Assembly (NCBI GenBank): GCA_018268315.1
Contig: JAFDWU010000001.1
Coordinates: 652,324 to 716,323 of the forward strand
Length of the DNA stretch: 64,000 nt
Direction: 5' to 3'
Origin: Armatimonadota bacterium
GTDB taxonomy: Bacteria; Armatimonadota; Fimbriimonadia; Fimbriimonadales; Fimbriimonadaceae
Below, in pieces: positions 1 through 64,000 of the stretch. Both the position numbers and the translations under genes were made by a program. Position 1 is the stretch's first letter, and every line of letters starts with the position of its first letter. The notes under the pieces were generated by a model that did no database searches, was not told the DNA's origin, and saw only the letters and a program-made list of their open reading frames with translations.

Positions 1-96
1 GAAAAGCAGAAAGAAGGCAAGAAGCGGATGAAGCAGATTGGCAGCGTGGAGCTTCCGCAGGAAGCATTCCTCAGCGTGCTGAAAGTCGCCGAGTAA
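1..96 (+). CDS. lepA: Elongation factor 4 (LepA), C-terminal end, partial
   Basis: Frame 1 is open from the window edge to a TAA at 94-96 and encodes 31 residues. They match the highly conserved C-terminal tail of LepA/EF4, with a basic KEGKKRMKQ stretch followed by G-x-V-E-x-PQEAF and a short hydrophobic end. LepA is a ribosome-associated translational GTPase; its GTPase, EF-G-like and C-terminal domains lie upstream, outside the window. The tail is distinctive enough for a confident family call although only about 5% of the protein is visible. trmO begins 12 bp downstream on the same strand, so the two may be co-transcribed. Confidence 0.85.
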
Positions 97-108
97 GCTC
101 GACTCGCG

Positions 109-909
109 ATGCTCTCCCTAACCCCCATTGGCTATGTCCGCACCGGCAAGAGCCTGAAGTTCGAAGCCGGGCACCAGCCTGATCCAGAATCGGGAGAGGT
201 TAACCAAGTTGTGCTGGAGCCGGGGCGGCAGTTTGAGTTGGCCCTCCAAGACCTTGCGGGCTTCGACCGCATCTGGCTCATCTGGTGGTTCCACCAAAAC
301 TCAACCTGGCGGCCAAGAGCGCTGCCGCCGCGCGGGCCCGCCAAGCGGCGTGGGGTGTTTGCTACCCGCTCGCCACATCGGCCAAATCCGATTGGGCTTA
401 CCTGCGTTCGGTTGCTTCGGGTGCAGGGTTTAACGCTGGAAGTCGGGCCACTGGACCTTCTCGATGGCACACCGATCCTTGATATCAAGCCTTACCTTTC
501 AACGGTGGACGCCTTCCCCGAAAGCAGCCTCGGCTGGGTGCAAGAGGTTGAGGAGTATGAGGCGACCAGCCGGCCGAGATATGAGATAGAGCTTGCGCCC
601 TTGGCTAGCAGTCAGCTGCTTTGGCTGAAAGAAGAGTGGTCGATCGACTTTACCGAGCGCGCCTTCGGCTTGCTCCGCCGAGACCCTACACCCCACCGCA
701 CCCGCCGAATTCTGCGGCTGCAAGACGGTCGGTTAAGAATGGCGTGTGGCCCGTGGCGGCTGTTCTTTCGCGTCGAGGGAGACCAGATTACGGTTGAAGA
801 AATCGGCGTTGGTTACTCCGAGGAAGCGCTAATCGGCCCGTCATCCCACAGCATCCCTGACCACGAGGCCCTGGCCGCCTTCCGCGCCAAATTCAGCCCT
901 GGAAGCTAA
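109..909 (+). CDS. trmO: tRNA N6-threonylcarbamoyladenosine methyltransferase TrmO (TsaA/YaeB family)
   Basis: A protein of 266 aa. TrmO-family enzymes use SAM to N6-methylate t6A37 of certain tRNAs. The N-terminal ~150 residues carry the family signature: an opening P-I-G-Y-V-R-T strand, an L-x-G-F-D-R-I-W-L motif near residue 50, the R-G-V-F-A-T-R-S-P-H-R-P-N-P-I-G-L block near residues 80-97, and D-G-T-P-I-L-D-I-K-P-Y near 120-130. The C-terminal ~100 residues form the more variable second domain usual for this family. The ATG at 109 lies 12 bp after the lepA stop. Its stop overlaps by 4 bp the stop of the convergent methyltransferase gene. The family is clear; the exact tRNA substrate is inferred. 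Confidence 0.88.
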   Translation: MLSLTPIGYVRTGKSLKFEAGHQPDPESGEVNQVVLEPGRQFELALQDLAGFDRIWLIWWFHQNSTWRPRALPPRGPAKRRGVFATRSPHRPNPIGLTCVRLLRVQGLTLEVGPLDLLDGTPILDIKPYLSTVDAFPESSLGWVQEVEEYEATSRPRYEIELAPLASSQLLWLKEEWSIDFTERAFGLLRRDPTPHRTRRILRLQDGRLRMACGPWRLFFRVEGDQITVEEIGVGYSEEALIGPSSHSIPDHEALAAFRAKFSPGS

Positions 910-1619
910 GACTTCTCCCAGACCATCGTTTGAAAGAATGGCGCGCGCCGGAAGTTGACGTAATCGGGATCGGATTCCGGGCAGAGCGGCTCACCGAAAT
1001 ACTTCAGTGTCAACCCATGCTTCAGAAACTCTCCGAGCACTCGTGAGAGTGGTCGATGCCAGTTCTGAACGGTGATACCGCTCCATGAGAAAACCATCGC
1101 CCGCTCCTCCATGTACTTATCAAGGGGCCGGTGGAGCTTTTCGCCGTTCGGCCCGCGAACCCAAGCCTCCTCCGTGCACTGATAGTTTGCGATGGTAGCG
1201 ATCACCAGCCGACCGCCGCGTCTTAAAACCCGCACCATCTCCGCCACCGCCTCGTCAAAACCGGGAATGTCGATGAGAGTGAGGTAGCTCAGGACGATGT
1301 CGAACGAGCCATCTTCAAAGGGCAAGGCTTCCGCAAAGCCGGTATGGTATTCGCCCTCAGGGTGCAAGTTCCTAGCTTGTGTTATGAACGCCTCGACGGG
1401 GTCGATCCCGACGGTTGATGCGCCTCGGGCGGCAAGAAGGCGGCAGAACCGGCCTTCTCCGCATCCCACATCCAGAACCCGTTTGCCTTGGACATCCGGT
1501 AGCAGGCGCTCCATTTCGGGGTCCAGCACCATTTGACGCGACCAGTCGCCGCACTCGCCCTGGCTCGCAATCCAGGCTGCCGCCGATTCCTCCCATCCAC
1601 CGAACTTCAAGGAATCCAT
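906..1619 (-). CDS. Class I SAM-dependent methyltransferase, substrate unknown
   Basis: A protein of 237 aa with a Rossmann-type methyltransferase core. Motif I reads V-L-D-V-G-C-G-E-G-R-F (about residues 49-59), followed by the acidic strand end V-G-I-D and a post-motif region F-D-I-V-L-S-Y-L-T-L-I-D-I-P typical of Methyltransf_11/UbiE-like enzymes. A later L-R-R-G-G-R-L-V-I-A strand supports the fold. No substrate-specific signature is seen and no pathway partner adjoins it. A TAAAAT hexamer (1629-1634, minus strand) ends 9 nt before the ATG with no Shine-Dalgarno sequence, suggesting a leaderless transcript. The gene converges on trmO with a 4-bp overlap. Confidence 0.8.
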   Translation of the reverse strand: MDSLKFGGWEESAAAWIASQGECGDWSRQMVLDPEMERLLPDVQGKRVLDVGCGEGRFCRLLAARGASTVGIDPVEAFITQARNLHPEGEYHTGFAEALPFEDGSFDIVLSYLTLIDIPGFDEAVAEMVRVLRRGGRLVIATIANYQCTEEAWVRGPNGEKLHRPLDKYMEERAMVFSWSGITVQNWHRPLSRVLGEFLKHGLTLKYFGEPLCPESDPDYVNFRRAPFFQTMVWEKS

Positions 1620-1796
1620 AGGAAGGCGATTTTATCACGGCAGCCCATCAACCCATTCAGAAGCACGAGTCAAGAGGGCGAACAACTGTGCCTTCCATAA
1701 TGCAATTCAGTGACCGAAGCAATGCGAACTGTATGCCACGAGCGGGGAACAATATGGCCAAAATTGCGATTCACATTCCCAAGAGAGGGCAATAGA

Positions 1797-2342
1797 TTGA
1801 CAGAAAACGAATTCACAGATGAATACAGTAAGAAGCTGCAGGCTCTAACCGAGCGCGCGAAGAAGGCCGTAGGCAACCTCACCGAGGCGCAGTTGAACCA
1901 CAAGATGCCGGAGTGGTACTGGACGGTGGGGCAGATTACCGGGCACATGATCAAGAGCCACGACACCTACCTCCAGGCTCTTGAGCCGAAAGTCTCTGAC
2001 CTCTCTGCCGGCGGCAGTGGGACCATCAAACGGTCCCTGTTCGGCAAGCTGGTCGCCTGGGGAGTGGGACCGAGCGGGAAAGTTTCGGCGCCACGCGTGG
2101 TGTATCCCGACCCAACCCCCGCGACAAAAGAGTTGGCGCAGCGGTTCATTCAGCAAACTACGCGAATCGCAGAGCTTTGCGATCACCTGAAAGGAAAGAA
2201 CCTTGACGTCAGAGTTCCCAACCCTTTCAACAACGGTTTGAAGCAGACGCTCCCGGACAGCATCGTGATTTTAGAGCGGCATCTTGAGCGTCACATCGGG
2301 CAAATCGAGTGGCTGACCGGGTTGCCGAGCTTTCCGAAGTAG
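1797..2342 (+). CDS. DinB-like four-helix protein
   Basis: About 181 aa from a TTG start. The open frame extends to an ATG at 1710, but the TTG at 1797 is preceded by AGAGAGG at the right distance, and family similarity begins there, so the shorter form is preferred. The protein is helical and has the DinB/DinB_2 pattern of widely spaced histidines: W-T-V-G-Q-I-T-G-H-M near residues 40-50 and a C-terminal E-R-H-L-E-R-H-I-G-Q-I-E-W-L. DinB-superfamily proteins bind a divalent metal through three histidines and include DNA-damage-inducible proteins and thiol transferases. The physiological role cannot be told from sequence. It stands alone between divergent and unrelated genes. Confidence 0.7.
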   Translation: MTENEFTDEYSKKLQALTERAKKAVGNLTEAQLNHKMPEWYWTVGQITGHMIKSHDTYLQALEPKVSDLSAGGSGTIKRSLFGKLVAWGVGPSGKVSAPRVVYPDPTPATKELAQRFIQQTTRIAELCDHLKGKNLDVRVPNPFNNGLKQTLPDSIVILERHLERHIGQIEWLTGLPSFPK

Positions 2343-2359
2343 GATCTTCGAACAAGCCG

Positions 2360-2530
2360 CTAGCGGGCCACATCATGTCCGAACGTCTCGATGTGAAACT
2401 GAACTGCAGACTTAGCGTCCCCAAGCGCCTCATCGAAGGTCGGTCCCTGGCCGACAATCACGCCCTTCAGACCGACAGGGTAGGCCACAAAGCAGTCTGG
2501 GTGCTCTTCGACAATGATCTTGAGGTTCAT
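2360..2530 (-). CDS. Short HicB-like antitoxin-family protein (56 aa)
   Basis: A complete 56-codon frame runs on the minus strand from the ATG at 2528-2530 to the TAG at 2360-2362. The product begins with a hydrophobic strand M-N-L-K-I-I-V-E, then E-H-P-D-C-F-V-A-Y-P, G-L-K-G-V-I-V-G-Q-G, T-F-D-E-A-L-G-D-A-K-S-A, and ends with V-Q-F-H-I-E-T-F-G. This matches the small single-domain HicB/DUF1902-like fold: a beta-beta-beta core with a D-G-x-x-A-x-x-P-x-L-x-G type strand and an E-A-x-x-x-x-x-x-A helix. No HicA toxin (short dsRBD-like protein with an invariant His) is visible on either side, so it looks like an orphan. It is tail-to-tail with the DinB-like gene (17 bp apart). Similarity is judged by eye. 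Confidence 0.7.
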   Translation of the reverse strand: MNLKIIVEEHPDCFVAYPVGLKGVIVGQGPTFDEALGDAKSAVQFHIETFGHDVAR

Positions 2531-2609
2531 CTGAATCTAATTATACGTTTCTCCAACTCGTGAACGTCCTGCAATTTCAAAGCAGGCAGCTTGCTCAAGA
2601 GCAGTGATT

Positions 2610-2626
2610 ATCATATAAAGTATGAT
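2610..2626. promoter_or_regulatory. Palindrome ATCATA-N5-TATGAT, candidate antitoxin operator
   Basis: A perfect 6-bp inverted repeat with a 5-bp spacer in a conspicuously AT-rich stretch (2600-2675), 51-67 bp upstream of the ribbon-helix-helix gene and between it and the divergent HicB-like gene. Ribbon-helix-helix antitoxins usually autorepress by binding such short palindromes, so an operator role is a reasonable inference. A second palindrome follows at 2659-2669. Confidence 0.5.
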
Positions 2627-2658
2627 TTCATCGTATATAAGCATACATATTGCGTCTT

Positions 2659-2670
2659 TCGTGATACGAT
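2659..2670 (+). promoter_or_regulatory. Palindrome TCGT-GAT-ACGA overlapping a -10 box (TACGAT), leaderless promoter
   Basis: TCGT/ACGA with a 3-bp spacer overlaps TACGAT (2665-2670), which ends 6 nt before the GTG start of the antitoxin gene. No Shine-Dalgarno is present, so transcription probably starts at or within a few bases of the GTG. A repressor bound here would cover the -10 element, as expected for autoregulated toxin-antitoxin operons. Confidence 0.5.
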
Positions 2671-2676
2671 AAAGCA

Positions 2677-2937
2677 GTGGCGAAGACCAATCAGCAACTC
2701 AGCCGGATCACGATCACAATGCCCCCCGGTCTCGTGCAAGATATCGAGCACCGCCTAAGCGAGGGCCAATTCGCAAGCATTTCGGAGTGGATCCGTTACG
2801 CAATCAGGGAGCAGCTTCGCCGTGATGCCAAGACCATTGGTGAACTAATGGTAGCTGAGCCCCAAGCAAGAGAAAGCTACAACGCAGCGGTTGGCAAGCA
2901 AACCAAGAAAGTGAACCTAGACAAGTTCAAAGGCTAG
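2677..2937 (+). CDS. Ribbon-helix-helix (CopG/ParD-type) antitoxin-like protein
   Basis: A protein of 86 aa from a GTG start. Residues 7-50 form a ribbon-helix-helix unit: a strand R-I-T-I-T-M, then P-x-x-L-V-Q-D-I-E-H-R-L, the turn E-G-Q-F-A-S-I-S-E-W-I-R-Y-A-I-R and a basic E-Q-L-R-R tail. This is the ParD/CopG layout with the characteristic S-x-S-E-x-I-R pattern. The C-terminal tail (50-86) is polar and Lys-rich and would be the toxin-neutralising segment. The next gene starts 10 bp after its stop and encodes a protein of toxin size, and the upstream DNA carries two palindromes. Together this supports an autoregulated type II toxin-antitoxin pair. Confidence 0.75.
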   Translation: MAKTNQQLSRITITMPPGLVQDIEHRLSEGQFASISEWIRYAIREQLRRDAKTIGELMVAEPQARESYNAAVGKQTKKVNLDKFKG

Positions 2938-2947
2938 TAGCAATCGA

Positions 2948-3229
2948 ATGCGTCAAACGGAAGCCTTTGAGCGTGTCCTTGATCAATTAATCAGCGAGCT
3001 TCCGCAGGAGTCGCACAAACCGGCTCGAAGGAAAATACTTGAAGCCCCGACAAAGCTCAGCGAGAACCCGCTTTCCGGCCACTGGTACGACAAACAAGCG
3101 GAAATCGTGACTTATCGGCTGGTGGTTGGAAAGCTAGGCACGAGAACTGGGACAGCACGCCTTGTTTTCTTTTACATCATTGATGAGGGTGAACCTGTCC
3201 TATGGTGGCCGAAGCTAGAGACCGAGTGA
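2948..3229 (+). CDS. Putative RelE/ParE-like toxin partner
   Basis: A protein of 93 aa that begins 10 bp after the ribbon-helix-helix gene, the usual position of a type II toxin. The N-terminal half is a helical, charged segment (residues 1-45). The C-terminal half holds strands with a Y-R-L-V-V-G motif, then T-A-R-L-V-F-F-Y-I-I-D-E-G and V-L-W-W, an arrangement like the RelE/ParE beta-sheet in which an R-x-x-F/Y-x-I/V strand is followed by an acidic turn. The sequence is divergent and I do not see a full catalytic set, so the toxin assignment rests mostly on size and context. Composition is less GC-rich than the surrounding housekeeping genes. Confidence 0.55.
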   Translation: MRQTEAFERVLDQLISELPQESHKPARRKILEAPTKLSENPLSGHWYDKQAEIVTYRLVVGKLGTRTGTARLVFFYIIDEGEPVLWWPKLETE

Positions 3230-3314
3230 GTCCTAGGACCGAAAGAGTACAACTCCCTACACGACTAGGGATTCACGGAGACTGTTATCCCATTGACGGC
3301 TACCATAACCGAAC

Positions 3315-4235
3315 ATGCAAAGCGCCTCCCGACGCCCGATGATTGCGTTCGTGGCCTGCTCCCTCATCTGGGGCAGCACGTTCCTCGTCATCAAGCTCGG
3401 CGCGGATGAACTCGCGCCGCTCTGGGCGGTTTGCCTGCGGCTCGTGCTCGCCATCGCAATCCTCAGCATTCTCACCGCCATCCTCAAAATCCCGTGGCCC
3501 AAAGGGCCATTCCTCAAAGCCGCCGCGCTCTACGGCTTGCTTGAGTTCGGCGGGAGTTTTCCTCTCTTGTACTCGGCGGAAAGCAAAATTCCAAGCGGGC
3601 TCGGCGCGCTCGTCTACGCCACTGCGCCGATCTGGGCGATGCTGGAATCATGGGTGCTTGGCACCGAGACGCTGAACGCAAAGAAACTGGGCGCCGCCGC
3701 CATTTCTATAGCGGGCGTCGCTCTCATCTTCCTCCACGAAGTTACTGCCGGTGGCTCGGTAATCGGGCTGGTACTTGCTGTCGTCTCCGTGATCTTCGCC
3801 ACCTGCGCCGGGCAGGCGCTTAGCAATCAGAAGCAATCGGCCATTGCCGCAAACGCGGTCGGGGCGATGGTCGGGCTGCCGGTTTGCCTCATCATCAGCC
3901 GCCTGATTGGCGAGTCTTGGGCTCTTCCCGCAACGCCAGTCGCCTGGCTCCCAGTTATTTATCTCGCCGTTGCAGGCTCGGTGGGCGCGTTCGTTATCTT
4001 CTCCTGGTTGATCACCCAGTGGCCGGTCAGCTCGGTCTGCTTCGTCGGTGTGGTGGTACCTGTGCTAGCCATGATCCTCGGCGCGATCGTTCGACATGAG
4101 CCGATCACCGCCACCAGCGTCGCCGGAGCGGCGCTTGTAATCATCGGCGTCGTGCTCGTGCTGCGACACCAAGTCACAGCCGACCAACCCACAAATGAAG
4201 AAAGCCGCCCGGCAGACTGCCCGGCGGCTTCCTAA
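3315..4235 (+). CDS. EamA/DMT-superfamily permease
   Basis: A protein of 306 aa with about ten hydrophobic segments arranged as two EamA repeats. Residues ~6-140 contain the N-terminal S-L-I-W-G-S-T-F motif and the helix ending G-L-G-A-L-V-Y-A-T-A-P-I-W diagnostic of this family. The second repeat (~150-290) ends with an I-I-G-V-V-L-V-L helix. Family members export amino acids, nucleosides or other small metabolites across the inner membrane; the substrate cannot be predicted. A TACCAT hexamer (3301-3306) lies 8 nt before the ATG. A strong hairpin in the last codons (4202-4230) probably terminates transcription here. Confidence 0.85.
   Translation: MQSASRRPMIAFVACSLIWGSTFLVIKLGADELAPLWAVCLRLVLAIAILSILTAILKIPWPKGPFLKAAALYGLLEFGGSFPLLYSAESKIPSGLGALVYATAPIWAMLESWVLGTETLNAKKLGAAAISIAGVALIFLHEVTAGGSVIGLVLAVVSVIFATCAGQALSNQKQSAIAANAVGAMVGLPVCLIISRLIGESWALPATPVAWLPVIYLAVAGSVGAFVIFSWLITQWPVSSVCFVGVVVPVLAMILGAIVRHEPITATSVAGAALVIIGVVLVLRHQVTADQPTNEESRPADCPAAS
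4202..4230. terminator. Strong hairpin at the end of the EamA gene, probable bidirectional terminator
   Basis: The arms AAGCCGCC and GGCGGCTT (8 bp) enclose a further GGCAG/CTGCC stem with a single-base loop, separated by a C/C mismatch. It sits within the last codons of the EamA gene and just past the 3' end of the convergent acnA, so it can serve both. The T-tract is short. Confidence 0.6.
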
Positions 4236-4245
4236 TCAACCAACC

Positions 4246-6963
4246 TTACTTGGTAAGCAGTTGGCGCAGAACGTACTGCAGAATGCCGCCGTGGCGGTAA
4301 TACTGCACTTCGTTCGGGGTGTCGATTCGGACCAAAGCCTTAAACTCCTTGGTCTTGCCATCCGCTGTCGCTTTAACCGTTAGCGTCTTGCCACCTGAGA
4401 AGCCGGTTGCGATGCCATCGCTTAGCCCAACCAGATCGAACGTTTCGTGACCGGTAAGGCCCAGAGTCTCTCGATTCTCGCCCGGCATGAACTCAAGCGG
4501 CACGATGCCCATGCCGACCAGATTCGACCGGTGGATTCGCTCGAAGCTCTCAGCGATAACTGCCTTCACGCCAAGAAGGAACGGACCTTTGGCCGCCCAG
4601 TCTCGGCTGGAGCCGGAGCCGTACTCCTTCCCCGCCAGGATCATCAGCGGGGTGCCGCTCTTCTTGTACTTCTCTGAAGCATCGAAGATCGTCGTGACTT
4701 CGCCGGTTGGCAGATAGGTGGTGAAACCGCCCTCCGTGCCCGGCGCCAGCTGATTTCGCAGGCGGATGTTCGCGAACGTGCCGCGCACCATCACTTCGTC
4801 GTTGCCGCGGCGCGAGCCGTAGCTGTTGAACATCTTTGGCTCAACTCCGCGAGCCATCAGATACTCGCCTGCGGGCGAGTTCGCCTTGATGCTTCCAGCA
4901 GGCGAAATGTGATCAGTCGTAACCGAATCGCCCAGCACCGCCAGCACTCGCATGCCGGTCAGCTCGTTCACCTTCGCGGCAGGCTCTTTGGTCAGGTCAT
5001 CGAAGTAGGGCGGGTTCTTCACATAGGTGGAACCGCTATCCCAAGCGTAAACGTCCGAGCCCTCGACCGAGATGCCATTCCACTTCTCATCGCCCTTGAA
5101 AACTCCGGCGTAGTTGGTGGTGAAAAGCTCGGTCTTCACCGCAGCGGCTACCGCTTCGGCGACTTCCTTCTGGGTCGGCCAGATATCGCTGAGATAAACC
5201 GGCTTGCCGTCCTTGTCCTCGCCAAGCGGATCCTTCGTCAGATCAACCTCGATTGAGCCCGCAAGCGCATAGGCGACGACCAAAGGAGGCGACATCAAGT
5301 AGTTCGCCTTCACGTCGGGGCTGATTCGCCCTTCGAAGTTTCGATTGCCCGAAAGCACCGCCGCGACCACCAAGTTCTCTTCGTTGACCTTCTTGCTGAT
5401 CACGTCTGGAAGCGGACCGGAGTTGCCGATGCACGTCGTGCATCCGTAACCCACGATGTTGAAGCGAAGCTGATCCAGATACTGCTGTAAGCCCGCTTTT
5501 AGCAAGATATCGCTTGCAACGCGCGAACCAGGCGCAATCGAGGTCTTCACCCACGGCTTCGTGTTCAGGCCCCGCTCGACCGCCTTCTTTGCGACGAGTC
5601 CCGCCGCAACCATCACGCTTGGGTTGCTGGTGTTCGTGCAGCTCGTAATCGCGGCAATCACAATCGAGCCGCTCTCCACTTCGCCGGCAGCCGCATTGGC
5701 AAGATCAATTGCGGCCTCTGCTCGCTCCATCACGGCGACGCCACCCTTGGCGGCCGGCGCCTTGTGCCCGGCAGAATGGCCGCTCGTGCCAAAACCTTCC
5801 TCAAAGTTCTTGGCGACCGCGTCAAGCTCTAGTCGATCCTGCGGGCGCTTCGGTCCTGCCACGCTCGGCCGCACCGTGCTGAGGTCGAGGCTCAGAGTGT
5901 CCGTGTACTCCGGCTCCGGCGTTCCCGGACCGAAGAACAGGCCCTGCTCCTTGTAATAAGCCTCGGCCAGCGCCACCGTCTTTTCAGGGCGGCCGGTAAG
6001 GCGCAGATAATTCAGCGTCTCTTGATCCACCGGGAAGATGGCGCAGGTCGCGCCAAACTCGGGCGACATGTTGCCAATCGTCGCGCGATCCGCAAGCGGC
6101 AGCGCGGCAAGGCCCTCGCCGTAGAACTCCACAAACTTGCCCACCACGCCCTTCTTGCGCAGCATTTCGGTGACGGTCAGCACCAGGTCGGTGGCGGTCG
6201 CGCCTTCGCGCAGTTTGCCGGTGAGCTTGAACCCGATGACCTGCGGGATCAGCATGCTGATCGGCTGGCCAAGCATGGCTGCCTCTGCCTCGATGCCGCC
6301 AACGCCCCAACCAAGCACACCAAGTCCGTTAATCATCGTCGTGTGGCTATCGGTGCCTACAACCGTATCCGGGTAAGCCACGTTGCCCTCGTTCACAAAC
6401 ACCGAGCGAGCCAGATACTCCAGGTTCACCTGGTGGACGATGCCGGTGTTCGGCGGCACCACGCGAAAATTGTTGAGAGCCTTTTGGCCCCACTTCAGGA
6501 ACTTGTATCGCTCTTCATTTCGCTCAAATTCCAGGTCGCGATTGATCAGAAGTGCCGCTTCGCTTCCAAAGACATCGACCTGTACGCTGTGGTCGATGAC
6601 CAGTTCCACCGGCTGCAGCGGGTTGATCTTCTTAGGATCGCCGCCCAATTTCGCCATGGCTTCTCGCATCGCGGCCAAATCGACCACGCACGGCACACCG
6701 GTGAAGTCCTGCAAGATAACTCGCGCCGGGGTGAAAGCAATCTCCTTGCTCGGGGTCGCCTTCGCGTCCCAGTTGGCAAGGGCAAGGATGTCTTCCTTGC
6801 GGGTGTTCTCGCCATCTTCCGTGCGAAGCAAGTTCTCAAGAAGAATGCGAAGGGAGTAGGGCAACCGGGCCAAATTGGCATGGCTGCTAAGGCTTGAGAG
6901 CCTATAGATCGTGTAGTTTTCGCCCGCAACGCTTAGCGTTGACTTGGCGTTGAATGAATTCAT
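4246..6963 (-). CDS. acnA: Aconitate hydratase
   Basis: A protein of 905 aa. It isomerises citrate and isocitrate through cis-aconitate with a [4Fe-4S] cluster in the TCA cycle. Cluster cysteines are visible in [10 protein letters not shown] and [11 protein letters not shown]. Other landmarks are [32 protein letters not shown] and the swivel-domain [16 protein letters not shown]. Length and order fit bacterial AcnA/IRP1-type enzymes. The frame is open for 29 more codons upstream, but the ATG at 6961-6963 is preceded by GGAGGCGTTT, a clear Shine-Dalgarno, so that start is chosen. An insert around residues 400-440 with G-H-S-A-G-H-K is not conserved in the family. It is monocistronic, between the EamA hairpin and the divergent cyclase gene. 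Confidence 0.95.
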
Positions 6964-7111
6964 AAACGCCTCCAGATTGGTTTTCCCCCGTCGGAGGGCG
7001 CTCCAGGAGTCATTAGACGTGGGCGAGGGATCACTATTTTTATACCACACTTCTGCCAGCCTCGTTCCCTTTAGCAGGTCTGTTGTACTAACTGAACCCA
7101 GCCGTACATAG

Positions 7112-7117
7112 TAGAAT
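7112..7117 (+). promoter_or_regulatory. -10 hexamer TAGAAT of the cyclase gene
   Basis: TAGAAT ends 5 nt before the TTG (7123) and 8 nt before the in-frame GTG (7126). No Shine-Dalgarno is present, so the message is probably leaderless. A TTGTAC at 7083-7088 is a possible but oddly spaced -35. Confidence 0.45.
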
Positions 7118-7122
7118 CTGAG

Positions 7123-8403
7123 TTGGTGAAGGGCGAGTTCTCAACTGGGACCAGTGAACTGGCAAGCTACGGCGATATGCAGCTTGACCAGGTGCTCGCG
7201 CTTGCCGAGCGGTTCCAGCAGGCAAGCGGAATGGAGCTGGACGATTCCGCCATCCAGGCGGTTGCCGAAGCCTGCTCCGTGCCCGAAGATTACGTTCGAA
7301 TGGCGGTCAAGATGCGAACCGACCGGCAGCAGCCTGGTCTTGTTCAGCGCGTCCGCGGCCAGTTTCTTACGCTTGATCCCAAGGTTCGCCGCTGGGTTGC
7401 TTCGCTTGCTCTGGCTACCAATGTGGCGCTTTTCTCAAGCCTCGCGGAGCGCTTCAATCTGATCGCTACGGCGCTTCAGTCCAAGTCTTCGCTCGGGCCG
7501 GTCTTCGACATGATCAGCATGGTCCTGCTGTTCTGCGGTTTCTATAACGCGGTCGTTTCACGCGATAAGATCACCGCGTTCGTAAGCGGCGCTGTATTCG
7601 GCGCGTTCTTTGTTTTCACCCAGGCGTTGTTCCGGTTCATCGTGCAGGTCCCCAACGTTATCGAACCGACCGTCCTCGTGCTTTACACCATCCTCGGCGG
7701 CGTCACCGGACTCGGGCTGTGGATGTTTGTCGATAAGTTCCGAAAGCCGTTCGGCATGAAAGATCCCGCTGCTGAGCGAAAGGAATTGCTACAACAGTTG
7801 GTGGATATCCAGGACAAGCTGAAGCAGGCAGAGCAGTACGTAACGTTTCTCAGCGTCGATGTGGCCGGTTCCACGAAGATGAAGGAGCTTGCCAGCCCGC
7901 TTGCCATCGAGTACACGTTCGGCGAGTATCACCAGTTCATCATGGATATCACCCACAAATTTGGCGGCGAAATCCACTCCACCGCTGGCGATGGCCTTAC
8001 CTGCGCGTTCGATGCCCCTCAGCAAGCCTATGCGGCCGCCCGAAACATGCAGGCCGGGCTCTTCGAACTAAACAACTTCCGCAACAAGACGGGAATCCCG
8101 ATTCGGATCCGCTGCGGCATCCACACGGGTACCGCGCTGGTGCCGAACAAGGACGACATCGGCAGCGTGAGCTTTTCCCACGTCATCGACATCGCCGCCC
8201 ACATGCAGAAGGAATGCCCGATCGGCGGCATCGCCGTTAGCGAGACCGCAATTCAGCAATTACCCATGGGCGCGGCCTCGGTGGGCGACCAGACTTTTGA
8301 CGTAAACGGAATCAAGGCGTACATCTGGCAGCCCAAAACTCAGCCCAAGCCAACGATGAATATGCCGGGCGCTCCCGAGCTTAAGCCAAACCCCCAAGGC
8401 TAA
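7123..8403 (+). CDS. Membrane-bound class III adenylate/guanylate cyclase domain protein
   Basis: A protein of 426 aa. Residues ~1-90 are soluble and helical. Residues ~90-205 contain about four hydrophobic segments. A short coiled coil ([17 protein letters not shown]) leads into a C-terminal class III cyclase homology domain (~240-405). That domain opens with [10 protein letters not shown], giving one metal-binding Asp, continues with [12 protein letters not shown], giving the second acidic site, and has C-G-I-H-T-G-T-A in the core. The architecture suggests a membrane-anchored sensor making cAMP or a related nucleotide. The substrate-selecting residues were not resolved and activity is not certain. 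The start is TTG 7123 or GTG 7126. Confidence 0.8.
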
Positions 8404-8425
8404 GTTGCACGGGCTTATGCCATCC

Positions 8426-8431
8426 TAGAAC
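8426..8431 (+). promoter_or_regulatory. -10-like hexamer TAGAAC ahead of pheS
   Basis: TAGAAC ends 5 nt before the pheS ATG, with no Shine-Dalgarno between them. This is one of a series of start-proximal hexamers in this window (see the leaderless finding). Confidence 0.4.
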
Positions 8432-8436
8432 TTCAA

Positions 8437-9441
8437 ATGTCACAGGTTGCTACCGTTGAAAGCGCCGCGATCCAGGAGGTGCAGGCCGCTTCCAGCAGCG
8501 CGGAACTGCGCGCCATCGAGATCAAGTACCTCGGCAAGAGCGGGGAGCTAACCACCTTGCTGCGCCTCATCGGCACCCTGCCGAACGAGGAGAAGCCGAA
8601 ATTTGGACAGCAAATCAACGAAGCAAAAGCTCGCGTAACCGCCCTCATCGAAGAAAGGGATGCGGCGTTGAAGGGTGGCGAGATGCTCGCCCAATTTGAG
8701 CGCGAGAAGATCGATATCACGCTCCCCGGAAGACCTTGGCGAATCGGGCGCGAGCATGTTCTTCAACTCACCGCGAACAAGATCAGGCGGGTGCTAGGGG
8801 GCCTTGGCTTCCGGTACATCGAAACGCCCGAACTTGAGCACGTCAATTACAATTTCGCAGCCCTGAACTACCCGCCCGATCACCCCGCGATGGACGATCA
8901 GGACACTTTCTACATTGACGACGACACCGTGCTTCGCACGCAATGCACCGCCATGCAGGGGCGCATCTTTGAGAAGGTCAAGCCGCCGTTACGCTACTTC
9001 ACCGTCGGCCGAACGTTCCGCAATGAAGCGGTAGACCGCACCCACGGGCACACCTTCCACCAGGTCGACGCCGTGATGATCGACGAAGGCATCAGCATGG
9101 CCGATCTTAAGGGCGTGCTTGAACTGTTCGCACGGGAGATGTTTGGCGAGAACGCGCAAGTTCGGTTCCGGCCCGATTTCTTCCCGTTCGTTGAGCCGGG
9201 GGTCGATTACGCGATATCCTCCCCCAAGTTCGCCGGTGGGCGATGGCTGGAGCTTGGCGGCGCCGGCCTCGTGCATCCGAACATCCTGCGTGCCTATGGC
9301 ATTGATGAGGAGAAATACTCCGGCTTTGCCTTCGGCCTCGGCGTTGAGCGCATTCCCATGCTGGCCCACGGCGTGGACGACTTAAGGCACTTCCTTGAGA
9401 ACGACCTTCGGTTCTTGGACCAATTCACGAGCGAAATATGA
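8437..9441 (+). CDS. pheS: Phenylalanine--tRNA ligase alpha subunit
   Basis: A protein of 334 aa, the catalytic subunit of the (alpha-beta)2 enzyme that charges tRNA-Phe. The N-terminal ~90 residues form the tRNA-binding coiled coil. Class II aminoacyl-tRNA synthetase motifs follow. Motif 2 is the F-T-V-G-R-T-F-R-N-E segment near residue 190, followed by D-R-T-H-G-H-T-F-H-Q-V-D. The Phe-binding pocket segment is F-R-P-D-F-F-P-F-V-E-P-G-V-D. Motif 3 is G-F-A-F-G-L-G-V-E-R-I-P-M-L near residue 305. Length and order are those of bacterial PheS. The stop overlaps the pheT start by 4 bp (ATGA), so translation is coupled. Confidence 0.95.
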   Translation: MSQVATVESAAIQEVQAASSSAELRAIEIKYLGKSGELTTLLRLIGTLPNEEKPKFGQQINEAKARVTALIEERDAALKGGEMLAQFEREKIDITLPGRPWRIGREHVLQLTANKIRRVLGGLGFRYIETPELEHVNYNFAALNYPPDHPAMDDQDTFYIDDDTVLRTQCTAMQGRIFEKVKPPLRYFTVGRTFRNEAVDRTHGHTFHQVDAVMIDEGISMADLKGVLELFAREMFGENAQVRFRPDFFPFVEPGVDYAISSPKFAGGRWLELGGAGLVHPNILRAYGIDEEKYSGFAFGLGVERIPMLAHGVDDLRHFLENDLRFLDQFTSEI

Positions 9442-11462
9442 AGTTCCCCTATCAAATGCTGCTGGATTACGTCCAAACGAGCCTAGATGCGGAAGGCATT
9501 GGCGACCTCCTGACAATGGCAGGATTCGAGCTAGAGGGCATCGAAGAAGTGGATGGCGACAAGGTGCTGGACATCAAGGTGATGTCGAACCGAGGCGATG
9601 GCCTGTCCGTGTTTGGCCTTTCGCGCGAAGTGCTCGCCAAGGATCCAAAGTCCAGCCCCACTAAGCTTTACGAGGCGGCGGTTGCCGGCTTCCCAGGCGA
9701 CGAATGGCCGGTGATGAGCCCATCGCCCATCACGATTGAATCTAAAGAGTGCAACCGATTCTGTGGCCTTGTGCTGGAGAATGCTGGTAATGGCTCGACG
9801 CCGGACTGGATGCAGAAGCGGCTGAAGCAAGCCGGGATGCGCCCGATCAGCCTGCTGGTTGACCTCACGAACTACATCGTGCTGGAACTTGGTCGCCCCA
9901 TGCACGCCTTTGACTTTGACAAGCTGAAGGGCAACCGCATCGTTGTCCGCCAAGCCAAAGCAGGCGAAAAGCTAACCACCCTGAACGGCGACGAGCATGA
10001 GCTGAAGCCGGACCAGATGATGGTTTGCGACGCCGAGCACCCTGTCGGCGCCCCAGGCGTGATGGGCGGGCTTGAAACCGAGATATCCGAATCCACAACG
10101 CGCGTATTCGTAGAGTCGGCGCACTTCCTGAACACCGCCGTCCGCAAGCTGCGTAAGCAGCTTGGCCTCAATACCGATGCCAGCTATCGGTTCGAGCGAA
10201 GCGTCGATCCTGAGTCCTGCTTGCAGGGTCTGCGTCGCTTCCATCAGCTATTACAGGAAGCCGGAGTCAGCCCCAAGGTTGTCGGCTTCGCCGACGAGTA
10301 CCCCAATAAGCCACAAACGCCGACGGTAAACGTGCGCGTTTCCCGCGCAAACCTGCTGCTAGGCATGCCGGTCACCGCCGCTGAGGCGAAGGGCTACCTG
10401 GAACGGCTTGGCATGAAGGTCAGCGGCGATGGCGAGCCGTTCTCGGTTCAGATTCCAACCTGGCGGCCTGATCTTGTGCAGGAAAACGATCTTGTGGAGG
10501 AGATTGGCCGAATCCACGGCTACGACCGCATCCCGACGCGGCTTCCGCACGGCACCACCCTTGTCAGCGGCACGTTCGGCATCGAGGCGTTCATCGACCG
10601 GGTTCGCGAAGAAGTTGTGAGAGCTGGTTTCACCCAGATCATCAGCCACTCGCTGCGAGACGTCCATCCGCTCGACGCGAATGGAAAGCGCATTATGCCA
10701 AGGAATCCGGCTTCGCCGGAAGCCGCCTACCTTCGTAACGCGCTTTGGCCGTGCCTTGCCGATGCCGCCCGCCGAAACCAGGGCGAAGGGCTTGCGCTCT
10801 TTGAAATCGGCCGAACCTTCACCGCCAACGGTGAGCGCCAGGAGCTTGCCGTGATGACCGTGGGCGAGCTTCTTCCCGTTCACTGGGTGAAATCCCAATC
10901 TCCCGAAGCTGACTTCTATTCCCTAAAGCAAGCCTTGCTGGACATCTGCCATCAAGCAGGCGTTACGGCAAGCGTCGTCGCGCCAAAATCGTCCGACCCT
11001 CGCCTCCACCCCTATCAGCAGGCGGAACTGCACGGTGAGGGCGGCGCGTTCGGCCTCTTCGGAAGAATCCATCCTACTGCCGCCGAGGAAAGCAGCCTTT
11101 CGCCCGACACGGTTCTTGCCACCATCGATCTTGAGCGCATGTTTGCAAGCCGCCGGGACGATATCCACCTGAAGCCAATAAGCCGCAATCCGGCCGTCCG
11201 ACGTGACATCGCCATCCTTGTTGATGAGGCAGTCCCCTTTGCGAGCATCGAGCAAACCATCGGGAAAGCGCTTGGCGGAGAGCTTGAGAGGATGTGGCTG
11301 TTCGACGTCTACAAAGGCAAGGGCATCCCCGAAGGCAAGCACTCGCTAGCGGTTGCGCTACAGCTTCGCAAGCTTGGCGAAAACTTCACGGATGAGGAAG
11401 CGAACCAGGCGCGGGATCGCGCCGTTCAGGCGCTTGCTTCGCTTGGGGCGACCATCCGGTAA
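9438..11462 (+). CDS. pheT: Phenylalanine--tRNA ligase beta subunit, short form
   Basis: A protein of 674 aa, partner of PheS. Visible parts are the B1-like segment D-I-K-V-M-S-N-R-G-D-G-L-S-V-F-G-L-S-R-E-V near residues 47-67, the B3/B4 editing module (R-F-C-G-L, G-M-R-P-I-S-L-L-V-D-L-T-N-Y), the B5 domain with W-R-P-D-L-V-Q-E-N-D-L-V-E-E-I-G-R-I-H-G-Y, the catalytic-like core, and the C-terminal ferredoxin-like anticodon-binding domain (V-R-R-D-I-A-I-L-V-D to the end). The ~110-residue EMAP/OB-fold insertion usually found after residue ~40 is absent, which explains the short length compared with ~790 aa. Its last 77 bp overlap the convergent membrane-protein gene. Confidence 0.94.
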   Translation: MKFPYQMLLDYVQTSLDAEGIGDLLTMAGFELEGIEEVDGDKVLDIKVMSNRGDGLSVFGLSREVLAKDPKSSPTKLYEAAVAGFPGDEWPVMSPSPITIESKECNRFCGLVLENAGNGSTPDWMQKRLKQAGMRPISLLVDLTNYIVLELGRPMHAFDFDKLKGNRIVVRQAKAGEKLTTLNGDEHELKPDQMMVCDAEHPVGAPGVMGGLETEISESTTRVFVESAHFLNTAVRKLRKQLGLNTDASYRFERSVDPESCLQGLRRFHQLLQEAGVSPKVVGFADEYPNKPQTPTVNVRVSRANLLLGMPVTAAEAKGYLERLGMKVSGDGEPFSVQIPTWRPDLVQENDLVEEIGRIHGYDRIPTRLPHGTTLVSGTFGIEAFIDRVREEVVRAGFTQIISHSLRDVHPLDANGKRIMPRNPASPEAAYLRNALWPCLADAARRNQGEGLALFEIGRTFTANGERQELAVMTVGELLPVHWVKSQSPEADFYSLKQALLDICHQAGVTASVVAPKSSDPRLHPYQQAELHGEGGAFGLFGRIHPTAAEESSLSPDTVLATIDLERMFASRRDDIHLKPISRNPAVRRDIAILVDEAVPFASIEQTIGKALGGELERMWLFDVYKGKGIPEGKHSLAVALQLRKLGENFTDEEANQARDRAVQALASLGATIR

Positions 11463-12741
11463 TCACCATCTCGCCAAGTAAAGCGATCAGACCCGCAACG
11501 AAGACCGTGCGCATGGCCATCGGCCAGAAGTAGTAGTGGGCGAACATCTTGGACCACGCCATCGGCAGGAACGCCAGGAACGAGAGCCCGTAGCCGGTCA
11601 AAAGCAGCGCCTTCTTCTTCGGGAACATGAAGAAAAGCGCAATGTTCGCGGCAATCGTCAGGAATTGAGCATAAGGCGGCCAGGTTACGAAGATGAGCGG
11701 CCCCTGATCGAGCCCTTCCTTTAGCCTTCCGACTTCGCGATAAGCGGGGGCAAGGTAGTCGGTAAGGTCCAAGAACACCGAGTAGCCATGCCGAAGCTGC
11801 TGTGCCTGATACTGGCTTAGCCCAGCGGGCAGCACCTCATGCCGCACGTACAGATAAAGGCCCAGCAAGACGAAGGAAAGCGCCGGAACCTGCCACTTGA
11901 CCCGGTAACCCTGCAACCAAAGGCTCACGGCAACTCCCACAAAGCAGGCGGGAAGCATCACCGCTTGCTCATAGCTGGAAAGCGCCAGCCAGCAGCAAAT
12001 AAGCGAGAGCCCCGCCAACAGCATTGAGTTCTTTGGCGAAGCCTCAACCTGGGTGTTGCGGGTGGCTGGTGGATTCAGTGGCGAGGGCGGAACCGGCAAA
12101 CGGTCGGTGCGCAACCGCTCGTAGCGGGCATAAAACGCCAAAGCCAGCAATGCAAAGAACGCCGCCACCGTTGCCGTGCGCCCAGGTAGCCAATCCATCG
12201 TGCGATTGCGAATTCCCTGCAAACCCGAAAGCTCTAGCGCGGCATAGATTCCAATTAGGGCGATCCCAACCGCGTTGATCCACCGCTTTGGCTGGCGCAC
12301 CAGCGCAACCAGCGCCGCGATTCCAACTAGACCCAAGAAGGGCGCATAAAGATCGCCACCTTTATCCTGAACCCAAACCGTAAATAGCACCGCGCACCCG
12401 GCGGCAATTAACGGCGAACCGAATAGCGCCCAAACGAACCAGAAAAGGGCAAGTATGCAGAGGCCCACTATAGCGGCGCTCGTGACCTCAAAGCCAGTTT
12501 CCGAGCCGGGATGAAGACGCTGATCCATTTCGAAGGTCAGTGTGCTGACCGGGCGATAGAAGTGGTTTCCAAGCGGCCAGTCGCCGACGAACCAACTCAG
12601 CGGCGCATGCCGCTGCTGGATGTTCTGCAGCAGCACCTTGGTGTCGGTGTCATCGAACTGGCCACCAACCCGCGAATAGGAGAAGGTGACGTAAATCGCA
12701 CACAGCACGGCAACTAAAATGTAGGGCCACTTACGCTTCAC
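11386..12741 (-). CDS. Multi-spanning membrane protein, possibly GT-C glycosyltransferase-like
   Basis: A protein of 451 aa from a GTG start, with roughly ten hydrophobic helices spread over its length. After the first helix comes a soluble loop with acidic D-D-T-D (about residues 30-33) and G-N-H-F-Y-R-P-V-S-T-L-T-F. A lumenal acidic motif followed by an R-P-[LV]-S segment is typical of GT-C-fold glycosyltransferases and TMTC-like proteins, so a lipid-linked sugar transferase is possible, but no specific family is recognised. CATAAT (12749-12754, minus strand) lies 7 nt before the GTG. The 3' end overlaps pheT by 77 bp tail-to-tail. It is divergent from the membrane protein at 12787. Confidence 0.7.
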   Translation of the reverse strand: MKRKWPYILVAVLCAIYVTFSYSRVGGQFDDTDTKVLLQNIQQRHAPLSWFVGDWPLGNHFYRPVSTLTFEMDQRLHPGSETGFEVTSAAIVGLCILALFWFVWALFGSPLIAAGCAVLFTVWVQDKGGDLYAPFLGLVGIAALVALVRQPKRWINAVGIALIGIYAALELSGLQGIRNRTMDWLPGRTATVAAFFALLALAFYARYERLRTDRLPVPPSPLNPPATRNTQVEASPKNSMLLAGLSLICCWLALSSYEQAVMLPACFVGVAVSLWLQGYRVKWQVPALSFVLLGLYLYVRHEVLPAGLSQYQAQQLRHGYSVFLDLTDYLAPAYREVGRLKEGLDQGPLIFVTWPPYAQFLTIAANIALFFMFPKKKALLLTGYGLSFLAFLPMAWSKMFAHYYFWPMAMRTVFVAGLIALLGEMVITGWSPQAKQAPERRDPAPGSLPHP

Positions 12742-12786
12742 CGCGCATATTATGATTTCTCTTTCGTCGGTTAGTTGAACTAAACG

Positions 12787-14028
12787 ATGAAAGGGCTTGC
12801 GCGGCGATTATTTTCGGAGGAGCTTTCGTGGCTTCGCGTCGTCGCCATTGGCGCGGGCATCCTGTCCTATCTGCGGGCCGCGCGGCTGCCGAACGCCTGG
12901 GCCGCCACTCAAGCCACCACGACCTATCAGAATGGGTTCATCAAGCGCGGGCTCCTTGGCTCGATTCTAAGCTGGATCAACATGCCCGCCGTCGATTACG
13001 AGCGGTTCGCGATCGCCTCCGTTGTGTTCATGGCGGCGCTGCTCGTGGTGTTCGCGTTTACGGTCCGCAAGTTGGGGACCTTGCGCTCAACATGGGGAGT
13101 TTGCTCTGCCGCAATTCTGCTTTCCAGTTTCGCGTTCTCTTTCCTTGCCCACCTCATCGGCTACTTGGACATCCCCATTCTCCTCCTTGGGTGCCTTACC
13201 TTCTGGCCCAAGAAGCCCGCCGAGCGCATCGCGGCAATCGTGCTTTGCACCGTCCTCGGACTACTGTTTCACGAGCTGTATCTCCTAGCCGTCCTGCCAT
13301 TTTCCTTGTTCGGCTACTGGTATGCGGTCCTACGAGATGAAACCACGCGGATAAAAATGCGGCTTGCCGCATCGCTTATCCCCATCGGGGGCGCGGTGGG
13401 AATGCTCGGCTATTTAGCCATTCCTAAAGCTGAAAACACAAGCATGGCCAACTTCCTGGCTTCTTCTGCGCTTGGAAATGCCAACTACATGCCGCGCCTA
13501 GATTTCTACCCACTGCTTTACCGCCCGCTGGCAACGAATTGGCAAATCGTATGGTCGGGCTTTCATGAGAAGGGTTGGCCGCCAGATCAGATCTTTGGCA
13601 TCCTTACCTACGGTTTCACCGTCGCCGCCTTGCTGGTAATCGGGCTGAGCCAGATGAAGCGGCAACTGAGCGGAAAGCGCTTGCAGCTTGCCCGCTGGCT
13701 GCTTTTCGTCTGCTCCCTCGCACCCGTCGGCCTCATCTTCATCGCCGTCGATGATTACCGCTGGTTTGCGCTCGCCACGTTTTCCACGTTCTTCTGCGTT
13801 GCCGCCGTTCTTGAAAGACCAGCTAGTGAGCCGCTTCCTTGGCAGCTGAGAACGTGCCTCACGGTGGTGATGCTGAACCTGATCACTTCGGGCGATCTTT
13901 ACGACAAAGCCATGCCGGAAGGCTTTCCCTTCCGCGGCCTTTTCAGGACTCCATCTGTAGAGAGTCCGCGCACTCCGCCCCAAAGCTCAATCCAGCCGAA
14001 TCCTTACCGCAGGAACCCAACCGAGTAA
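12787..14028 (+). CDS. Multi-spanning membrane protein of unknown function
   Basis: A protein of 413 aa with about ten hydrophobic segments. Near residue 45-60 there is T-Y-Q-N-G-F-I-K-R-G-L-L-G-S between helices, recalling the Y-G-F-V-R-R-G-L motif of uncharacterised envelope membrane proteins that accompany GT-C enzymes. The last ~50 residues are polar and Pro-rich (T-P-P-Q-S-S-I-Q-P-N-P) and probably cytoplasmic. I do not recognise the family. It is divergent from the gene at 11386-12741 with only 45 bp between the starts, so the two may share regulation and pathway. A thioredoxin operon follows 21 bp downstream. Confidence 0.65.
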   Translation: MKGLARRLFSEELSWLRVVAIGAGILSYLRAARLPNAWAATQATTTYQNGFIKRGLLGSILSWINMPAVDYERFAIASVVFMAALLVVFAFTVRKLGTLRSTWGVCSAAILLSSFAFSFLAHLIGYLDIPILLLGCLTFWPKKPAERIAAIVLCTVLGLLFHELYLLAVLPFSLFGYWYAVLRDETTRIKMRLAASLIPIGGAVGMLGYLAIPKAENTSMANFLASSALGNANYMPRLDFYPLLYRPLATNWQIVWSGFHEKGWPPDQIFGILTYGFTVAALLVIGLSQMKRQLSGKRLQLARWLLFVCSLAPVGLIFIAVDDYRWFALATFSTFFCVAAVLERPASEPLPWQLRTCLTVVMLNLITSGDLYDKAMPEGFPFRGLFRTPSVESPRTPPQSSIQPNPYRRNPTE

Positions 14029-14049
14029 GCTGAGCGTTAGACAAATAGC

Positions 14050-14565
14050 ATGAAACAACGTCTTGCTTTCGCCCTTGCCCTCACTACTCTGGCCGCCCTC
14101 TCGCTTGGCCAAGCCGACGGCACAAGGCAGGTAAAGGTTAACCAGCCCCTCCCGAAGTTTTCATTGACCACGGCTTCCGGGAAGAAATTTACCAACGCCA
14201 ACCTGAAAGGCAAGGTAGCGATCATCGATTTTTGGGCTACCTGGTGTCTGCCATGCAAGAAATCCATTCCGATGCTGCAGTACCTGCATAACAAATACAG
14301 CAGCCAGGGCTTAGTGGTCGTGGGCGCAGAAGTGCAAGACGAAGGCGCTAGCAAAGAGAGCCTTGACCGCTTCATCAAGAAGCAAGGCATGACTTACACA
14401 GTGACCGTTAAGTCAGACAAGCTTGCCGATCATCTTGGCGTATACGGGCTGCCAACCCTTCTCGTGGTTGACCGCAAGGGCAAGATCGTGAATGTCATCG
14501 AAGGCGTAGAGTTCGGCGAGCAGGACCGCCTCGACACCATGGTTAAGCAGCTTCTAAAGAAATGA
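14050..14565 (+). CDS. TlpA/ResA-like thiol-disulfide oxidoreductase, secreted
   Basis: A protein of 171 aa with an N-terminal signal peptide (Lys-Arg start, hydrophobic core to about residue 20). The thioredoxin fold begins with a P-L-P-K-F-S-L strand and has the active site W-A-T-W-C-L-P-C-K-K near residues 60-69, a CxxC redox centre. A later G-L-P-T-L-L-V-V-D strand supplies the cis-proline. Such proteins reduce or isomerise disulfides in the periplasm, for example during cytochrome c maturation. TAGACA (14038-14043) lies 6 nt before the ATG, so the message is probably leaderless. The next gene is a paralogue whose start overlaps this stop (ATGA). Confidence 0.85.
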   Translation: MKQRLAFALALTTLAALSLGQADGTRQVKVNQPLPKFSLTTASGKKFTNANLKGKVAIIDFWATWCLPCKKSIPMLQYLHNKYSSQGLVVVGAEVQDEGASKESLDRFIKKQGMTYTVTVKSDKLADHLGVYGLPTLLVVDRKGKIVNVIEGVEFGEQDRLDTMVKQLLKK

Positions 14566-15071
14566 GAGCCTTTCTAGTCGCTGCAACGCTGGCGTTCTCG
14601 GGGCTCGCTTATCCGCAGTCGGATATCGCCCTGTCCTACACGGGGTCGAAGTTTCCCACCTTCAAGCTGAAAACGCTTGATGGCAAAACCATTTCAAGCC
14701 AGAAGCTCAAGGGCAAGGTTTACATCGCCGATTTCTGGGCCACTTGGTGCGGCCCGTGTCGCCGAACGATCCCGATTCTTATCGAAATCAAGAAGAAGTA
14801 CAAGGGCAAGGCGTTCGAAGTCGTGGGGATGGATCTCTCCGAGCGAATGCCCAAGGAAGGCATCCAGAAATTTGTTTCGGCGATGGGCATGAACTACCCG
14901 GTTGCCCTTCAAGCCGAGTCGGTTGCGCGGCAGATATACGCCGCGAGACTGCCGACCCTCTATGTCGTGGACAAGAAAGGCGTCGTCCGATTCGGTGAGT
15001 CTGGAATGATGTACGACCCAGACGGCTCCAAGCTTTCCAAGCTCGTTGGTCAGCTCATCGCCGAGCGCTAA
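14562..15071 (+). CDS. TlpA/ResA-like thiol-disulfide oxidoreductase, paralogue
   Basis: A protein of 169 aa with a signal peptide (hydrophobic core to about residue 18) and a thioredoxin fold with active site W-A-T-W-C-G-P-C-R-R near residues 59-68. The cis-Pro segment is A-R-L-P-T-L-Y-V-V-D. The preceding gene encodes a similar protein and overlaps by 4 bp, so they form a translationally coupled pair. The CxxC dipeptides differ (L-P against G-P), which usually changes redox potential and may reflect a donor/acceptor or oxidase/reductase split. That division of labour is inferred. It overlaps the convergent tgt stop by 4 bp. Confidence 0.85.
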   Translation: MRAFLVAATLAFSGLAYPQSDIALSYTGSKFPTFKLKTLDGKTISSQKLKGKVYIADFWATWCGPCRRTIPILIEIKKKYKGKAFEVVGMDLSERMPKEGIQKFVSAMGMNYPVALQAESVARQIYAARLPTLYVVDKKGVVRFGESGMMYDPDGSKLSKLVGQLIAER

Positions 15072-16171
15072 GCCTTGGCGTACCTCTCGACAAGCTGGGG
15101 CCAGCTTCCGTTCTGGATCGCATCCCTGATTTCCTGCATCAGCCTGGCGTAGAAGCGCAGGTTATGGAGGGTGGCAAGGCGAGGACCTAAGGTTTCGCCC
15201 GCCTTAAAGAGGTGGCGCATGTAAGCTGCGCTGTATCGCTCGGTTTCGGGGAAGACCGAGCCTTCATCCACCGGGCCCTCGTAGTCCTCAAACTCCTTTC
15301 GTAGCACGTTCACCCTTCCATGTAGCGTATAAAGCGCGTGGTGCCGTGCCATGCGAGTGGGTAATACGCAGTCAAAGAGATCGATGCCGCTCGCCACCGC
15401 GTGAATAATGTCGCCCGGATGCCCGACGCCCATCAGATAGCGAGGCTTGTGCTTGGGCAGAAGTGGCGCGGTGAGCGCCACCACTGGGTGTTGCATCTCG
15501 GTCGGCTCGCCCACGCTCACGCCGCCAATCGCGCAGCCGTCGCATTCTAGTTCGGAGATGTAAGCAGCGGACTCACGCCGTAAGTCCTCGTGCACCCCGC
15601 CCTGAACAATCGCGAACACTCCTTGAGTCCCTCTGGCGGCGCTCAAAGAGCGCCGGGCCCAGGCGTGGGTGCGCTTCATCGCTGACGCGGCTTCATCGTA
15701 GGTGCAAGGGTAGGGCGGGCACTCGTCCAGCACCATGCTGATATCCACGCCTAGCTGCGCTTGGATTTGAATGGAGCGCTCGGGCGTAAGATGCATTTGC
15801 GAGCCGTCCAGATGGGAGCGGAAGGTGACCCCCTCGTCGTCGATCTTCCGCATCTTAGAAAGGCTCATCACCTGGTAGCCACCCGAGTCGGTTAGGATCG
15901 GCCCCTTCCAACTCATAAACTTTCCCAGCCCGCCAAGCCGCTCGATAAGCTCGCTTCCGGGTCGCAGGGCCAAGTGGTAAGTGTTCGAAAGAATTAGCTC
16001 AAAGCCGAGGCGCTCTAAGTCCTCGCTGCCAAGGGTCTTAACCGTTCCCTGAGTCCCAACCGGCATGAAGGCGGGAGTTTCCACGGTTCCGTGTGGAGTA
16101 TGCATGCGCCCCCTACGGGCGCCAGTGTAAGGGCACTCGGAAAGCAGTTCAAACTTAATGGATCCCGCCAT
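15068..16171 (-). CDS. tgt: tRNA-guanine transglycosylase (Tgt) lacking the zinc-site cysteines
   Basis: A protein of 367 aa. Tgt exchanges G34 for preQ1 in GUN-anticodon tRNAs. Catalytic and base-binding motifs are present: L-T-D-S-G-G-Y-Q-V-M-S-L, S-M-V-L-D-E-C-P-P-Y-P, G-G-V-S-V-G-E-P, and F-D-C-V-L-P-T-R with the nucleophilic Asp. The C-terminal zinc knot normally reads C-x-C-x-x-C plus a later His. Here residues 305, 307 and 310 are Ser, Phe and Thr, while the His (336, in T-L-H-N-L) is kept. The ATG at 16171 lies just after the stop of the DUF4143 ATPase, with TTGGAG upstream, so the two are probably co-transcribed. Identity is firm; the zinc loss is a real departure from most members. 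Confidence 0.92.
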   Translation of the reverse strand: MAGSIKFELLSECPYTGARRGRMHTPHGTVETPAFMPVGTQGTVKTLGSEDLERLGFELILSNTYHLALRPGSELIERLGGLGKFMSWKGPILTDSGGYQVMSLSKMRKIDDEGVTFRSHLDGSQMHLTPERSIQIQAQLGVDISMVLDECPPYPCTYDEAASAMKRTHAWARRSLSAARGTQGVFAIVQGGVHEDLRRESAAYISELECDGCAIGGVSVGEPTEMQHPVVALTAPLLPKHKPRYLMGVGHPGDIIHAVASGIDLFDCVLPTRMARHHALYTLHGRVNVLRKEFEDYEGPVDEGSVFPETERYSAAYMRHLFKAGETLGPRLATLHNLRFYARLMQEIRDAIQNGSWPQLVERYAKA

Positions 16172-16174
16172 CAG

Positions 16175-17404
16175 CTAGCTCCAAAGCGCGGAAATCGGGA
16201 GTGCGAACAGCTTGTCGGACACCGCGACCGCTTCGCTGCCGGTATGAAGAACAACCCCCCGGTGGAACTTGCCCTCCGCGAGCTCATCAAGAAAGCGCAG
16301 GCCCTCAAAATCCTCGGTCGTGGCGGCAGGAGCGTTGCGAACTTCGACCCCTACAAGGCTACCGTTTCGAGCTTCAAGAACGAAGTCGACCTCTTTCTGC
16401 TTCACCGTCCGCAAGTGATAGATCGACGGCTTAACTTTGCCCACTTTTGAAAGCTTCGTCAGTTCGTTGGCGACCAGAGTCTTCAGCACCGGCCCCGTGC
16501 GCATCCAGTCTCTAAACACGCCCTCTTCGTCTAGCCCGCATAAGTGGCAAAGCAGCCCGGTGTCAACCATATACGCTTTAGGCGCTTTAGCAAGCCGGAC
16601 GTCCATGCTGGCCGACCAAGCGGGCACATAGTGAACCAACATGAGGGCCTTCAGCAGGTCGACGTAACGAGTTAAGGTTGTGTGGGGGATGCCGGTGTCC
16701 AGGCTGAGGCCAGAGAGGTTGAGAGTTGCGCCGCTCCGCGCCGCCATCAGCGAGAGGAGGCGCGGCAACTGGGTCAGCCCGCTAATGTTAGCAAGGTCGC
16801 GAACATCGCGGTCTAACAATGTTCGTACATAGGCTTGAAACCAAGCATTGCGTCGGTCTTGTCCCTTCCTTTGCACCACTTCTGGGTATCCACCGCGTAC
16901 TGCCCTCAGTGCAAGGTCGTCTTGCCCAATACAGTGCAGTGAAGACGCCGAATCGCCGCCAAATAGCCAATCGGTAAAGTTATGCGGGCTCGACTCCAGC
17001 TCAGCCTGGGAAAAGGGAAAGAGGTCGATGGGCTCCATGCGGCCGGCCAAAGAATCGGCAATCTTCGGCATCAGCAGCACGTTCGCTGAACCGCTAAGCA
17101 GATACTGGCCGGAGCGGCGGTCCTTATCCACCAGAAGCTTCATCGTCAGGAACAGACCGGGCGCGCGTTGAACTTCATCCAGCACCACCGGCGCCTTCCG
17201 GCTCAGAAGAAAGCCCTTGGGGTTCTCGGTGGCTTCCGCCAGCATCACCGGGTCGTCCAACGTCACGTAGTTTCCGGCAAATCGCTCTCGGGCGATTTCT
17301 TGCGTGAGGGTCGACTTGCCGGTTTGACGGGGTCCGACCACCAGCACCACCGGCGTATCGTCAAGGGCATCGTTCACCAGTTGGTAGGCGGCGCGCTTGA
17401 CCAT
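16175..17404 (-). CDS. DUF4143-type AAA ATPase
   Basis: About 409 aa from the ATG at 17402-17404 (an in-frame GTG at 17422 would add six residues). Walker A is V-V-G-P-R-Q-T-G-K-S-T-L near residues 23-34, and Walker B-like A-P-V-V-L-D-E-V-Q-R-A-P is near 70-81. These are the hallmarks of the AAA_14/DUF4143 family. A winged-helix segment (I-S-G-L-T-Q-L-P-R-L-L-S-L-M-A-A-R) leads into the C-terminal DUF4143 nuclease-like part with T-V-K-Q-K-E-V-D-F-V-L-E. That D/E-x-K-like patch resembles a PD-(D/E)xK core. Family function is poorly known; roles in DNA repair or as antitoxin-like or defence ATPases have been suggested. It adjoins tgt with no evident link. Confidence 0.85.
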   Translation of the reverse strand: MVKRAAYQLVNDALDDTPVVLVVGPRQTGKSTLTQEIARERFAGNYVTLDDPVMLAEATENPKGFLLSRKAPVVLDEVQRAPGLFLTMKLLVDKDRRSGQYLLSGSANVLLMPKIADSLAGRMEPIDLFPFSQAELESSPHNFTDWLFGGDSASSLHCIGQDDLALRAVRGGYPEVVQRKGQDRRNAWFQAYVRTLLDRDVRDLANISGLTQLPRLLSLMAARSGATLNLSGLSLDTGIPHTTLTRYVDLLKALMLVHYVPAWSASMDVRLAKAPKAYMVDTGLLCHLCGLDEEGVFRDWMRTGPVLKTLVANELTKLSKVGKVKPSIYHLRTVKQKEVDFVLEARNGSLVGVEVRNAPAATTEDFEGLRFLDELAEGKFHRGVVLHTGSEAVAVSDKLFALPISALWS

Positions 17405-17460
17405 GAGAGGTAAGGATAACACAGCCCCGCCGCAATTAACTTGGCTGGTAACCTCAATCC

Positions 17461-17751
17461 ATGAAACTGGAGTATCGAAGATTCACGGAGCCGGAGATCG
17501 AGGAGGCCCTAAAGAGCGCGAAGGGATGGGATATCCGCAACGGAATGCTTACCAAGACCTTCCCACATGAGAAGTATCTGGATGGCGTTGCCTTTGTAAA
17601 GACAGTAGCCCACATTGCCGACAAGCTGAACCACCATCCCGACATCATCTACACCTACCCGCATGTAAAAGTCGCGGTGAACACCCACGATGTCGGCGGC
17701 ATTTCGCCTTACGACTTTGAGCTTGCGCGATTGATTGACGCCGCCGTCTAG
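17461..17751 (+). CDS. 4a-hydroxytetrahydrobiopterin dehydratase (PCD/DCoH)
   Basis: A protein of 96 aa, the normal size. It dehydrates pterin-4a-carbinolamine to recycle the cofactor of aromatic amino acid hydroxylases. Family residues are clear: an F-V-K-T-V-A-H-I-A-D helix, the N-H-H-P-D motif with the catalytic His pair near residues 58-61, and V-K-V-A-V-N-T-H-D-V-G-G near 70-82. The two small domains of this fold account for the whole protein. TAACCT lies 6 nt before the ATG with no Shine-Dalgarno. No phenylalanine hydroxylase gene is present in the window, so the protein may serve an enzyme encoded elsewhere or another pterin pathway. Confidence 0.9.
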   Translation: MKLEYRRFTEPEIEEALKSAKGWDIRNGMLTKTFPHEKYLDGVAFVKTVAHIADKLNHHPDIIYTYPHVKVAVNTHDVGGISPYDFELARLIDAAV

Positions 17752-18800
17752 CTTGCGGAGAACCGCTTCACTTCAACCAATTTGAACTGTTGATCAAGCA
17801 CCGCCCACACCGTGGGCCGGTTGGTCATCTTCAGCGCCTTGCGCGGATTCAGGCAGCAAAGCTGAATCGCAATTTCGGGCCCGAAATCATTCGCTAGGTT
17901 TGCAAATGCTTCTTGAAGCGTAATCACACTTCCCGCCAAGGTGCCATCCGCCAGCACTGCCCTGCCCTTTTCAATCGTGACCTCGTTGCCCCACAGGTCA
18001 ATCGTTTCTCCCGGAGGCATGGCGGTCGCCGCTGTGCTGTCGCTTACAGCAATCACCTTGTCAGGTCCGATCAATTTCAGAAGCATGCCAACGGCTTCAC
18101 GGGAAACATGAAGGCGGTCGTAGATGAGTTCGCAGGTTAGGTTGCCCGTTGAAAGTGCGTAGCCAATAATGCCAAGTTCGCGATGGTGCATCGGCCGCAT
18201 CGCGTTAAAGAAGTGGGTCGCATGGCTTGCGCCAAATTCAAATGCCCTTCTTGCCTCATCGTAAGTCGCCGCGGTGTGTCCGAGGCTAACAATGACTCCT
18301 CGTTTCATGAGGCGGCTAACCAGATCGAGCGCGTGGGGACCTTCTGGGGCAAGCGTAACAACCTTCAAGCGTGGATCCTCAAGCACCGAATCCCAATCTG
18401 AAGGGCCTGATGGCGCATCCTCGATGTCTGCCGCTTGCTGAGCGCCAGGATAGTCTCGGCTGATGAACGGGCCTTCTAAGTGCAAGCCAAGGATTTCGGG
18501 ATCCGAAGGCAGCCGGTTCAGAACCTCCTTCACCGAAGCAACAGACGCGGTAGCCGTCGTTGCCAAGAACCCTTCGTATCCAGCATGAGAAAGGCCACGA
18601 GCAAGAGCCTCAAACTGCTCGGCAGTAGCGGACATCGTATCGATGCCGTATGCCCCATGAAGATGTAGGTCGACGAAACCGGGAATCAGATATTCACGAC
18701 CAATTTGTCCGGTTGACTCAAAAATGGGGCCGCCTTCGCCCCACTCCACGCTGTATGATCGGAATCCCTCCGGACCCCAGCTTTGATAAATCTGCCCCAT
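17748..18800 (-). CDS. nagA: N-acetylglucosamine-6-phosphate deacetylase
   Basis: A protein of 350 aa in the amidohydrolase superfamily. It removes acetate from GlcNAc-6-P during amino-sugar catabolism or wall recycling. Visible motifs are P-G-F-V-D-L-H-L-H-G near residues 40-49, H-L-E-G-P-F-I near 130, V-S-L-G-H-T near 180, A-T-H-F-F-N-A-M near 200, and V-S-D-S-T-A near 265, the last at the place of the usual V-S-D-A catalytic Asp. The protein is about 30 residues shorter than typical because the N-terminal sandwich is short. It is the last gene of an apparent operon (PQQ propeller, dprA, nagA), 27 bp after dprA. No nagB or nag transporter adjoins it. Confidence 0.9.
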   Translation of the reverse strand: MGQIYQSWGPEGFRSYSVEWGEGGPIFESTGQIGREYLIPGFVDLHLHGAYGIDTMSATAEQFEALARGLSHAGYEGFLATTATASVASVKEVLNRLPSDPEILGLHLEGPFISRDYPGAQQAADIEDAPSGPSDWDSVLEDPRLKVVTLAPEGPHALDLVSRLMKRGVIVSLGHTAATYDEARRAFEFGASHATHFFNAMRPMHHRELGIIGYALSTGNLTCELIYDRLHVSREAVGMLLKLIGPDKVIAVSDSTAATAMPPGETIDLWGNEVTIEKGRAVLADGTLAGSVITLQEAFANLANDFGPEIAIQLCCLNPRKALKMTNRPTVWAVLDQQFKLVEVKRFSAS

Positions 18801-18827
18801 CTCCCAAGTTCACGATACCTGCGGAGA

Positions 18828-19661
18828 TCAGGGAGAGAGAGCGTACGTTGGTCCGTCTCTGAAGACTTTTCCATCTAATTCAAGCAGAGTCAATTCGCTT
18901 AAGACATCGTTAAGGTCCTGTCCCAGGTCTTCGGCAAGAATTTCGGGAAGCAAAGAACGCTTTTTCAGGAGATTCAGTATCTCTTCCCCAAGCGACGAGG
19001 CTAATGCGCTCGTGCCCTGAGCTGCCTCCAAACCAAGGAAGTTGATTACCTGCTGCGGCGAATCGCAAAGAACTGCCCCGTGCCGAATGAGAGAATGAGA
19101 CCCCGCAAAGCTGGGCATATTGATGCCCGCAGGAACAACAAACAGGGGCCGGCCGAATTGCCTTGCCGCCACCGCTGTTGACAGCGCGCCGGAGCGCTCG
19201 GGCGCTTCGATCACCACCAGCACGTCCGAAAGCGCCGCAATCACCCGGTTGCGCTCCAAGAAGTTTTGCTTTGCGGGTGTAACACCCAGCGGATATTGGG
19301 TGAGGACACCGCCTCGCTCTTCCATCTTCTTGAAGAGTGCTGAATGCCGTGCCGGGTAGGGGCGGTCGAGTCCGCCTGCGGTCACCGCAATCGTGCTACC
19401 TTGCGCCGACAAAGCCCCTTCGTGGGCAGCTGAATCGATACCGTAAGCTCCACCACTGATGATGGTTGCCCCAACCTTTGCGAATTCTTCGGCAAACGCG
19501 CGAGCGCAGGCCTTTCCGTATGCCGAGGCATCTCGTGTGCCTACAATGCCAATGCGAGTCTGGGTCAGGCTGGCATTGCAGCCTTCAAAGTAGAACTTAA
19601 CTTCGGCAAACTCGGCAAGACTTTCAAATCCAAGCAGGGAAGAAGCCTGAATTTCCGTCAA
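18828..19661 (-). CDS. dprA: DNA-processing protein DprA
   Basis: A protein of 277 aa from a TTG start, 2 nt after the stop of the PQQ-propeller gene. DprA loads RecA on incoming single-stranded DNA during natural transformation. The Rossmann core is clear: I-G-I-V-G-T-R-D-A-S near residues 37-46, then I-I-S-G-G-A-Y-G-I-D-S-A-A-H, A-V-T-A-G-G-L-D-R-P-Y-P, F-L-E-R-N-R-V-I-A-A-L-S-D, and R-S-G-A-L-S-T-A. The final ~60 residues form the winged-helix C-terminal domain. The N-terminal SAM-like domain is nearly absent. The presence suggests competence or DNA uptake capacity, though no com genes occur here. Confidence 0.88.
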   Translation of the reverse strand: MTEIQASSLLGFESLAEFAEVKFYFEGCNASLTQTRIGIVGTRDASAYGKACARAFAEEFAKVGATIISGGAYGIDSAAHEGALSAQGSTIAVTAGGLDRPYPARHSALFKKMEERGGVLTQYPLGVTPAKQNFLERNRVIAALSDVLVVIEAPERSGALSTAVAARQFGRPLFVVPAGINMPSFAGSHSLIRHGAVLCDSPQQVINFLGLEAAQGTSALASSLGEEILNLLKKRSLLPEILAEDLGQDLNDVLSELTLLELDGKVFRDGPTYALSP

Positions 19662-19663
19662 CG

Positions 19664-21238
19664 TTAATTGCCGCCACCGCCATCGTCTCCGCCAGACCTT
19701 CGTCCACCGCCGCCACCGCCGCCTCGGCGACTGGTGTCGTCAGGAACGGCTGCCGCAGGAGCAAATCCTAACGCGGGAAGCTGATTGTTGAAGACAAAAC
19801 CAAACTTCTCTTCAGTCAGGTTGCCAAACCAATCTGCTGCGCGAATCGTGTAATAGTGTCGGCCGCTGCTAATCAGCGTTCCAGCATCAGATTTCGGATA
19901 GCGGACGAAGATGAGACCGTCGCGGTACACCTGATAATTGCGAATCGGCTTGCCATCAAAGCTGACGCTCACCGTGCTCCAGTTCAGCCCTGATCCATCG
20001 TCTCCGGCTCGGAAGTAGAGTCCAAACGGAGGCACACCGGAAATCTCGTTCCCCCGCTGGGGCCAGAGCATCTTGACGCGGGGCGCAGTTAGGTCAACTC
20101 CTAAGCGAGAATCAAAGTTTAGGACGGATCCATCGGCGGCCCGAATGATGAGCGAATCACCCGATCTCACTGCCCGACTCGTCGCGGGAATTCCGAATAT
20201 CGGCCTGCCCGTCCGATCCTTGGCGTCTGCATTGAGCGGCGGCACGGTGTAGTTCCAAAGAATGCCGTTCTTTGCACTACCGTCCTGATTCCGACCGGTT
20301 GGCAGGGGATCAATAAGCTCCAAAGTTCCATTGCTCAACGGGCATACAAAACACTTACCAACCGGACTCGGAGCTGCTGATGGAGGCGCGCCCAAGTCGA
20401 CCGAATTGATCAGCCCTCCGTAGGAATCGATGAAAAATGCTCGGCCGTTTTCACTCACGCAAGCGAGAGTCGTGCCGGCAACCGCGGCGCCATACATAAG
20501 CTTCTCTTGCGTATTGTAATTCCAGAGACCATCGCCGGTAAGGCCGTTCACAGCGGTAATAAACTGGCCTGAGCAAACGTAAACCATCGTGTCTTGAACC
20601 AGCGGCTCAGACGACTTATCGACGAAATCGAACTTCAGCTTCCAGGCGAACTCCTTGGTATTGAGGTTGAAAGAAACTAGGTATCCGTTGTCATCAAAGT
20701 AAACGGCATTATTGTTGATGGTCTTGATGACACCCCGCACACCACCTTCGGGTTTGATGGGCGCGCCTTCCCGCTCCTGGCCGGTAGCCGGGTCGATCCG
20801 AACGAAGGACGCTTTGTCGTTGGTAACAATCAAATCGTGGCCAAGCAAGAAGGCGGGCGCTCCGAAGGCGAACTGCGCCGAATATCGCCATGCTTCCGTG
20901 CCGGTTGACCGATCGATCGCGACGATAATTCCCGCTCTCGCTTGGCAGATAAGAAGGTTCTCGTAAAGAATCGGCGTTCTGTCGAAAAATGCCATCGACG
21001 GCATTTCTTTCGGATACCGCCAATTTGTGTTGCCCGTTTCTCGATCAATAGAATAGACCGAATTGCCGTTCGCGACGAAGATAGCATCGCCAACCGCTAC
21101 CGGGGCGCTTGATGCCAGCATTTGCCCGCTTGCCTGCACCCACCGCCAGGCAAGAGGCTGTGCGCCCGTTATATCAGCCTGAGCGCATACGCCGATCGTG
21201 ACCAGAGCCAATGCTAAAAACCGCTTATTCTTCGTCAT
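19664..21238 (-). CDS. Secreted PQQ-like beta-propeller protein with Gly-rich tail
   Basis: About 524 aa from the ATG at 21236-21238; a TTG two codons upstream is the alternative. An N-terminal signal peptide ends near residue 22 (A-Q-A). Residues ~30-370 contain repeated blades of the PQQ/YwtD-like type, such as V-Y-S-I-D-R-E-T-G-N-T-N-W-R-Y, I-V-A-I-D-R-S-T-G-T-E-A-W-R-Y and I-T-A-V-N-G-L-T-G-D-G-L-W-N-Y, each ending in a Trp docking motif. Residues ~390-480 look like an Ig-like or Big domain. The C-terminal ~25 residues are Gly/Arg/Asp-rich. Such propellers act as periplasmic or outer-membrane scaffolds; no cofactor role is evident. It heads an operon with dprA and nagA, which is an odd pairing. 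Confidence 0.8.
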   Translation of the reverse strand: MTKNKRFLALALVTIGVCAQADITGAQPLAWRWVQASGQMLASSAPVAVGDAIFVANGNSVYSIDRETGNTNWRYPKEMPSMAFFDRTPILYENLLICQARAGIIVAIDRSTGTEAWRYSAQFAFGAPAFLLGHDLIVTNDKASFVRIDPATGQEREGAPIKPEGGVRGVIKTINNNAVYFDDNGYLVSFNLNTKEFAWKLKFDFVDKSSEPLVQDTMVYVCSGQFITAVNGLTGDGLWNYNTQEKLMYGAAVAGTTLACVSENGRAFFIDSYGGLINSVDLGAPPSAAPSPVGKCFVCPLSNGTLELIDPLPTGRNQDGSAKNGILWNYTVPPLNADAKDRTGRPIFGIPATSRAVRSGDSLIIRAADGSVLNFDSRLGVDLTAPRVKMLWPQRGNEISGVPPFGLYFRAGDDGSGLNWSTVSVSFDGKPIRNYQVYRDGLIFVRYPKSDAGTLISSGRHYYTIRAADWFGNLTEEKFGFVFNNQLPALGFAPAAAVPDDTSRRGGGGGGGRRSGGDDGGGGN

Positions 21239-21359
21239 TTGCAATATTCCAAGGGGCAGTTTATTTACCCTTACCCCCGAATGTCTACCGGGAACTATAC
21301 TTCAAGACGATTAAGCTGCCAGGATAACTCGACGGTTTAGGAGCGATTCCTCGATTCCC

Positions 21360-22040
21360 ATGCGAATTCCGATTCTTTGCTACCACAAAGTAGGCCCTGA
21401 ACAAGAAGAGGGGCGTTTCCTGAACATTGAGCCAGAGCGGCTTGCCAGTCATGCGCGCTTCTTTAAGCGGCGCGGCTATCGATTTGTCCGCGCGGCTGAC
21501 CTGGACTTTGGAAGCCAAGGCAAAACCGTTTGCCTCACGTTTGATGACGCCTACACCTCGACCTTGACCTATGGCCTCCAAGCGCTTCAGAAAGAAGGCG
21601 TCACCGCGACAATCTACGCGGTATCCAGCCTCATCGGCAAAACATCCGAGTGGGATGGTGATCGGGCGCGGCCCCTCGCAGATTTGAAACTTCTCCTATC
21701 GGCACAAGATGCCGGATTCGAAATTGGAAACCACTCCGTTTCCCACCCAAAGTTTGCAGAACTTGGCCAAGAAGACCAGGCGCGGCAGATAACCGAGGCC
21801 CACGAAGCGTTTCTGTCTATGGGCCTGAAACCAGGCTCCTTTTGCTTCCCCTACGGCTCACACAATCAGGCATCAGGCCATGCGGTCGAAAAGGCGGGCT
21901 ACCGAATCGGCGTCATCCTGGGAACAAGGATCGCCACCGAAAAAGACAACCCCCGGCTATTGCCGAGGGTTCCTATTGCGTTTAGCCACGCGCTGCCGAT
22001 GATGATCTATCGCGTGTTTATTCGGCCTTATCTGCCGTGA
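21360..22040 (+). CDS. Polysaccharide deacetylase (NodB/CE4)
   Basis: A protein of 226 aa. It has the CE4 signatures: an I-P-I-L-C-Y-H opening, motif 1 V-C-L-T-F-D-D-A-Y (residues 57-65; catalytic base Asp and metal-binding Asp), motif 2 E-I-G-N-H-S-V-S-H near 120-128 supplying two metal-binding His, and a later F-C-F-P-Y-G-S. With all three metal ligands present the enzyme should be active, removing N- or O-acetyl groups from a cell-surface polysaccharide or peptidoglycan. No signal peptide is obvious. It is divergent from the PQQ-propeller operon and overlaps the 3' end of metK by 13 bp, tail-to-tail. Confidence 0.88.
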   Translation: MRIPILCYHKVGPEQEEGRFLNIEPERLASHARFFKRRGYRFVRAADLDFGSQGKTVCLTFDDAYTSTLTYGLQALQKEGVTATIYAVSSLIGKTSEWDGDRARPLADLKLLLSAQDAGFEIGNHSVSHPKFAELGQEDQARQITEAHEAFLSMGLKPGSFCFPYGSHNQASGHAVEKAGYRIGVILGTRIATEKDNPRLLPRVPIAFSHALPMMIYRVFIRPYLP

Positions 22041-23170
22041 ACGGCTTCCTTTAGGCGGGCTGCTTCTTCCGTTCGCTCCCACGGAAACGCAGGGTTGCCA
22101 AAGTGGCCATTCTTGGCGGTCATCCGATACCGCATCTTCTTGAGGCCAAGATGCTCGGTGATGCCGCGCGGCGACAGATCGAAGTTCTCGCGAATTCGCT
22201 TCACGATCTGATCCGTGCTCTCCCTTTCGGTGCCGAACGTGTCGATGTTTATCGCCACCGGCTGGGGAACGCCGATTGCGTAGGCAAACTGGACAACCAC
22301 TCGATCAGCTAGTCCAGCAGCGACGATGCACTTCGCAAGGTGTCGGGCCATATAGGCGGCAGATCGGTCAACCTTCGTCGGATCCTTGCCGCTGAAAGCG
22401 CCACCGCCGTGCGGGCACATACCACCGTAGGTATCCACGATGATCTTGCGTCCGGTCACACCGGTATCGGCCTGAGGGCCGCCAATTTCGAACTTGCCGG
22501 TCGGGTTGATGTGAAACTTGATGTCGCCCTTGACGAATCCCTGATAATCCTTAAGCACCGGGTCGATGATGTGCGCGCGAACGATCTCGTTCACTTGCTT
22601 GTGGTTCAGCGACGGGCTGTGCTGAGCCGACATGACTACCGTCTCAATATGCTGCGGCTTCATGTTGTCGTCGTAGATCACTGAAACCTGGCTCTTCATG
22701 TCCGGGCGAAGACCGAGATTCGGATTCGCCTTGCGAACCTCAGAACCTTTGCGGGTCAAAGCGTGCGCGATGGAAATTGGCAGCGGCATAAGCTCGGGCG
22801 TATCGTTCACCGCCATGCCGAACATCATGCCTTGGTCGCCGGCGCCGCCGGTATCGACACCCATTGCGATATCAGGGGATTGCTCCTGGATGGCAACCAT
22901 GACACCGCATGTGTTTCCATCAAAACCTAGGTCGGTGTCGTTGTAGCCAACCTCGATGATGGCTTTGCGGACGATATCCGCAACTTCCACATACCCGTCG
23001 ACCGTAACCTCGCCTGCTACGACCGCAAGGCCGCGGGTAAGCAGCGTTTCGATCGCAACACGTGCGTTCTCATCGCAGTCCAGGCAGGCATCCAACAACG
23101 CATCAGAAATCTGATCGGACAGCTTATCGGGATGTCCCTCGCTAACACTCTCGGACGTATAAACTCTCAT
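22028..23170 (-). CDS. metK: S-adenosylmethionine synthase
   Basis: A protein of 380 aa. It makes SAM from methionine and ATP. Hallmarks are S-E-G-H-P-D-K-L-S-D-Q-I-S-D near residues 8-21, G-A-G-D-Q-G-M-M-F-G near 110-119, and D-T-Y-G-G-M-C-P-H-G-G-G-A-F-S-G-K-D near 250-267, with V-D-R-S-A-A-Y following. Length and motif order match the bacterial homotetramer. No S-box riboswitch is seen: only 24 bp separate it from the upstream VOC gene on the same strand, with which it is probably co-transcribed. SAM supply links this gene to the methionine-salvage cluster at 51.7-54.8 kb, though they are not adjacent. Confidence 0.96.
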   Translation of the reverse strand: MRVYTSESVSEGHPDKLSDQISDALLDACLDCDENARVAIETLLTRGLAVVAGEVTVDGYVEVADIVRKAIIEVGYNDTDLGFDGNTCGVMVAIQEQSPDIAMGVDTGGAGDQGMMFGMAVNDTPELMPLPISIAHALTRKGSEVRKANPNLGLRPDMKSQVSVIYDDNMKPQHIETVVMSAQHSPSLNHKQVNEIVRAHIIDPVLKDYQGFVKGDIKFHINPTGKFEIGGPQADTGVTGRKIIVDTYGGMCPHGGGAFSGKDPTKVDRSAAYMARHLAKCIVAAGLADRVVVQFAYAIGVPQPVAINIDTFGTERESTDQIVKRIRENFDLSPRGITEHLGLKKMRYRMTAKNGHFGNPAFPWERTEEAARLKEAVHGR

Positions 23171-23194
23171 GGCAACGAGGGGGGAGTGTACCTT

Positions 23195-23560
23195 CTAGTT
23201 GAAATCACTTAGCTTTGAACCTGGCTGTATTACCTGAATTGGATATCCTTCAGAGTCATTAAAGCTAAGAACCACCCCGCTTGGAGTCTGGTGATAGTCG
23301 GCCGTAATTGCAATGCCGTGATCCGCCAGCCTCTGCTTAAGAGCCTTCAGATCATCGGATGCCAGGCCAAGGCACCAACCGACGGAGGGCACTTCGCCTT
23401 TTCCGCCGGGGTGGAGGCCAATTCGTTGATCTCCCAGCTTGAAATCGGACCAGTAGGGCGACATGACGCCCGGTTCTAAGCCCAGAACGTCGCGATAGAA
23501 TGCCACCGACGCATCCATGTCGTAAACGTAACGCCAAAGGGTTGAAAGACCGCTTATCAT
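23195..23560 (-). CDS. VOC (glyoxalase/bleomycin-resistance) family protein
   Basis: About 121 aa from the ATG at 23558-23560; an in-frame GTG at 23587 would add nine residues. The single VOC domain shows paired beta-alpha-beta-beta-beta units: L-W-R-Y-V-Y-D-M-D-A-S-V-A-F-Y-R-D-V-L-G-L-E in the first, and a second ending S-F-N-D-S-E-G-Y-P-I-Q-V-I-Q-P. Potential metal ligands include an early Tyr/Glu and the terminal Glu. VOC proteins range from isomerases to dioxygenases and binding proteins, so no reaction is assigned. It precedes metK by 24 bp on the same strand. Confidence 0.75.
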   Translation of the reverse strand: MISGLSTLWRYVYDMDASVAFYRDVLGLEPGVMSPYWSDFKLGDQRIGLHPGGKGEVPSVGWCLGLASDDLKALKQRLADHGIAITADYHQTPSGVVLSFNDSEGYPIQVIQPGSKLSDFN

Positions 23561-23668
23561 GAAGACATTATCCAGCCTTTGCGCCACCTATCTAGGCCCG
23601 CTCCGCTTGTCGAGAGGGCCATAAGCCTGAGCTGAGGCTAATGCAGGTTCAAAACCGTCCTTTGTAGG

Positions 23669-23674
23669 TATAAT
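23669..23674 (+). promoter_or_regulatory. Consensus -10 box TATAAT of gyrB
   Basis: A perfect TATAAT lies 56 bp before the gyrB ATG, with no good -35 at 16-18 bp (GGTTCA/TTCAAA is the nearest). The predicted leader is about 50 nt, unlike the leaderless genes nearby. Confidence 0.5.
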
Positions 23675-23730
23675 TTCGACATTCTTCCCGCTCGTATCTA
23701 TAGGTCGAGCGATGCACCAAGCCCACCAAG

Positions 23731-25866
23731 ATGCCAAAGACTAATAGCGACAACTCCCAGCTTGATCTTAACTCCGAAGCCATCCCGACTTCGGTCGTCG
23801 TGGAAACCGGCGATGACCAAATGGAGAAGATCGAGGAGATCACTGCCCGCGTAACCAGCGAATACGGCGAAGACCAAATTCAGGTTCTCGAAGGCCTAGA
23901 GGCCGTTCGCAAGCGCCCGGGCATGTACGTGGGTGACAATGGCAAGCGTGGCCTTCACCAGATGTTCCGCGAGGTTATCGACAACTCGGTTGATGAAGCC
24001 CTGGCCGGACACTGCACCCAGATTAAAGTCAAGCTTTGCAAAGATGGCTCCCTCTCGGTTGAAGACAACGGGCGCGGCATCCCCGTAGGCATTCACAAGA
24101 AGATGGGCGTTTCCACGCTCCAGGTCGTCATGACCGTTCTTCACGCCGGCGGCAAATTCGACGATAGCGGCGGATACAAGACCTCGGGCGGTCTACACGG
24201 CGTCGGCGTCAGTTGCACAAACGCATTGTCCAAGTGGCTATTTGCCACGGTTAAGCGCGACGGCAAGATTTGGCAACAGAAGTATGAGAAGGGGCATCCT
24301 GTCGGCGATGTTGCTGCCATTGGCAAGACCACCGAAACTGGCACCACCATTCACTGGATGCCGGATGGCGAAGTCCTTACGGAAACTGAGTACGACCCGC
24401 ACCTGATCAAGATGCGAATGCGGGAGCTGGCCTATCTGAACTCGGCGGTCGCGTTCGTTTACGAGGACGAGATTAATCCCGACAATTCGGAAACCTATCA
24501 CTACAGCCGAGGCATTCCGCAGCTTGTTGAGGATGTAAACGAGAGCAAGGACACGCTCCATAAGGTCATCTACTTCAAGCGACGCAAGGACATGACCGAG
24601 GTAGAGGTTGCGCTCCAGTATCACGACAGCTACACCTGGACCGTGCTTGCATTCTCGAATAACATCCACAATCCGGATGGAGGCACCCACGTTTCGGGTT
24701 TCAACGCTGCTTTGACCCGCGTCATCAACTCCTATGCGCGCAAGATGAATTTCTTGAAGGAGAAGGATAACAATTTCTCCTCAGACGACGTCTCCGAGGG
24801 CCTTACCGCCGTCATCAGCCTCCGTCTTACGAACCCAAGCTACAACTCGCAAGACAAGGTCAAACTCGTCACGCCGGAAGTGCAGGGTCTTACCAACTCG
24901 CTCGTTGGGGACGGTCTCACCACATTCTTCGAAGAGAACCCAAATATCGGACGGCAAATTGTCAATAAGGCAATGACCGCGCAACGAGCCCGAGAAGCGG
25001 CCAGAAAAGCCGCGGAAACCGTTCGGCGCTCATCGGCGATGGACACCATGGGCTTACCGGGCAAGCTAACGGACTGCATCAGCAAAGATGCCCCGCGCTG
25101 CGAGTTGTTCATTGTTGAGGGAGACTCGGCGGGTGGCTCGGCTAAAGGCGCGCGAGACCGCCAAACCCAGGCAATCCTTCCCATCCGCGGAAAGATCCTT
25201 AACGTCGAGAAAGCGCGCATTGATAAGGCGCTAGATAACACGGAGATCACGGCCCTCGTGCAGGCGTTGGGTACCGGCATCGATATTTCGCTTGGACGAA
25301 AGGAAGACGATCAGGATGACCTGTTCTCGGAGCCGCAGGAAAACGGTAAGACGAACGGCTCGATGAAGGATAAGAAGGATAAGGAATATGCCTTCGATAT
25401 CACCAAGCTCCGCTACGGCAAAGTCATCATCATGACGGATGCCGACGTAGATGGCGAACACATCAGAACATTGTTACTTACAATGTTCTATCGCTACCTC
25501 AGGCCTCTGGTAGAAGGCGGATATATTTACCTCGCCCAGCCGCCTCTCTTCGTTATCAAAGTTGGTAGCAATGAGCGCCATTACGCCATGACGGCTAAAG
25601 AGAGGGATGAGATTTTGAAAACGATCAAGAAGAAGGATCCGATCGTTACCCGCTTTAAAGGCTTGGGCGAAATGAACGCGGAAGAGCTTGCGGAGACCAC
25701 CATGGACCCTACGAAGCGCAGGTTAGTGCAAGTTCGTTACGACCGTCAGACAGAAATCGAAGTTGAAGAAATATTTTCAAAATTGATGGGCGACAAAGTT
25801 GAGCCGCGTAGGGAGTTCATTGAACGACACGCAAGAGAAGCCCTGAATTTGGACTGGCACAGCTAA
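23731..25866 (+). CDS. gyrB: DNA gyrase subunit B
   Basis: A protein of 711 aa, the ATPase subunit of type IIA topoisomerase. It has the GHKL ATPase elements (E-V-I-D-N-S-V-D-E-A near residue 90, D-N-G-R-G-I-P-V-G-I-H near 115, G-G-L-H-G-V-G-V-S near 154), the transducer domain, and the TOPRIM motif E-G-D-S-A-G-G-S-A near 465 with D-A-D-V-D-G-E-H-I near 570. The C-terminal Y-L-A-Q-P-P-L-F and G-L-G-E-M segments complete it. The N-terminal ~45 residues precede the usual start region, and the stretch around 525-550 is an acidic/basic low-complexity insert. The paralogue ParE cannot be wholly excluded, but features fit GyrB. gyrA is not adjacent. Confidence 0.93.
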   Translation: MPKTNSDNSQLDLNSEAIPTSVVVETGDDQMEKIEEITARVTSEYGEDQIQVLEGLEAVRKRPGMYVGDNGKRGLHQMFREVIDNSVDEALAGHCTQIKVKLCKDGSLSVEDNGRGIPVGIHKKMGVSTLQVVMTVLHAGGKFDDSGGYKTSGGLHGVGVSCTNALSKWLFATVKRDGKIWQQKYEKGHPVGDVAAIGKTTETGTTIHWMPDGEVLTETEYDPHLIKMRMRELAYLNSAVAFVYEDEINPDNSETYHYSRGIPQLVEDVNESKDTLHKVIYFKRRKDMTEVEVALQYHDSYTWTVLAFSNNIHNPDGGTHVSGFNAALTRVINSYARKMNFLKEKDNNFSSDDVSEGLTAVISLRLTNPSYNSQDKVKLVTPEVQGLTNSLVGDGLTTFFEENPNIGRQIVNKAMTAQRAREAARKAAETVRRSSAMDTMGLPGKLTDCISKDAPRCELFIVEGDSAGGSAKGARDRQTQAILPIRGKILNVEKARIDKALDNTEITALVQALGTGIDISLGRKEDDQDDLFSEPQENGKTNGSMKDKKDKEYAFDITKLRYGKVIIMTDADVDGEHIRTLLLTMFYRYLRPLVEGGYIYLAQPPLFVIKVGSNERHYAMTAKERDEILKTIKKKDPIVTRFKGLGEMNAEELAETTMDPTKRRLVQVRYDRQTEIEVEEIFSKLMGDKVEPRREFIERHAREALNLDWHS

Positions 25867-25942
25867 TTTTTTGAAGAGCGCTTTCGCGCTCGTCCTAACA
25901 TTATAAGAATATCTTGAAAAGGTGGCGGATTCGTCCCCATCT

Positions 25943-25963
25943 TTGGACGGTCTTTCTTATAAT
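25943..25963 (+). promoter_or_regulatory. Promoter-like element of sedolisin gene 1 (TTGGAC/TATAAT)
   Basis: TATAAT (25958-25963) is preceded by TTGGAC only 9 bp away. The paralogue downstream shows TTGACA the same 9 bp from its TATAAT, so the arrangement is repeated. The distance is too short for a classical -35, and the second gene has a better-placed TTGACT. Confidence 0.45.
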
Positions 25964-26041
25964 GCGGGGAAGCCGGTCGTTAGGGGAGTTTCAGTGACAC
26001 ATCTTTGTCGCGCCCGGCTGTTCACCAGTAGGAGGAAACTA

Positions 26042-27295
26042 ATGCACACACTTCACAAGATGGCCTTCGGCTCAGCCGCGCTGGCAGCAATCTTTGCTCT
26101 CAGCGGATGCGGTGGCTCTGGCTCAATGTCCGGCGATGTTGCCGGCTCTCAGGCAGTGTCCAACAAGGGCCCAGTGGCTTCGGCAACGATTCAGGCAGAC
26201 GGCGTAATGGGGCTGAACGGGGATAGCTCTATCTTCGTCCCAAGCACTACTTCGCTAAGGCTTGAGGGCTTCGCCCACACGAACCATCTGATCAAGCTTG
26301 GCGGAAGCGGCGTCAACCCGGCAGCCTTTAACGGCTACGCTCCGGCAGACATTCGCGCTGCTTACGGCGTTCCATCCTCGGGCGGTTCTGGAACGATTGT
26401 TATCGTTGATGCATACAATGATCCATATGCTCTTGCCGACTTCAATTACTTCTCGGCTCAGTACGGACTCCCTCAGGAGACATCGACAAGCGTAACGGCT
26501 TCAACGAACAAGGTTTTCCAGGTGGTGTACGCAAGCGGCAGAAGACCATCCAACAACAGCGGCTGGAGCCAGGAGGCTGACCTGGATATCGAGTGGGCCC
26601 ATGCAATGGCGCCCAGTGCAAAGATTGTTCTTGTTGAAGCTTCCTCAGCGAGCACGACAGCCCTTTATAACGCGGACAACGTTGCGGCAACGATCGCAGG
26701 AGTGCACCAGTGCTCGAACAGTTGGGGCGGCGGCGAATATTCAACTGAAGCTTCCAGCGACGGCACTTTCAACCACACGGGCGTTGTTTACTTCTTCTCT
26801 TCCGGAGATACCGGTGGAGCTCAGCAGTATCCGTCCGCTTCAGTGAACGTAGTCGCAGTTGGCGGAACGTCGCTAACCATGAGCGGCGGTGTGCGAACGA
26901 ACGAAACCGCATGGAACGGCGCTGGTTGCGGCCCGAGCGCTTACGAGCCTCGACCATCCTTCCAGAGCGGAATTTCGGGAATCGTAGGCTCCCACCGAGG
27001 AATTGCAGACGTTTCTGCGGTTGCTGACCCGAATACCGGCGTCCTCGTACGCTGGAACGGTGGCTGGTACATCTTCGGCGGCACCTCGGTTGCTTGCCCG
27101 ATCATCGCCGGCATCACCAACATGGCGGGTACGAACCGGTCCGGCGGTCCTGCACAGAACGCTCAGTTCTATGCAAACCTCGGTTCGGCAAACTTCTACG
27201 ACGTTACTAGCGGTACCGCCGGCAGCTATAGCGCAGCTGTTGGTTGGGACTGGCCAACTGGCGTAGGTTCCCCGAACGGCCTCGGCGGCTTCTAA
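26042..27295 (+). CDS. Sedolisin-like (peptidase family S53) lipoprotein 1
   Basis: A protein of 417 aa from the ATG at 26042, which follows a strong AGGAGGAAACTA ribosome site; the frame is open upstream but lacks support. The signal peptide ends in a lipobox L-S-G-C (Cys23), so the protein is probably outer-membrane or periplasm anchored. The S53 catalytic set is visible: Glu178 and Asp182 in W-S-Q-E-A-D-L-D-I-E-W-A-H-A-M-A-P, the oxyanion Asp256 in S-S-G-D-T-G-G, and Ser349 in F-G-G-T-S-V-A-C-P. A C-terminal D-V-T-S-G-T and W-P-T-G-V-G-S-P resembles the calcium site of sedolisins. There is no long N-terminal propeptide, only ~100 residues between lipobox and core. It is followed by its own terminator and a close paralogue. 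Confidence 0.88.
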   Translation: MHTLHKMAFGSAALAAIFALSGCGGSGSMSGDVAGSQAVSNKGPVASATIQADGVMGLNGDSSIFVPSTTSLRLEGFAHTNHLIKLGGSGVNPAAFNGYAPADIRAAYGVPSSGGSGTIVIVDAYNDPYALADFNYFSAQYGLPQETSTSVTASTNKVFQVVYASGRRPSNNSGWSQEADLDIEWAHAMAPSAKIVLVEASSASTTALYNADNVAATIAGVHQCSNSWGGGEYSTEASSDGTFNHTGVVYFFSSGDTGGAQQYPSASVNVVAVGGTSLTMSGGVRTNETAWNGAGCGPSAYEPRPSFQSGISGIVGSHRGIADVSAVADPNTGVLVRWNGGWYIFGGTSVACPIIAGITNMAGTNRSGGPAQNAQFYANLGSANFYDVTSGTAGSYSAAVGWDWPTGVGSPNGLGGF

Positions 27296-27317
27296 AACAG
27301 AAGCACGGTAATTGATA

Positions 27318-27361
27318 ATCGTGTCCTTCATTTATGGTGAAGGGCACGATTTTTCGTTTTT
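27318..27361 (+). terminator. Rho-independent terminator after sedolisin gene 1
   Basis: A 13-bp imperfect stem (ATCGTG/CACGAT, one T/G pair, CCTTCA/TGAAGG) with a 7-nt loop, then a run TTTTTCGTTTTT. Its position 22 bp after the stop fits gene 1. Confidence 0.85.
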
Positions 27362-27376
27362 CTGCCTCAAATCGCT

Positions 27377-27404
27377 TTGACTTTTGACAGGAAGTTTATA
27401 TAAT
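27377..27404 (+). promoter_or_regulatory. Sigma70-type promoter of sedolisin gene 2
   Basis: TTGACT (27377-27382) and TATAAT (27399-27404) are 16 bp apart, a near-consensus promoter. A second TTGACA (27384-27389) lies inside the spacer. The leader is ~75 nt and contains TAGGGGAGT inside a potential hairpin. Confidence 0.7.
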
Positions 27405-27481
27405 GCAGATAGCCACGCGATGGCATAGGGGAGTAACCGCGCGCCATGCGTTCGGCTTCCTAACGTTAAGGAGAGTTATAA

Positions 27482-28738
27482 ATGCGTTTATCTCGAAAAT
27501 TGTTCTTTGGATCTGCTGCGCTTGCAGCGGTCTTTGTTTTGGACGGTTGCGGTGGATCGGGTTCCAGCGTAAACGGCGTTGCTGATGCTCAGAAGTTGGG
27601 CAATGGCAGCCTCACAACCGCCGCGACCATTAGTGCACCGGGCCACATGGGCTACAACGGTGACAGCAGCGTCTTCGTGCCTGCATCGACTTCGCAGAAC
27701 GTGAAGGGCTTTGCTCACACGAATACCTACATCAAGCTGAACACTGGCGACATCGGTCAGAACTCGGTGGTTTACACCCCGGCCCAGATCAAGAAGGCTT
27801 ACATGCTTTCGACTCCGGCAGCCGGTCAGGGCGTCATCGTCATCGTTGACGCTTTCCACGATCCGTTTGCACTCGCGGACTTCAACTACTTCTCGACCCA
27901 GTTCGGTCTCCCGACCGAGCCGTCGAACAACGTGCTTGCTAACAGCAACACGGTCTTCCAGATCATCTACGAAACTGGAACCCAGCCGGCTTACAACGCA
28001 GGTTGGAGCCAGGAAGAAGCTCTTGACATCGAGTGGGCTCATGCAATGGCTCCTGCGGCCAAGATCATCTTGCTTGAGGCCGCCGACAATAGCTACACCC
28101 ACCTGCTGAATGCAGATGTAATGGCAGCGGGGATCGCTAACGCTCACCAGTGCTCCAATAGCTGGGGCGGTGGCGAGTTTAACGGCGAACAATCCTTCGA
28201 CAGCACCTTCACCGCACCGAACATGGTCTACTTCTTCAGCGGCGGAGACAGCGGCGGCGTGCGAGAGTATCCGTCCACTTCACCGAACGTTGTAGCCGTT
28301 GGCGGAACCAGCCTGTTCCTTGATGGGAACAACAACCGCTCTTCGGAAATCGCTTGGTCTGGAACTGGATGCGGCCCGAGCGCTTTTGAGCCTCGCCCGG
28401 CATTCCAGAACCGAGTTGCCTACAAGGTTGGCGCAGCTCGCGGCGCTGATGACATTTCGGCAGTTGCTGACCCGGCTACCGGCGTATACGTGCGCTGGAA
28501 TGGCGGCTGGTATGCATTTGGCGGCACTTCGGTAGCTTGCCCAATCATCGCCGGTATCACGAACCGTGCTAACACGAATCGTGGTAACAGCCAGCAGCAG
28601 AATGCTCAGTTCTACTCTCGATTGGGTAGCACTGCATTCTTCGACTGCGCAGGCGGAAACGCTGGCGGATTCGCAGGCGTTCTCGGATACGACTTCCCGA
28701 CGGGCGTTGGTACTCCGAACGGCATGGGCGGCTTCTAA
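27482..28738 (+). CDS. Sedolisin-like (peptidase family S53) lipoprotein 2
   Basis: A protein of 418 aa, clearly a tandem duplicate of the preceding gene with very similar layout and length. GGAGAG lies upstream of the ATG at a suitable distance. The lipobox is L-D-G-C (Cys23). The catalytic residues are at nearly identical positions: Glu178 and Asp182 (Q-E-E-A-L-D-I-E-W-A-H), Asp256 (S-G-G-D-S-G-G) and Ser350 (F-G-G-T-S-V-A-C-P). The Asp in L-D-G-C is at the +2-like side of the lipobox and is unusual. Sedolisins are acid-active serine-carboxyl peptidases, so surface protein digestion is plausible. It has its own promoter and a strong terminator, so it is an independently transcribed unit. 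Confidence 0.88.
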   Translation: MRLSRKLFFGSAALAAVFVLDGCGGSGSSVNGVADAQKLGNGSLTTAATISAPGHMGYNGDSSVFVPASTSQNVKGFAHTNTYIKLNTGDIGQNSVVYTPAQIKKAYMLSTPAAGQGVIVIVDAFHDPFALADFNYFSTQFGLPTEPSNNVLANSNTVFQIIYETGTQPAYNAGWSQEEALDIEWAHAMAPAAKIILLEAADNSYTHLLNADVMAAGIANAHQCSNSWGGGEFNGEQSFDSTFTAPNMVYFFSGGDSGGVREYPSTSPNVVAVGGTSLFLDGNNNRSSEIAWSGTGCGPSAFEPRPAFQNRVAYKVGAARGADDISAVADPATGVYVRWNGGWYAFGGTSVACPIIAGITNRANTNRGNSQQQNAQFYSRLGSTAFFDCAGGNAGGFAGVLGYDFPTGVGTPNGMGGF

Positions 28739-28759
28739 ACTAGCCTCCTGCTAAAAACG

Positions 28760-28794
28760 ATATGCCCTCCGAATCGGAGGGCATATTTCTTTTT
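28760..28794 (+). terminator. Rho-independent terminator after sedolisin gene 2
   Basis: A perfect 12-bp stem (ATATGCCCTCCG/CGGAGGGCATAT) with a 3-nt loop followed by TTCTTTTT. A textbook terminator. Confidence 0.92.
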
Positions 28795-28890
28795 GGCTTG
28801 CTCATGAATGCCACCGCCCGCAGGCGGAAAGAACCAGCTCCCGCAACTATTCTCTGAGCTTGATAAGGTGGGTACCATTTCCTACCCCCT

Positions 28891-30294
28891 GTGTTACTGA
28901 TATCGACCACCCATCAGCCTGCTACCGACCTTGGATACTTGCTCCACAAGAATCCGAGTCGGAACTTCACTGCCAATCTCACTTTCGGCCGGGTGCACGT
29001 GGTCTTTCCCGAAGCCACCGAAACGAAAGCAACGGCCGCAGTTCTTCTTGAGTTGGACCCGGTGAGGCTTGTGCGCGGTCCGAATGTTGCGCAGGGTTCC
29101 ATGGCGCAATATGTCAATGATCGTCCCTACGTGGCAAGCTCATTCGCGAGTGTCGCGCTCGCGGATGCATTCGGTACGGCAATGGGCGGACGCAGTAAGG
29201 AGAGGCAAGAACTTGCCGACACCGCCATCCCGCTCGAAATTCGCATTCCCGTACTTGCTTGCGGCGCCGGGCAGGAGCGGATTGAACGGTTATTCAAACC
29301 GCTGGGCTACGATGTTCAAGCAACGCACGTTCCGTTGGACGAACAGTTCCCCGACTGGGGAGCTAGCTCGTATTTCGATGTGACGCTGATCGGCACTTTG
29401 CGCCTGCGGGACGCGCTTCGCCACCTTTACCTGCTGCTGCCCGTTCTTGATGCCCGCAAGCACTACTTCCTGGACCCGAGCGAGGTTCAAAAGCTCATTT
29501 CAAAGGGCGAAGGATGGCTTGCCGATCATCCCGATCGAGAGTGGATCGTGCATGCCTATTTGGGCCGCAAACCTTCGCTGGCGCGTGCTGCCCTTGAACA
29601 ACTCGCGAATATCGAGGATCAACTTGCTCTTGAGGCTGCGGCAGTAGATGATGTGTACGTCGCGCCGGATGAGCCTGCGGAAGAGCAAAAACCTAAGATC
29701 TCTCTCCACTGGCTGCGCCATGAGCGGGTTGCCGAGGTTGTGCGCGAGTTAGCGCCCAAGAGCGTTATCGACCTTGGCTGCGGCGAAGGCAAGCTGATTC
29801 GAGAACTAATGAAGATCAAGGGCCTTGAAAAGATCGTGGGCATGGACGTTGCCTACTATGAAATTGAGAAGGCCATCCGCAAGCTTCACCTGGATGACGC
29901 CAGCCCACGAATGCGCGAGCGTGTGCAGCTATTCCACGGAAGCCTGATGTACCGCGACCAGCGGCTGAGTGGGTTCGACGCCTGCACCGTCGTGGAAGTC
30001 ATTGAGCATCTTGATCCGCCACGCTTAGCCGCCTTCGAGCAGGTCGTCTTCAAGTACGCGCAGCCTAAAGCCGTGCTCATCACCACACCAAACCGGGAAT
30101 ACAACGCCGTTTACGAGTTGGAAGACCAGGAATTGCGCCATTTCGACCACCGATTCGAGTGGAATCGCGAGGAATTCCAAACCTGGGGAGATCGCGTCGC
30201 CTCAACTTACGGCTATCAGGTCCGATATGAGGGCATTGGGGAATCTCACGCAGATTTTGGCCAGCCGAGCCAACTGGCGGTGTTCACCCGATGA
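28891..30294 (+). CDS. hen1: RNA 3'-terminal ribose 2'-O-methyltransferase Hen1
   Basis: A protein of 467 aa from a GTG start. Bacterial Hen1 methylates the 2'-OH at the 3' end of a cleaved RNA before Pnkp reseals it, making the repaired junction resistant to the original ribotoxin. The N-terminal ~240 residues are the Hen1-L domain that activates the Pnkp ligase, opening with L-L-I-S-T-T-H-Q-P-A-T-D-L-G-Y-L-L-H-K-N-P. The C-terminal methyltransferase has V-I-D-L-G-C-G-E-G-K (~residue 292) and the metal-binding E-V-I-E-H-L (~368), with a later R-H-F-D-H-R-F-E-W-N-R (~415). It overlaps pnkp by 4 bp (ATGA), the usual coupled arrangement. Confidence 0.93.
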   Translation: MLLISTTHQPATDLGYLLHKNPSRNFTANLTFGRVHVVFPEATETKATAAVLLELDPVRLVRGPNVAQGSMAQYVNDRPYVASSFASVALADAFGTAMGGRSKERQELADTAIPLEIRIPVLACGAGQERIERLFKPLGYDVQATHVPLDEQFPDWGASSYFDVTLIGTLRLRDALRHLYLLLPVLDARKHYFLDPSEVQKLISKGEGWLADHPDREWIVHAYLGRKPSLARAALEQLANIEDQLALEAAAVDDVYVAPDEPAEEQKPKISLHWLRHERVAEVVRELAPKSVIDLGCGEGKLIRELMKIKGLEKIVGMDVAYYEIEKAIRKLHLDDASPRMRERVQLFHGSLMYRDQRLSGFDACTVVEVIEHLDPPRLAAFEQVVFKYAQPKAVLITTPNREYNAVYELEDQELRHFDHRFEWNREEFQTWGDRVASTYGYQVRYEGIGESHADFGQPSQLAVFTR

Positions 30295-32825
30295 GAATCC
30301 CCATCCCAGAATTTGCTACCGTGGTGCTCATCGGCACGAGCGGGTCGGGAAAGTCGACGTTCTGCCGGAAGCATTTCCTGCCAACCGAAGTGCTCAGCTC
30401 GGACACTTTCCGCGGCCTCGTTTGCGACGACGAAGATAGCCTTTCGGTGTCGACTCACGCCTTCCAGGCGCTTCATTTCATGCTTGCGAAGCGACTTGAA
30501 TTGGGGCGCACGTGCGTGATCGATGCGACTAACGTGCAGAAGGAATCCCGCGCACCGCTCCTTGAGATCGCCACCCGCTACCACTCGCTGAAGGTTGCGA
30601 TTGTGCTTAACGTCACCCAGGAGACTTGCAGAGAGCGCAACGCGCAAAGGGCTAACCGCCAGTTCGGCTCCCACGTTATCCGCAACCAGCACAGCGACCT
30701 GCGTCGAACCCTCGGGCAGTTGAAGTACGAGGGATTCCACAAGATTTTCATTCTGAAACCGGAGGAGATCGACAACGTCGAGATCGTTCGCGAGAGGATC
30801 TGGAGCCGCCGACCGGAAGAAACTGGGCCGTTTGACATCATCGGCGACATCCACGGCTGCATGGCCGAGCTTTCAGAGTTGCTCACCCAGTTGGGATGGA
30901 GCACGGAGCCCAGCCTGAGCCACCCCGAAGGACGCAAGATGGTCTTCCTTGGCGACTTAGTTGATCGCGGCCCCGACCCCATCGGCGTTCTTAAGTTCGT
31001 GATGAGCGCAGTAGCCGAGGAGAAGGCAATCTGCGTTCCGGGTAACCACGACATAAGGCTAGCGAAGGCCCTGATGGGCCGCAAAGTCGGCATGGGACAC
31101 GGCTTGGCGGAAACCCTTGTCGAGCTTGAAAAGGAGACCCCTGAGTTCAGACAGGAGGTTGCCAAATTCCTAGATGGATTGGTCAGCCACGCAGTCATGG
31201 ATGAAGGCAAACTGTGCGTCGCCCACGCGGGTCTGCTTGAAGAAATGCAGGGGCGAGGCTCTCGCGCGGTACGAGACTTCGCGCTTTACGGCGAAACCAC
31301 CGGCGAGATCGACGAATTTGGGTTGCCGGTGCGCTATCAGTGGGCAAGGGATTACCGCGGCAAGGCGATGGTGGTGTATGGCCACACTCCGGTGCCGGTT
31401 GCCGAGTGGCTGAACAACACGATAGATATTGATACCGGCTGCTGTTTTGGCGGATCGCTGACCGCTCTCCGCTATCCGGAGCGTGAATTGGTGAGCGTAA
31501 GGGCCCACGCAACTTACACGGAGCCTGCCAAACCCCTCGGATTTGAATCCAGCGGGCTATCCAGCCAGCAGATCGCCGACGATGTGCTAGACCTCGCCGA
31601 CGTAATCGGCAGGATGTCGATTGAGACGCGTACAGCTGGCAGAATCACGATCCGCGAAGAAAATGCAATCGCCGCGCTTGAGGTCATGTCGCGCTTCGCC
31701 GCCGATCCACGGTGGCTCGTTTATCTACCTCCGACCATGTCCCCATGCCAAACCTCCAACCGCGACGGATTCTTGGAGTACCCAACTGAAGCCCTGAGCT
31801 ACTACAAAGAAGCGGGGGTTAAGCAGGCCGTTTGTGAAGAAAAGCATATGGGCTCGCGAGCGGTGGCGGTAGTTTGCAAGAGCCCCGAGGCCGCCCGAAA
31901 GCGCTTCGGCGTTGAGACTGGGGAGTCAGGAATCATAACCAGTCGAACCGGCCGCCGGTTCTTCGATACCCTTGAAACGGAGCAAACGCTGGTCAAAAGG
32001 ATCTCAGACGCTGCGGAACGCGCTGGCGTCTACGAGGAACTTGGCTCAGATTGGCTGCTGATCGACCTTGAACTCATGCCATGGTCGGCTAAGGCGGTTG
32101 GGTTGCTGCGAGACCAGTACGCCCCGGTCGGAGCATCGGCGGTGGCAAGCGCAGAGGTGTGGCAATCCGTCGCCGAAGGGCTCGCCAAACGCGGGATGGA
32201 GGATGCCGACACGTACCTGGACATGGCGCGCCGAAGGTCAGATTCTGCCACCCGATTCCGCGATGCTTATCGCCGCTACTGCTGGAATGTGGACTCGATT
32301 GAGGATTACAAGCTTGCCCCCTTCCACTTGCTTGCAAGCGAAGGTCGGCTACATGTCGACAAAAACCACGAGTGGCACATGTCCACGCTTGGGAGGATTT
32401 GCGACCAGGACCCCAAGATTCTTAGGAGAACGCCCCACAGAATCGTTAACTTAGAATCCGAAGAGGAAATTCAGGAAGCATGCGCTTGGTGGGAACAGCT
32501 TGTTTCGGCGGGCGGAGAGGGCATGGTGGTGAAGCCGTACGACTTCCTGCATTCAGAAAATGGCCGACTGCTTCAGCCAGCAGTGAAGTGCCGAGGTCCC
32601 GAGTATCTTCGCATCATCTACGGGCCGGAGTATTTGGAACCCGAATACCTGTCGCGCTTAAGGTCGCGGGGCTTAAACCGCAAGCGTAGCCTTGCGAGTC
32701 GGGAGTTTGCTTTGGGCTTGGAAGCGATGGAGAGGTTTATTCAGGGTGAATCATTGCGGAGAGTTCACGAATGCGTGTTCGGAGTCTTGGCGCTGGAAAG
32801 CGAGCCCGTCGATCCTCGACTATGA
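30291..32825 (+). CDS. pnkp: Polynucleotide kinase-phosphatase-ligase Pnkp
   Basis: A protein of 844 aa, the end-healing and sealing enzyme of the Hen1-Pnkp RNA repair complex. The 5' kinase domain has a P-loop G-T-S-G-S-G-K-S-T (residues 15-23). The central 2',3'-phosphatase is a binuclear metallophosphoesterase: G-D-I-H-G-C (~187), G-D-L-V-D-R-G-P-D, G-N-H-D, A-H-A-G-L and Y-G-H-T-P. The C-terminal adenylyltransferase (ligase) domain has E-E-K-H-M-G-S-R-A-V with nucleophile Lys518. All three active sites look intact, and hen1 lies immediately upstream with an ATGA overlap. The role is repair of ribotoxin-cleaved RNA such as tRNA anticodon loops; the physiological substrate here is not known. 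Confidence 0.94.
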   Translation: MRIPIPEFATVVLIGTSGSGKSTFCRKHFLPTEVLSSDTFRGLVCDDEDSLSVSTHAFQALHFMLAKRLELGRTCVIDATNVQKESRAPLLEIATRYHSLKVAIVLNVTQETCRERNAQRANRQFGSHVIRNQHSDLRRTLGQLKYEGFHKIFILKPEEIDNVEIVRERIWSRRPEETGPFDIIGDIHGCMAELSELLTQLGWSTEPSLSHPEGRKMVFLGDLVDRGPDPIGVLKFVMSAVAEEKAICVPGNHDIRLAKALMGRKVGMGHGLAETLVELEKETPEFRQEVAKFLDGLVSHAVMDEGKLCVAHAGLLEEMQGRGSRAVRDFALYGETTGEIDEFGLPVRYQWARDYRGKAMVVYGHTPVPVAEWLNNTIDIDTGCCFGGSLTALRYPERELVSVRAHATYTEPAKPLGFESSGLSSQQIADDVLDLADVIGRMSIETRTAGRITIREENAIAALEVMSRFAADPRWLVYLPPTMSPCQTSNRDGFLEYPTEALSYYKEAGVKQAVCEEKHMGSRAVAVVCKSPEAARKRFGVETGESGIITSRTGRRFFDTLETEQTLVKRISDAAERAGVYEELGSDWLLIDLELMPWSAKAVGLLRDQYAPVGASAVASAEVWQSVAEGLAKRGMEDADTYLDMARRRSDSATRFRDAYRRYCWNVDSIEDYKLAPFHLLASEGRLHVDKNHEWHMSTLGRICDQDPKILRRTPHRIVNLESEEEIQEACAWWEQLVSAGGEGMVVKPYDFLHSENGRLLQPAVKCRGPEYLRIIYGPEYLEPEYLSRLRSRGLNRKRSLASREFALGLEAMERFIQGESLRRVHECVFGVLALESEPVDPRL

Positions 32826-32955
32826 GTGTCTCGCTCTCGACTGCAGCGATGGTATTAAACCGCCGTTGTAGCGATAAAGATAAGCCAAACCACACTTTTG
32901 CGCACCGCACAAGATGGCAGTAACCGCAAAGAACTTGGCTGCGTCAGGTGATGGT

Positions 32956-34170
32956 ATGAGGTTTGGCAAGTTCAACACCGCGAGGAGCATCGGGCTGATC
33001 TTCATCCTGCTCATATCGGCCCAATGCAACGAGGCGAAGACCGTAAGCATCCTTTTCATCGGTAATAGCCTCACCTACGTCAACAACATGCCTGCAATTC
33101 TTAAAACCATCGCTAAAGGGAAGGTCAACGTAGAGACCGGGCTTGTTGCGAAGGGACTCGCCACGCTTGCAAACCACTGGCAGACCGGCAAGGCATTGGA
33201 GATGCTTAAGAGCCGAAAATGGGATTGGGTGGTTCTGCAGGATCAATCCTCCTTTGGCCAAGCGTTCCTCTACGAAGGCATCCAGAGAGTTGACCTTTAC
33301 GACGAGCTGTGGACAAACGCAAAGCTATTCGCCGACGAGGCGAAACGCAACGGATCGAAGGTCGCGCTATTGGGCACTTGGCGGATGCAGGATAGTGATG
33401 CCCGCGAGCAAGCGGCGCTCGACTATGGCTACGCCAAAGCGGCGAAAGATCTCGGCTGCCTCTTCATCCCGGTTGGCGATACATGGCAGGCGGAAGAAGA
33501 CGCCGGGCTAAAAGATCTTTACATGAACGACCGGCACCATCCATCGCCTTTGGGCAGTTACGTTGCCGCGCTTTGCGTTGCCCGAACCCTGCTCGGCATA
33601 CCGCTTAAGGATTTGCCGCGCGAAGCCAAGGGTGAAGTGATGGAATTCATGGACGGCAGCCCTTCCGGCAGGGAGGAAACGCTGGTGAGCCTGGATCAGG
33701 ACGTTGCTGCGAAGGCGCAACAGGTCGCCGAAAGATTTCTGTCTCAACCAGCTTCGCTGGATTCTTACAAGAAACCGAACCCGGTGGCCATCAAACCGCT
33801 GCCGAAAGGATTGCCGATCGAGGTCCCCAAGTTGGTTGGAACCTGGGTTGGCAGCATTCAGCTTGGCCCCGCATTTCTCGGCCCATCCACGATGCGCCTG
33901 GAACTCCATCCTAAGGATAAGGGGCTGGCTGGAAAAATAACCGTCACTCCGACCGCTCCGCCAAATAGTCCATCCGATGTCGAGCTATCAATCACGTCGT
34001 TGGATATCCAGGCCGATTCCTGCTCGTTTAAAGACCCCCAAGGACCCAACGGGGCGGTTGGGACCTATCGGATTGTCATGACGAAGAGCGGACTCGAGGG
34101 CATGGTCGAATACAAGACGCCGGATCAGTACACGCGACTGGTGGCTTCCTTCCGTCTGAATAAGGTGTAG
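32956..34170 (+). CDS. Secreted SGNH-hydrolase-fold protein
   Basis: About 404 aa from the ATG at 32956, which is preceded by AGGTG; an ATG at 32914 would add 14 residues. A hydrophobic signal segment precedes residue 30. The core has block I F-I-G-N-S-L-T (catalytic Ser) near residue 37, and the last block D-R-H-H-P-S-P-L-G-S-Y near 195-205 with the Asp-x-x-His of the triad. The middle D-W-V-V-L-Q-D-Q-S segment is typical of DUF4886-like SGNH proteins. The C-terminal ~120 residues (from about 280) form an additional, beta-rich domain of unknown type. Substrates are likely esters on a polysaccharide or glycan. It stands between the pnkp operon and an exported M23 peptidase. Confidence 0.72.
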   Translation: MRFGKFNTARSIGLIFILLISAQCNEAKTVSILFIGNSLTYVNNMPAILKTIAKGKVNVETGLVAKGLATLANHWQTGKALEMLKSRKWDWVVLQDQSSFGQAFLYEGIQRVDLYDELWTNAKLFADEAKRNGSKVALLGTWRMQDSDAREQAALDYGYAKAAKDLGCLFIPVGDTWQAEEDAGLKDLYMNDRHHPSPLGSYVAALCVARTLLGIPLKDLPREAKGEVMEFMDGSPSGREETLVSLDQDVAAKAQQVAERFLSQPASLDSYKKPNPVAIKPLPKGLPIEVPKLVGTWVGSIQLGPAFLGPSTMRLELHPKDKGLAGKITVTPTAPPNSPSDVELSITSLDIQADSCSFKDPQGPNGAVGTYRIVMTKSGLEGMVEYKTPDQYTRLVASFRLNKV

Positions 34171-34371
34171 GGCGGCCAAGCTTGGCGGCTGTGAACGCCT
34201 GGCATTCCAATGTCTTGCGGGTGGACCAAAGGCTACGAATAGCGTGCCTTCCCTTGATATATTGGTGGGTACTTGAAGGTCACAACGACCAGACCGAAGG
34301 TCCCCCCACTTTTCAAGGATAACGCCATACTTTTCAGTTGTGGTTTTCAAATTGAAGGGACAGGGCAGTCA

Positions 34372-35394
34372 ATGATTCAGTCCAGCATCGCGCGAAGGGA
34401 CTTTCTGCTGAGCGCTACCGGATTAGTAACCAGTGCTCTCATTGGGCCACGGTTCTACTTCGAGCCAAGCTGGGCCCAGGGCCAACTGGCCTGTTTTCCA
34501 AACCGACTGTTTTGGGCCACCGACGTAAAATCTGTTACCGAAACGGAATCCTGCTTTTTCGCTGTCATCATGCCAAATTTCGGGGGTGGACCAGCGTCGA
34601 AGGGCGTTTTAAGGGTGCTCTCAAACGACGAACTCCTGCTTGAAGAAACCTGGTCGGCCAAGGCGCTTGCGGGAGTTGGCGTAGAAGTCAAAGAGCAGGG
34701 GACAAGAATCTACGTCTTTCACGCGTGCGCGCATGCGGAGCATCGGGCAACCACAATTGAAGCGACACTGTGGCAAGATTCAACCCAATGGCGAGCCGAA
34801 TTTCACCCGGAAAGAGTCACGCCCAAAGCGAAGTTAATTTTCCCATTCAAGGGGTTTGGCCTTATTACCCAGGGATGGATCAACGATAACGGCCATCACA
34901 ACGGCGACGACCTCTTCGCCCTAGATATTCTTGGACTGTCCGAAAGCATGGGACCGATTCTAAATGGCAGTGGATCAAATGAAGCGTATGCGGGGTTTGG
35001 TCGCCCGATTCTGTGTCCGGCCGACGGCGTCGTCGTAGCAGTCCAAAGCGCCATTCCGAACCAACCTAAACCAGACATGATTGATCGGAAGCTGTTCACG
35101 CTTCAGGACGGAACGGAGGTAATCCAGGGTAACCACGTTGTAATCGACCACGGCAATCAGGAGTTTAGCGGGTTAATGCATATGCAGCCTGGATCAATTA
35201 CGGTCAAGGTTGGTGACCGAATTAAGCAAGGCGATCAAATTGGAAAGCTTGGTAATTCAGGAAATACGAACGGCCCGCATCTTCACTATCAATTACAGGA
35301 TGGTCCGAACTTCGCTACGGCAAGTGGATTGCCCGTCACTTTTGAAAACGTTGCCTCGCCTCTCACTCGGGGAACATATCTCAGAGCTAGATAG
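34372..35394 (+). CDS. Tat-exported M23-family (LytM-like) metallopeptidase
   Basis: A protein of 340 aa from the ATG at 34372; the frame opens earlier without support. A twin-arginine signal A-R-R-D-F-L-L-S begins at residue ~6 and is followed by a hydrophobic run to about residue 35. Residues ~180-330 show the M23 metal site: G-H-H-N-G-D-D-L-F-A-L-D with the first His and Asp, H-V-V-I-D-H-G near 275, and H-L-H-Y-Q-L near 315. M23 enzymes cut peptidoglycan peptide cross-links. Export by Tat implies folding and metal loading before secretion. AGGG lies just upstream of the ATG. The N-terminal ~140 residues are not recognised. Confidence 0.82.
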   Translation: MIQSSIARRDFLLSATGLVTSALIGPRFYFEPSWAQGQLACFPNRLFWATDVKSVTETESCFFAVIMPNFGGGPASKGVLRVLSNDELLLEETWSAKALAGVGVEVKEQGTRIYVFHACAHAEHRATTIEATLWQDSTQWRAEFHPERVTPKAKLIFPFKGFGLITQGWINDNGHHNGDDLFALDILGLSESMGPILNGSGSNEAYAGFGRPILCPADGVVVAVQSAIPNQPKPDMIDRKLFTLQDGTEVIQGNHVVIDHGNQEFSGLMHMQPGSITVKVGDRIKQGDQIGKLGNSGNTNGPHLHYQLQDGPNFATASGLPVTFENVASPLTRGTYLRAR

Positions 35395-35544
35395 TGCCTG
35401 GATGCAGGTGGTAACCGCTAACCCAAAATTGGACACGGTATAGATTGTCGTCAACTTGTGTGGGCTGTGGCGATGTCACTGTAATCTTCCGGGCGTTTTA
35501 GCCCAAGGTGATCAACCGCGGTTATCGAAGGCTTTGGAGTTAGA

Positions 35545-35847
35545 ATGTCGGAAGGGACCCTCCTTTTGGAAGAACCTGAAGAAGCCAACGGCAAAGCAGC
35601 GGACTGGGATGTGTACGGTCCCGTCCTCGCCTGCGCCATCCTCGCACTCGTGGATCTCGCATGGTTTGGTAGAACTGCCCTTCAGCCGCTCGGAGGTGTC
35701 GATTCCAAGAGGATTTACCTTGCCACCCTTGAATTGCGGCCCCTCCAGATTTGCCACGAATTGCAGGACTTCTATGGTCTGGAGGACCTTCCTATCTACG
35801 GAATCACCACCGACCCCGCCCATCCCGGCCCGAGGATGGCTACGTAA
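35545..35847 (+). CDS. Hypothetical 100-aa protein with one hydrophobic segment
   Basis: The ATG at 35545 is preceded by TTTGGAG at a good distance, the best argument that this is a real gene. The product has an acidic, Glu-rich N-terminus (~25 residues), one hydrophobic segment V-Y-G-P-V-L-A-C-A-I-L-A-L-V near residues 24-37, and a polar C-terminus with D-F-Y-G-L-E-D-L-P-I-Y-G-I-T-T-D. I do not recognise a family. Competing open frames overlap here on both strands without supporting features, so confidence is low. Confidence 0.35.
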   Translation: MSEGTLLLEEPEEANGKAADWDVYGPVLACAILALVDLAWFGRTALQPLGGVDSKRIYLATLELRPLQICHELQDFYGLEDLPIYGITTDPAHPGPRMAT

Positions 35848-36065
35848 GCTGCGAAATCGTCTGAAATCTGGGCCATTCGGCCCATTGCTCATGCTTGTCT
35901 AACCCCAAATCCCGCCTGCCCACCTAGCCTCAAACCCATGAGAATGAGAGTCAGAGTCATCGTAGGCCCCGGCTCTGTCATCGCGTATCTGTACCTTCGC
36001 CGCAAACATACAAGGGTCGTATAGTTCGACAGCAGCGCGAATAGCACGCGCTTCTCGGAGACTAC
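35848..36065. other. Intergenic stretch before the M13 homologue
   Basis: No convincing gene. A 28-codon open frame (35938-36024) is too short to support. GTATAG (36017-36022) is a possible -10 box for the M13-like gene, about 40 nt before its ATG. Confidence 0.4.
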
Positions 36066-38138
36066 ATGGCTTTCAACACAACGGTTCTCTTCTCGATCCT
36101 AATTGCATATCTGGCCGCATCCACTCAGTCAAACGATCACCTGGCCCTCCGCTCTATCGGTGCTTGGGGCGTAGACCTTACTGATCGCGATCCTGCGACA
36201 AGACCCGGGGACGATTTCTACCGCTCTCAGAACGGAAAGTGGCTGGACACAGCTACGATCGACCCGACAAAGTTTGCCAACGCCTATTGGCTCGATCTGC
36301 GGATTTTGAATTCAGAACGAGTGGGAGCGTTGCTTGAGCAGTCGGCAACCGACGCCTCGATCAAACTGGATAGCCCCGAAGGCAAATTGGGGAGATTCTA
36401 TAGCTCGTTCATGGACGTGAAAAACCTGGATCGCAAGGGCCTAACCCCCATTGAACCAATGCTCAAGCAAATCCAGGGCGCGAAAACGTGGTCAGAAATC
36501 GTTGAGCTAATGGCAAAACTCGATGGGCCGTGGAGACAGCGGTCGATTAACGCCGCAACGCCACCGGTAGGCGCAAGCATCTTCTCAATTAACATTGCGC
36601 AGGATCAAGGCGACCCCACGCGTTACGCCGCTTACGTGGGTCAATCAGGTTTCTTCCTCCCCGCAATCGACTATTACACGGACCCCAAACTCGCCGATGT
36701 CAAGGAGAAGTACACCAAGTACATTGCGAGCATTCTAAAACGAATCGGGTGGACCGATGCCGACTCGTTGGCTCAGTCAATCGTTGACTTTGAAACCGAG
36801 GCCGCAAAGTCAAGCTGGACCCTCCAGCAGCTTCAGGATCCCGCAGCGTCGTACAACCCCATGTCGCTCAAAGAGTTGAAACAGCTCACGCCAAATTTTG
36901 ACTGGGATGCTTATCTAAAGGGCGCCGAGGCAACACGGGTAGGAAGTGTGGTTGTGGATGCGAAAACTGCATTCCCAAAACTAGCAAAGCTCTTTCAGGC
37001 CACTCCGTTGTCCGTCCTTAAGGCCCGAGCAGCATTTAGCCTCGTGCACTTGAACGGGTGGTACCTGGACAGCGAAATGTCCGACGCTTATACCGAATTC
37101 TGGGTCAAAGTGGTGAACGGCGGTGGTAACAGCCCTCGCACTCTTCGAGGATCAAACTTGGTAACCGCAAACATAGGCACACTGCTGGATGCCTACTACT
37201 TGAAGAAGTACTTCCCCGATAACTACCGGCGCGCCGCCGATGACATGGTTGCAAACCTTAAGGCGGCTTTCGATGAAAGGCTAAAAAACAACCCGTGGAT
37301 GAGCCAGGAAACAAAGACTAAGGCTCGGCAGAAACTCGCCAAGATGGTGATGCGGGTTGGCGGACCGAGAAACAGCGAAACGTTTGACGGCGTTGACTTT
37401 GACGCAACAGACCTTATCGGCAATTTACACAAGGCAACCAGCTTTTCTTGGCGGGAGAGTCTGCGCGATCTCCGTAAGCCTTTTGATCGGAATCGATGGA
37501 TATTCAATTCAGCAACTGTGAACTACAACTACTTGCCATCGCAGAATGCATTAGAGGTCCCCGCCGGGCTCTTCCAAGCTCCTTTCTTTGATCCGCTCGC
37601 CGATCCCGCCGTAAATTACGGGGCTGTAGGATCTCTTATTGGCCACATGATGGCTCTAGGTTTTGGTGAGAGCGGCCGGAAATTCGATTCGGAAGGGCGG
37701 CTTAACGACTGGTGGTCTGCAGAAGATACGGCTAAGTTTGGAGTGTTGAGAAAGAAGCTGGAAGATCAATACTCTGCCATTGAAACGGTGCCCGGCTTCC
37801 ACCTGAAAGGCGACCTTTTGATCAACGAGTCCCTTGCCGACCAAGGTGGCATTCTCGCCGCGTTCGATGCTTACCACCGGTCCCTTCGCGGACAATCGGC
37901 GCCTGAAATTGATGGGTTTACGGGAGATCAACGGTTCTTTATTGGCCGCGCACAGATGTGGCGGGCAAAGTTTCGGGAAGCCTTCCTAAAGAACCAGACT
38001 GCCACCGCGCAAAATGCTCCGCCCTTCGTTCGAATTAACGCCGCCTTCCGCAATCTTGACGAATGGTATTCCGCCTTCGGAGTAAAGCTGGGAGACAAGC
38101 TTTACCTGAAGCCCGAGGACCGCGCCCATATCTGGTAG
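36066..38138 (+). CDS. M13 (neprilysin/PepO) family homologue, probably catalytically dead
   Basis: A protein of 690 aa, about the full length for this family, with an N-terminal hydrophobic segment. The fold landmarks are present: R-P-G-D-D-F-Y-R-S-Q-N-G-K-W-L (~residue 46), N-Y-N-Y-L-P-S-Q-N-A-L-E-V-P-A-G-L-F-Q-A-P-F-F (~480), N-Y-G-A-V-G-S-L-I-G-H and D-x-E-G-R-L-N-D-W-W. The zinc site is not: where active enzymes have G-H-E-I-[AT]-H-G-F, this protein has G-H527-M-M-A-L531-G-F, and the later catalytic His region is N650-A-P-P-F. Glu588 and Asp592 of the third-ligand motif (N-E-S-L-A-D) remain. It may act as a binding or scaffold pseudo-peptidase. No frameshift is seen. Confidence 0.88.
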   Translation: MAFNTTVLFSILIAYLAASTQSNDHLALRSIGAWGVDLTDRDPATRPGDDFYRSQNGKWLDTATIDPTKFANAYWLDLRILNSERVGALLEQSATDASIKLDSPEGKLGRFYSSFMDVKNLDRKGLTPIEPMLKQIQGAKTWSEIVELMAKLDGPWRQRSINAATPPVGASIFSINIAQDQGDPTRYAAYVGQSGFFLPAIDYYTDPKLADVKEKYTKYIASILKRIGWTDADSLAQSIVDFETEAAKSSWTLQQLQDPAASYNPMSLKELKQLTPNFDWDAYLKGAEATRVGSVVVDAKTAFPKLAKLFQATPLSVLKARAAFSLVHLNGWYLDSEMSDAYTEFWVKVVNGGGNSPRTLRGSNLVTANIGTLLDAYYLKKYFPDNYRRAADDMVANLKAAFDERLKNNPWMSQETKTKARQKLAKMVMRVGGPRNSETFDGVDFDATDLIGNLHKATSFSWRESLRDLRKPFDRNRWIFNSATVNYNYLPSQNALEVPAGLFQAPFFDPLADPAVNYGAVGSLIGHMMALGFGESGRKFDSEGRLNDWWSAEDTAKFGVLRKKLEDQYSAIETVPGFHLKGDLLINESLADQGGILAAFDAYHRSLRGQSAPEIDGFTGDQRFFIGRAQMWRAKFREAFLKNQTATAQNAPPFVRINAAFRNLDEWYSAFGVKLGDKLYLKPEDRAHIW

Positions 38139-38152
38139 GCGAGTCGCAAGCC

Positions 38153-38169
38153 CGCAACTTCGATGATCC
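38153..38169 (+). repeat. 17-bp direct repeat, copy 1
   Basis: CGCAACTTCGATGATCC. The identical 17-mer recurs at 38297-38313 and flanks the MITE-like inverted repeat. Confidence 0.8.
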
Positions 38170-38184
38170 TGCAGCAATTCTGCG

Positions 38185-38260
38185 TCCTCTGTGTCCTCTG
38201 TGGTTGGTGATCCGTGTGCAAGGGGACTGTAACCACAGAAAACACGGAATGCACAGAGGG
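38185..38260. repeat. MITE/REP-like inverted-repeat element
   Basis: The left arm 38185-38205 carries CCTCTGTGTCCTCTGTGG followed by TT, and the right arm carries AACCACAG (38231-38238) and CACAGAGG (38252-38259). The arms pair imperfectly around a ~25-nt loop. CTCTGTGGTT-type repeats recur in many bacterial genomes as small palindromic elements. No gene is inside. Confidence 0.6.
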
Positions 38261-38296
38261 TCAGGAGAAGGAAGAAAGGTCACGTAATCGTAAACT

Positions 38297-38313
38297 CGCA
38301 ACTTCGATGATCC
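38297..38313 (+). repeat. 17-bp direct repeat, copy 2
   Basis: CGCAACTTCGATGATCC, identical to 38153-38169. The pair brackets ~127 bp holding the palindromic element, as expected from a target-site or flank duplication. Confidence 0.8.
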
Positions 38314-38348
38314 AACCCGCAGCCTGATTCGGTCTGACGACCGAAATC

Positions 38349-38422
38349 TGGCTGCCGGACTAGGATTCGAACCTAGACTGACGGCACCAAAAACCGCTGT
38401 CCTGCCATTAGACGATCCGGCA
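38349..38422 (-). tRNA. tRNA-Gln (anticodon TTG)
   Basis: A complete 74-nt cloverleaf on the minus strand. The acceptor stem is TGCCGGA/TCCGGCA (7 bp). The D-arm contains GTCTAATGGCAGGAC, the anticodon loop TTTTGGT gives TTG, and the T-arm has GGTTCGAATCC. Discriminator G is followed by an encoded CCA (38349-38351). The loop sequence TTTTTGG and T-G acceptor start are typical of bacterial tRNA-Gln. Confidence 0.93.
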
Positions 38423-38516
38423 AAAGCCGGTCATGTTATACCTTGCCCCCAGCCTCTGGGCAAATCGGCCCAATTCAAATTCAACATGTACGAACAGGGT
38501 GTAAAGTACAAGCGCA

Positions 38517-40130
38517 ATGACTGGACGTTGGATGCCTTTTGCCGGTTTGATTTTGCTTGCCGGCTGTGGTGGGGGAACGGTTGCCAACCAGGCCGCCGAC
38601 ACCGCAAAAGTTAAACGAGATACCCTCGAGATCAAGGTTGTCGAAACCGGCGCCCTTGACGCCGTCAAATCGGTTGAGGTCAAGAGCCGCGTGAGCGGAC
38701 GCCTTGCCAAGCTGCTGGTCGATGAGGGCGATACCGTAAAAGCGGGCCAGCTCATCGCCATCATCGATCCACGAGAAATCCAGCTTCAGGTTGATCAGCA
38801 AGCCGCTCAATTCCGAGGCGCGCAAAGTCTGGTCTCCCGTATCGGCATCGAAATTGAGCAGCGACGCATCACCGCGCGAGAATCGCTGAGACAAGCGGAA
38901 GCAAGGCTTGCCCAGGTCAAGTCAGAGCTGGGCGCGCAGCCAACCCTGACCACCTCTGCCATCGCCAGCGCCAAGGCTTCCTACAACAGCGCCCAAGAAG
39001 AATTGCAGCGGCTGAAGACCTCCGGCATCCCCAATGAGCGCACCGCCGATGAAGCGGCGCTCAGCCAGGCAGAGGTCAACTACACCAACGCCCAATCCGA
39101 ATACCAGCGCCAAACTAACCTCCTTAAAGAAGGCTTTACCGCCCAGAAGAACGTTGAAGACGCCCAGCTCAATGTCCAGGTGATGCGCTCACGGCTGGAG
39201 CAAGCCAAGCAGAACCATGACCGCATTGAGAAGCAGATCGCATCCGAGCTAAATAGAGCCGAGCAGGATGTGCTCCGCACGAAGTCGGACTACGACCGGG
39301 CCGTTGCCATGAGCTACCAAGATGGCAGCAAGCGACAGGATTACCTCAACGCGATTGCGGAAGTCGAGAAGGCTCGCGTAGCCTTGAAAGACGTCGACGC
39401 GATGGCTGCCGGCAAGGCGCAAAACCAAGCTACCGCCGATCAGCTTTCCAGCGCGCTATCAGATGCTCGTCGCAACCTGAACGAAACCGAAATCAGGGCG
39501 CCCATCGATGGCATCGTCACCAAGAAGGAGATTCAAGAAGGGGAGCTGGTTGCCAGCCTTAGCGGATTCAACGCCGGTACGCCCATCGTTCGCATTGAGG
39601 ATCGCAGGAGCCTGCGCGTCATCCCCAACATCAACGAAATCGACACCGCCAAGCTGGCGGTGGGTATGGCGGCGGATATCAGTGTTGAGGCATTGCCCGA
39701 CCGCAAGTTCACCGGCCACGTAAAGAAGGTCGCCCCTGCGGGGAACAATGTCGGTGCTTCCACTGGCGCCCCCACCGGCGACTCGGTAGTCCGATACTCG
39801 GTGGAAATCTGGCTTGATCAGGCTGATCCTGCTCTGCGAAGCGGCATGACCGCCAAATGCACGCTCAACGTTCTCAAGAAGGACAACGTTCTGGTTCTGC
39901 CGGTGGAATACGTGGGAACCGACGAAAAGGGCAGCTACGTGCTCGTCCATCAGCAACCGGGCAAGGACAAGAAGAAGGTTCCTGGCGTGCGAACGAATGT
40001 AAAGATCGGCGCTAAGAGCGGTGCCTTTGTGGAAATCGTTAGCGGCGTAAATGAAGGCGTCGAAGTCGACAAACCGGAGTACACCGGCCCATCGCGAAGC
40101 GGATTCATGCAGGCGGGGGGAGGCGACTAA
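38517..40130 (+). CDS. HlyD/MacA-type periplasmic adaptor lipoprotein
   Basis: A protein of 537 aa. A short signal peptide ends in the lipobox L-A-G-C (Cys17). Residues ~30-80 and ~330-400 form the split biotinyl-lipoyl/beta-barrel parts (V-E-V-K-S-R-V-S-G-R-L-A-K-L, then E-I-R-A-P-I-D-G-I-V-T-K-K). Between them lies a long alpha-helical hairpin (~85-320) rich in Gln, Glu and Ala heptads, longer than in MacA. This fits a membrane-fusion protein bridging an inner-membrane ABC permease and an outer-membrane channel. The permease gene starts 3 bp after its stop. No ATP-binding subunit gene adjoins. TAAAGT lies ~9 nt before the ATG. Confidence 0.88.
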   Translation: MTGRWMPFAGLILLAGCGGGTVANQAADTAKVKRDTLEIKVVETGALDAVKSVEVKSRVSGRLAKLLVDEGDTVKAGQLIAIIDPREIQLQVDQQAAQFRGAQSLVSRIGIEIEQRRITARESLRQAEARLAQVKSELGAQPTLTTSAIASAKASYNSAQEELQRLKTSGIPNERTADEAALSQAEVNYTNAQSEYQRQTNLLKEGFTAQKNVEDAQLNVQVMRSRLEQAKQNHDRIEKQIASELNRAEQDVLRTKSDYDRAVAMSYQDGSKRQDYLNAIAEVEKARVALKDVDAMAAGKAQNQATADQLSSALSDARRNLNETEIRAPIDGIVTKKEIQEGELVASLSGFNAGTPIVRIEDRRSLRVIPNINEIDTAKLAVGMAADISVEALPDRKFTGHVKKVAPAGNNVGASTGAPTGDSVVRYSVEIWLDQADPALRSGMTAKCTLNVLKKDNVLVLPVEYVGTDEKGSYVLVHQQPGKDKKKVPGVRTNVKIGAKSGAFVEIVSGVNEGVEVDKPEYTGPSRSGFMQAGGGD

Positions 40131-40133
40131 GCC

Positions 40134-41360
40134 TTGTCATTCGGACAGTCGTTCCTTGTCGCGCTGGATATGCTGCGCACGCATAAGCTGCGCGCATTCC
40201 TCACCATGCTCGGCGTAATCATCGGCGTGATGGCGGTCACGCTCATCGTGATGATATCGAACGGCTTCCAAGCCTACATTTCAAATCAGTTCAGCAGTGT
40301 TGGCGCGAAGACGATCTATATCGCCTTCGATCCGGGTCGCAGGCGGCAGGAATCGGTCGGCAAGATCGACGGCCTCTACATGGACGACATCAAATTCCTC
40401 CGAGACCACACAAACAAGCTGGGAATCATTTCTCCGCTTGCCCAAGGGCAAGCCACCGCCGCCACCTACCAGGACAGGAAGCAGAACAATATCCGCGTCT
40501 ACGGCCAAGATGAGAGCTACCCCAGACTCGCTAATGAGAATATCAGCGAAGGCCGAGGCATCACCGCCGAGGACATGGAGTTCAAGAACAACATCTGCAT
40601 CATCGGTCAGGAGGTCAGCGACAATCTCTTCCCCGATAAGCAGCCGCTTGGCAAGTACATCAATCTTCCCGGCATCACGCTGCAGGTGGTTGGCATTCTT
40701 AAGAAGCAGGATGTTTTCGGGCAAACGAACGCGCGCGATATCCGCATGCCGCTGGCTACTCTGCAGACCAAGTGGACCGGCAACCGCAAGCTCATGATCA
40801 TTGCCACGGAGGCAGCGCCCGGCGTCGAGCTTGCCGATGCGATGGATTCCGCCTGGCGGGCGATGATGATCCGCTCAAACAACAAGAGCGTGTACCGAAT
40901 CGACTCGAACGAGTCGATCTCGAAGGTTTTCGGCGGCGTCTTAGGCGCAGCCGGTGTTCTTCTTGCTGCAATTGCCGCCCTTTCCCTTCTTGTAGGCGGC
41001 ATCGGCATCATGAACATCATGCTGGTTTCCGTTACCGAGCGAACGCGTGAGATTGGCTTACGAAAAGCGGTCGGCGCGCGCAAGGGCTCCATTCTTGTGC
41101 AGTTCCTTGTCGAATCCGGCACCCTCAGCCTTGTCGGCGGGCTCATCGGCATGGGGATCGCATGGTCGTTCGGACTGCTAATACACTTGGTTACCATGGC
41201 CAAGCACTGGCCAGATGAAAACGGCCTGCCCGCCGCGTTCCCACCCGCAGCCGCCCTGATGGCGACGTTCATCTCCGCCCTCATCGGCGTCACGTTCGGC
41301 TTCTTCCCGGCAATGAGCGCGGCTAAACTCGATCCAATCGTGGCCCTCCGCCGCGAGTAG
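40134..41360 (+). CDS. MacB-type ABC transporter permease
   Basis: A protein of 408 aa from a TTG start, 3 bp after the adaptor gene. It has one N-terminal transmembrane helix (L-R-A-F-L-T-M-L-G-V-I-I-G-V), a large periplasmic MacB_PCD domain (~45-270), then three C-terminal helices with the FtsX-family motif (V-G-G-I-G-I-M-N-I-M-L-V-S-V-T-E-R-T-R-E-I-G-L-R-K-A-V-G-A). It is the membrane half of a tripartite efflux or lipoprotein-trafficking pump. MacB itself fuses an ATPase at the N-terminus; that is absent here and no ATPase gene is next door, so the nucleotide-binding partner must be encoded elsewhere. A TTG start with no clear Shine-Dalgarno suggests translational coupling. Confidence 0.88.
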   Translation: MSFGQSFLVALDMLRTHKLRAFLTMLGVIIGVMAVTLIVMISNGFQAYISNQFSSVGAKTIYIAFDPGRRRQESVGKIDGLYMDDIKFLRDHTNKLGIISPLAQGQATAATYQDRKQNNIRVYGQDESYPRLANENISEGRGITAEDMEFKNNICIIGQEVSDNLFPDKQPLGKYINLPGITLQVVGILKKQDVFGQTNARDIRMPLATLQTKWTGNRKLMIIATEAAPGVELADAMDSAWRAMMIRSNNKSVYRIDSNESISKVFGGVLGAAGVLLAAIAALSLLVGGIGIMNIMLVSVTERTREIGLRKAVGARKGSILVQFLVESGTLSLVGGLIGMGIAWSFGLLIHLVTMAKHWPDENGLPAAFPPAAALMATFISALIGVTFGFFPAMSAAKLDPIVALRRE

Positions 41361-41393
41361 CGGCGATCTCAGGTCGGAAAGCGTCCGTACCTC

Positions 41394-43613
41394 GTGCGGC
41401 GAATCTACATCGTCACGATCTTCCTTGGCTCGATGCTGCTGTTTTTGATACAGCCGTTCATCGCCAAGCGCCTGTTGCCAACGTTCGGCGGGTCACCGTT
41501 GGTTTGGAACACCTCAATGCTGTTCTTCCAGACCCTGCTGCTGCTTGGCTACTATTACGCGCATGTGTCCATTCACAAGTGGGGCGCGGTCAAGCAGGCG
41601 AAAATCCACCTTGGGCTGATGGTGGTGGCAACCCTGCTGCTGCCGATTCGGGTTCCCGAGTTCCTTTACTCGCTTTACGTCCACGCCACGCCCGGCTCGG
41701 TCATGGCTCAACCCGCCATCGGATTACTGCTGATGCTGCTCGGCTCGGTTGGTCTGCCGTTCTTCGTGGTCTCCAGCGGCGCGCCGGTTATCCAACGCTG
41801 GTTCAGCCATACCGATGACCCCAACGCCCACAACCCCTACTTCCTGTACCGCGCCAGCAACCTCGGCAGCATGATCGCCCTGCTTGGCTACCCCGCGTAC
41901 TTGGAAATGCGGTACCGCCTAACCGAGCAAAGCTGGATCTGGAGCGCGGGCTACGTTTTGCTTATCCTCTCCTACATCCTTTGCGCGCGCATCCTCTGGG
42001 CATCCAAGCATGCAACGGATAAGGAAGACGACGAGCTGGCTCCCGATTCCCCGGCGCCGATTGGTGCGGATAAGGCAAGGTGGATTTTCCTTGCCGCCGG
42101 GCCTAGCGCTTTGCTGCTGGGCGTCACCTCCTACCTTACAACCAACATAGCGCCGGTTCCGTTGCTTTGGGTGTTACCCTTGGCGCTCTATCTGCTTACG
42201 TTCATCATCGCATTCGGCAATTCCGCGCCCCCAGCGGCAATACGCAGGGCAGTTTGCTTTGCCCTGATGATCCCGGGCATCTACTTTTATCTCTTTGCCC
42301 CTGACTTCAAGAGCCTTCTGCTTATACCGGTGCACCTGATCATGTGCTTCGCGGCAACCCTTGCCTGCCACTGGGAAGTTGGCCAGATGCGCCCGCCCGC
42401 CAAGCACCTCACCGAGTTCTATCTTTACATCTCGCTCGGCGGCGTAATTGGCGGCTTATTCTCAGCCATCTTCGCGCCTATCGTCTTTACAAACCTGTTC
42501 GAGTATCCAATCGCTTTGGCGACATGCGCGATTGCCGTCGGCCTATGTATTCGCTCAAAGTGGCCGACCACCTGGGCATACGCGATATCGGCTGCCACTG
42601 CCCTCGCCATGGTGACGCTCTTTTCGATGCACCCAAGCCAGCGAGATTTGCATCACCTTGACTTCTTGATTCCAGGAGCAATCGGCCTTCTGCTCTCCAT
42701 TTGGGATCCACGCATCTTCATGGTCACTGCGACAATCGCCCTCGGCATTGGCGAGTACGCCCGCCAACAGCCTGTCGGCAAGCTGCTGCTTGCCGAGCGC
42801 AGCTTTTACGGCGCTCATCAAGTGGTAGAGCTTAACACGGTTGCCGGTAAGTTCAACCGCCTGCATAACGGCAACATCATGCACGGCATGCAGGATCGGG
42901 AGGAGGGGCATCAACGCGACCCCGTCACTTACTACAACCCGAAGAGCGGCATCGGCAGAGTGATGGCTGCCTTCAACAATACGCCGCGCTTTGACCGCTT
43001 CGCGGTGGTTGGCCTCGGCACCGGCTCAATGTCCGCCTATGGACGCGCGGGCCAAACCATCGACTTCTATGAGCTTGATCCGAACGTTGAAAAGATTGCT
43101 CGAAACCCGGACTACTTCTCGTTCATCTCGCTGTGCCCAGCCAAAGTGAACGTGCTGATTGGCGATGCGAGGCTGCGGATGCAGGAGGCGCCGGATGGGC
43201 AGTACGGACTGATTGTGCTGGACGCCTTCACCTCGGACGCCATTCCCACCCACCTCATCACGAAGGAAGCGGTGGAAATGTACATGCACAAGTTACGGCC
43301 GGACGGCATTCTTGTCTTCCACGTAAGCAACCGCTATCTGGATCTTGCCGCGATCGTGAGGCGTTTGGCGAAGGAAGAGAACCTGGCGGGTGTTGTGATG
43401 ACATCCGCGCTGACGGAAGCCGATCGGGACAAGATGTACAGCGATTCTTCTTGGATCGCGACCGCGCGATCCGTCGCCGACCTCGGCCCATTGATGAACG
43501 ATCCGATCGCAAGTTCCCTGGATCAGGAACGGATGGGGCAGCTTTGGACCGACGATTCCACCAATCTGCTTCAAATTCTCAAGCCTGCCCGAGCAATCTT
43601 TGGCGCGAATTAA
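41394..43613 (+). CDS. Fused membrane (MFS-like) and spermidine synthase-like protein
   Basis: A protein of 739 aa from a GTG start. The first ~490 residues contain about a dozen hydrophobic segments, opening with I-F-L-G-S-M-L-L-F-L-I-Q-P-F-I-A-K and L-P-x-F-G-G-S-P-x-V-W-N-T, the signature of the family called fused MFS/spermidine synthase. The C-terminal ~230 residues form a spermidine synthase-like Rossmann domain: V-V-G-L-G-T-G-S near 540, F-Y-E-L-D-P near 560, G-D-A-R-L near 585, V-L-D-A-F-T-S-D-A-I-P-x-H near 603. The Asp in D-A-F corresponds to the catalytic position of aminopropyltransferases, but these fused proteins have no firmly established reaction. It lies 33 bp after the permease gene and is convergent with the NRAMP gene (4-bp overlap). 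Confidence 0.85.
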   Translation: MRRIYIVTIFLGSMLLFLIQPFIAKRLLPTFGGSPLVWNTSMLFFQTLLLLGYYYAHVSIHKWGAVKQAKIHLGLMVVATLLLPIRVPEFLYSLYVHATPGSVMAQPAIGLLLMLLGSVGLPFFVVSSGAPVIQRWFSHTDDPNAHNPYFLYRASNLGSMIALLGYPAYLEMRYRLTEQSWIWSAGYVLLILSYILCARILWASKHATDKEDDELAPDSPAPIGADKARWIFLAAGPSALLLGVTSYLTTNIAPVPLLWVLPLALYLLTFIIAFGNSAPPAAIRRAVCFALMIPGIYFYLFAPDFKSLLLIPVHLIMCFAATLACHWEVGQMRPPAKHLTEFYLYISLGGVIGGLFSAIFAPIVFTNLFEYPIALATCAIAVGLCIRSKWPTTWAYAISAATALAMVTLFSMHPSQRDLHHLDFLIPGAIGLLLSIWDPRIFMVTATIALGIGEYARQQPVGKLLLAERSFYGAHQVVELNTVAGKFNRLHNGNIMHGMQDREEGHQRDPVTYYNPKSGIGRVMAAFNNTPRFDRFAVVGLGTGSMSAYGRAGQTIDFYELDPNVEKIARNPDYFSFISLCPAKVNVLIGDARLRMQEAPDGQYGLIVLDAFTSDAIPTHLITKEAVEMYMHKLRPDGILVFHVSNRYLDLAAIVRRLAKEENLAGVVMTSALTEADRDKMYSDSSWIATARSVADLGPLMNDPIASSLDQERMGQLWTDDSTNLLQILKPARAIFGAN

Positions 43614-44896
43614 GAAGCAGCTCCAGAGAAAAGCGCCCACAGCAAGATGAGGGTGGTCCCACCCATGATCACCACTGTCGCCCAGCCAAGCGTGGTCGCC
43701 CACCAGGGGCTCGCGTTCTCGCCCACGATCTTCTTGTTCTTCGTGGCAAGCACGATGAGCGCGACGAGGAACGGCGCAACCATGCCATTCAAAGCCGCCG
43801 AATAAAGTAGCCCCTTAACCGGGTTGATCGTGTGAACGAAGTTGAGCAGCAGCCCCAACAGAATCATGATCGCAATGGTGAGATAGAACTGCTTGGCCTC
43901 GCCGTACCGGCGGAAAAGGCCGTACTTCCAACCGTTCGTCTCCGCCAGCCCGTAGGCAAACGACCCTGCAAGCGTCGGGATCGCCAGCCAGCCCGTACCG
44001 ATGATGCCGAGGGTGAAGAGCAGATACGCGATATTTCCAAGCGGCAGCAACGCCTTCGCCGCATCTTGAGCGGTTTCGATGTCGGTGGTGCCCATCTGAT
44101 GCAGCGTTGCGGCGGTGCAGATGACGATGAAGAACGTGATGATTTGGGAGTAAAGCATCCCGCCCGCCGTGTCGAAACGTAGTGCGCTGATCTCTTGCGG
44201 AGTTGCCGCCGTAAGGCGCGATCCCGGCACCCGGACGGTACCTGCCTCAACTTCCTCCTCCACCTCCTCGCTTGCTTGCCAGAAGAAGAGATAAGGCGAG
44301 ATGGTGGTTCCCAAGAATCCCACCACGGTAAGTATGAAGGGCGTTCCCTTCTGCCAAGTGGGGATGAAAAGGTGGTGGGCGATCTCACCCCAGTCGTTGT
44401 GGACAGAAGGTAGGAGCGCGGTCACAACATAGGCCAGGAGCGACAGGCATAGATACTTCAGCACCCGCGCGTACATCTTGTACGGAACCAGGATCATCAG
44501 CAGAATCATGACTACGGTCTGGCCGCAAAGCCAAGCAGTTTCCGAGCCTCCCACCAGCATGTGCATCGAATCTGCCATCACGTTGAGGTCGGCGTAGATG
44601 TTGATGACGTTCGCCCCGAACAGCAACGTAAGGGCGACGTAGAGCAGCCAGCGCGGGTAATGCTCTTTCAGCACTCCCGCCAATCCCTTGCCGGTGACCA
44701 CGCCGATGCGCCCGCACATCTCCTGCACCACCGTCATAAGGGGCAAGCAGATTAGGCAAAGCCAAAGCATGCCGTAGCCGAACTGCGCGCCGGCTACGGA
44801 ATACGTCCCGATGCCGGAAGGGTCATCGTCGGCGGAGCCGGTAATGATCCCCGGACCGAGCTTCTGCCACCACCGTTTCGGGGTTACCGGCTTCAC
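43610..44896 (-). CDS. NRAMP-family divalent cation transporter, non-canonical
   Basis: A protein of 428 aa with about eleven hydrophobic helices. The first helix reads G-P-G-I-I-T-G-S-A-D-D-D-P-S-G-I-G-T-Y, where canonical NRAMPs have D-P-G-N. Helix 6 is T-I-S-P-Y-L-F-F-W-Q-A-S, where canonical proteins have M-P-H. The Met that favours soft metals is thus missing, as in NRAMP-related proteins reported to carry Mg or other hard cations. Substrate here is unknown. An acidic/Val-rich loop (E-E-V-E-E-E-V-E) follows helix 6. The start codon lies only ~45 bp from the distal boundary of the mini-island, which has displaced whatever was originally upstream. Confidence 0.85.
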   Translation of the reverse strand: MKPVTPKRWWQKLGPGIITGSADDDPSGIGTYSVAGAQFGYGMLWLCLICLPLMTVVQEMCGRIGVVTGKGLAGVLKEHYPRWLLYVALTLLFGANVINIYADLNVMADSMHMLVGGSETAWLCGQTVVMILLMILVPYKMYARVLKYLCLSLLAYVVTALLPSVHNDWGEIAHHLFIPTWQKGTPFILTVVGFLGTTISPYLFFWQASEEVEEEVEAGTVRVPGSRLTAATPQEISALRFDTAGGMLYSQIITFFIVICTAATLHQMGTTDIETAQDAAKALLPLGNIAYLLFTLGIIGTGWLAIPTLAGSFAYGLAETNGWKYGLFRRYGEAKQFYLTIAIMILLGLLLNFVHTINPVKGLLYSAALNGMVAPFLVALIVLATKNKKIVGENASPWWATTLGWATVVIMGGTTLILLWALFSGAAS

Positions 44897-44940
44897 GTTG
44901 TCACGGTGTTACCCTACGGGGGCTGGCGCTGGAGTCCAAA

Positions 44941-44961
44941 GAAAGGCGAAAGCTGGCGGAG
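44941..44961. repeat. Distal direct repeat of the tRNA-Ser mini-island (att-like)
   Basis: This 21-nt segment matches 47400-47421, the junction of tRNA-Ser, with one mismatch and one 1-nt gap. The longest identical core is AAAGCTGGCGGAG (44949-44961). It includes a copy of the tRNA's acceptor end and CCA (on the minus strand, CTCCGCCAGC). The two copies bound a 2.4-kb segment. Confidence 0.75.
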
Positions 44962-44971
44962 GGGATCCGAA

Positions 44972-45000
44972 AAAGCAACCTGTGAATGCGGATTTAGGTT
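44972..45000. other. Short inverted repeat inside the island edge
   Basis: TGTGAA (44980-44985) and TTCACA (44998-45003) form an inverted repeat around a 12-nt centre just inside the distal att-like repeat. It could be a protein-binding site or weak hairpin. No other gene is visible in 44897-45123. Confidence 0.3.
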
Positions 45001-45123
45001 CACAAGCCCGGCGCCCGGGTTATTTGCGACGACAAATTGGGCACTCAATACCACTTCTCATACCATTATTTCGACGGATAGCCGACACTGCCCGGCACCG
45101 TTTGGATCCCGCCCGACTGGGGC

Positions 45124-45750
45124 TTACCTAATAGACTGCGAGGCATACTTAGCGTACAACTCGATCTCTGAAGAATAATTTGCCTCACCAGGACCATTCA
45201 GAAGCACCTCTTCCGCAGGACGGTCCAAACCATCTATTAGTTCTGACCAGGTGTTTGACTGCAGATCATGTAACTGAAGCTGAGGCAAATAGTAAGGCGG
45301 TTCCATATATAAACCGGTGCAGGAGCGAACGAGTTTCCGCTTTGAACTGTAGCGCACGACGGACACGGCGGGACCCTGTAGTTGAATCAAATCTCTGAGA
45401 TGTCCAGCCGGCCTTGGTGCGTGGCCATAACAGAATAGAACCTTTCGTTCCAGGATGTCCTCAACTGGGACGCACCGAAGAAGCTCAACGGTGGATTCAA
45501 CTTCCCCGGACAAAGCAAGTCTTACGCCTGAGTACGCCCGAACTTGTTTGCGTGTTAGGTCCCAATACTCTGATCGGTTGGTTAGGACAATCACTTCGGC
45601 ACCGATCCGTCTTAGCTCCGCAATTGTCTTCGAGAGCAAGGATTCTCCTTCGACAGCAAAGAGTGACTTCGGGTAACCCAAGCCGCAGCGAGTCCCGAAA
45701 CCGCCAGCCGCCACGATTCCAAGCAGACCACCGTTGGAGCTATTGCCCAT
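45124..45750 (-). CDS. Nucleotidyltransferase (NTP_transferase-like) of the mini-island
   Basis: About 208 aa from the ATG at 45748-45750, preceded by a G-rich (GGGGGGG) ribosome site; a GTG further upstream is possible. The N-terminus has the nucleotide-binding A-A-G-G-F-G-T-R (residues 14-21) followed by P-K at 27-28, the G-x-G-T-R-x(n)-P-K signature of sugar-phosphate or MobA/IspD-like nucleotidyltransferases. The expected mid-domain metal-binding Asp (usually in a G-D motif) is not obvious; L-F-C-Y-G-H occupies about that position. The product is shorter than sugar nucleotidyltransferases and has no recognised C-terminal cap. It overlaps the upstream gene by 11 bp (translational coupling). 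Lower GC than flanking genes suggests transfer. Confidence 0.7.
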   Translation of the reverse strand: MGNSSNGGLLGIVAAGGFGTRCGLGYPKSLFAVEGESLLSKTIAELRRIGAEVIVLTNRSEYWDLTRKQVRAYSGVRLALSGEVESTVELLRCVPVEDILERKVLFCYGHAPRPAGHLRDLIQLQGPAVSVVRYSSKRKLVRSCTGLYMEPPYYLPQLQLHDLQSNTWSELIDGLDRPAEEVLLNGPGEANYSSEIELYAKYASQSIR

Positions 45751-47236
45751 GGCCCCCCCCGAAAGGGCGGGCGCTCTCCCAGGAACTGACAAATTCCTGG
45801 TTTAAGACGCTATGCAGCCCATAAAGTGCGTTGGCTTGTTCGCTGAACACGAAGCAGATTCCACGGCTGCCCGAGACAGAGCCTGTGTAAATGCTCATGT
45901 AGGTGTGAGAATCAACAATAAAATACGAGGCGTAAGGCATGCGCTCTGTCAACCGAAATTCAAATTTCCCGCGGTTGTCTTGATGGACAAGGTTCGCAGC
46001 AAAGCAACCGCATTCCTGAATCACTTCGACAATATCGGTCCTGAGCGTGTCCGGCGACGGATAGACTGGGTCGCGCGAGCGAACAGACACGACAGCCGAT
46101 TCTGGATCGACTAGGAGTAGCCGCACATCAACACCGCGGGCAATGGCTCGCTGTAGGGAGCTGACCAGATTTGTATCCTTAAAAAGAGACCGTTGTGAAA
46201 ATCCAGCCATCCAGATGACCCCCGTCGCTAGATCAAAAAGGGATCGGAGATCAAGCATTCTCTTATTTGCGAGCAGGGCCGAGAGACCGCTTCGATCATG
46301 AATTTCTTCCGGCACCACGAACGCAAATTCGTGTGGTCCCAGCGTATCTGAGGAGAAAATCGGCAGCCATTCAGGAGTCACTGGAGGAATGTTTTCGGCT
46401 TGCTGAGCCTTCGGAGATGTATCTCCAACATTCCCGTAGCGCTTCTCAAATGCCCTGAGCTGTATCGTAATTCCAGAAATGTAGCTTTCCAGCCTCATCC
46501 CAACGGCAGGCTCAACGGCCTCGTCGCGGTCCGGGAATTCCTCGATCAAATGGTCCATCTGCCTTCGTCGAGCGCGAGCCAAGGATTTGGCAACTTCAGA
46601 CTCCGTCAAGGGCCCATCGCCCGATTCCACATTCATTGCAAACCACCGCCTTCCGCTGTGGCTCTCCAAATCGAATCTCTGAACTTTAAACCCCAATTCG
46701 CGAAGGGCTGATTCCAACTCTTCCGGATCCCAACCTGCGCAACCACGCTCAATTCTCTGAAGATCTTGGAGGTCTTGTACATGCACAACTGCACTTGGAG
46801 GCAATTGCTGGCGGATAAGTGTAAGTAGTTGTGCAGTCTGAAAGATATCGAGCTCATGCAACACATTTCGGACAACCATCCCGATGACTCGCGCGCCGAA
46901 GTCAGGCAGTGTTTTCGGTAGCTCGTTGGCCGAGATCTTCAAGCTGTTGTTATGGATGCGTGGAGGCAGACTTAGTTGGGCCAACTGCTTTTCGAGATCC
47001 ACTGCCACGTACATTGGGCAAGGGTCACGATCCAGAGCATTCAGGCATATAGCAGCGATGCCCTTACCAGCCCCGAAATCCACAATGCATTGGTCACGAC
47101 TCTCGGCAGGCAGCGTCGCAAGGAACTGAAAAAGCGTGGAAACTTGGGGATCTCCCTTCTTTATACGATCCTGCAACTCTTCGGCTGAGAAATAGCCCGC
47201 GATATAGTGCTCCAGTTCTCGCTGATCGTCTGACAC
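45740..47236 (-). CDS. Fusion of a class I methyltransferase with a putative PLD-like domain (mini-island)
   Basis: A protein of 498 aa. Residues ~1-215 form a SAM-dependent methyltransferase: motif I I-V-D-F-G-A-G-K-G (51-59), acidic strand end V-A-V-D-L (77-81), and V-R-N-V-L-H-E-L (122-129). After a charged helical linker (~220-300), residues ~310-498 form a second domain with a strand V-I-W-M-A-G-F-S-Q-R-S-L, then R-G-V-D-V-R-L-L-L-V-D-P-E-S, and Y-F-I-V-D-S-H-T-Y-M-S-I-Y. That pattern resembles PLD-like sensor/effector domains, but no clean HKD motif is visible. The combination is not one I recognise. It forms an operon with the nucleotidyltransferase, 11-bp overlap. The function is unknown. 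Confidence 0.65.
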   Translation of the reverse strand: MSDDQRELEHYIAGYFSAEELQDRIKKGDPQVSTLFQFLATLPAESRDQCIVDFGAGKGIAAICLNALDRDPCPMYVAVDLEKQLAQLSLPPRIHNNSLKISANELPKTLPDFGARVIGMVVRNVLHELDIFQTAQLLTLIRQQLPPSAVVHVQDLQDLQRIERGCAGWDPEELESALRELGFKVQRFDLESHSGRRWFAMNVESGDGPLTESEVAKSLARARRRQMDHLIEEFPDRDEAVEPAVGMRLESYISGITIQLRAFEKRYGNVGDTSPKAQQAENIPPVTPEWLPIFSSDTLGPHEFAFVVPEEIHDRSGLSALLANKRMLDLRSLFDLATGVIWMAGFSQRSLFKDTNLVSSLQRAIARGVDVRLLLVDPESAVVSVRSRDPVYPSPDTLRTDIVEVIQECGCFAANLVHQDNRGKFEFRLTERMPYASYFIVDSHTYMSIYTGSVSGSRGICFVFSEQANALYGLHSVLNQEFVSSWESARPFGGGHGQ

Positions 47237-47399
47237 ACTGCCATAGTACTCGGTGACTGGAATCTCAGAGTTGGGATCATCTGCCTCTCAGAATCGCGCG
47301 CTCAAGCCGCAGGTAGGCCGACAGATCTAGGTTCCCTGGTGAGGCCGCTGTGACCAAGTTCGCAGGAACTTCTAGCCTCGGGCTACGGGGCATGTCCGA

Positions 47400-47421
47400 G
47401 AAAGGGGAAAAGCTGGCGGAG
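47400..47421. repeat. tRNA-proximal direct repeat (att-like) at the tRNA-Ser 3' end
   Basis: Includes the last bases of tRNA-Ser (from 47414) and its 3' flank. Nearly identical to 44941-44961. The tRNA stays intact because the repeat restores its 3' end, which is the usual outcome of site-specific integration into a tRNA gene. Confidence 0.75.
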
Positions 47422-47506
47422 AGATCGGGATTCGAACCCGAGAGAGGATTTAAGGTCCCCTACCCACTTAGCAGGCGGGCGCTTTCGACCACTCAGCCAT
47501 CTCTCC
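47414..47506 (-). tRNA. tRNA-Ser (anticodon GCT)
   Basis: A complete 93-nt class II tRNA on the minus strand. The acceptor stem is GGAGAGA/TCTCTCC, the anticodon loop contains CTGCTAA giving GCT, a long variable arm (about 20 nt) marks serine, and the T-arm has GGTTCGAATCC. Discriminator G and encoded CCA follow (47414-47416). The mini-island lies immediately 3' of it. Confidence 0.94.
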
Positions 47507-47569
47507 GCGCCGTGTGATTATATCACGCCAAGCGCGAGGAGCCTGCAAAAACGCCAAACTGAAAGCGCC

Positions 47570-47905
47570 ATGGCGACGCTGTTCACCAAGATCATCAACC
47601 GGGAGATCCCCGCCGACATCGTTTACGAAGACGAAAACGTGGTAGCGTTCCGGGATATCGTCCCCCAAGCGCCGATCCACATCGTCATCGTCACCCGAGC
47701 TGAAATCTCCGGCCCTGCCGCAGTTCCCGAGCACGGACAGCATCAGCATCTCATCAACGCCGCAAGAAAGATCGCCGAGCAGCTAGGCGTTCAAGACAAA
47801 GGCTATCGCCTAGTGCTCAACCAAGGCGAAGATGGCGGGCAGAGCGTTGATCACCTGCACATGCACTTACTGGCGGGCCGAAAAATGACCTGGCCGCCCG
47901 GCTAA
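47570..47905 (+). CDS. HIT-family (histidine triad) nucleotide hydrolase, Hint-like
   Basis: A protein of 111 aa, the size of Hint proteins. The N-terminus F-T-K-I-I-N-R-E-I-P-A-D-I-V-Y-E-D is typical, and the C-terminal triad is V-D-H-L-H-M-H-L-L-A-G-R-K-M-T-W-P-P-G, giving H-x-H-x-H. Hint enzymes hydrolyse AMP-lysine or AMP-N phosphoramidates. The protein is slightly divergent in the central loop (P-E-H-G-Q-H-Q). It stands alone between tRNA-Ser and a convergent lipoprotein gene (4-bp overlap). Confidence 0.92.
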   Translation: MATLFTKIINREIPADIVYEDENVVAFRDIVPQAPIHIVIVTRAEISGPAAVPEHGQHQHLINAARKIAEQLGVQDKGYRLVLNQGEDGGQSVDHLHMHLLAGRKMTWPPG

Positions 47906-48864
47906 CCCTTTGCTCCGGGGACCTTCACGCTTGGTGGCGTGACCATGAAATGGGTCTTAAAGCTGCCGAACTTGGGGCCGTGCTCGTAGTTGGCGGCCCA
48001 ATACACTTCTTCGAGGTTCTTCCCCACCCCTTTCGAAGCTCGCATCGTTACCGGCAATCCAAGTTGCGAATCGAAAACCATCTCAACCTTGTAGGAGTCC
48101 CCACGGGTGATGGTAATCCGGTTGTCTTCCACCACTTGGTTGCCCACAAGCGCCTTCTGGTGGTCAACTTTCATCGTGTATCGAGAGTCTTTCTCGACCT
48201 GAGCCACGATCTCCGAGAACGTAGGGGTCTTGTGGGTCAATGCCCCGAAGGCGATCTTCGAGAACTTGCCTGGCAAATCTTCCGCTAGGTCCTTGACCGG
48301 CAGTGCAACGGAACCACGCGCCGGTCCCAATTTGATCCACGAACCTTGGTTGCCCTTCGGGATCTCCGCTGGCAGTTCGAAAAGCGTCTTACCATCCGCT
48401 TCAAAGGCGCCGGTGGAAGGTCGGGAAATCGTGAAATCAGCGTATTGAACTTGGAACCGGCTGCCATCGGTTATGCGGATTTGAGGGCGGGCAGTGCCCC
48501 TGCCTTCTGGTCCTTTCATGATGATGTCGGTTTCCGCCGAAACATGCTCAAGCTTCGCTACCGCCTCGTCTGCCTTCTTCGCGATCACTTGCGGGGCAGT
48601 GGACGACGGCGTGGATTCGCCGCTCAGTTTCGGAACAGGAACGTCTGGCAGCCTGGGCTTAGCTGTCGCCGCACTTTTGTTATCTGGCGTCGTAGGAATC
48701 GGTGCTTCGGAACCCTTCTCGGCAGTTTCCGTCTTACTCGAATTCCCACCTTCTTCCGACTGCTTTGGCTGAGTGTCTCGAGGCACGTTCAACGGCTTCA
48801 TCTCGGATTGGCATCCACACCCAATCACAACGCATAAGGCAGCCAACAAACCTGTGTATTTCAT
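47902..48864 (-). CDS. Hypothetical lipoprotein, LolA/LppX-like fold suspected
   Basis: About 320 aa from the ATG at 48862-48864 (TTG one codon upstream is possible). A lipobox V-I-G-C lies near residue 16, followed by a low-complexity, polar linker to about residue 85. Residues ~90-310 hold a beta-rich domain with long strands (R-I-T-D-G-S-R-F-Q-V-Q-Y, T-L-F-E-L-P, Y-K-V-E-M-V-F-D) resembling the open half-barrel of LolA/LppX lipoprotein carriers. This is a pattern judgement. It may carry lipids or lipoproteins in the periplasm. TAGAAT lies ~13 nt upstream of the ATG. Confidence 0.55.
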   Translation of the reverse strand: MKYTGLLAALCVVIGCGCQSEMKPLNVPRDTQPKQSEEGGNSSKTETAEKGSEAPIPTTPDNKSAATAKPRLPDVPVPKLSGESTPSSTAPQVIAKKADEAVAKLEHVSAETDIIMKGPEGRGTARPQIRITDGSRFQVQYADFTISRPSTGAFEADGKTLFELPAEIPKGNQGSWIKLGPARGSVALPVKDLAEDLPGKFSKIAFGALTHKTPTFSEIVAQVEKDSRYTMKVDHQKALVGNQVVEDNRITITRGDSYKVEMVFDSQLGLPVTMRASKGVGKNLEEVYWAANYEHGPKFGSFKTHFMVTPPSVKVPGAKG

Positions 48865-48867
48865 CAA

Positions 48868-49118
48868 ATGAACCGGAATTCTACTCCGCGCTCGGCGAGT
48901 CGATGAATTAGACGCATATTCTCGCGTTTACGAGACGGCGCTAATTGCGACAAATATCGCCAAAAACCACCGAAATTTTGCCGAACTAACCATCTGGTTG
49001 GCTCGGTCATCCAATTGTCTCATCTCATGATGGGGGGAGCTGCAATCCCCTCTGCTTCCACTAGGGCCTGCTGTTTTCGGACAGTGGGCCACTTTATTAT
49101 TGGACTAGACTAGCTTCC
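48868..49118. other. 250-bp intergenic region
   Basis: No convincing gene. It holds TAGAAT on the minus strand (48876-48881) for the lipoprotein and TAGACT (49106-49111) for tag. The rest appears to be spacer. Confidence 0.5.
49106..49111 (+). promoter_or_regulatory. -10 hexamer TAGACT of tag (leaderless)
   Basis: TAGACT ends 7 nt before the ATG, and no Shine-Dalgarno intervenes. The message would begin at or next to the start codon. Confidence 0.5.
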
Positions 49119-49700
49119 ATGCAGCGATGTTCCTGGGCGCAGAAAGAGCTTGACGTCAAGTACCACGATGAGGAATGGGGCGTTCCCCAGTTCGATGAGA
49201 TTCGTTTGTTCGAGAAGCTATGCCTGGAAGGCGCGCAAGCGGGCCTAAACTGGTCGCTCATCCTCGCGCGCCGCGAGGAATACCGCCGAGTTTTCAAGGG
49301 CTTTCAACTAGAGCCAGTGCTTTCTATTACCGAGGCGGAAGTTGAGGACATCCTGATTAACAGCGGAATCGTGCGCAATCGCGCCAAGGTGCTGTCGGTA
49401 ATCTCCAACGCAAGGGCCGTTGCGGCGCTTCACGAACGGGGCACGACGCTCAAAGACTTTCTGTGGGACTTCGTCGACGGCCAGCCAATTCAGAACGAAT
49501 GGACCACCCTGGGCCAGATTCCTGCCACCACTGCGATTTCCGACGCCATGAGCAAGGCGCTGAAGAACCAGGGCTTCAAATTCTGCGGCTCAACGATCTG
49601 CTACTCCCTGATGCAGGCATGCGGACTCGTAAACGATCATGCGGTTTCGTGCTTTCGCTACGAAGTAATCCGCAACTGGTCGGCCACCTCTCAAAGATAA
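49119..49700 (+). CDS. tag: DNA-3-methyladenine glycosylase I
   Basis: A protein of 193 aa, the standard size. Tag removes 3-methyladenine from alkylated DNA in base excision repair. Visible family motifs are the opening R-C-S-W-A, Y-H-D-E-E-W-G-V-P near residue 15-22, F-E-K-L-C-L-E-G-A-Q-A-G-L-N-W near 31-45, N-R-A-K-V near 85, and the C-terminal F-K-F-C-G-S-T-I-C-Y-S-L-M-Q-A-x-G-x-V-N-D-H, containing the Cys/His residues that bind zinc in Tag. No operon partner is seen. A terminator-like hairpin follows at 49701. Confidence 0.93.
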   Translation: MQRCSWAQKELDVKYHDEEWGVPQFDEIRLFEKLCLEGAQAGLNWSLILARREEYRRVFKGFQLEPVLSITEAEVEDILINSGIVRNRAKVLSVISNARAVAALHERGTTLKDFLWDFVDGQPIQNEWTTLGQIPATTAISDAMSKALKNQGFKFCGSTICYSLMQACGLVNDHAVSCFRYEVIRNWSATSQR

Positions 49701-49726
49701 ACGGCCCCGCGCAATGCGCGAGGCCG
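49701..49726. terminator. Bidirectional terminator hairpin between tag and the 49748 gene
   Basis: ACGGCC/GGCCGT closes a stem whose upper part is CGCGC/GCGCG around AAT, with one C/A mismatch. It lies between two convergent genes. Confidence 0.7.
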
Positions 49727-49747
49727 TCCATTAACTTTCTGTAAGCC

Positions 49748-50254
49748 TTACTTGCCGTGACCCTGAGCAGAGGGATCGAACGGCTTGCCGTCCAGCATCA
49801 TCTTGTCTTCGGTCCACTCCATCTTGGCGAGCTTCCACTCACCATTTTCCTTTCGGTAAGTGTTCTTGGTGGTGCCGATGAACTCCATGCGATGAGTCTT
49901 CTTGTCCGCACCGACCATGGTGCCGCCCATCTTGTGCCAGCAAGTCGCCCAACCTTCGTTGCCCTTAGAACTGGTGCTCATATACTTCATCGACACGGTG
50001 TCGATCTTCTTGTACATGCCAAGCCCCATCTTCATCTCACCCATCATCTGATCAAAGTTCATGGTCTGGCCATGCTCTGAGTGCACGAAATCGGAGGTCA
50101 CGAACGGCCGGATGTACTTGCCGAATCCATCGGCATCCCTCTTCAAAAAGAACGCCTTGATATGGCTGTCGTGCTTGGCAATTTCCTTCTTGAAGGAATC
50201 GGCGCCGCTGATGGCAGCCGTTGCAATGATTGCGAGAATTAAAGTCTTCTTCAT
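49748..50254 (-). CDS. Secreted SnoaL/DUF4440-like small protein
   Basis: A protein of 168 aa with a clear signal peptide (K-K-T-L-I-L-A-I-I-A start, cleavage near residue 18-20). The mature part has an alpha-helical start with H-D-S-H-I-K-A-F-F-L-K-R-D-A-D-G-F near residues 27-43 and later strands with W-A-T-C-W-H-K-M-G-G and Y-R-K-E-N-G-E-W-K-L-A-K-M-E-W, a shape like the NTF2-like/DUF4440 family. The function is unknown. TAGAAT (50261-50266, minus) lies 6 nt before the ATG, with no Shine-Dalgarno, so the gene is probably leaderless. Confidence 0.6.
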   Translation of the reverse strand: MKKTLILAIIATAAISGADSFKKEIAKHDSHIKAFFLKRDADGFGKYIRPFVTSDFVHSEHGQTMNFDQMMGEMKMGLGMYKKIDTVSMKYMSTSSKGNEGWATCWHKMGGTMVGADKKTHRMEFIGTTKNTYRKENGEWKLAKMEWTEDKMMLDGKPFDPSAQGHGK

Positions 50255-50318
50255 CGCACCATTCTAGCGAATAGCGCCAAGAAGTTTCAAGAAACACTTT
50301 CGTTTATGAACGCTCTGC

Positions 50319-51011
50319 TTACTCTAACGATGTTCCGTTTGCAACCAGCGTGAACTTATATCCAAGGAAATCTGCCGCGTTTCTGCACATCACCATGCGG
50401 TTCAAAAAGATTTCAAAATATTCCATCACGGTGGCTTCGGCGGTGTCAATTTCCAAGGCCAATTCGATCACGTGCCCCGGCTTGATCTCAACCCTGCTCT
50501 TCGTCACCGCATAGTTCACGCGGTCGTGGATATCAAACGTTTCTACCACCGGGTTCTGCACTCGGCTACGGTGCACATCGCTTTTGTCCGCAATGATTAG
50601 CGCCGCGGAAATCTGGCTGATTGCAGTGCCGCCGGTTTCCTCATGATTTCCAATCGCTCCGATAACCGTTGCAATCTCGGCGGGGTCCATCCCCATCTCA
50701 TTCAGGATCTGGAAGGCGATGCCCGCGCCGCTGATCGGATGATCAATTCGGTTGATAACGTTCCCGATATCGTGCAGATAGGCGGCAATCTGGCCGAGCT
50801 CGCACTCGCGTGCCTGAGCGCCAATGGTTTCCAAAATATAGCGAGTGATGCTGGAGACCACGCCAACGTGGCGATGGCCATGCTCGGTGTAACCCATCGC
50901 ATTCAGCAGGTTGTTTGCGCCATCAATAAGCAACCGCACTTTCGGGTTGCTGCGAACCTCTTTCAAGGTGATCGGCTTATGCTCAGGCGTGACCATCGGC
51001 GTAGGTTCCAT
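50319..51011 (-). CDS. HD-domain phosphohydrolase
   Basis: A protein of 230 aa. The HD superfamily metal site is visible: an early H-G-H-R-H-V near residues 45-50, the Y-L-H-D-I-G-N doublet near 88-94, H-E-E near 130, and A-D-K-S-D near 149-153. These fit a metal-dependent phosphohydrolase, which might act on nucleotides or cyclic dinucleotides. The C-terminal ~70 residues form an additional beta-rich segment (I-E-L-A-L-E-I-D-T-A-E-A-T-V-M-E-Y-F). It lies on the minus strand near other minus-strand genes but with its own upstream gap, so an operon is not established. Confidence 0.8.
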   Translation of the reverse strand: MEPTPMVTPEHKPITLKEVRSNPKVRLLIDGANNLLNAMGYTEHGHRHVGVVSSITRYILETIGAQARECELGQIAAYLHDIGNVINRIDHPISGAGIAFQILNEMGMDPAEIATVIGAIGNHEETGGTAISQISAALIIADKSDVHRSRVQNPVVETFDIHDRVNYAVTKSRVEIKPGHVIELALEIDTAEATVMEYFEIFLNRMVMCRNAADFLGYKFTLVANGTSLE

Positions 51012-51036
51012 GTCGTTAGCGTGTCTTACCCTAAAC

Positions 51037-51633
51037 TTAGGAGGTTTCGATCAAATCGAGGGCGGCGTCCAGGTTCCCGTTCGTCCTTTGCTGCTGCCTG
51101 ATAATGCCAACCCCGCGCAAGAAGTTCGTGACTAGCTCAATCTGCTTTTGCGGGGTGTCCAGAACCACCGTTGATTCCACGGTTCGCACGTACTTGCCCC
51201 GATAAGGAATATCGGCGTAGCGCTGAGTGATGTTCAGGCTCGCGTGCTCGGCTACCGCTCCGCCAACCTCAGCCCAGCAGTTGTAGGATCGCGTCACCGC
51301 TTCCTTCTTCGACTTGGGCATCTCGTTAAGAAGTATTGCCGCAGGCGGATTCAAGCGACCGCCGGCAAAACGCTCCAGATACAAATTCTTGTCCTTCCAA
51401 ACAAACCGGGTGCTGTTCTGCCCGCCTTGAAGCTCGATTCCCTTTGAACCGTAAACTGAGATGCCGCGCTTTACACGAACTGTGCTGACCTGCTCAAGGA
51501 ACCCATCACGAACGTGGTAAGTCCACGTTTGCCGAGTGCTGGTCGGGAAGTACGCTTCAATCCCAGGCTGGCAGCCAACAAGGCACGCCATCGCTGCAAT
51601 ACAGCCTAGAAGCCCGGTGTGACGAACTCGCAT
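51037..51633 (-). CDS. Hypothetical lipoprotein
   Basis: About 198 aa from the ATG at 51631-51633, since the signal peptide then starts correctly (M-R-V-R-H-T) and ends in the lipobox L-V-G-C near residue 21; earlier in-frame starts at 51696 are less likely. The mature protein is beta-rich, with W-T-Y-H-V-R-D-G near residue 38 and a periodic pattern of strands. I do not recognise a family. It overlaps no neighbour and lies 37 bp before mtnC's 3' end on the same strand. Confidence 0.6.
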   Translation of the reverse strand: MRVRHTGLLGCIAAMACLVGCQPGIEAYFPTSTRQTWTYHVRDGFLEQVSTVRVKRGISVYGSKGIELQGGQNSTRFVWKDKNLYLERFAGGRLNPPAAILLNEMPKSKKEAVTRSYNCWAEVGGAVAEHASLNITQRYADIPYRGKYVRTVESTVVLDTPQKQIELVTNFLRGVGIIRQQQRTNGNLDAALDLIETS

Positions 51634-51670
51634 GACAATCAAGAGACGTACCTGATACCTGAAGGGTGCA

Positions 51671-52363
51671 TTACGGCAGCCCATCCAAGGTCGCAATCTG
51701 GTCTGGCGCGCTTAGCGCGCCATCTCGAACGACCTGCGTCGCCTGCATCCCGGCGCTTCGCGCCGCTTGGATTTCAGCATCGATGTCGCTTAGAAAATGA
51801 ATTTGCCCTGGTTCAAGCCCCAGCTCTCTGGCGATGGTTTCGTAACTTCCGGGCTCCTTCTTGCCGCCGACGGCGGTGTCAAAGTGCGCTTCAAAGTAGG
51901 CAGACAAGTCCCCGGCCACCGCATACTTCACAAGCTGCTTCTGGGCGAGAACGCTGCCGGATGAATAGATAGCGATCTTGGCCCCTCGATTCTGCCAACG
52001 CTGCAAGGCGGGCAGTACATCGTCATAAAATTCGCCGCGAAGCTCTCCCGCCTCAAACCCCGCCTTCCAAATCCGGCCCTGAAGCGACTTCAGCCCGCGA
52101 GACTTGCGGTCCTGATCCATCAAGAACTCAAGGTAATCGATGGCATGCACCGCCGTTGGCCGTTCAGACCAGTCAGGCACAAGGCTCACTTCGCTGGCGT
52201 ACTCCTCAGAGAGCCAAGCTAGCTCTTGATCAAGCTCCACACAGGGACGGGCTAGCCACTCAGCAAGCCGAACGCGGGCGTAGGGAAACAGGATGCGGGT
52301 TACGAAATCGACGGGCGTGATGGTCCCCTCGATATCAAGCAGGTAGGCGGCAGGAAGGCTCAA
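51671..52363 (-). CDS. mtnC: Acireductone synthase (enolase-phosphatase E1)
   Basis: About 230 aa from the TTG at 52361-52363, which overlaps the mtnD stop (TTGA) and suggests coupled translation; an ATG at 52405 inside mtnD is the alternative. The HAD phosphatase signature is [10 protein letters not shown] near residues 8-17, with I-Y-S-S-G-S near 130 and G-G-K-K-E-P-G-S-Y near 170, and L-S-D-I-D near 195. MtnC enolises and dephosphorylates 2,3-diketo-5-methylthiopentyl-1-phosphate in methionine salvage. It follows mtnD and mtnB in order on the same strand, which supports the assignment. Confidence 0.92.
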
Positions 52364-52929
52364 AGGTTTTGAAGCTGCGGTGGGATGAACGCAAGGCCCA
52401 TGCACACCGGCAGGTAGCCCGAATCCACTCCGCTATCCGTGTAGTAAGGCGTCCAACCGGCTGGATCCTGGAAGAGCCGAATCGCCCTGATCCGGCGGTC
52501 TTCGCAAAGATCGAACCAGTGCCAAGTGCCCGCGGGGACGCGTGCAAGATCGCCGGCTTCTACCGTGAGCCCAACCACCGGCCCGCCATCCTTCGGATGG
52601 ATATGGAAGATTCCGCGGCCCTCGATGATAAACCGAATTTCGTCCTCATCGTGCCAGTGCTCTTTGCTGAACTTAGCAAGCATGGCATCCAAGTTTGGAG
52701 TTTCAGCGTGCAGGTTCACTACGTCTGCTGCCTGATAGCCACCTTGCGCTTTTAGCGCTTCGATCTCAGCGCCGAACGCCTCCAGCACTTCTTCGTTCGT
52801 GGCGTCGCGGTCAAGCTCGTGGGATGGTTTCCAAACCTCATAGCCTATGCCGATGCTTGCGAGATACGCCTTCACGTTCTCGTAGCCGGTGATTGTTCGA
52901 TCCTCATCAGGGATGCGTACGGTTGCCAT
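52360..52929 (-). CDS. mtnD: Acireductone dioxygenase (ARD)
   Basis: A protein of 189 aa in the cupin superfamily. The metal site is E-H-W-H-D-E-D-E near residues 88-95 and the C-terminal H near W-H-W-F. ARD cleaves acireductone with Fe (to methylthio-ketobutyrate) or Ni (to methylthiopropionate, CO). It sits between mtnB (3 bp before its start) and mtnC (overlap), so the three form an operon. Confidence 0.94.
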
Positions 52930-52932
52930 TTC

Positions 52933-53538
52933 TTATCGCTCCAACGCTCGGCGGCGCACCTCAACTTCAAACAGAAATTCTAAGGCTTCCAGGTGCCGCT
53001 GAGCTTGTATTATATCGTTTCCCCAGGTGTAGAGGCCGTGCCCGCGAATCAGAAACGCATGGCAATTTGGCTTCTTTTGAAGAATACGCCGGATTTCGTC
53101 GCTGAGTCCTAACATGTCTTGGGAGTTCGCCACCACCGGAATAACTTCGGTAGCTTCGTGGGTGGTATTTCCTTCCAGCGCCTTCAGCATTTCAAAATCA
53201 CTGATGGCAAACTCATCACCACTTGTAACCGAGGCAAGCGTGTTGAACACCGAGTGCGTGTGCAGAACCGCGCCTGCGCTCGTTGTTTCGTAAATTGCCG
53301 TGTGAAGAAGCCCCTCGGCAGACGGCTTACCGATGCCATGCAGCACCGAAAGTTCCGCATTGACTTCAAGGAAATCCTGAGCCTGTACGCTTCCCTTTTG
53401 CACCCCGCTCGGCGTCAGCAAGAATGCCAAGGGATCGCGCGTCACTAACGCGGAGTAATTGCCGCCGGTCGCCGGAGACCATCCCCGAGCATAACAATCC
53501 CGCACAACCGCCGCTAATTGGTCCCTCAACTGGCTCAC
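52933..53538 (-). CDS. mtnB: Methylthioribulose-1-phosphate dehydratase
   Basis: About 201 aa from a GTG at 53536-53538, giving the usual family size; the open frame continues to 53625 but would then overlap the divergent aminotransferase. Class II aldolase/adducin fold motifs are present: G-W-S-P-A-T-G-G-N-Y-S near residues 20-30, L-L-T-P-S-G near 44, L-H-T-A-I-Y near 82, V-L-H-T-H-S-V near 93-99 (metal His), and the terminal I-R-G-H-G-L-Y-T-W-G. It removes water from 5-methylthioribulose-1-phosphate. It is the first gene of the mtnB-mtnD-mtnC operon. Confidence 0.92.
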   Translation of the reverse strand: MSQLRDQLAAVVRDCYARGWSPATGGNYSALVTRDPLAFLLTPSGVQKGSVQAQDFLEVNAELSVLHGIGKPSAEGLLHTAIYETTSAGAVLHTHSVFNTLASVTSGDEFAISDFEMLKALEGNTTHEATEVIPVVANSQDMLGLSDEIRRILQKKPNCHAFLIRGHGLYTWGNDIIQAQRHLEALEFLFEVEVRRRALER

Positions 53539-53578
53539 GACCCAACCAGAGTACCTTTCTTGTTGTATCCTTCCCTTT

Positions 53579-54760
53579 ATGAATTTCCAGCCGCTCCTGT
53601 CCCACCAAACTGAGTTGTTCACCACGCCTTACCTTCGGCAGATCACGCTTGAAGTTCTGAAGGTGAACGGCATCAACCTTGGTCAGGGCGTTTGCCTTCT
53701 CCCCACGCCGGATTTCGTGATCGAAGCAGCCCATAAAGCGGCGCTCGAAGGACATAACCGATATTCGAATCCGCGAGGCACGCTTTCGATGCGAAAGGCG
53801 CTCGCCAAGAAGTTCGAGCACTTCAACGGCATCAAGGGTCTGGACCCGGAGCAGAACATCCTCGTCACCGCTGGTTCGACGGCTGGATTTGAAGCAGTTT
53901 GCGGCGTGCTTCTGAACCCGGGCGACGAGGCGATCGTCTTCGAGCCAACCTACCCCTATCACATCACTGCTTTGAAGCGGTATCAGGCAAACATCAAGTA
54001 TCTGCCACTACGCGAACCGGACTGGGCGTTCGATTTCGACGCGATCCGCGATGCGATTACCGAGCGAACCAAGATCATCGTGGTCAACACCCCCGGCAAC
54101 CCGCATGGAAAGGTGGTTTCGCGCGAAGACCTCCTAACTCTCGCGAAGATTCTTGAAGGCACCAACGTGGTGGTGATCGCCGATGAAATTTACGAATACA
54201 TGGCCTTCGATCGGCCCCACGTCTCGGCGGCCTCCCTGCCGGAGCTTCACGATCGAACGATCACTGTCGGCGGATACTCGAAGACGTTCTCCATCACTGG
54301 CTGGCGCATTGGTTTTGTGGCTCTCCCATCCGCCCTCTCCGCCCACTTTGCCTCGTTCCTTGATTTCGTCTACGTTTGCGCGCCAACTCCATACCAGGAA
54401 GCGGTGGCGGCGGCCATCGAGCACTTCGATGATTCTTTCTACACCGAGCTCAACGCGGGCTACCTACGCAAGCGAGATCACTTTGCTGCCGGCCTAAGGC
54501 AGATTGGTCTGGAGCCGAATGTCCCTCAAGGCGCTTACTACATGATCTGCCGCTTCGACAAGGCATTCCCGAATCTCACCAGCCTGGAGTTCGCTCAGAG
54601 GATGATTCGAGAGACCGGCGTAGGTTCTGTTCCTTCCAATGATTTCGTTCGTGAACCGGAGAAAGCGCCGTGGGTCCGGTTCTGTCTCGCGATCGGCGAT
54701 GAGGTTATTGACGCCGCTCTGGACCGCCTCGCGGGCCTGAAGCCGGTAGCAGTCGGCTAA
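53579..54760 (+). CDS. PLP-dependent class I/II aminotransferase, likely methionine-forming
   Basis: A protein of 393 aa with the fold type I aminotransferase landmarks: N-P-R-G near residue 63 and the Y-x-Y-H region, N-T-P-G-N-P-H-G-K near 170, D-E-I-Y-E-Y near 200, the catalytic Lys in G-G-Y-S-K-T-F near 233, and G-W-R-I-G-F after it. It lies divergently 40 bp from mtnB, so transamination of 2-keto-4-methylthiobutyrate to methionine is a reasonable guess. The enzyme class (KAT/aspartate-like) does not settle the substrate. mtnA and mtnK/mtnP are not in the window. Confidence 0.9.
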   Translation: MNFQPLLSHQTELFTTPYLRQITLEVLKVNGINLGQGVCLLPTPDFVIEAAHKAALEGHNRYSNPRGTLSMRKALAKKFEHFNGIKGLDPEQNILVTAGSTAGFEAVCGVLLNPGDEAIVFEPTYPYHITALKRYQANIKYLPLREPDWAFDFDAIRDAITERTKIIVVNTPGNPHGKVVSREDLLTLAKILEGTNVVVIADEIYEYMAFDRPHVSAASLPELHDRTITVGGYSKTFSITGWRIGFVALPSALSAHFASFLDFVYVCAPTPYQEAVAAAIEHFDDSFYTELNAGYLRKRDHFAAGLRQIGLEPNVPQGAYYMICRFDKAFPNLTSLEFAQRMIRETGVGSVPSNDFVREPEKAPWVRFCLAIGDEVIDAALDRLAGLKPVAVG

Positions 54761-54776
54761 GTTTGAATTCAAAAAG

Positions 54777-54782
54777 TATAAT
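54777..54782 (+). promoter_or_regulatory. Perfect -10 box TATAAT of lipA (leaderless)
   Basis: TATAAT ends 6 nt before the lipA ATG. Upstream TTGAAT (54763-54768) is only 8 bp away. With no Shine-Dalgarno, the transcript must begin about at the start codon. Confidence 0.6.
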
Positions 54783-54788
54783 AGATTA

Positions 54789-55688
54789 ATGGCCCAACGC
54801 CTCCCTGAGTGGCTAACCATCAGGCTTCCGCGCCCCGACACGATCAAACAGGTCGAGTCGATGATGCGCGCCAAGAGCCTCCACACCGTTTGCGAGAGCG
54901 CTCGATGCCCGAATTTGGCTGAGTGCTGGAGCAAGAAGACCGCCACTTTCATGATCCTTGGCGACACTTGTACGCGAAGCTGCGGCTTCTGCGCAATCAA
55001 GGTTGGGCGCGGATTAGAAGTCAACAAGGACGAGCCCGCTGACGTCGCGAAGGTCGCCACCGACCTTGGATTGAAGCATGTGGTCGTCACCAGCGTTTCC
55101 CGCGACGACCTGGCCGACGAAGGCGCAACCCAGTTCGCGGAAACCATCGCTGAACTGCACAAAGCCAACCCGCTCACCATTGTCGAGGTGCTAACACCCG
55201 ACTTCAAGGGCAAGAAGTGGTGCATCAAGATCGTCACCGACGCTCGGCCAGAGATTTACAACCACAACATCGAGACCATCGAGCGCCTGCACACCGTTGT
55301 TCGCCCGCAGGCCAAGTACAAGCGGTCATTGGACGTCCTCTCGACGGTTAAGGAGCTTGACTCCCGCATCTACACGAAGTCCGGCATCATGCTCGGGCTT
55401 GGTGAAACGAAGGATGAGGTCGTTAAGACCCTTCAGGACCTGCGCAATGTCGGCGTTGATGCCGTAACCATCGGCCAATATCTGCGACCGACGATGAAGC
55501 ACCTGCCGGTCAGCGAGTACATCCATCCGGAAGTCTTCAAGGAATACGAGAAGATCGGCGAAGATATGGGCTTTGCCTTTGTGGCAAGCGGCCCCTTCAT
55601 CCGCAGCTCCTACAACGCGATCGAATTCAGCAAGAAGGTCATGGCGGAGCGCCTAGCCGAAACTGAAGAAGCCGCGACAGTTCAGTAG
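54789..55688 (+). CDS. lipA: Lipoyl synthase
   Basis: A protein of 299 aa, radical SAM. It inserts two sulfurs into octanoylated lipoyl domains. The auxiliary cluster motif is C-E-S-A-R-C-P-N-L-A-E-C (residues 36-47), and the radical-SAM cluster C-T-R-S-C-G-F-C (residues 61-68) follows F-M-I-L-G-D-T. The core has V-V-T-S-V-S-R-D-D-L near 97-106 and the C-terminal S-S-Y-N-A-I segment. lipB is not adjacent. The leaderless start is set by the TATAAT. The 3' end overlaps the convergent DUF2231 gene by 7 bp. Confidence 0.95.
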   Translation: MAQRLPEWLTIRLPRPDTIKQVESMMRAKSLHTVCESARCPNLAECWSKKTATFMILGDTCTRSCGFCAIKVGRGLEVNKDEPADVAKVATDLGLKHVVVTSVSRDDLADEGATQFAETIAELHKANPLTIVEVLTPDFKGKKWCIKIVTDARPEIYNHNIETIERLHTVVRPQAKYKRSLDVLSTVKELDSRIYTKSGIMLGLGETKDEVVKTLQDLRNVGVDAVTIGQYLRPTMKHLPVSEYIHPEVFKEYEKIGEDMGFAFVASGPFIRSSYNAIEFSKKVMAERLAETEEAATVQ

Positions 55689-56479
55689 GCCACGCCGCTT
55701 ACCATTGCGCCGAAGTGTCCGCCAAGGGCGACCAACACCGCGGCAATCACTGCCAGCACGAAGTAGTTCTGATCGACTCCCGTCTTGCGCTTCTGAAGCA
55801 GCAATAACGACAGCAGGAAAGCCGCCGCCATGAGTAGCAGGTGGATAAGCAAAGAGCCTTGCAAGTTCAGCTTGTACCGCCATGCCATCGCGATCAAGCC
55901 GGTGATCAGCGCGGGCACAAACGTGATGACCGCCAGCCAAAGATTAACTTGGCCCGCAGTGGCCAACCGCTCATCCTTCTTCATAAAGGCCCAGATGTCC
56001 AGCAGAACGCTTACCAATAGCAATGCAAGCGGAAAGTGAACAAACATCGGGTGAAAAACGTGGGATGGGATGATTCCGAAGAGGCTTCCGGTATCCGTCG
56101 CACCTGCCGCCGAGGCAGATTGGCCGCCCTGCGTCCCGGTTGAAGCCGCTCCAGGCAGTTGATCCTTGCGAATCTCATCTCCATTCGAGACCCCGTTGCC
56201 GTTTGCATCCTTACCCTCAATGGATTTCAACATGTCGGCGGTAACCGGCGAGTTAGTCGACTCAACCAACTCCTGTAATTGCTTTCCGTAAGGATTGCGC
56301 TGTTTGTTCTTAGGCGGGCCAGGATCCATGTGGCAGGTCACGCACTTGGCGCGGCCAATATTGCTATCGTCCTGGATATGATAGGTTTCCTGGAAGGTTT
56401 TCCAGAAGGCGGGTATTGCAAAGGCAGCCTGAGAAGCCCCAACAAGGAGCGCGAGAACGACCAGGAATCGGGTCAACAT
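55682..56479 (-). CDS. CXXCH-containing membrane protein with DUF2231 domain
   Basis: About 265 aa from the ATG at 56477-56479 (GTG at 56497 is an alternative). A signal peptide is followed by a short soluble part with C-V-T-C-H (a CXXCH heme-c motif) near residue 47 and a Ca-binding-like D-A-N-G-N-G-V-S-N-G-D-E (EF-hand/dockerin-like) near 91-102. The C-terminal ~150 residues form a four-helix membrane region starting with H-V-F-H-P-M-F-V-H-F-P-L-A, the DUF2231 signature with conserved His. The arrangement suggests a membrane-bound c-type cytochrome, possibly binding additional heme. TTTAAT lies 6 nt before the ATG. Confidence 0.75.
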   Translation of the reverse strand: MLTRFLVVLALLVGASQAAFAIPAFWKTFQETYHIQDDSNIGRAKCVTCHMDPGPPKNKQRNPYGKQLQELVESTNSPVTADMLKSIEGKDANGNGVSNGDEIRKDQLPGAASTGTQGGQSASAAGATDTGSLFGIIPSHVFHPMFVHFPLALLLVSVLLDIWAFMKKDERLATAGQVNLWLAVITFVPALITGLIAMAWRYKLNLQGSLLIHLLLMAAAFLLSLLLLQKRKTGVDQNYFVLAVIAAVLVALGGHFGAMVSGVAY

Positions 56480-56524
56480 GAGGGCATTAAACCCCACGTT
56501 GACCCGGTTCGGACTAGGACGTGC

Positions 56525-58534
56525 TTAGTTCTGGAACCCCAGATACTTGAGGTAGGCCGTGTAATCCGGCTCGCGGCCCAGATAGTCGCGAAGCATGTCC
56601 CAAGCATCCTTGGTCCCACCTTTGCTGAGCACCTTCTCGCGGTAATAAGCGCCTGCTTTAGGATCAAGAAGACCGAGTTTCTGGAACCGACTGAACATGT
56701 CCTGGGCGAACACAAGAGACCACTGATAGCCATAGTAACCAGCATCGTAATGCATCAAGTGCCCAAATGAAGCCTGATACATCGTTCCCGGAACGCCGTG
56801 ATATAGCTCGACATCGTTCATGAGGTCGATGCCCACCTGTGTGGTGTCCACCTTCCCACCAGGCGCGGTGTAGTAGGCCATATCGGTGAGGCCGTAATAG
56901 AACTGGTGCTCCGTCTCCAGGCCGCTCCCAAGCGTTCGCGACGCCTTCATGCGACTTAGGAGATCGTCAGGAAGCGGCTCGCCGGTCTTGTAGTTCTTTG
57001 CAAACAGCTTGAGCACCTGTGGCTCCCATGTCCAATTCTCGAACATCTGGCTAGGCGCTTCCACGAAGTCTCTCTCCACCTGAGTGCCGCTGAAATAAGA
57101 AATGTCCGATTCGCTCAGCATGTTGTGCAGGCAGTGGCCAAACTCATGGAAGAACACCGTGACCTCTTCGTGCGGCATTAGCGAGGGCTCGGTTTCAGTC
57201 GGCTTGGTGAAGTTCGTAACCAACGCCGCCAGCGGCAACGTTACGGTTCCATCCGACCAGACCTTGCGGTGTTGAAGGCCCCAGCAAGCTGCATGATTGT
57301 ATTTGCCCGGACGCGGAAACACGTCGAAATAGAAATGGCCGATGACCTTGCCGGTCTTGCTATCCGAGACCTCGTACAGCTTTACATCCTCTTGCCATAG
57401 AGGCAGGCCAAGCTTGTCGTGATCTGCGGTTACATCGGTGTACTTGATGCCGTAAAGCGACTGGGTGATTTGGAAGAGACCATCAACCACGCTCTTCATC
57501 GGGAAGTACTCGCGCACCTTCTCGGAGTCGACGGAATACTTGGTCTTCTGCAAATGATCCTTGATATAGCCCTGATCCCACTGATGCAGTTGGGCATCCT
57601 TGTCCCCAGTTAGTTCGCGCTTTGCGGCAAGGAACTCATCCCAATCTTGCTGAGCCTTCTTGCGCACGATGGGCTGCAGCTTCTTGTAGAAATCGAAGAC
57701 CGTCTTTGAGTTCTTGGCCATTCGGAGCTCTAACCTGAACTCCGCGTGGTTGGGATATCCCATCAGCCGCGCCTGGTCATCTCGCAGCTTGATGATCTTC
57801 TCAAGCAAGTTAACATTCTTCTGACCACCCCGTCGTTTGTAAGCCATCCAATACTTGTGGCGGGTTTCCTCGACCGTGCAGTTGCTCATCACCCCGTCGT
57901 AGGTGGGATTGTCCATTCCCAAAATGTAAAGGTCGCCGGACTGCTTGAATCGCTTAAAGGAGCTAGCGGGAACACCTGCAAGCTCTTCCTTCGTAAACAT
58001 CACCGTCGATTCGTCATCCGCGATGTTCTGATTGAAGTCGATCTGTAGCTTGTTGAGCTGAAGCTCGATGTCCTTCACCTGCTGCCTCTTGTCAGGCGGC
58101 AAGTTCATGCCAGCCTGCCGGTAATCGCGAAGAACGCGATCCAGTAATCGAGCTTGGACCCCGCTGAGCTTTGGCTTCGAATCTGCGTACTCCTTAATTG
58201 CTTTGTAGAGATCCTCACGCAGGCCGAGTTCGGTGCCGTAATTGGACACCAACTCGTCGGCCTCTCTTGCCTGGTCTCGAGTCGCCGCATCTGGAGCAAC
58301 GTTGGCATAGAAAACGAAGAGCGAGGTCTCATTCTCCAGCCGGGCATTGAGATCATCCAGCGCAAGCAGCGTGTTCTCGTAGGTTCGCTTCCCGGCAGGA
58401 ATCGCTACGATTTTTGCTACCGCTTCATCCGCGTGCTTGATAGCCTGCTTAATACTGTCGGGGACCTCCGCAAAAACAACTTGGAAGGCGCTGAGGGCGA
58501 TGAGGGATGCAAGAAGGCTTCTTCGAACTTTCAT
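56525..58534 (-). CDS. M3-family (thimet oligopeptidase-like) metallopeptidase, secreted
   Basis: About 669 aa from the ATG at 58532-58534, with GGAG 7 nt upstream; an in-frame ATG five codons earlier is less supported. A signal peptide is visible (K-V-R-R-S-L-L-A-S-L-I-A). The zinc motif is V-F-F-H-E-F-G-H-C-L-H near residue 460, followed by E-x-P-S-Q-M-F-E-N-W containing the third-ligand Glu. The long N-terminal helical part covers the active cleft as in oligopeptidases. The enzyme should cleave short peptides in the periplasm; it is unusual for M3 peptidases, which are mostly cytosolic, to carry a signal. Confidence 0.9.
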   Translation of the reverse strand: MKVRRSLLASLIALSAFQVVFAEVPDSIKQAIKHADEAVAKIVAIPAGKRTYENTLLALDDLNARLENETSLFVFYANVAPDAATRDQAREADELVSNYGTELGLREDLYKAIKEYADSKPKLSGVQARLLDRVLRDYRQAGMNLPPDKRQQVKDIELQLNKLQIDFNQNIADDESTVMFTKEELAGVPASSFKRFKQSGDLYILGMDNPTYDGVMSNCTVEETRHKYWMAYKRRGGQKNVNLLEKIIKLRDDQARLMGYPNHAEFRLELRMAKNSKTVFDFYKKLQPIVRKKAQQDWDEFLAAKRELTGDKDAQLHQWDQGYIKDHLQKTKYSVDSEKVREYFPMKSVVDGLFQITQSLYGIKYTDVTADHDKLGLPLWQEDVKLYEVSDSKTGKVIGHFYFDVFPRPGKYNHAACWGLQHRKVWSDGTVTLPLAALVTNFTKPTETEPSLMPHEEVTVFFHEFGHCLHNMLSESDISYFSGTQVERDFVEAPSQMFENWTWEPQVLKLFAKNYKTGEPLPDDLLSRMKASRTLGSGLETEHQFYYGLTDMAYYTAPGGKVDTTQVGIDLMNDVELYHGVPGTMYQASFGHLMHYDAGYYGYQWSLVFAQDMFSRFQKLGLLDPKAGAYYREKVLSKGGTKDAWDMLRDYLGREPDYTAYLKYLGFQN

Positions 58535-58567
58535 AGGGAACTCCGGCAAGAATCTGGTTCCTCAGTT

Positions 58568-59221
58568 CTACCTGATGACATGGCTTTCGCCAAGCTCGCG
58601 AATAGGACCTACCAGCGCAGTGCTCGCCTTTATTTCCTCAAGCAGAGCCACCAAATCGTCTCCGATTCCGGCAAGCCGACGATCCAGTTCCCCAACCCTC
58701 AAGATCAACCAGTCGCCTGGCTCAGCATTACTTAGAAGCGCTCTGACCTCCTTAATCAGCAAGGGGTGCAAAGGCATCGACTTAAGGTGCTTTGCGTCGA
58801 TTTCACCCGCGCGATTGATTCCCCGCTCATCAGAGCGCACGTAGCGGAATTGCTCCTGGACAAAGGGCAAATAGTCGCCATCCATGCAGGCGGTGGACCA
58901 GCCGGGCAAAGCGAAACTCTCGGCCGACGTTCCAAAGATTTCGTCGAGCAAATCCTGGGTCATCTGAATGTCGGTCTGAACCATTTCCAAGGTCCAGTTC
59001 AGCAGTGAACCATGATCCGCAATCCCAAAGAGTGAGTGGTTACCGATCTCGTGGCCGCGTTCCGGCAGAGACCGCCAGGCTGCGGGATCATCGAAGAGTC
59101 GCGCTGGCGCGGGAAAGAAGCTTGCCCGCCAACCGCGACTTTCCATCAGGGACGCACAGCGCGCCAAATGCTCCGGATACCCCCCGTCAAAGCATATGCT
59201 CACCGCTACGTTCTTGCTCAA
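58568..59221 (-). CDS. NodB-like polysaccharide deacetylase, degenerate metal site
   Basis: A protein of 217 aa. The fold pattern of CE4 deacetylases is visible, but motif 1 reads I-C-F-D12-G13-G-Y instead of F-D-D-G, so the second Asp (metal ligand) is lost, and motif 2 reads G-N-H62-S-L-F-G66 where H-x-x-x-H is normal, so the second His is lost. The first Asp and first His remain. The enzyme may be inactive on metals or act by a different mechanism. No signal peptide is seen. It lies 33 bp upstream (minus strand) of the M3 peptidase gene. Confidence 0.75.
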   Translation of the reverse strand: MSKNVAVSICFDGGYPEHLARCASLMESRGWRASFFPAPARLFDDPAAWRSLPERGHEIGNHSLFGIADHGSLLNWTLEMVQTDIQMTQDLLDEIFGTSAESFALPGWSTACMDGDYLPFVQEQFRYVRSDERGINRAGEIDAKHLKSMPLHPLLIKEVRALLSNAEPGDWLILRVGELDRRLAGIGDDLVALLEEIKASTALVGPIRELGESHVIR

Positions 59222-59341
59222 CCTATTCGCGCCTATTTCACCAAAGGACGGTTCTACACGATACGTAGGTAGGACGTCCTAACGAAAAATTGATTTGATA
59301 GGCAAAACGAGCAGAACTTGGGCTCCTTTTTTGCGAATTTT

Positions 59342-59370
59342 TTGTCTTTGCTGATAGGGAATGGTAACAT
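59342..59370 (+). promoter_or_regulatory. Sigma70-type promoter of the low-complexity lipoprotein
   Basis: TTGTCT (59342-59347) and TAACAT (59365-59370) are 17 bp apart. The leader is ~50 nt and includes AGAGG 11 nt before the ATG. Confidence 0.55.
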
Positions 59371-59427
59371 TCGCCAAGTTTCCCGTACAAGAGCGGGGAC
59401 TACAACTTCTAAGAGGTGCAACAAAAA

Positions 59428-59766
59428 ATGAAGAAGCTTATTGGCTTGCTCGCAGCAAGCGTTATTTTCTCAGTCGTTCTCGTAGGCTGCAGCGGCGGAT
59501 CCGATGCTGGCACGACGACCACAACTGACACGAAGACCACTCCGGCTGGCGATACCAAGACCACCACGACCACCACTGACAACAAGATGGGTGGTACCCC
59601 GGCAGCTCCGGCTGGCGGCGATGCTAAGGGTGGCGCTCCGGCCGCTACCGCTGGTGGCGATGCTAAGGGTACTGCTCCGGCTGCTACCGCTGGCGACGCT
59701 AAGGGCGCTGCTCCGGCTCCGGGCGGAGATGCTAAGGGCGCTGGCACTGCTGGCGGCGGCAAGTAA
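59428..59766 (+). CDS. Low-complexity lipoprotein with GDAKG repeats
   Basis: About 112 aa from the ATG at 59428; a GTG 12 nt upstream is in frame. The lipobox is L-V-G-C near residue 20. The mature protein is a Thr/Asp/Lys-rich stretch (D-T-K-T-T) followed by four copies of a G-D-A-K-G unit separated by Ala/Pro-rich linkers (A-P-A-A-T-A-G). It is intrinsically disordered and has no recognisable domain. It could be a cell-surface spacer or cross-linked anchor. A perfect palindromic terminator follows. Confidence 0.75.
   Translation: MKKLIGLLAASVIFSVVLVGCSGGSDAGTTTTTDTKTTPAGDTKTTTTTTDNKMGGTPAAPAGGDAKGGAPAATAGGDAKGTAPAATAGDAKGAAPAPGGDAKGAGTAGGGK
59625..59740 (+). repeat. In-frame DNA repeats encoding G-D-A-K-G
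   Basis: The unit GGCGATGCTAAGGG or close variants recurs four times within the lipoprotein gene. Codons are mostly reused, suggesting recent slippage or duplication. Confidence 0.65.
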
Positions 59767-59791
59767 TCCGCTAGTCGGTTAAAGACAATTG

Positions 59792-59817
59792 AAAGGCAGG
59801 GCGATCGCCCTGCCTTT
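59792..59817. terminator. Bidirectional terminator, perfect palindrome
   Basis: A 26-nt perfect palindrome (AAAGGCAGGGCGAT with its complement) followed by TTCT. It sits between the convergent lipoprotein and TamB-like genes and serves both. It contains GCGATCGC. Confidence 0.85.
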
Positions 59818-59824
59818 TCTCATT

Positions 59825-62800
59825 TTAGTGTCTCGTACTCCACTCAACTGCGATCTTCCACGGCTTGTCCTGGTCCTGACCGATGCTTAATCGGAAGCGA
59901 TCCAGGTGGTTCTTCGAAAACGGGAGCCGGTAAACCAGACGGAAGTCGTAGCGCTGCTTCTCACCAAAGAGCGGCTGCGAAATCTGTCGGCGATAAGTGA
60001 GGAACAGCGTTGGACTTAGCGACTTCGCGGTGGAAACCGAGGCCTGCTCGAAAGTGTTGTACTCCAGGTTAAAGTAGTCCAGATTCAGGCCCTGCGCGAA
60101 ATGCCCCAGGAGCGGATCGAAGAAGGCAGGCAAGGCGTAGCTGGTGAGAGCGTCCCGAATCAGGCGCTGCGCTTCCGATTTATCGCTACCAACGGCATTG
60201 AGAATATCCGTTCTACCCAGAAGGGCAAGAATTCGGTCCTGGCTGAGATCACCTGGATCCGACGTTGCTACGAGATCTAGCGGCTTATCGCCAAGCAGAT
60301 CGCCGGTCACCTTCAAATTGATCGAATAGCGTTCGAGCTGAAGCTCATCTCCAAAGCGCGGCGCAGTAATTGCCGTTCGGCCCTCAAGCGAGAGATCAAG
60401 CCGTGCATCGGGGATCCCCGCTCGATCCACCGTGTAAGTTGCCGCGATGCTGCTGGGCCGCTCAATGCGTACCTTCGCCGCAGGCAGGGTAAGCGTTCCG
60501 CCCGTCACATCCATGTTGAATCGCAAATCCGGTTGGCTTAGCGAGCCTCGTAATATGCCCGAGCCCTCAACATCCAGCTGAGCAAGCGTGGTCGAGATTC
60601 GCGACTTCGGATCAACCGCGAGCTGAACGTTGAAGGTGGGATCGATAGCATATTGGGGTTGCTCGGCCGATTGCGTTGTCGACGAACCCAGAACCGCTTG
60701 CAGGGACTTTACGGATGCGCTGCCGGTGATCGCGGGATTGCGCAGACGGCCGCTCATCGCCAGGTCCGCGTTCAGCAAGCCGTTGTAGGCGCTGTCCTTC
60801 TTCTCATCGAACAGGAAGTTCTGAGCCTTCATGAACCCAACCACCGGCCTCCCCCACAGGTCGCCAGCAGTGCCCTCGCCTATTTGATTCACCAAAGACT
60901 GGAAGTCGCTTAGCCTAACTGTCGCGTTCGCACTGAGGCTGCCCCCGAGGCTGCCCTTGGCGTCGCTCGTGAGTTCCAAAAGATCGTCTTTGAAGCTAAG
61001 CCGCGTGTTGAAATCCTGCAGCTTTGTGTTCCAGCCACTGAGGGCGAGTTGCTTGAGGTTCGCATCAATAATGCCGTGAGCGCTTAGATCGTTGATGTGG
61101 CCCGTTATCTCCACGTCTCCGGTGATTCTGCCGCTAACATTGGCTTTAAGCTGGGGGAAGTGAGCCAAGAGCGATTCCGGGTCTTGGTCGATCTTTAGAC
61201 TGGCAACAACTGGCTGATCTTCGGGAATACGAAGCGGTAAATCGAACGGAGCCTGGGCCTCAATGTCGCCCTGAATTCCTTGATAAACCAGTTTGCCGCT
61301 TGCCTCGATTCCTCCCTCAAGCTTGCCGCCAGCGCCAATATGGCTGCGGCGAATTCTGATGGAATCAAGCAGCATGCTGAAGTCTTCCGCCCCGGTTATC
61401 GAAAGACGGTCCGTCTTGGCGGAAGCGCGAATATCCGGTTCGCTGGTCGTTCCCCCTGCGGCAAAGTCCACCGTCGAGGTCCCATTAACCTGGGCCAATC
61501 GATCGTCAAATACGGCAAGCTTGGCTGGCTCGAAATCCGTGATCGAACCTTCAAGATTCATCGGGCCACCCTCCTGAACGCTGCCCTTTGCAACCGCCGT
61601 AGATTTCCCAAGCGTGAGCTTGGCTTCCTTCACGTCCCAAACCTTGTCATGGCGCGCCAACTTGGCTTCCAGTGATCCGAAATCTTGATCCTTTACCTTG
61701 AGCCCCTGGACCTCCAAGTGGTCAAGGCTGAAATCCTGCGCCTGAGAGTTTCCCTGAATACTGGCCGATGCGATCAGATTGCCGGCAACGCTGGCAAGCA
61801 GGTCTCGCTTGTCGAAAGTCAGCCCTTGCACTTTGCTTGCGGCATAAGAGGTTAGCTCGTTCAGCTGAATGTTGCGGGCGAAGAGCTTGCCGACGAATTG
61901 ACCGCTCTTAAGATCATATTTTAGATCGTTAGCTTGTATAAATCGCGCGTCTTGGTCGAGCTGACCGATTTCCACGTCGCCCGTCACCAGGTTGCCGTGC
62001 TGCGCAAGAGAGGCAAACCCGTTGCCGAGGCTAACCCCTTCTGCCTTAAACCCATCCAGCGATAAGTCGGCAGTCAGTCCCGCGACTGCCTTGTCCCGAT
62101 ACTCAAGCCCAATCTTGCCGCTGAAGAGGCCCTCGATCCCCTCCGCTCGAAGCTCAGGAATGAGTTGGCTGACCGGCACCTTGTTTGCGGTCATGGCCGC
62201 CGTGGCGCTTCCCGATTGCGTTCCGTAGGATGCCGTTCCCTCCAGGGTCCCCATGCCAACCAAGGCTCGTATTCCCGTGAAGGCCGCGATATGGTTCTGA
62301 AGGTCCAGATGGCCGCTGACATCATCCACAACCGTGTCCTTGTAGGCCACATGCGAGGCTTCAACATCGGCTTGGACTCGTGGTCTATCCAGCGTTCCCG
62401 AAAGAATGCCGTTGGTTAGGTTGCCGACGCCTGCCACATTGTCCTGGCCCAGCAGCTCGCCGAGATCAATGCCCTTCGCTTCGAACAAGCCATGCAGGCG
62501 TGAGTCCTTGAATTGGAGGCCACCAGCGCCGTGCAGCAGAGCCAGTCCGGCAACCGCTTCCACCCTGCTTGATTCAACCCCCGACCGCGTTGCCGATAAT
62601 GCAGCCACCATCAGCGGAAGCTCGACCGAGCCGATCTTGCCATCAACCATTTCCGCATTGCCGATCCACCGGGGTTCCTTGATCGTCCCAGCGATGCGGC
62701 CTTGCAGTGATAAACCACCCATTAAGCCGTCATCAAGCTTGTGCGCGTTGATGCCGGTGGCCTGCGCGTAACCCTCTAGATTTTGGCTCGTCAGGTTCAA

Positions 62801-64000
62801 TGATCCGGTGGCGACGGCGGTGGCGCCGTCAATGCTTCCCTCTGCGAAGGTTATGCTTAGCTGATCGCCCCGGAGTATCCCCCGTCCACGAACATCGGCC
62901 TTCCCTGAGAGCCGCTTGCTTGCGACCATCCCTGCGCCCGTCGCATCGAATGCGACCACCGGTTGCTTCGTGGTCCCGCTCAGGACTGCAATCCCGGATA
63001 GAGCCTCGTTCTTCAGGCTCACGGTCTTAGGAAGCTCGGTTGGAAGCTTGAACCCGTTACCCTTCGCATAGCCAACCAACCCGCCGCCCTTTTCACTAAC
63101 TGCCCCGGTGAACCGCCCAAGCGGCCCGGAAACCGCCACCGCAGTTGCCGAAACCCCCGTCTTATCAACCGCCAGCTGCCCTTCGGTTTCTCCAAACGTT
63201 TGCTTCCCGCGTGCCACATCACTTGCCTTAATGCGGCCCGCAACCTGCCAACGCTTTGAATCAAAGTTGGCACCGCCAACAAAGGCCACCCGTGAAAATC
63301 GGATGTCGTTCGGAACGATCTGTCTAAGTTCTTTGATTAAAGACTCTTTCTTTCCCCCGTCTAACTGGCCCCGCACGGCAAACCGCGGGCTGGTTATCCA
63401 GTTCGCGGCGATATCGAGTCGTCCGTTCATCGAGCCCCTGGCGTTTAAGTTCCCCGTTACTGCTCGGCCCCGTATGGCGCCGGTATAGTCCGCCTTGTCC
63501 AGGAATCGGCGACCGCCATCGGTCACATTCGCCAGGTTCGCCTCAACCGTGCCGAATGCCTGAGGCGCCGAGGTGATCTGAGCGGCCACAACACCTCGTA
63601 ACGATAGGTTTTCAGCATTAAACCTATCCAGATATTGGTTCTTCGTTTCAGGCGCGGTCCTTGCGTAAGCCAGCAAGCGCCTTCCATCGGGCGCTGCCAG
63701 CGAGCCGCGCACAACAACATTTCCTCGCATGCTCCAGACGGTTAGGTCGCAACTTCCCATCGTGGGCAGATTGCTCGCCGTGGAAGCCAGCCAGTCCCCC
63801 TTGCGGCCATCCACCACTAGGCGCGGAACAGCTGCTTCCTGCCGGAATCCATTTGCCAAGTCGTCCCGCCAGTGCAGGCGCGAGTTGACGACTTCCGCGT
63901 GAAACGGAGTATCGGAGGGTGGGCCCTTACGCTCCGGGATGGAGTCAATGAGGTTGATGTGGCCGGTTTTGCCCCTTACCACCCACGCTTCCAACCGGCT
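59825..64000 (-). CDS. TamB-like (DUF490) translocation/assembly module protein, partial
   Basis: The frame is open to the window edge, so the N-terminus (signal anchor) is missing; about 1391 residues are visible. They consist of long repetitive beta-strand units, the AsmA/TamB pattern, with many short G-x-L/V-x-G-x-V segments. The final ~330 residues form the DUF490/TamB_CTD: T-G-D-L-L-G-D-K-P-L-D-L-V near 1250, L-S-Q-D-R-I-L-A-L-L-G near 1275, and the terminal Y-R-L-P-F-S-K-N-H-L-D-R-F. TamB-type proteins span the periplasm as hydrophobic-grooved bridges for lipid transport or help outer-membrane protein assembly. The presence indicates a diderm cell. The neighbour TamA/BamA is not seen and would lie outside the window if linked. 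Confidence 0.9.
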   Translation of the reverse strand, partial: SRLEAWVVRGKTGHINLIDSIPERKGPPSDTPFHAEVVNSRLHWRDDLANGFRQEAAVPRLVVDGRKGDWLASTASNLPTMGSCDLTVWSMRGNVVVRGSLAAPDGRRLLAYARTAPETKNQYLDRFNAENLSLRGVVAAQITSAPQAFGTVEANLANVTDGGRRFLDKADYTGAIRGRAVTGNLNARGSMNGRLDIAANWITSPRFAVRGQLDGGKKESLIKELRQIVPNDIRFSRVAFVGGANFDSKRWQVAGRIKASDVARGKQTFGETEGQLAVDKTGVSATAVAVSGPLGRFTGAVSEKGGGLVGYAKGNGFKLPTELPKTVSLKNEALSGIAVLSGTTKQPVVAFDATGAGMVASKRLSGKADVRGRGILRGDQLSITFAEGSIDGATAVATGSLNLTSQNLEGYAQATGINAHKLDDGLMGGLSLQGRIAGTIKEPRWIGNAEMVDGKIGSVELPLMVAALSATRSGVESSRVEAVAGLALLHGAGGLQFKDSRLHGLFEAKGIDLGELLGQDNVAGVGNLTNGILSGTLDRPRVQADVEASHVAYKDTVVDDVSGHLDLQNHIAAFTGIRALVGMGTLEGTASYGTQSGSATAAMTANKVPVSQLIPELRAEGIEGLFSGKIGLEYRDKAVAGLTADLSLDGFKAEGVSLGNGFASLAQHGNLVTGDVEIGQLDQDARFIQANDLKYDLKSGQFVGKLFARNIQLNELTSYAASKVQGLTFDKRDLLASVAGNLIASASIQGNSQAQDFSLDHLEVQGLKVKDQDFGSLEAKLARHDKVWDVKEAKLTLGKSTAVAKGSVQEGGPMNLEGSITDFEPAKLAVFDDRLAQVNGTSTVDFAAGGTTSEPDIRASAKTDRLSITGAEDFSMLLDSIRIRRSHIGAGGKLEGGIEASGKLVYQGIQGDIEAQAPFDLPLRIPEDQPVVASLKIDQDPESLLAHFPQLKANVSGRITGDVEITGHINDLSAHGIIDANLKQLALSGWNTKLQDFNTRLSFKDDLLELTSDAKGSLGGSLSANATVRLSDFQSLVNQIGEGTAGDLWGRPVVGFMKAQNFLFDEKKDSAYNGLLNADLAMSGRLRNPAITGSASVKSLQAVLGSSTTQSAEQPQYAIDPTFNVQLAVDPKSRISTTLAQLDVEGSGILRGSLSQPDLRFNMDVTGGTLTLPAAKVRIERPSSIAATYTVDRAGIPDARLDLSLEGRTAITAPRFGDELQLERYSINLKVTGDLLGDKPLDLVATSDPGDLSQDRILALLGRTDILNAVGSDKSEAQRLIRDALTSYALPAFFDPLLGHFAQGLNLDYFNLEYNTFEQASVSTAKSLSPTLFLTYRRQISQPLFGEKQRYDFRLVYRLPFSKNHLDRFRLSIGQDQDKPWKIAVEWSTRH

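Follow-up and report, generated by a model that had tools for sequence, protein, structure and literature searches.

The window, the 64,000-nucleotide stretch of DNA analysed here, encodes a tRNA guanosine(34) transglycosylase (Tgt) without the C-x-C-x-x-C zinc motif. Judged from its descent, its residues and its pathway, the protein is a Tgt, but a zinc-less variant and not a typical zinc Tgt. It is very likely a functioning enzyme with a metal-free C-terminal subdomain and not a decaying one, because the replacement residues are strongly kept, the catalytic Asp residues are invariant, and QueF, QueA and QueG are present. We infer that the enzyme is active, that it is independent of zinc, and that Phe307 is packed in the former metal pocket.

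The tgt gene and its zinc loop

The tgt gene and the codons discussed below are listed in Table 1. The frame runs uninterrupted from an ATG start to the stop, in agreement with the initial annotation, which had seen no frameshift; the plus strand of the same interval contains stops throughout. The product matched PF01702 with 481 bits and, over its whole length, the bacterial profile TIGR00430 with 457.1 bits, above the curated equivalog cut-off of 306.75. The score against the archaeal TIGR00432 was 139.2 bits, below the cut-off of 350.

Table 1. Coordinates of the tgt gene and of its diagnostic codons in the window.
Feature	Position	Strand	Basis
tgt, tRNA guanosine(34) transglycosylase, 367 aa, zinc-less variant	15068..16171	minus	ORF and profile matches
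Codons 305-310 (S-V-F-P-E-T), place of the C-x-C-x-x-C zinc motif	15242..15259	minus	counted from the start codon at 16171
Codon 336 (His), sole retained zinc-ligand position	15164..15166	minus	alignment and codon reading
Codon 267 (Asp), at the position of the Z. mobilis catalytic nucleophile Asp280	15371..15373	minus	
Codon 95 (Asp), at the position of the Z. mobilis general acid/base Asp102	15887..15889	minus	
Codons 313-320: Tyr313, Tyr317 and His320, dimer hot-spot places of Trp326, Tyr330 and His333 of Z. mobilis	15212..15235	minus	

The alignment to the Zymomonas mobilis TGT has no gap across the zinc loop. In it, the Cys ligands correspond to Ser305 (codon TCG), Phe307 (TTC) and Thr310 (ACC), and His336 (CAT) is retained; these are the substitutions that had been noted initially, and the codons confirm them. 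Both Asp95 and Asp267 are encoded by GAC. A shifted register that would place other Cys or His residues in the pocket, named beforehand as a possible refutation, is excluded by the ungapped loop and by the position of the last Cys of the protein, C268. A second, zinc-type Tgt substituting for the zinc-less one was also rejected, as the source genome was searched and contains a single Tgt.

The window Tgt shares the whole-length fold, the catalytic Asp residues and the preQ1 pocket with the Z. mobilis TGT (TIGR00430; PDB 1pud and others), as well as the dimer hot-spot residues and the same pathway genes. It differs in having no C-x-C-x-x-C, with His alone left of the four zinc ligands. Eukaryotic QTRT1 and QTRT2 and archaeal ArcTGT belong to the same superfamily, as seen in PDB sequence matches. 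Unlike the window Tgt, QTRT1 and QTRT2 retain the zinc site (PMC6165067), and QTRT2, with altered catalytic residues and zinc kept, is its mirror image.

An AAA_14/DUF4143 ATPase gene (16175-17422, minus strand) ends 3 bases ahead of the tgt start codon. On the other side, two adjoining thioredoxin-like (Redoxin/AhpC-TSA) genes occupy 14050-15071 of the plus strand with a mutual overlap of 4 bases, and the second of them is convergent with tgt, with a 4-base overlap. Ten neighbour proteins were sought around tgt in ten named relatives, some of which have short flanks, and none of them turned up there; the same search found no relative of the ATPase next to tgt. No operon argument is available.

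Zinc-motif loss within Armatimonadota

A tgt match was found in 83 of the 85 genomes of the window's own family, Fimbriimonadaceae, including all 70 with a completeness of 90% or more and a contamination of 5% or less. One match is cut by a contig end, and 82 can be read through the zinc loop. C-x-C-x-x-C is present in none of these 82, the window's own included; the three ligand places contain no Cys in 79 of them and one Cys in 3. The motif is likewise absent from all six Tgts of a sister family. When all four ligand positions are counted, the 88 sequences of the two families hold one Cys or His in 85 cases and two in 3. Among 94 other Armatimonadota loci, which were given or chosen from a larger set (a search of 291 genomes gave matches in 275), all four ligands are present in 91 and one is replaced in 3 (CACH, CECH and CCCY). 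Excluded from the counts were L164 (a fragment), L165 (cut ahead of the zinc loop), L002 (a second, CCCH Tgt), two short fragments of G033 and G013, the Fimbriimonadaceae genomes G041 and G059 and the sister-family genome G153 (no match), and the sister-family genome G152 (a 36-aa fragment).

In a quick tree of 105 loci hand-picked from 449, with SH-aLRT as its sole support measure and 35 of its 102 inner branches open, the two zinc-less families formed one clade (SH-aLRT 97) when the zinc columns were left out. The clade is nested among the CCCH sequences of three zinc-type families of the same order. One supported clade and a lineage-wide absence indicate one ancestral loss, not an error; as far as these sequences tell, the loss in the two families is a single ancestral event. 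The alignment to related Tgts that had been proposed as a check returned a lineage-wide loss.

Several unusual loci were observed. L002 (genome G074, contig C25) is a CCCH Tgt in a genome that also has a zinc-less one; its contig measures 10 kb, and the assembly is 73% complete. L002 is at most 55% identical to any compared sequence, and a contaminant and an acquired paralog could not be told apart. In L260 and L261 (G209 and G211), the second Cys alone is replaced, by Ala or Glu, and a Cys immediately precedes the third (WCC), which gives the appearance of a ligand displaced by two places. L262 (G213) retains all three ligand Cys residues but has a Tyr in place of the zinc His. L232 (G086), also from Armatimonadota, groups with proteobacterial Tgts, possibly by transfer or a long-branch effect.

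Constraint, predicted structure and competing explanations

Among the 88 sequences of the two zinc-less families, Phe307 is present in 87, Ser305 in 84 and His336 in all. Position 310 is Thr in 65, Leu in 13 and Val in 6. Mean pairwise identity is 0.709 for the whole protein, 0.68 for residues 299-320 and 0.864 for the four former ligand sites. The zinc loop overall does not exceed the average in conservation, whereas the replaced positions do. D95, C151, Q190, G216, G217, M247 and D267 are invariant and D149 is present in 87 of 88, so the initial description of the catalytic and base-binding motifs as intact extends to the whole lineage. The dimer hot-spot residues described for Z. mobilis TGT in the accessible part of PMC5395182 are Trp326, Tyr330 and His333; in their places, Y313 is found in 85 of 88 sequences, and Y317 and H320 in all.

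Modelling of the C-terminal loop had been suggested as a further check. An AlphaFold2 run with a 32-row alignment gave a confident model of the standard fold, with a mean pLDDT of 91.5 (86 for residues 301-310 and 95 for 311-320), although AlphaFold may return a well-known family fold even if the loop sequence would not fold in that way. The TIM-barrel fold and the C-terminal subdomain are present in the predicted model, and VIA-align 2 superposed 364 residues on Z. mobilis TGT (Z 52.9, rmsd 1.6, 48% identity).

The genes for QueF, QueA and QueG are all found in the window's own genome. QueA is present in 110 of the 113 genomes of the order, and in Fimbriimonadaceae QueG is present in 83 and QueF in 80 of 85. 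The substrate of QueA is made only by Tgt. Thus, if the single Tgt were dead, QueA and QueG would have no use.

The best explanation is that the protein would be the ordinary Tgt of the queuosine pathway of this organism, replacing guanine 34 of tRNAs with GUN anticodons by preQ1 via Asp267 and Asp95, with a C-terminal zinc subdomain that folds without zinc. Ser, Phe and usually Thr took the places of the three Cys ligands in the common ancestor of Fimbriimonadaceae and the sister family. It is hypothesized that Phe307 fills the vacated pocket, packed against His336, and that Ser305 and Thr310 contribute hydrogen bonds. Such packing would take over the stapling done elsewhere by zinc-thiolate bonds. 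The zinc-independent fold itself is well supported by the lineage-wide loss, by the lack of a substitute conserved Cys or His in the loop, by the confident standard-fold model, and by the same loss elsewhere, including S. meliloti with its genetic evidence of a working tgt.

It is unlikely that a metal is still bound at a site rebuilt from other residues and His336. The invariance of His336 would suit such a site, as would two His residues that are enriched in the lineage and lie closest in sequence to the loop: H277 is present in 88 of 88 sequences and H278 in 73 of 88, the latter in only 2 of the 94 other Armatimonadota. H277 is, however, common in zinc-type relatives (34 of 94), and the loop at 299-320 has acquired no conserved Cys or His in the two families. 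C268 and H320 are conserved family-wide but also occur in zinc-type Tgts, H320 being at a dimer contact, and the ligand positions themselves, as counted above, nearly always hold a single Cys or His. A relaxed or decaying enzyme heading to loss of function is less probable again. PMC6165067 counts the zinc domain among two hallmarks of TGTs, and loss of a hallmark site could be read as decay; but the replacement residues are better conserved than the protein average, the catalytic residues do not vary, tgt is missing from none of the well-completed family genomes, and QueA and QueG are retained. Of the two possibilities offered by the initial annotation, a zinc-independent fold or a relaxed enzyme, the former is favoured by the lineage-wide loss and the model, while the latter disagrees with the high identity at the ligand sites.

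The mostly RHH sequence at positions 276-278, where many relatives have RNG or RHG, could point to an altered substrate or base instead of the exchange of G34 for preQ1. This is slightly less probable still, since the preQ1-pocket residues and R273/R276 are retained and QueF, QueA and QueG co-occur with the gene. A sequencing or assembly error in the source genome, another refutation named in advance together with retention of CxCxxC in close relatives, can practically be dismissed: 81 other family members also lack the motif, many of them in assemblies of one or few contigs. As for the cause of the loss under a zinc-independent fold, zinc sparing is disfavoured. QueD, QueC and FolE1 are also said to be zinc enzymes in the accessible text of PMC9508795, so that loss of zinc from Tgt alone would not free the pathway of it.

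The same loss in other bacteria and its meaning

Among 80 related loci, the Tgts of Bartonella, Nitratireductor, one member of Spirochaetales and one of Gracilibacteria also lack the motif. The groups below (Rhizobiales, a spirochaete order and a Gracilibacteria order) are named after the named locus in each. C-x-C-x-x-C is absent from all 106 Rhizobiales Tgts examined (L272-L331, L404-L449), which comprise 36 of the 143 matching genomes of an order sample (the 30 best scoring and 6 from the low end) and 70 of 71 of a family sample. In the spirochaete order, 21 of 37 Tgts are CCCH and 16 lack the motif; in the Gracilibacteria order, 28 of 37 are CCCH and 9 lack it. Named records without the motif include Sinorhizobium meliloti Ak57, Shinella sp. 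and Methylobacterium bullatum, and those with it Paracoccus versutus, Sphingomonas parapaucimobilis, Magnetococcus massalia and E. coli.

The Rhizobiales Tgts (for example those of S. meliloti Ak57, Bartonella, Nitratireductor and M. bullatum) resemble the window Tgt at two places: position 305 is Ser in 99 of 106, and position 310 holds a small residue (Ala 62, Ser 23, Thr 13). Their loss is a separate one. The middle Cys at 307 is kept (103 of 106) and the His at 336 is mostly lost (Asn 66, Ala 21, His 6), the reverse of the window's lineage. From these sequences, the replacement appears partly convergent. On the 105-row tree, the zinc-motif trait requires at least eight changes, five of them forced by well-supported branches, although change counts alone do not separate loss from gain. 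Loss is the natural reading, as the zinc ligands are common to E. coli, human QTRT1/QTRT2 and other Armatimonadota.

Insertion mutants of S. meliloti 1021 in queC, queF and tgt, as described in the available text of PMC3568095, cause no change of the HeLa cytoskeleton in low serum and are poor in nitrogen fixation. In the HeLa assay, preQ1 rescues the queC and queF mutants but not those in tgt or queA; the queA mutant has little or no symbiotic phenotype, which its authors left open (PMC3568095). This pattern matches the prediction for a working Tgt, with polar effects of the insertions possible and with the zinc-less sequence coming from strain Ak57 and the mutants from strain 1021. Several PLSDB "plasmid" records with tgt are of chromosome size (CP090106.1 and others; S. 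meliloti "pSymB", 3.72 Mb) and are probably mislabelled chromosomes.

Mutation of the zinc ligands of E. coli TGT reportedly abolished activity or tRNA binding. In the accessible portions of the literature, TGT activity is said to require zinc, with citation of E. coli enzyme work (PMC9508795), and the zinc ligands are called highly conserved (PMC4425180). Reviews and structure papers treat the zinc as required, and apparently metal-free natural versions exist. The enzyme and its pathway are known; the structural variant is new, and the novelty lies in its generality, whole clades with an intact pathway lacking a supposed hallmark. No report of a zinc-less Tgt was found in the accessible TGT and queuosine literature on zinc, Agrobacterium, Rhizobiales, Sinorhizobium or Armatimonadetes, most subscription journals lying outside the search.

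The Cys motif alone is insufficient to call Tgt genes broken or metal-dependent, and Tgt should not be listed as a zinc-sensitive step in every bacterium. Apparently metal-free natural Tgts, one of them in the genetically tractable S. meliloti, make the role of zinc in folding, tRNA grip or dimer contact directly testable by loop swaps. As the loss recurs in several unrelated bacterial lineages, the zinc of Tgt is probably dispensable, a structural staple that can be replaced. It is likely that the zinc site is an optional staple of the fold, discarded at least five times with the pocket filled differently each time and the queuosine pathway kept; all Rhizobiales examined, Fimbriimonadaceae and its sister family would have a zinc-free Tgt.
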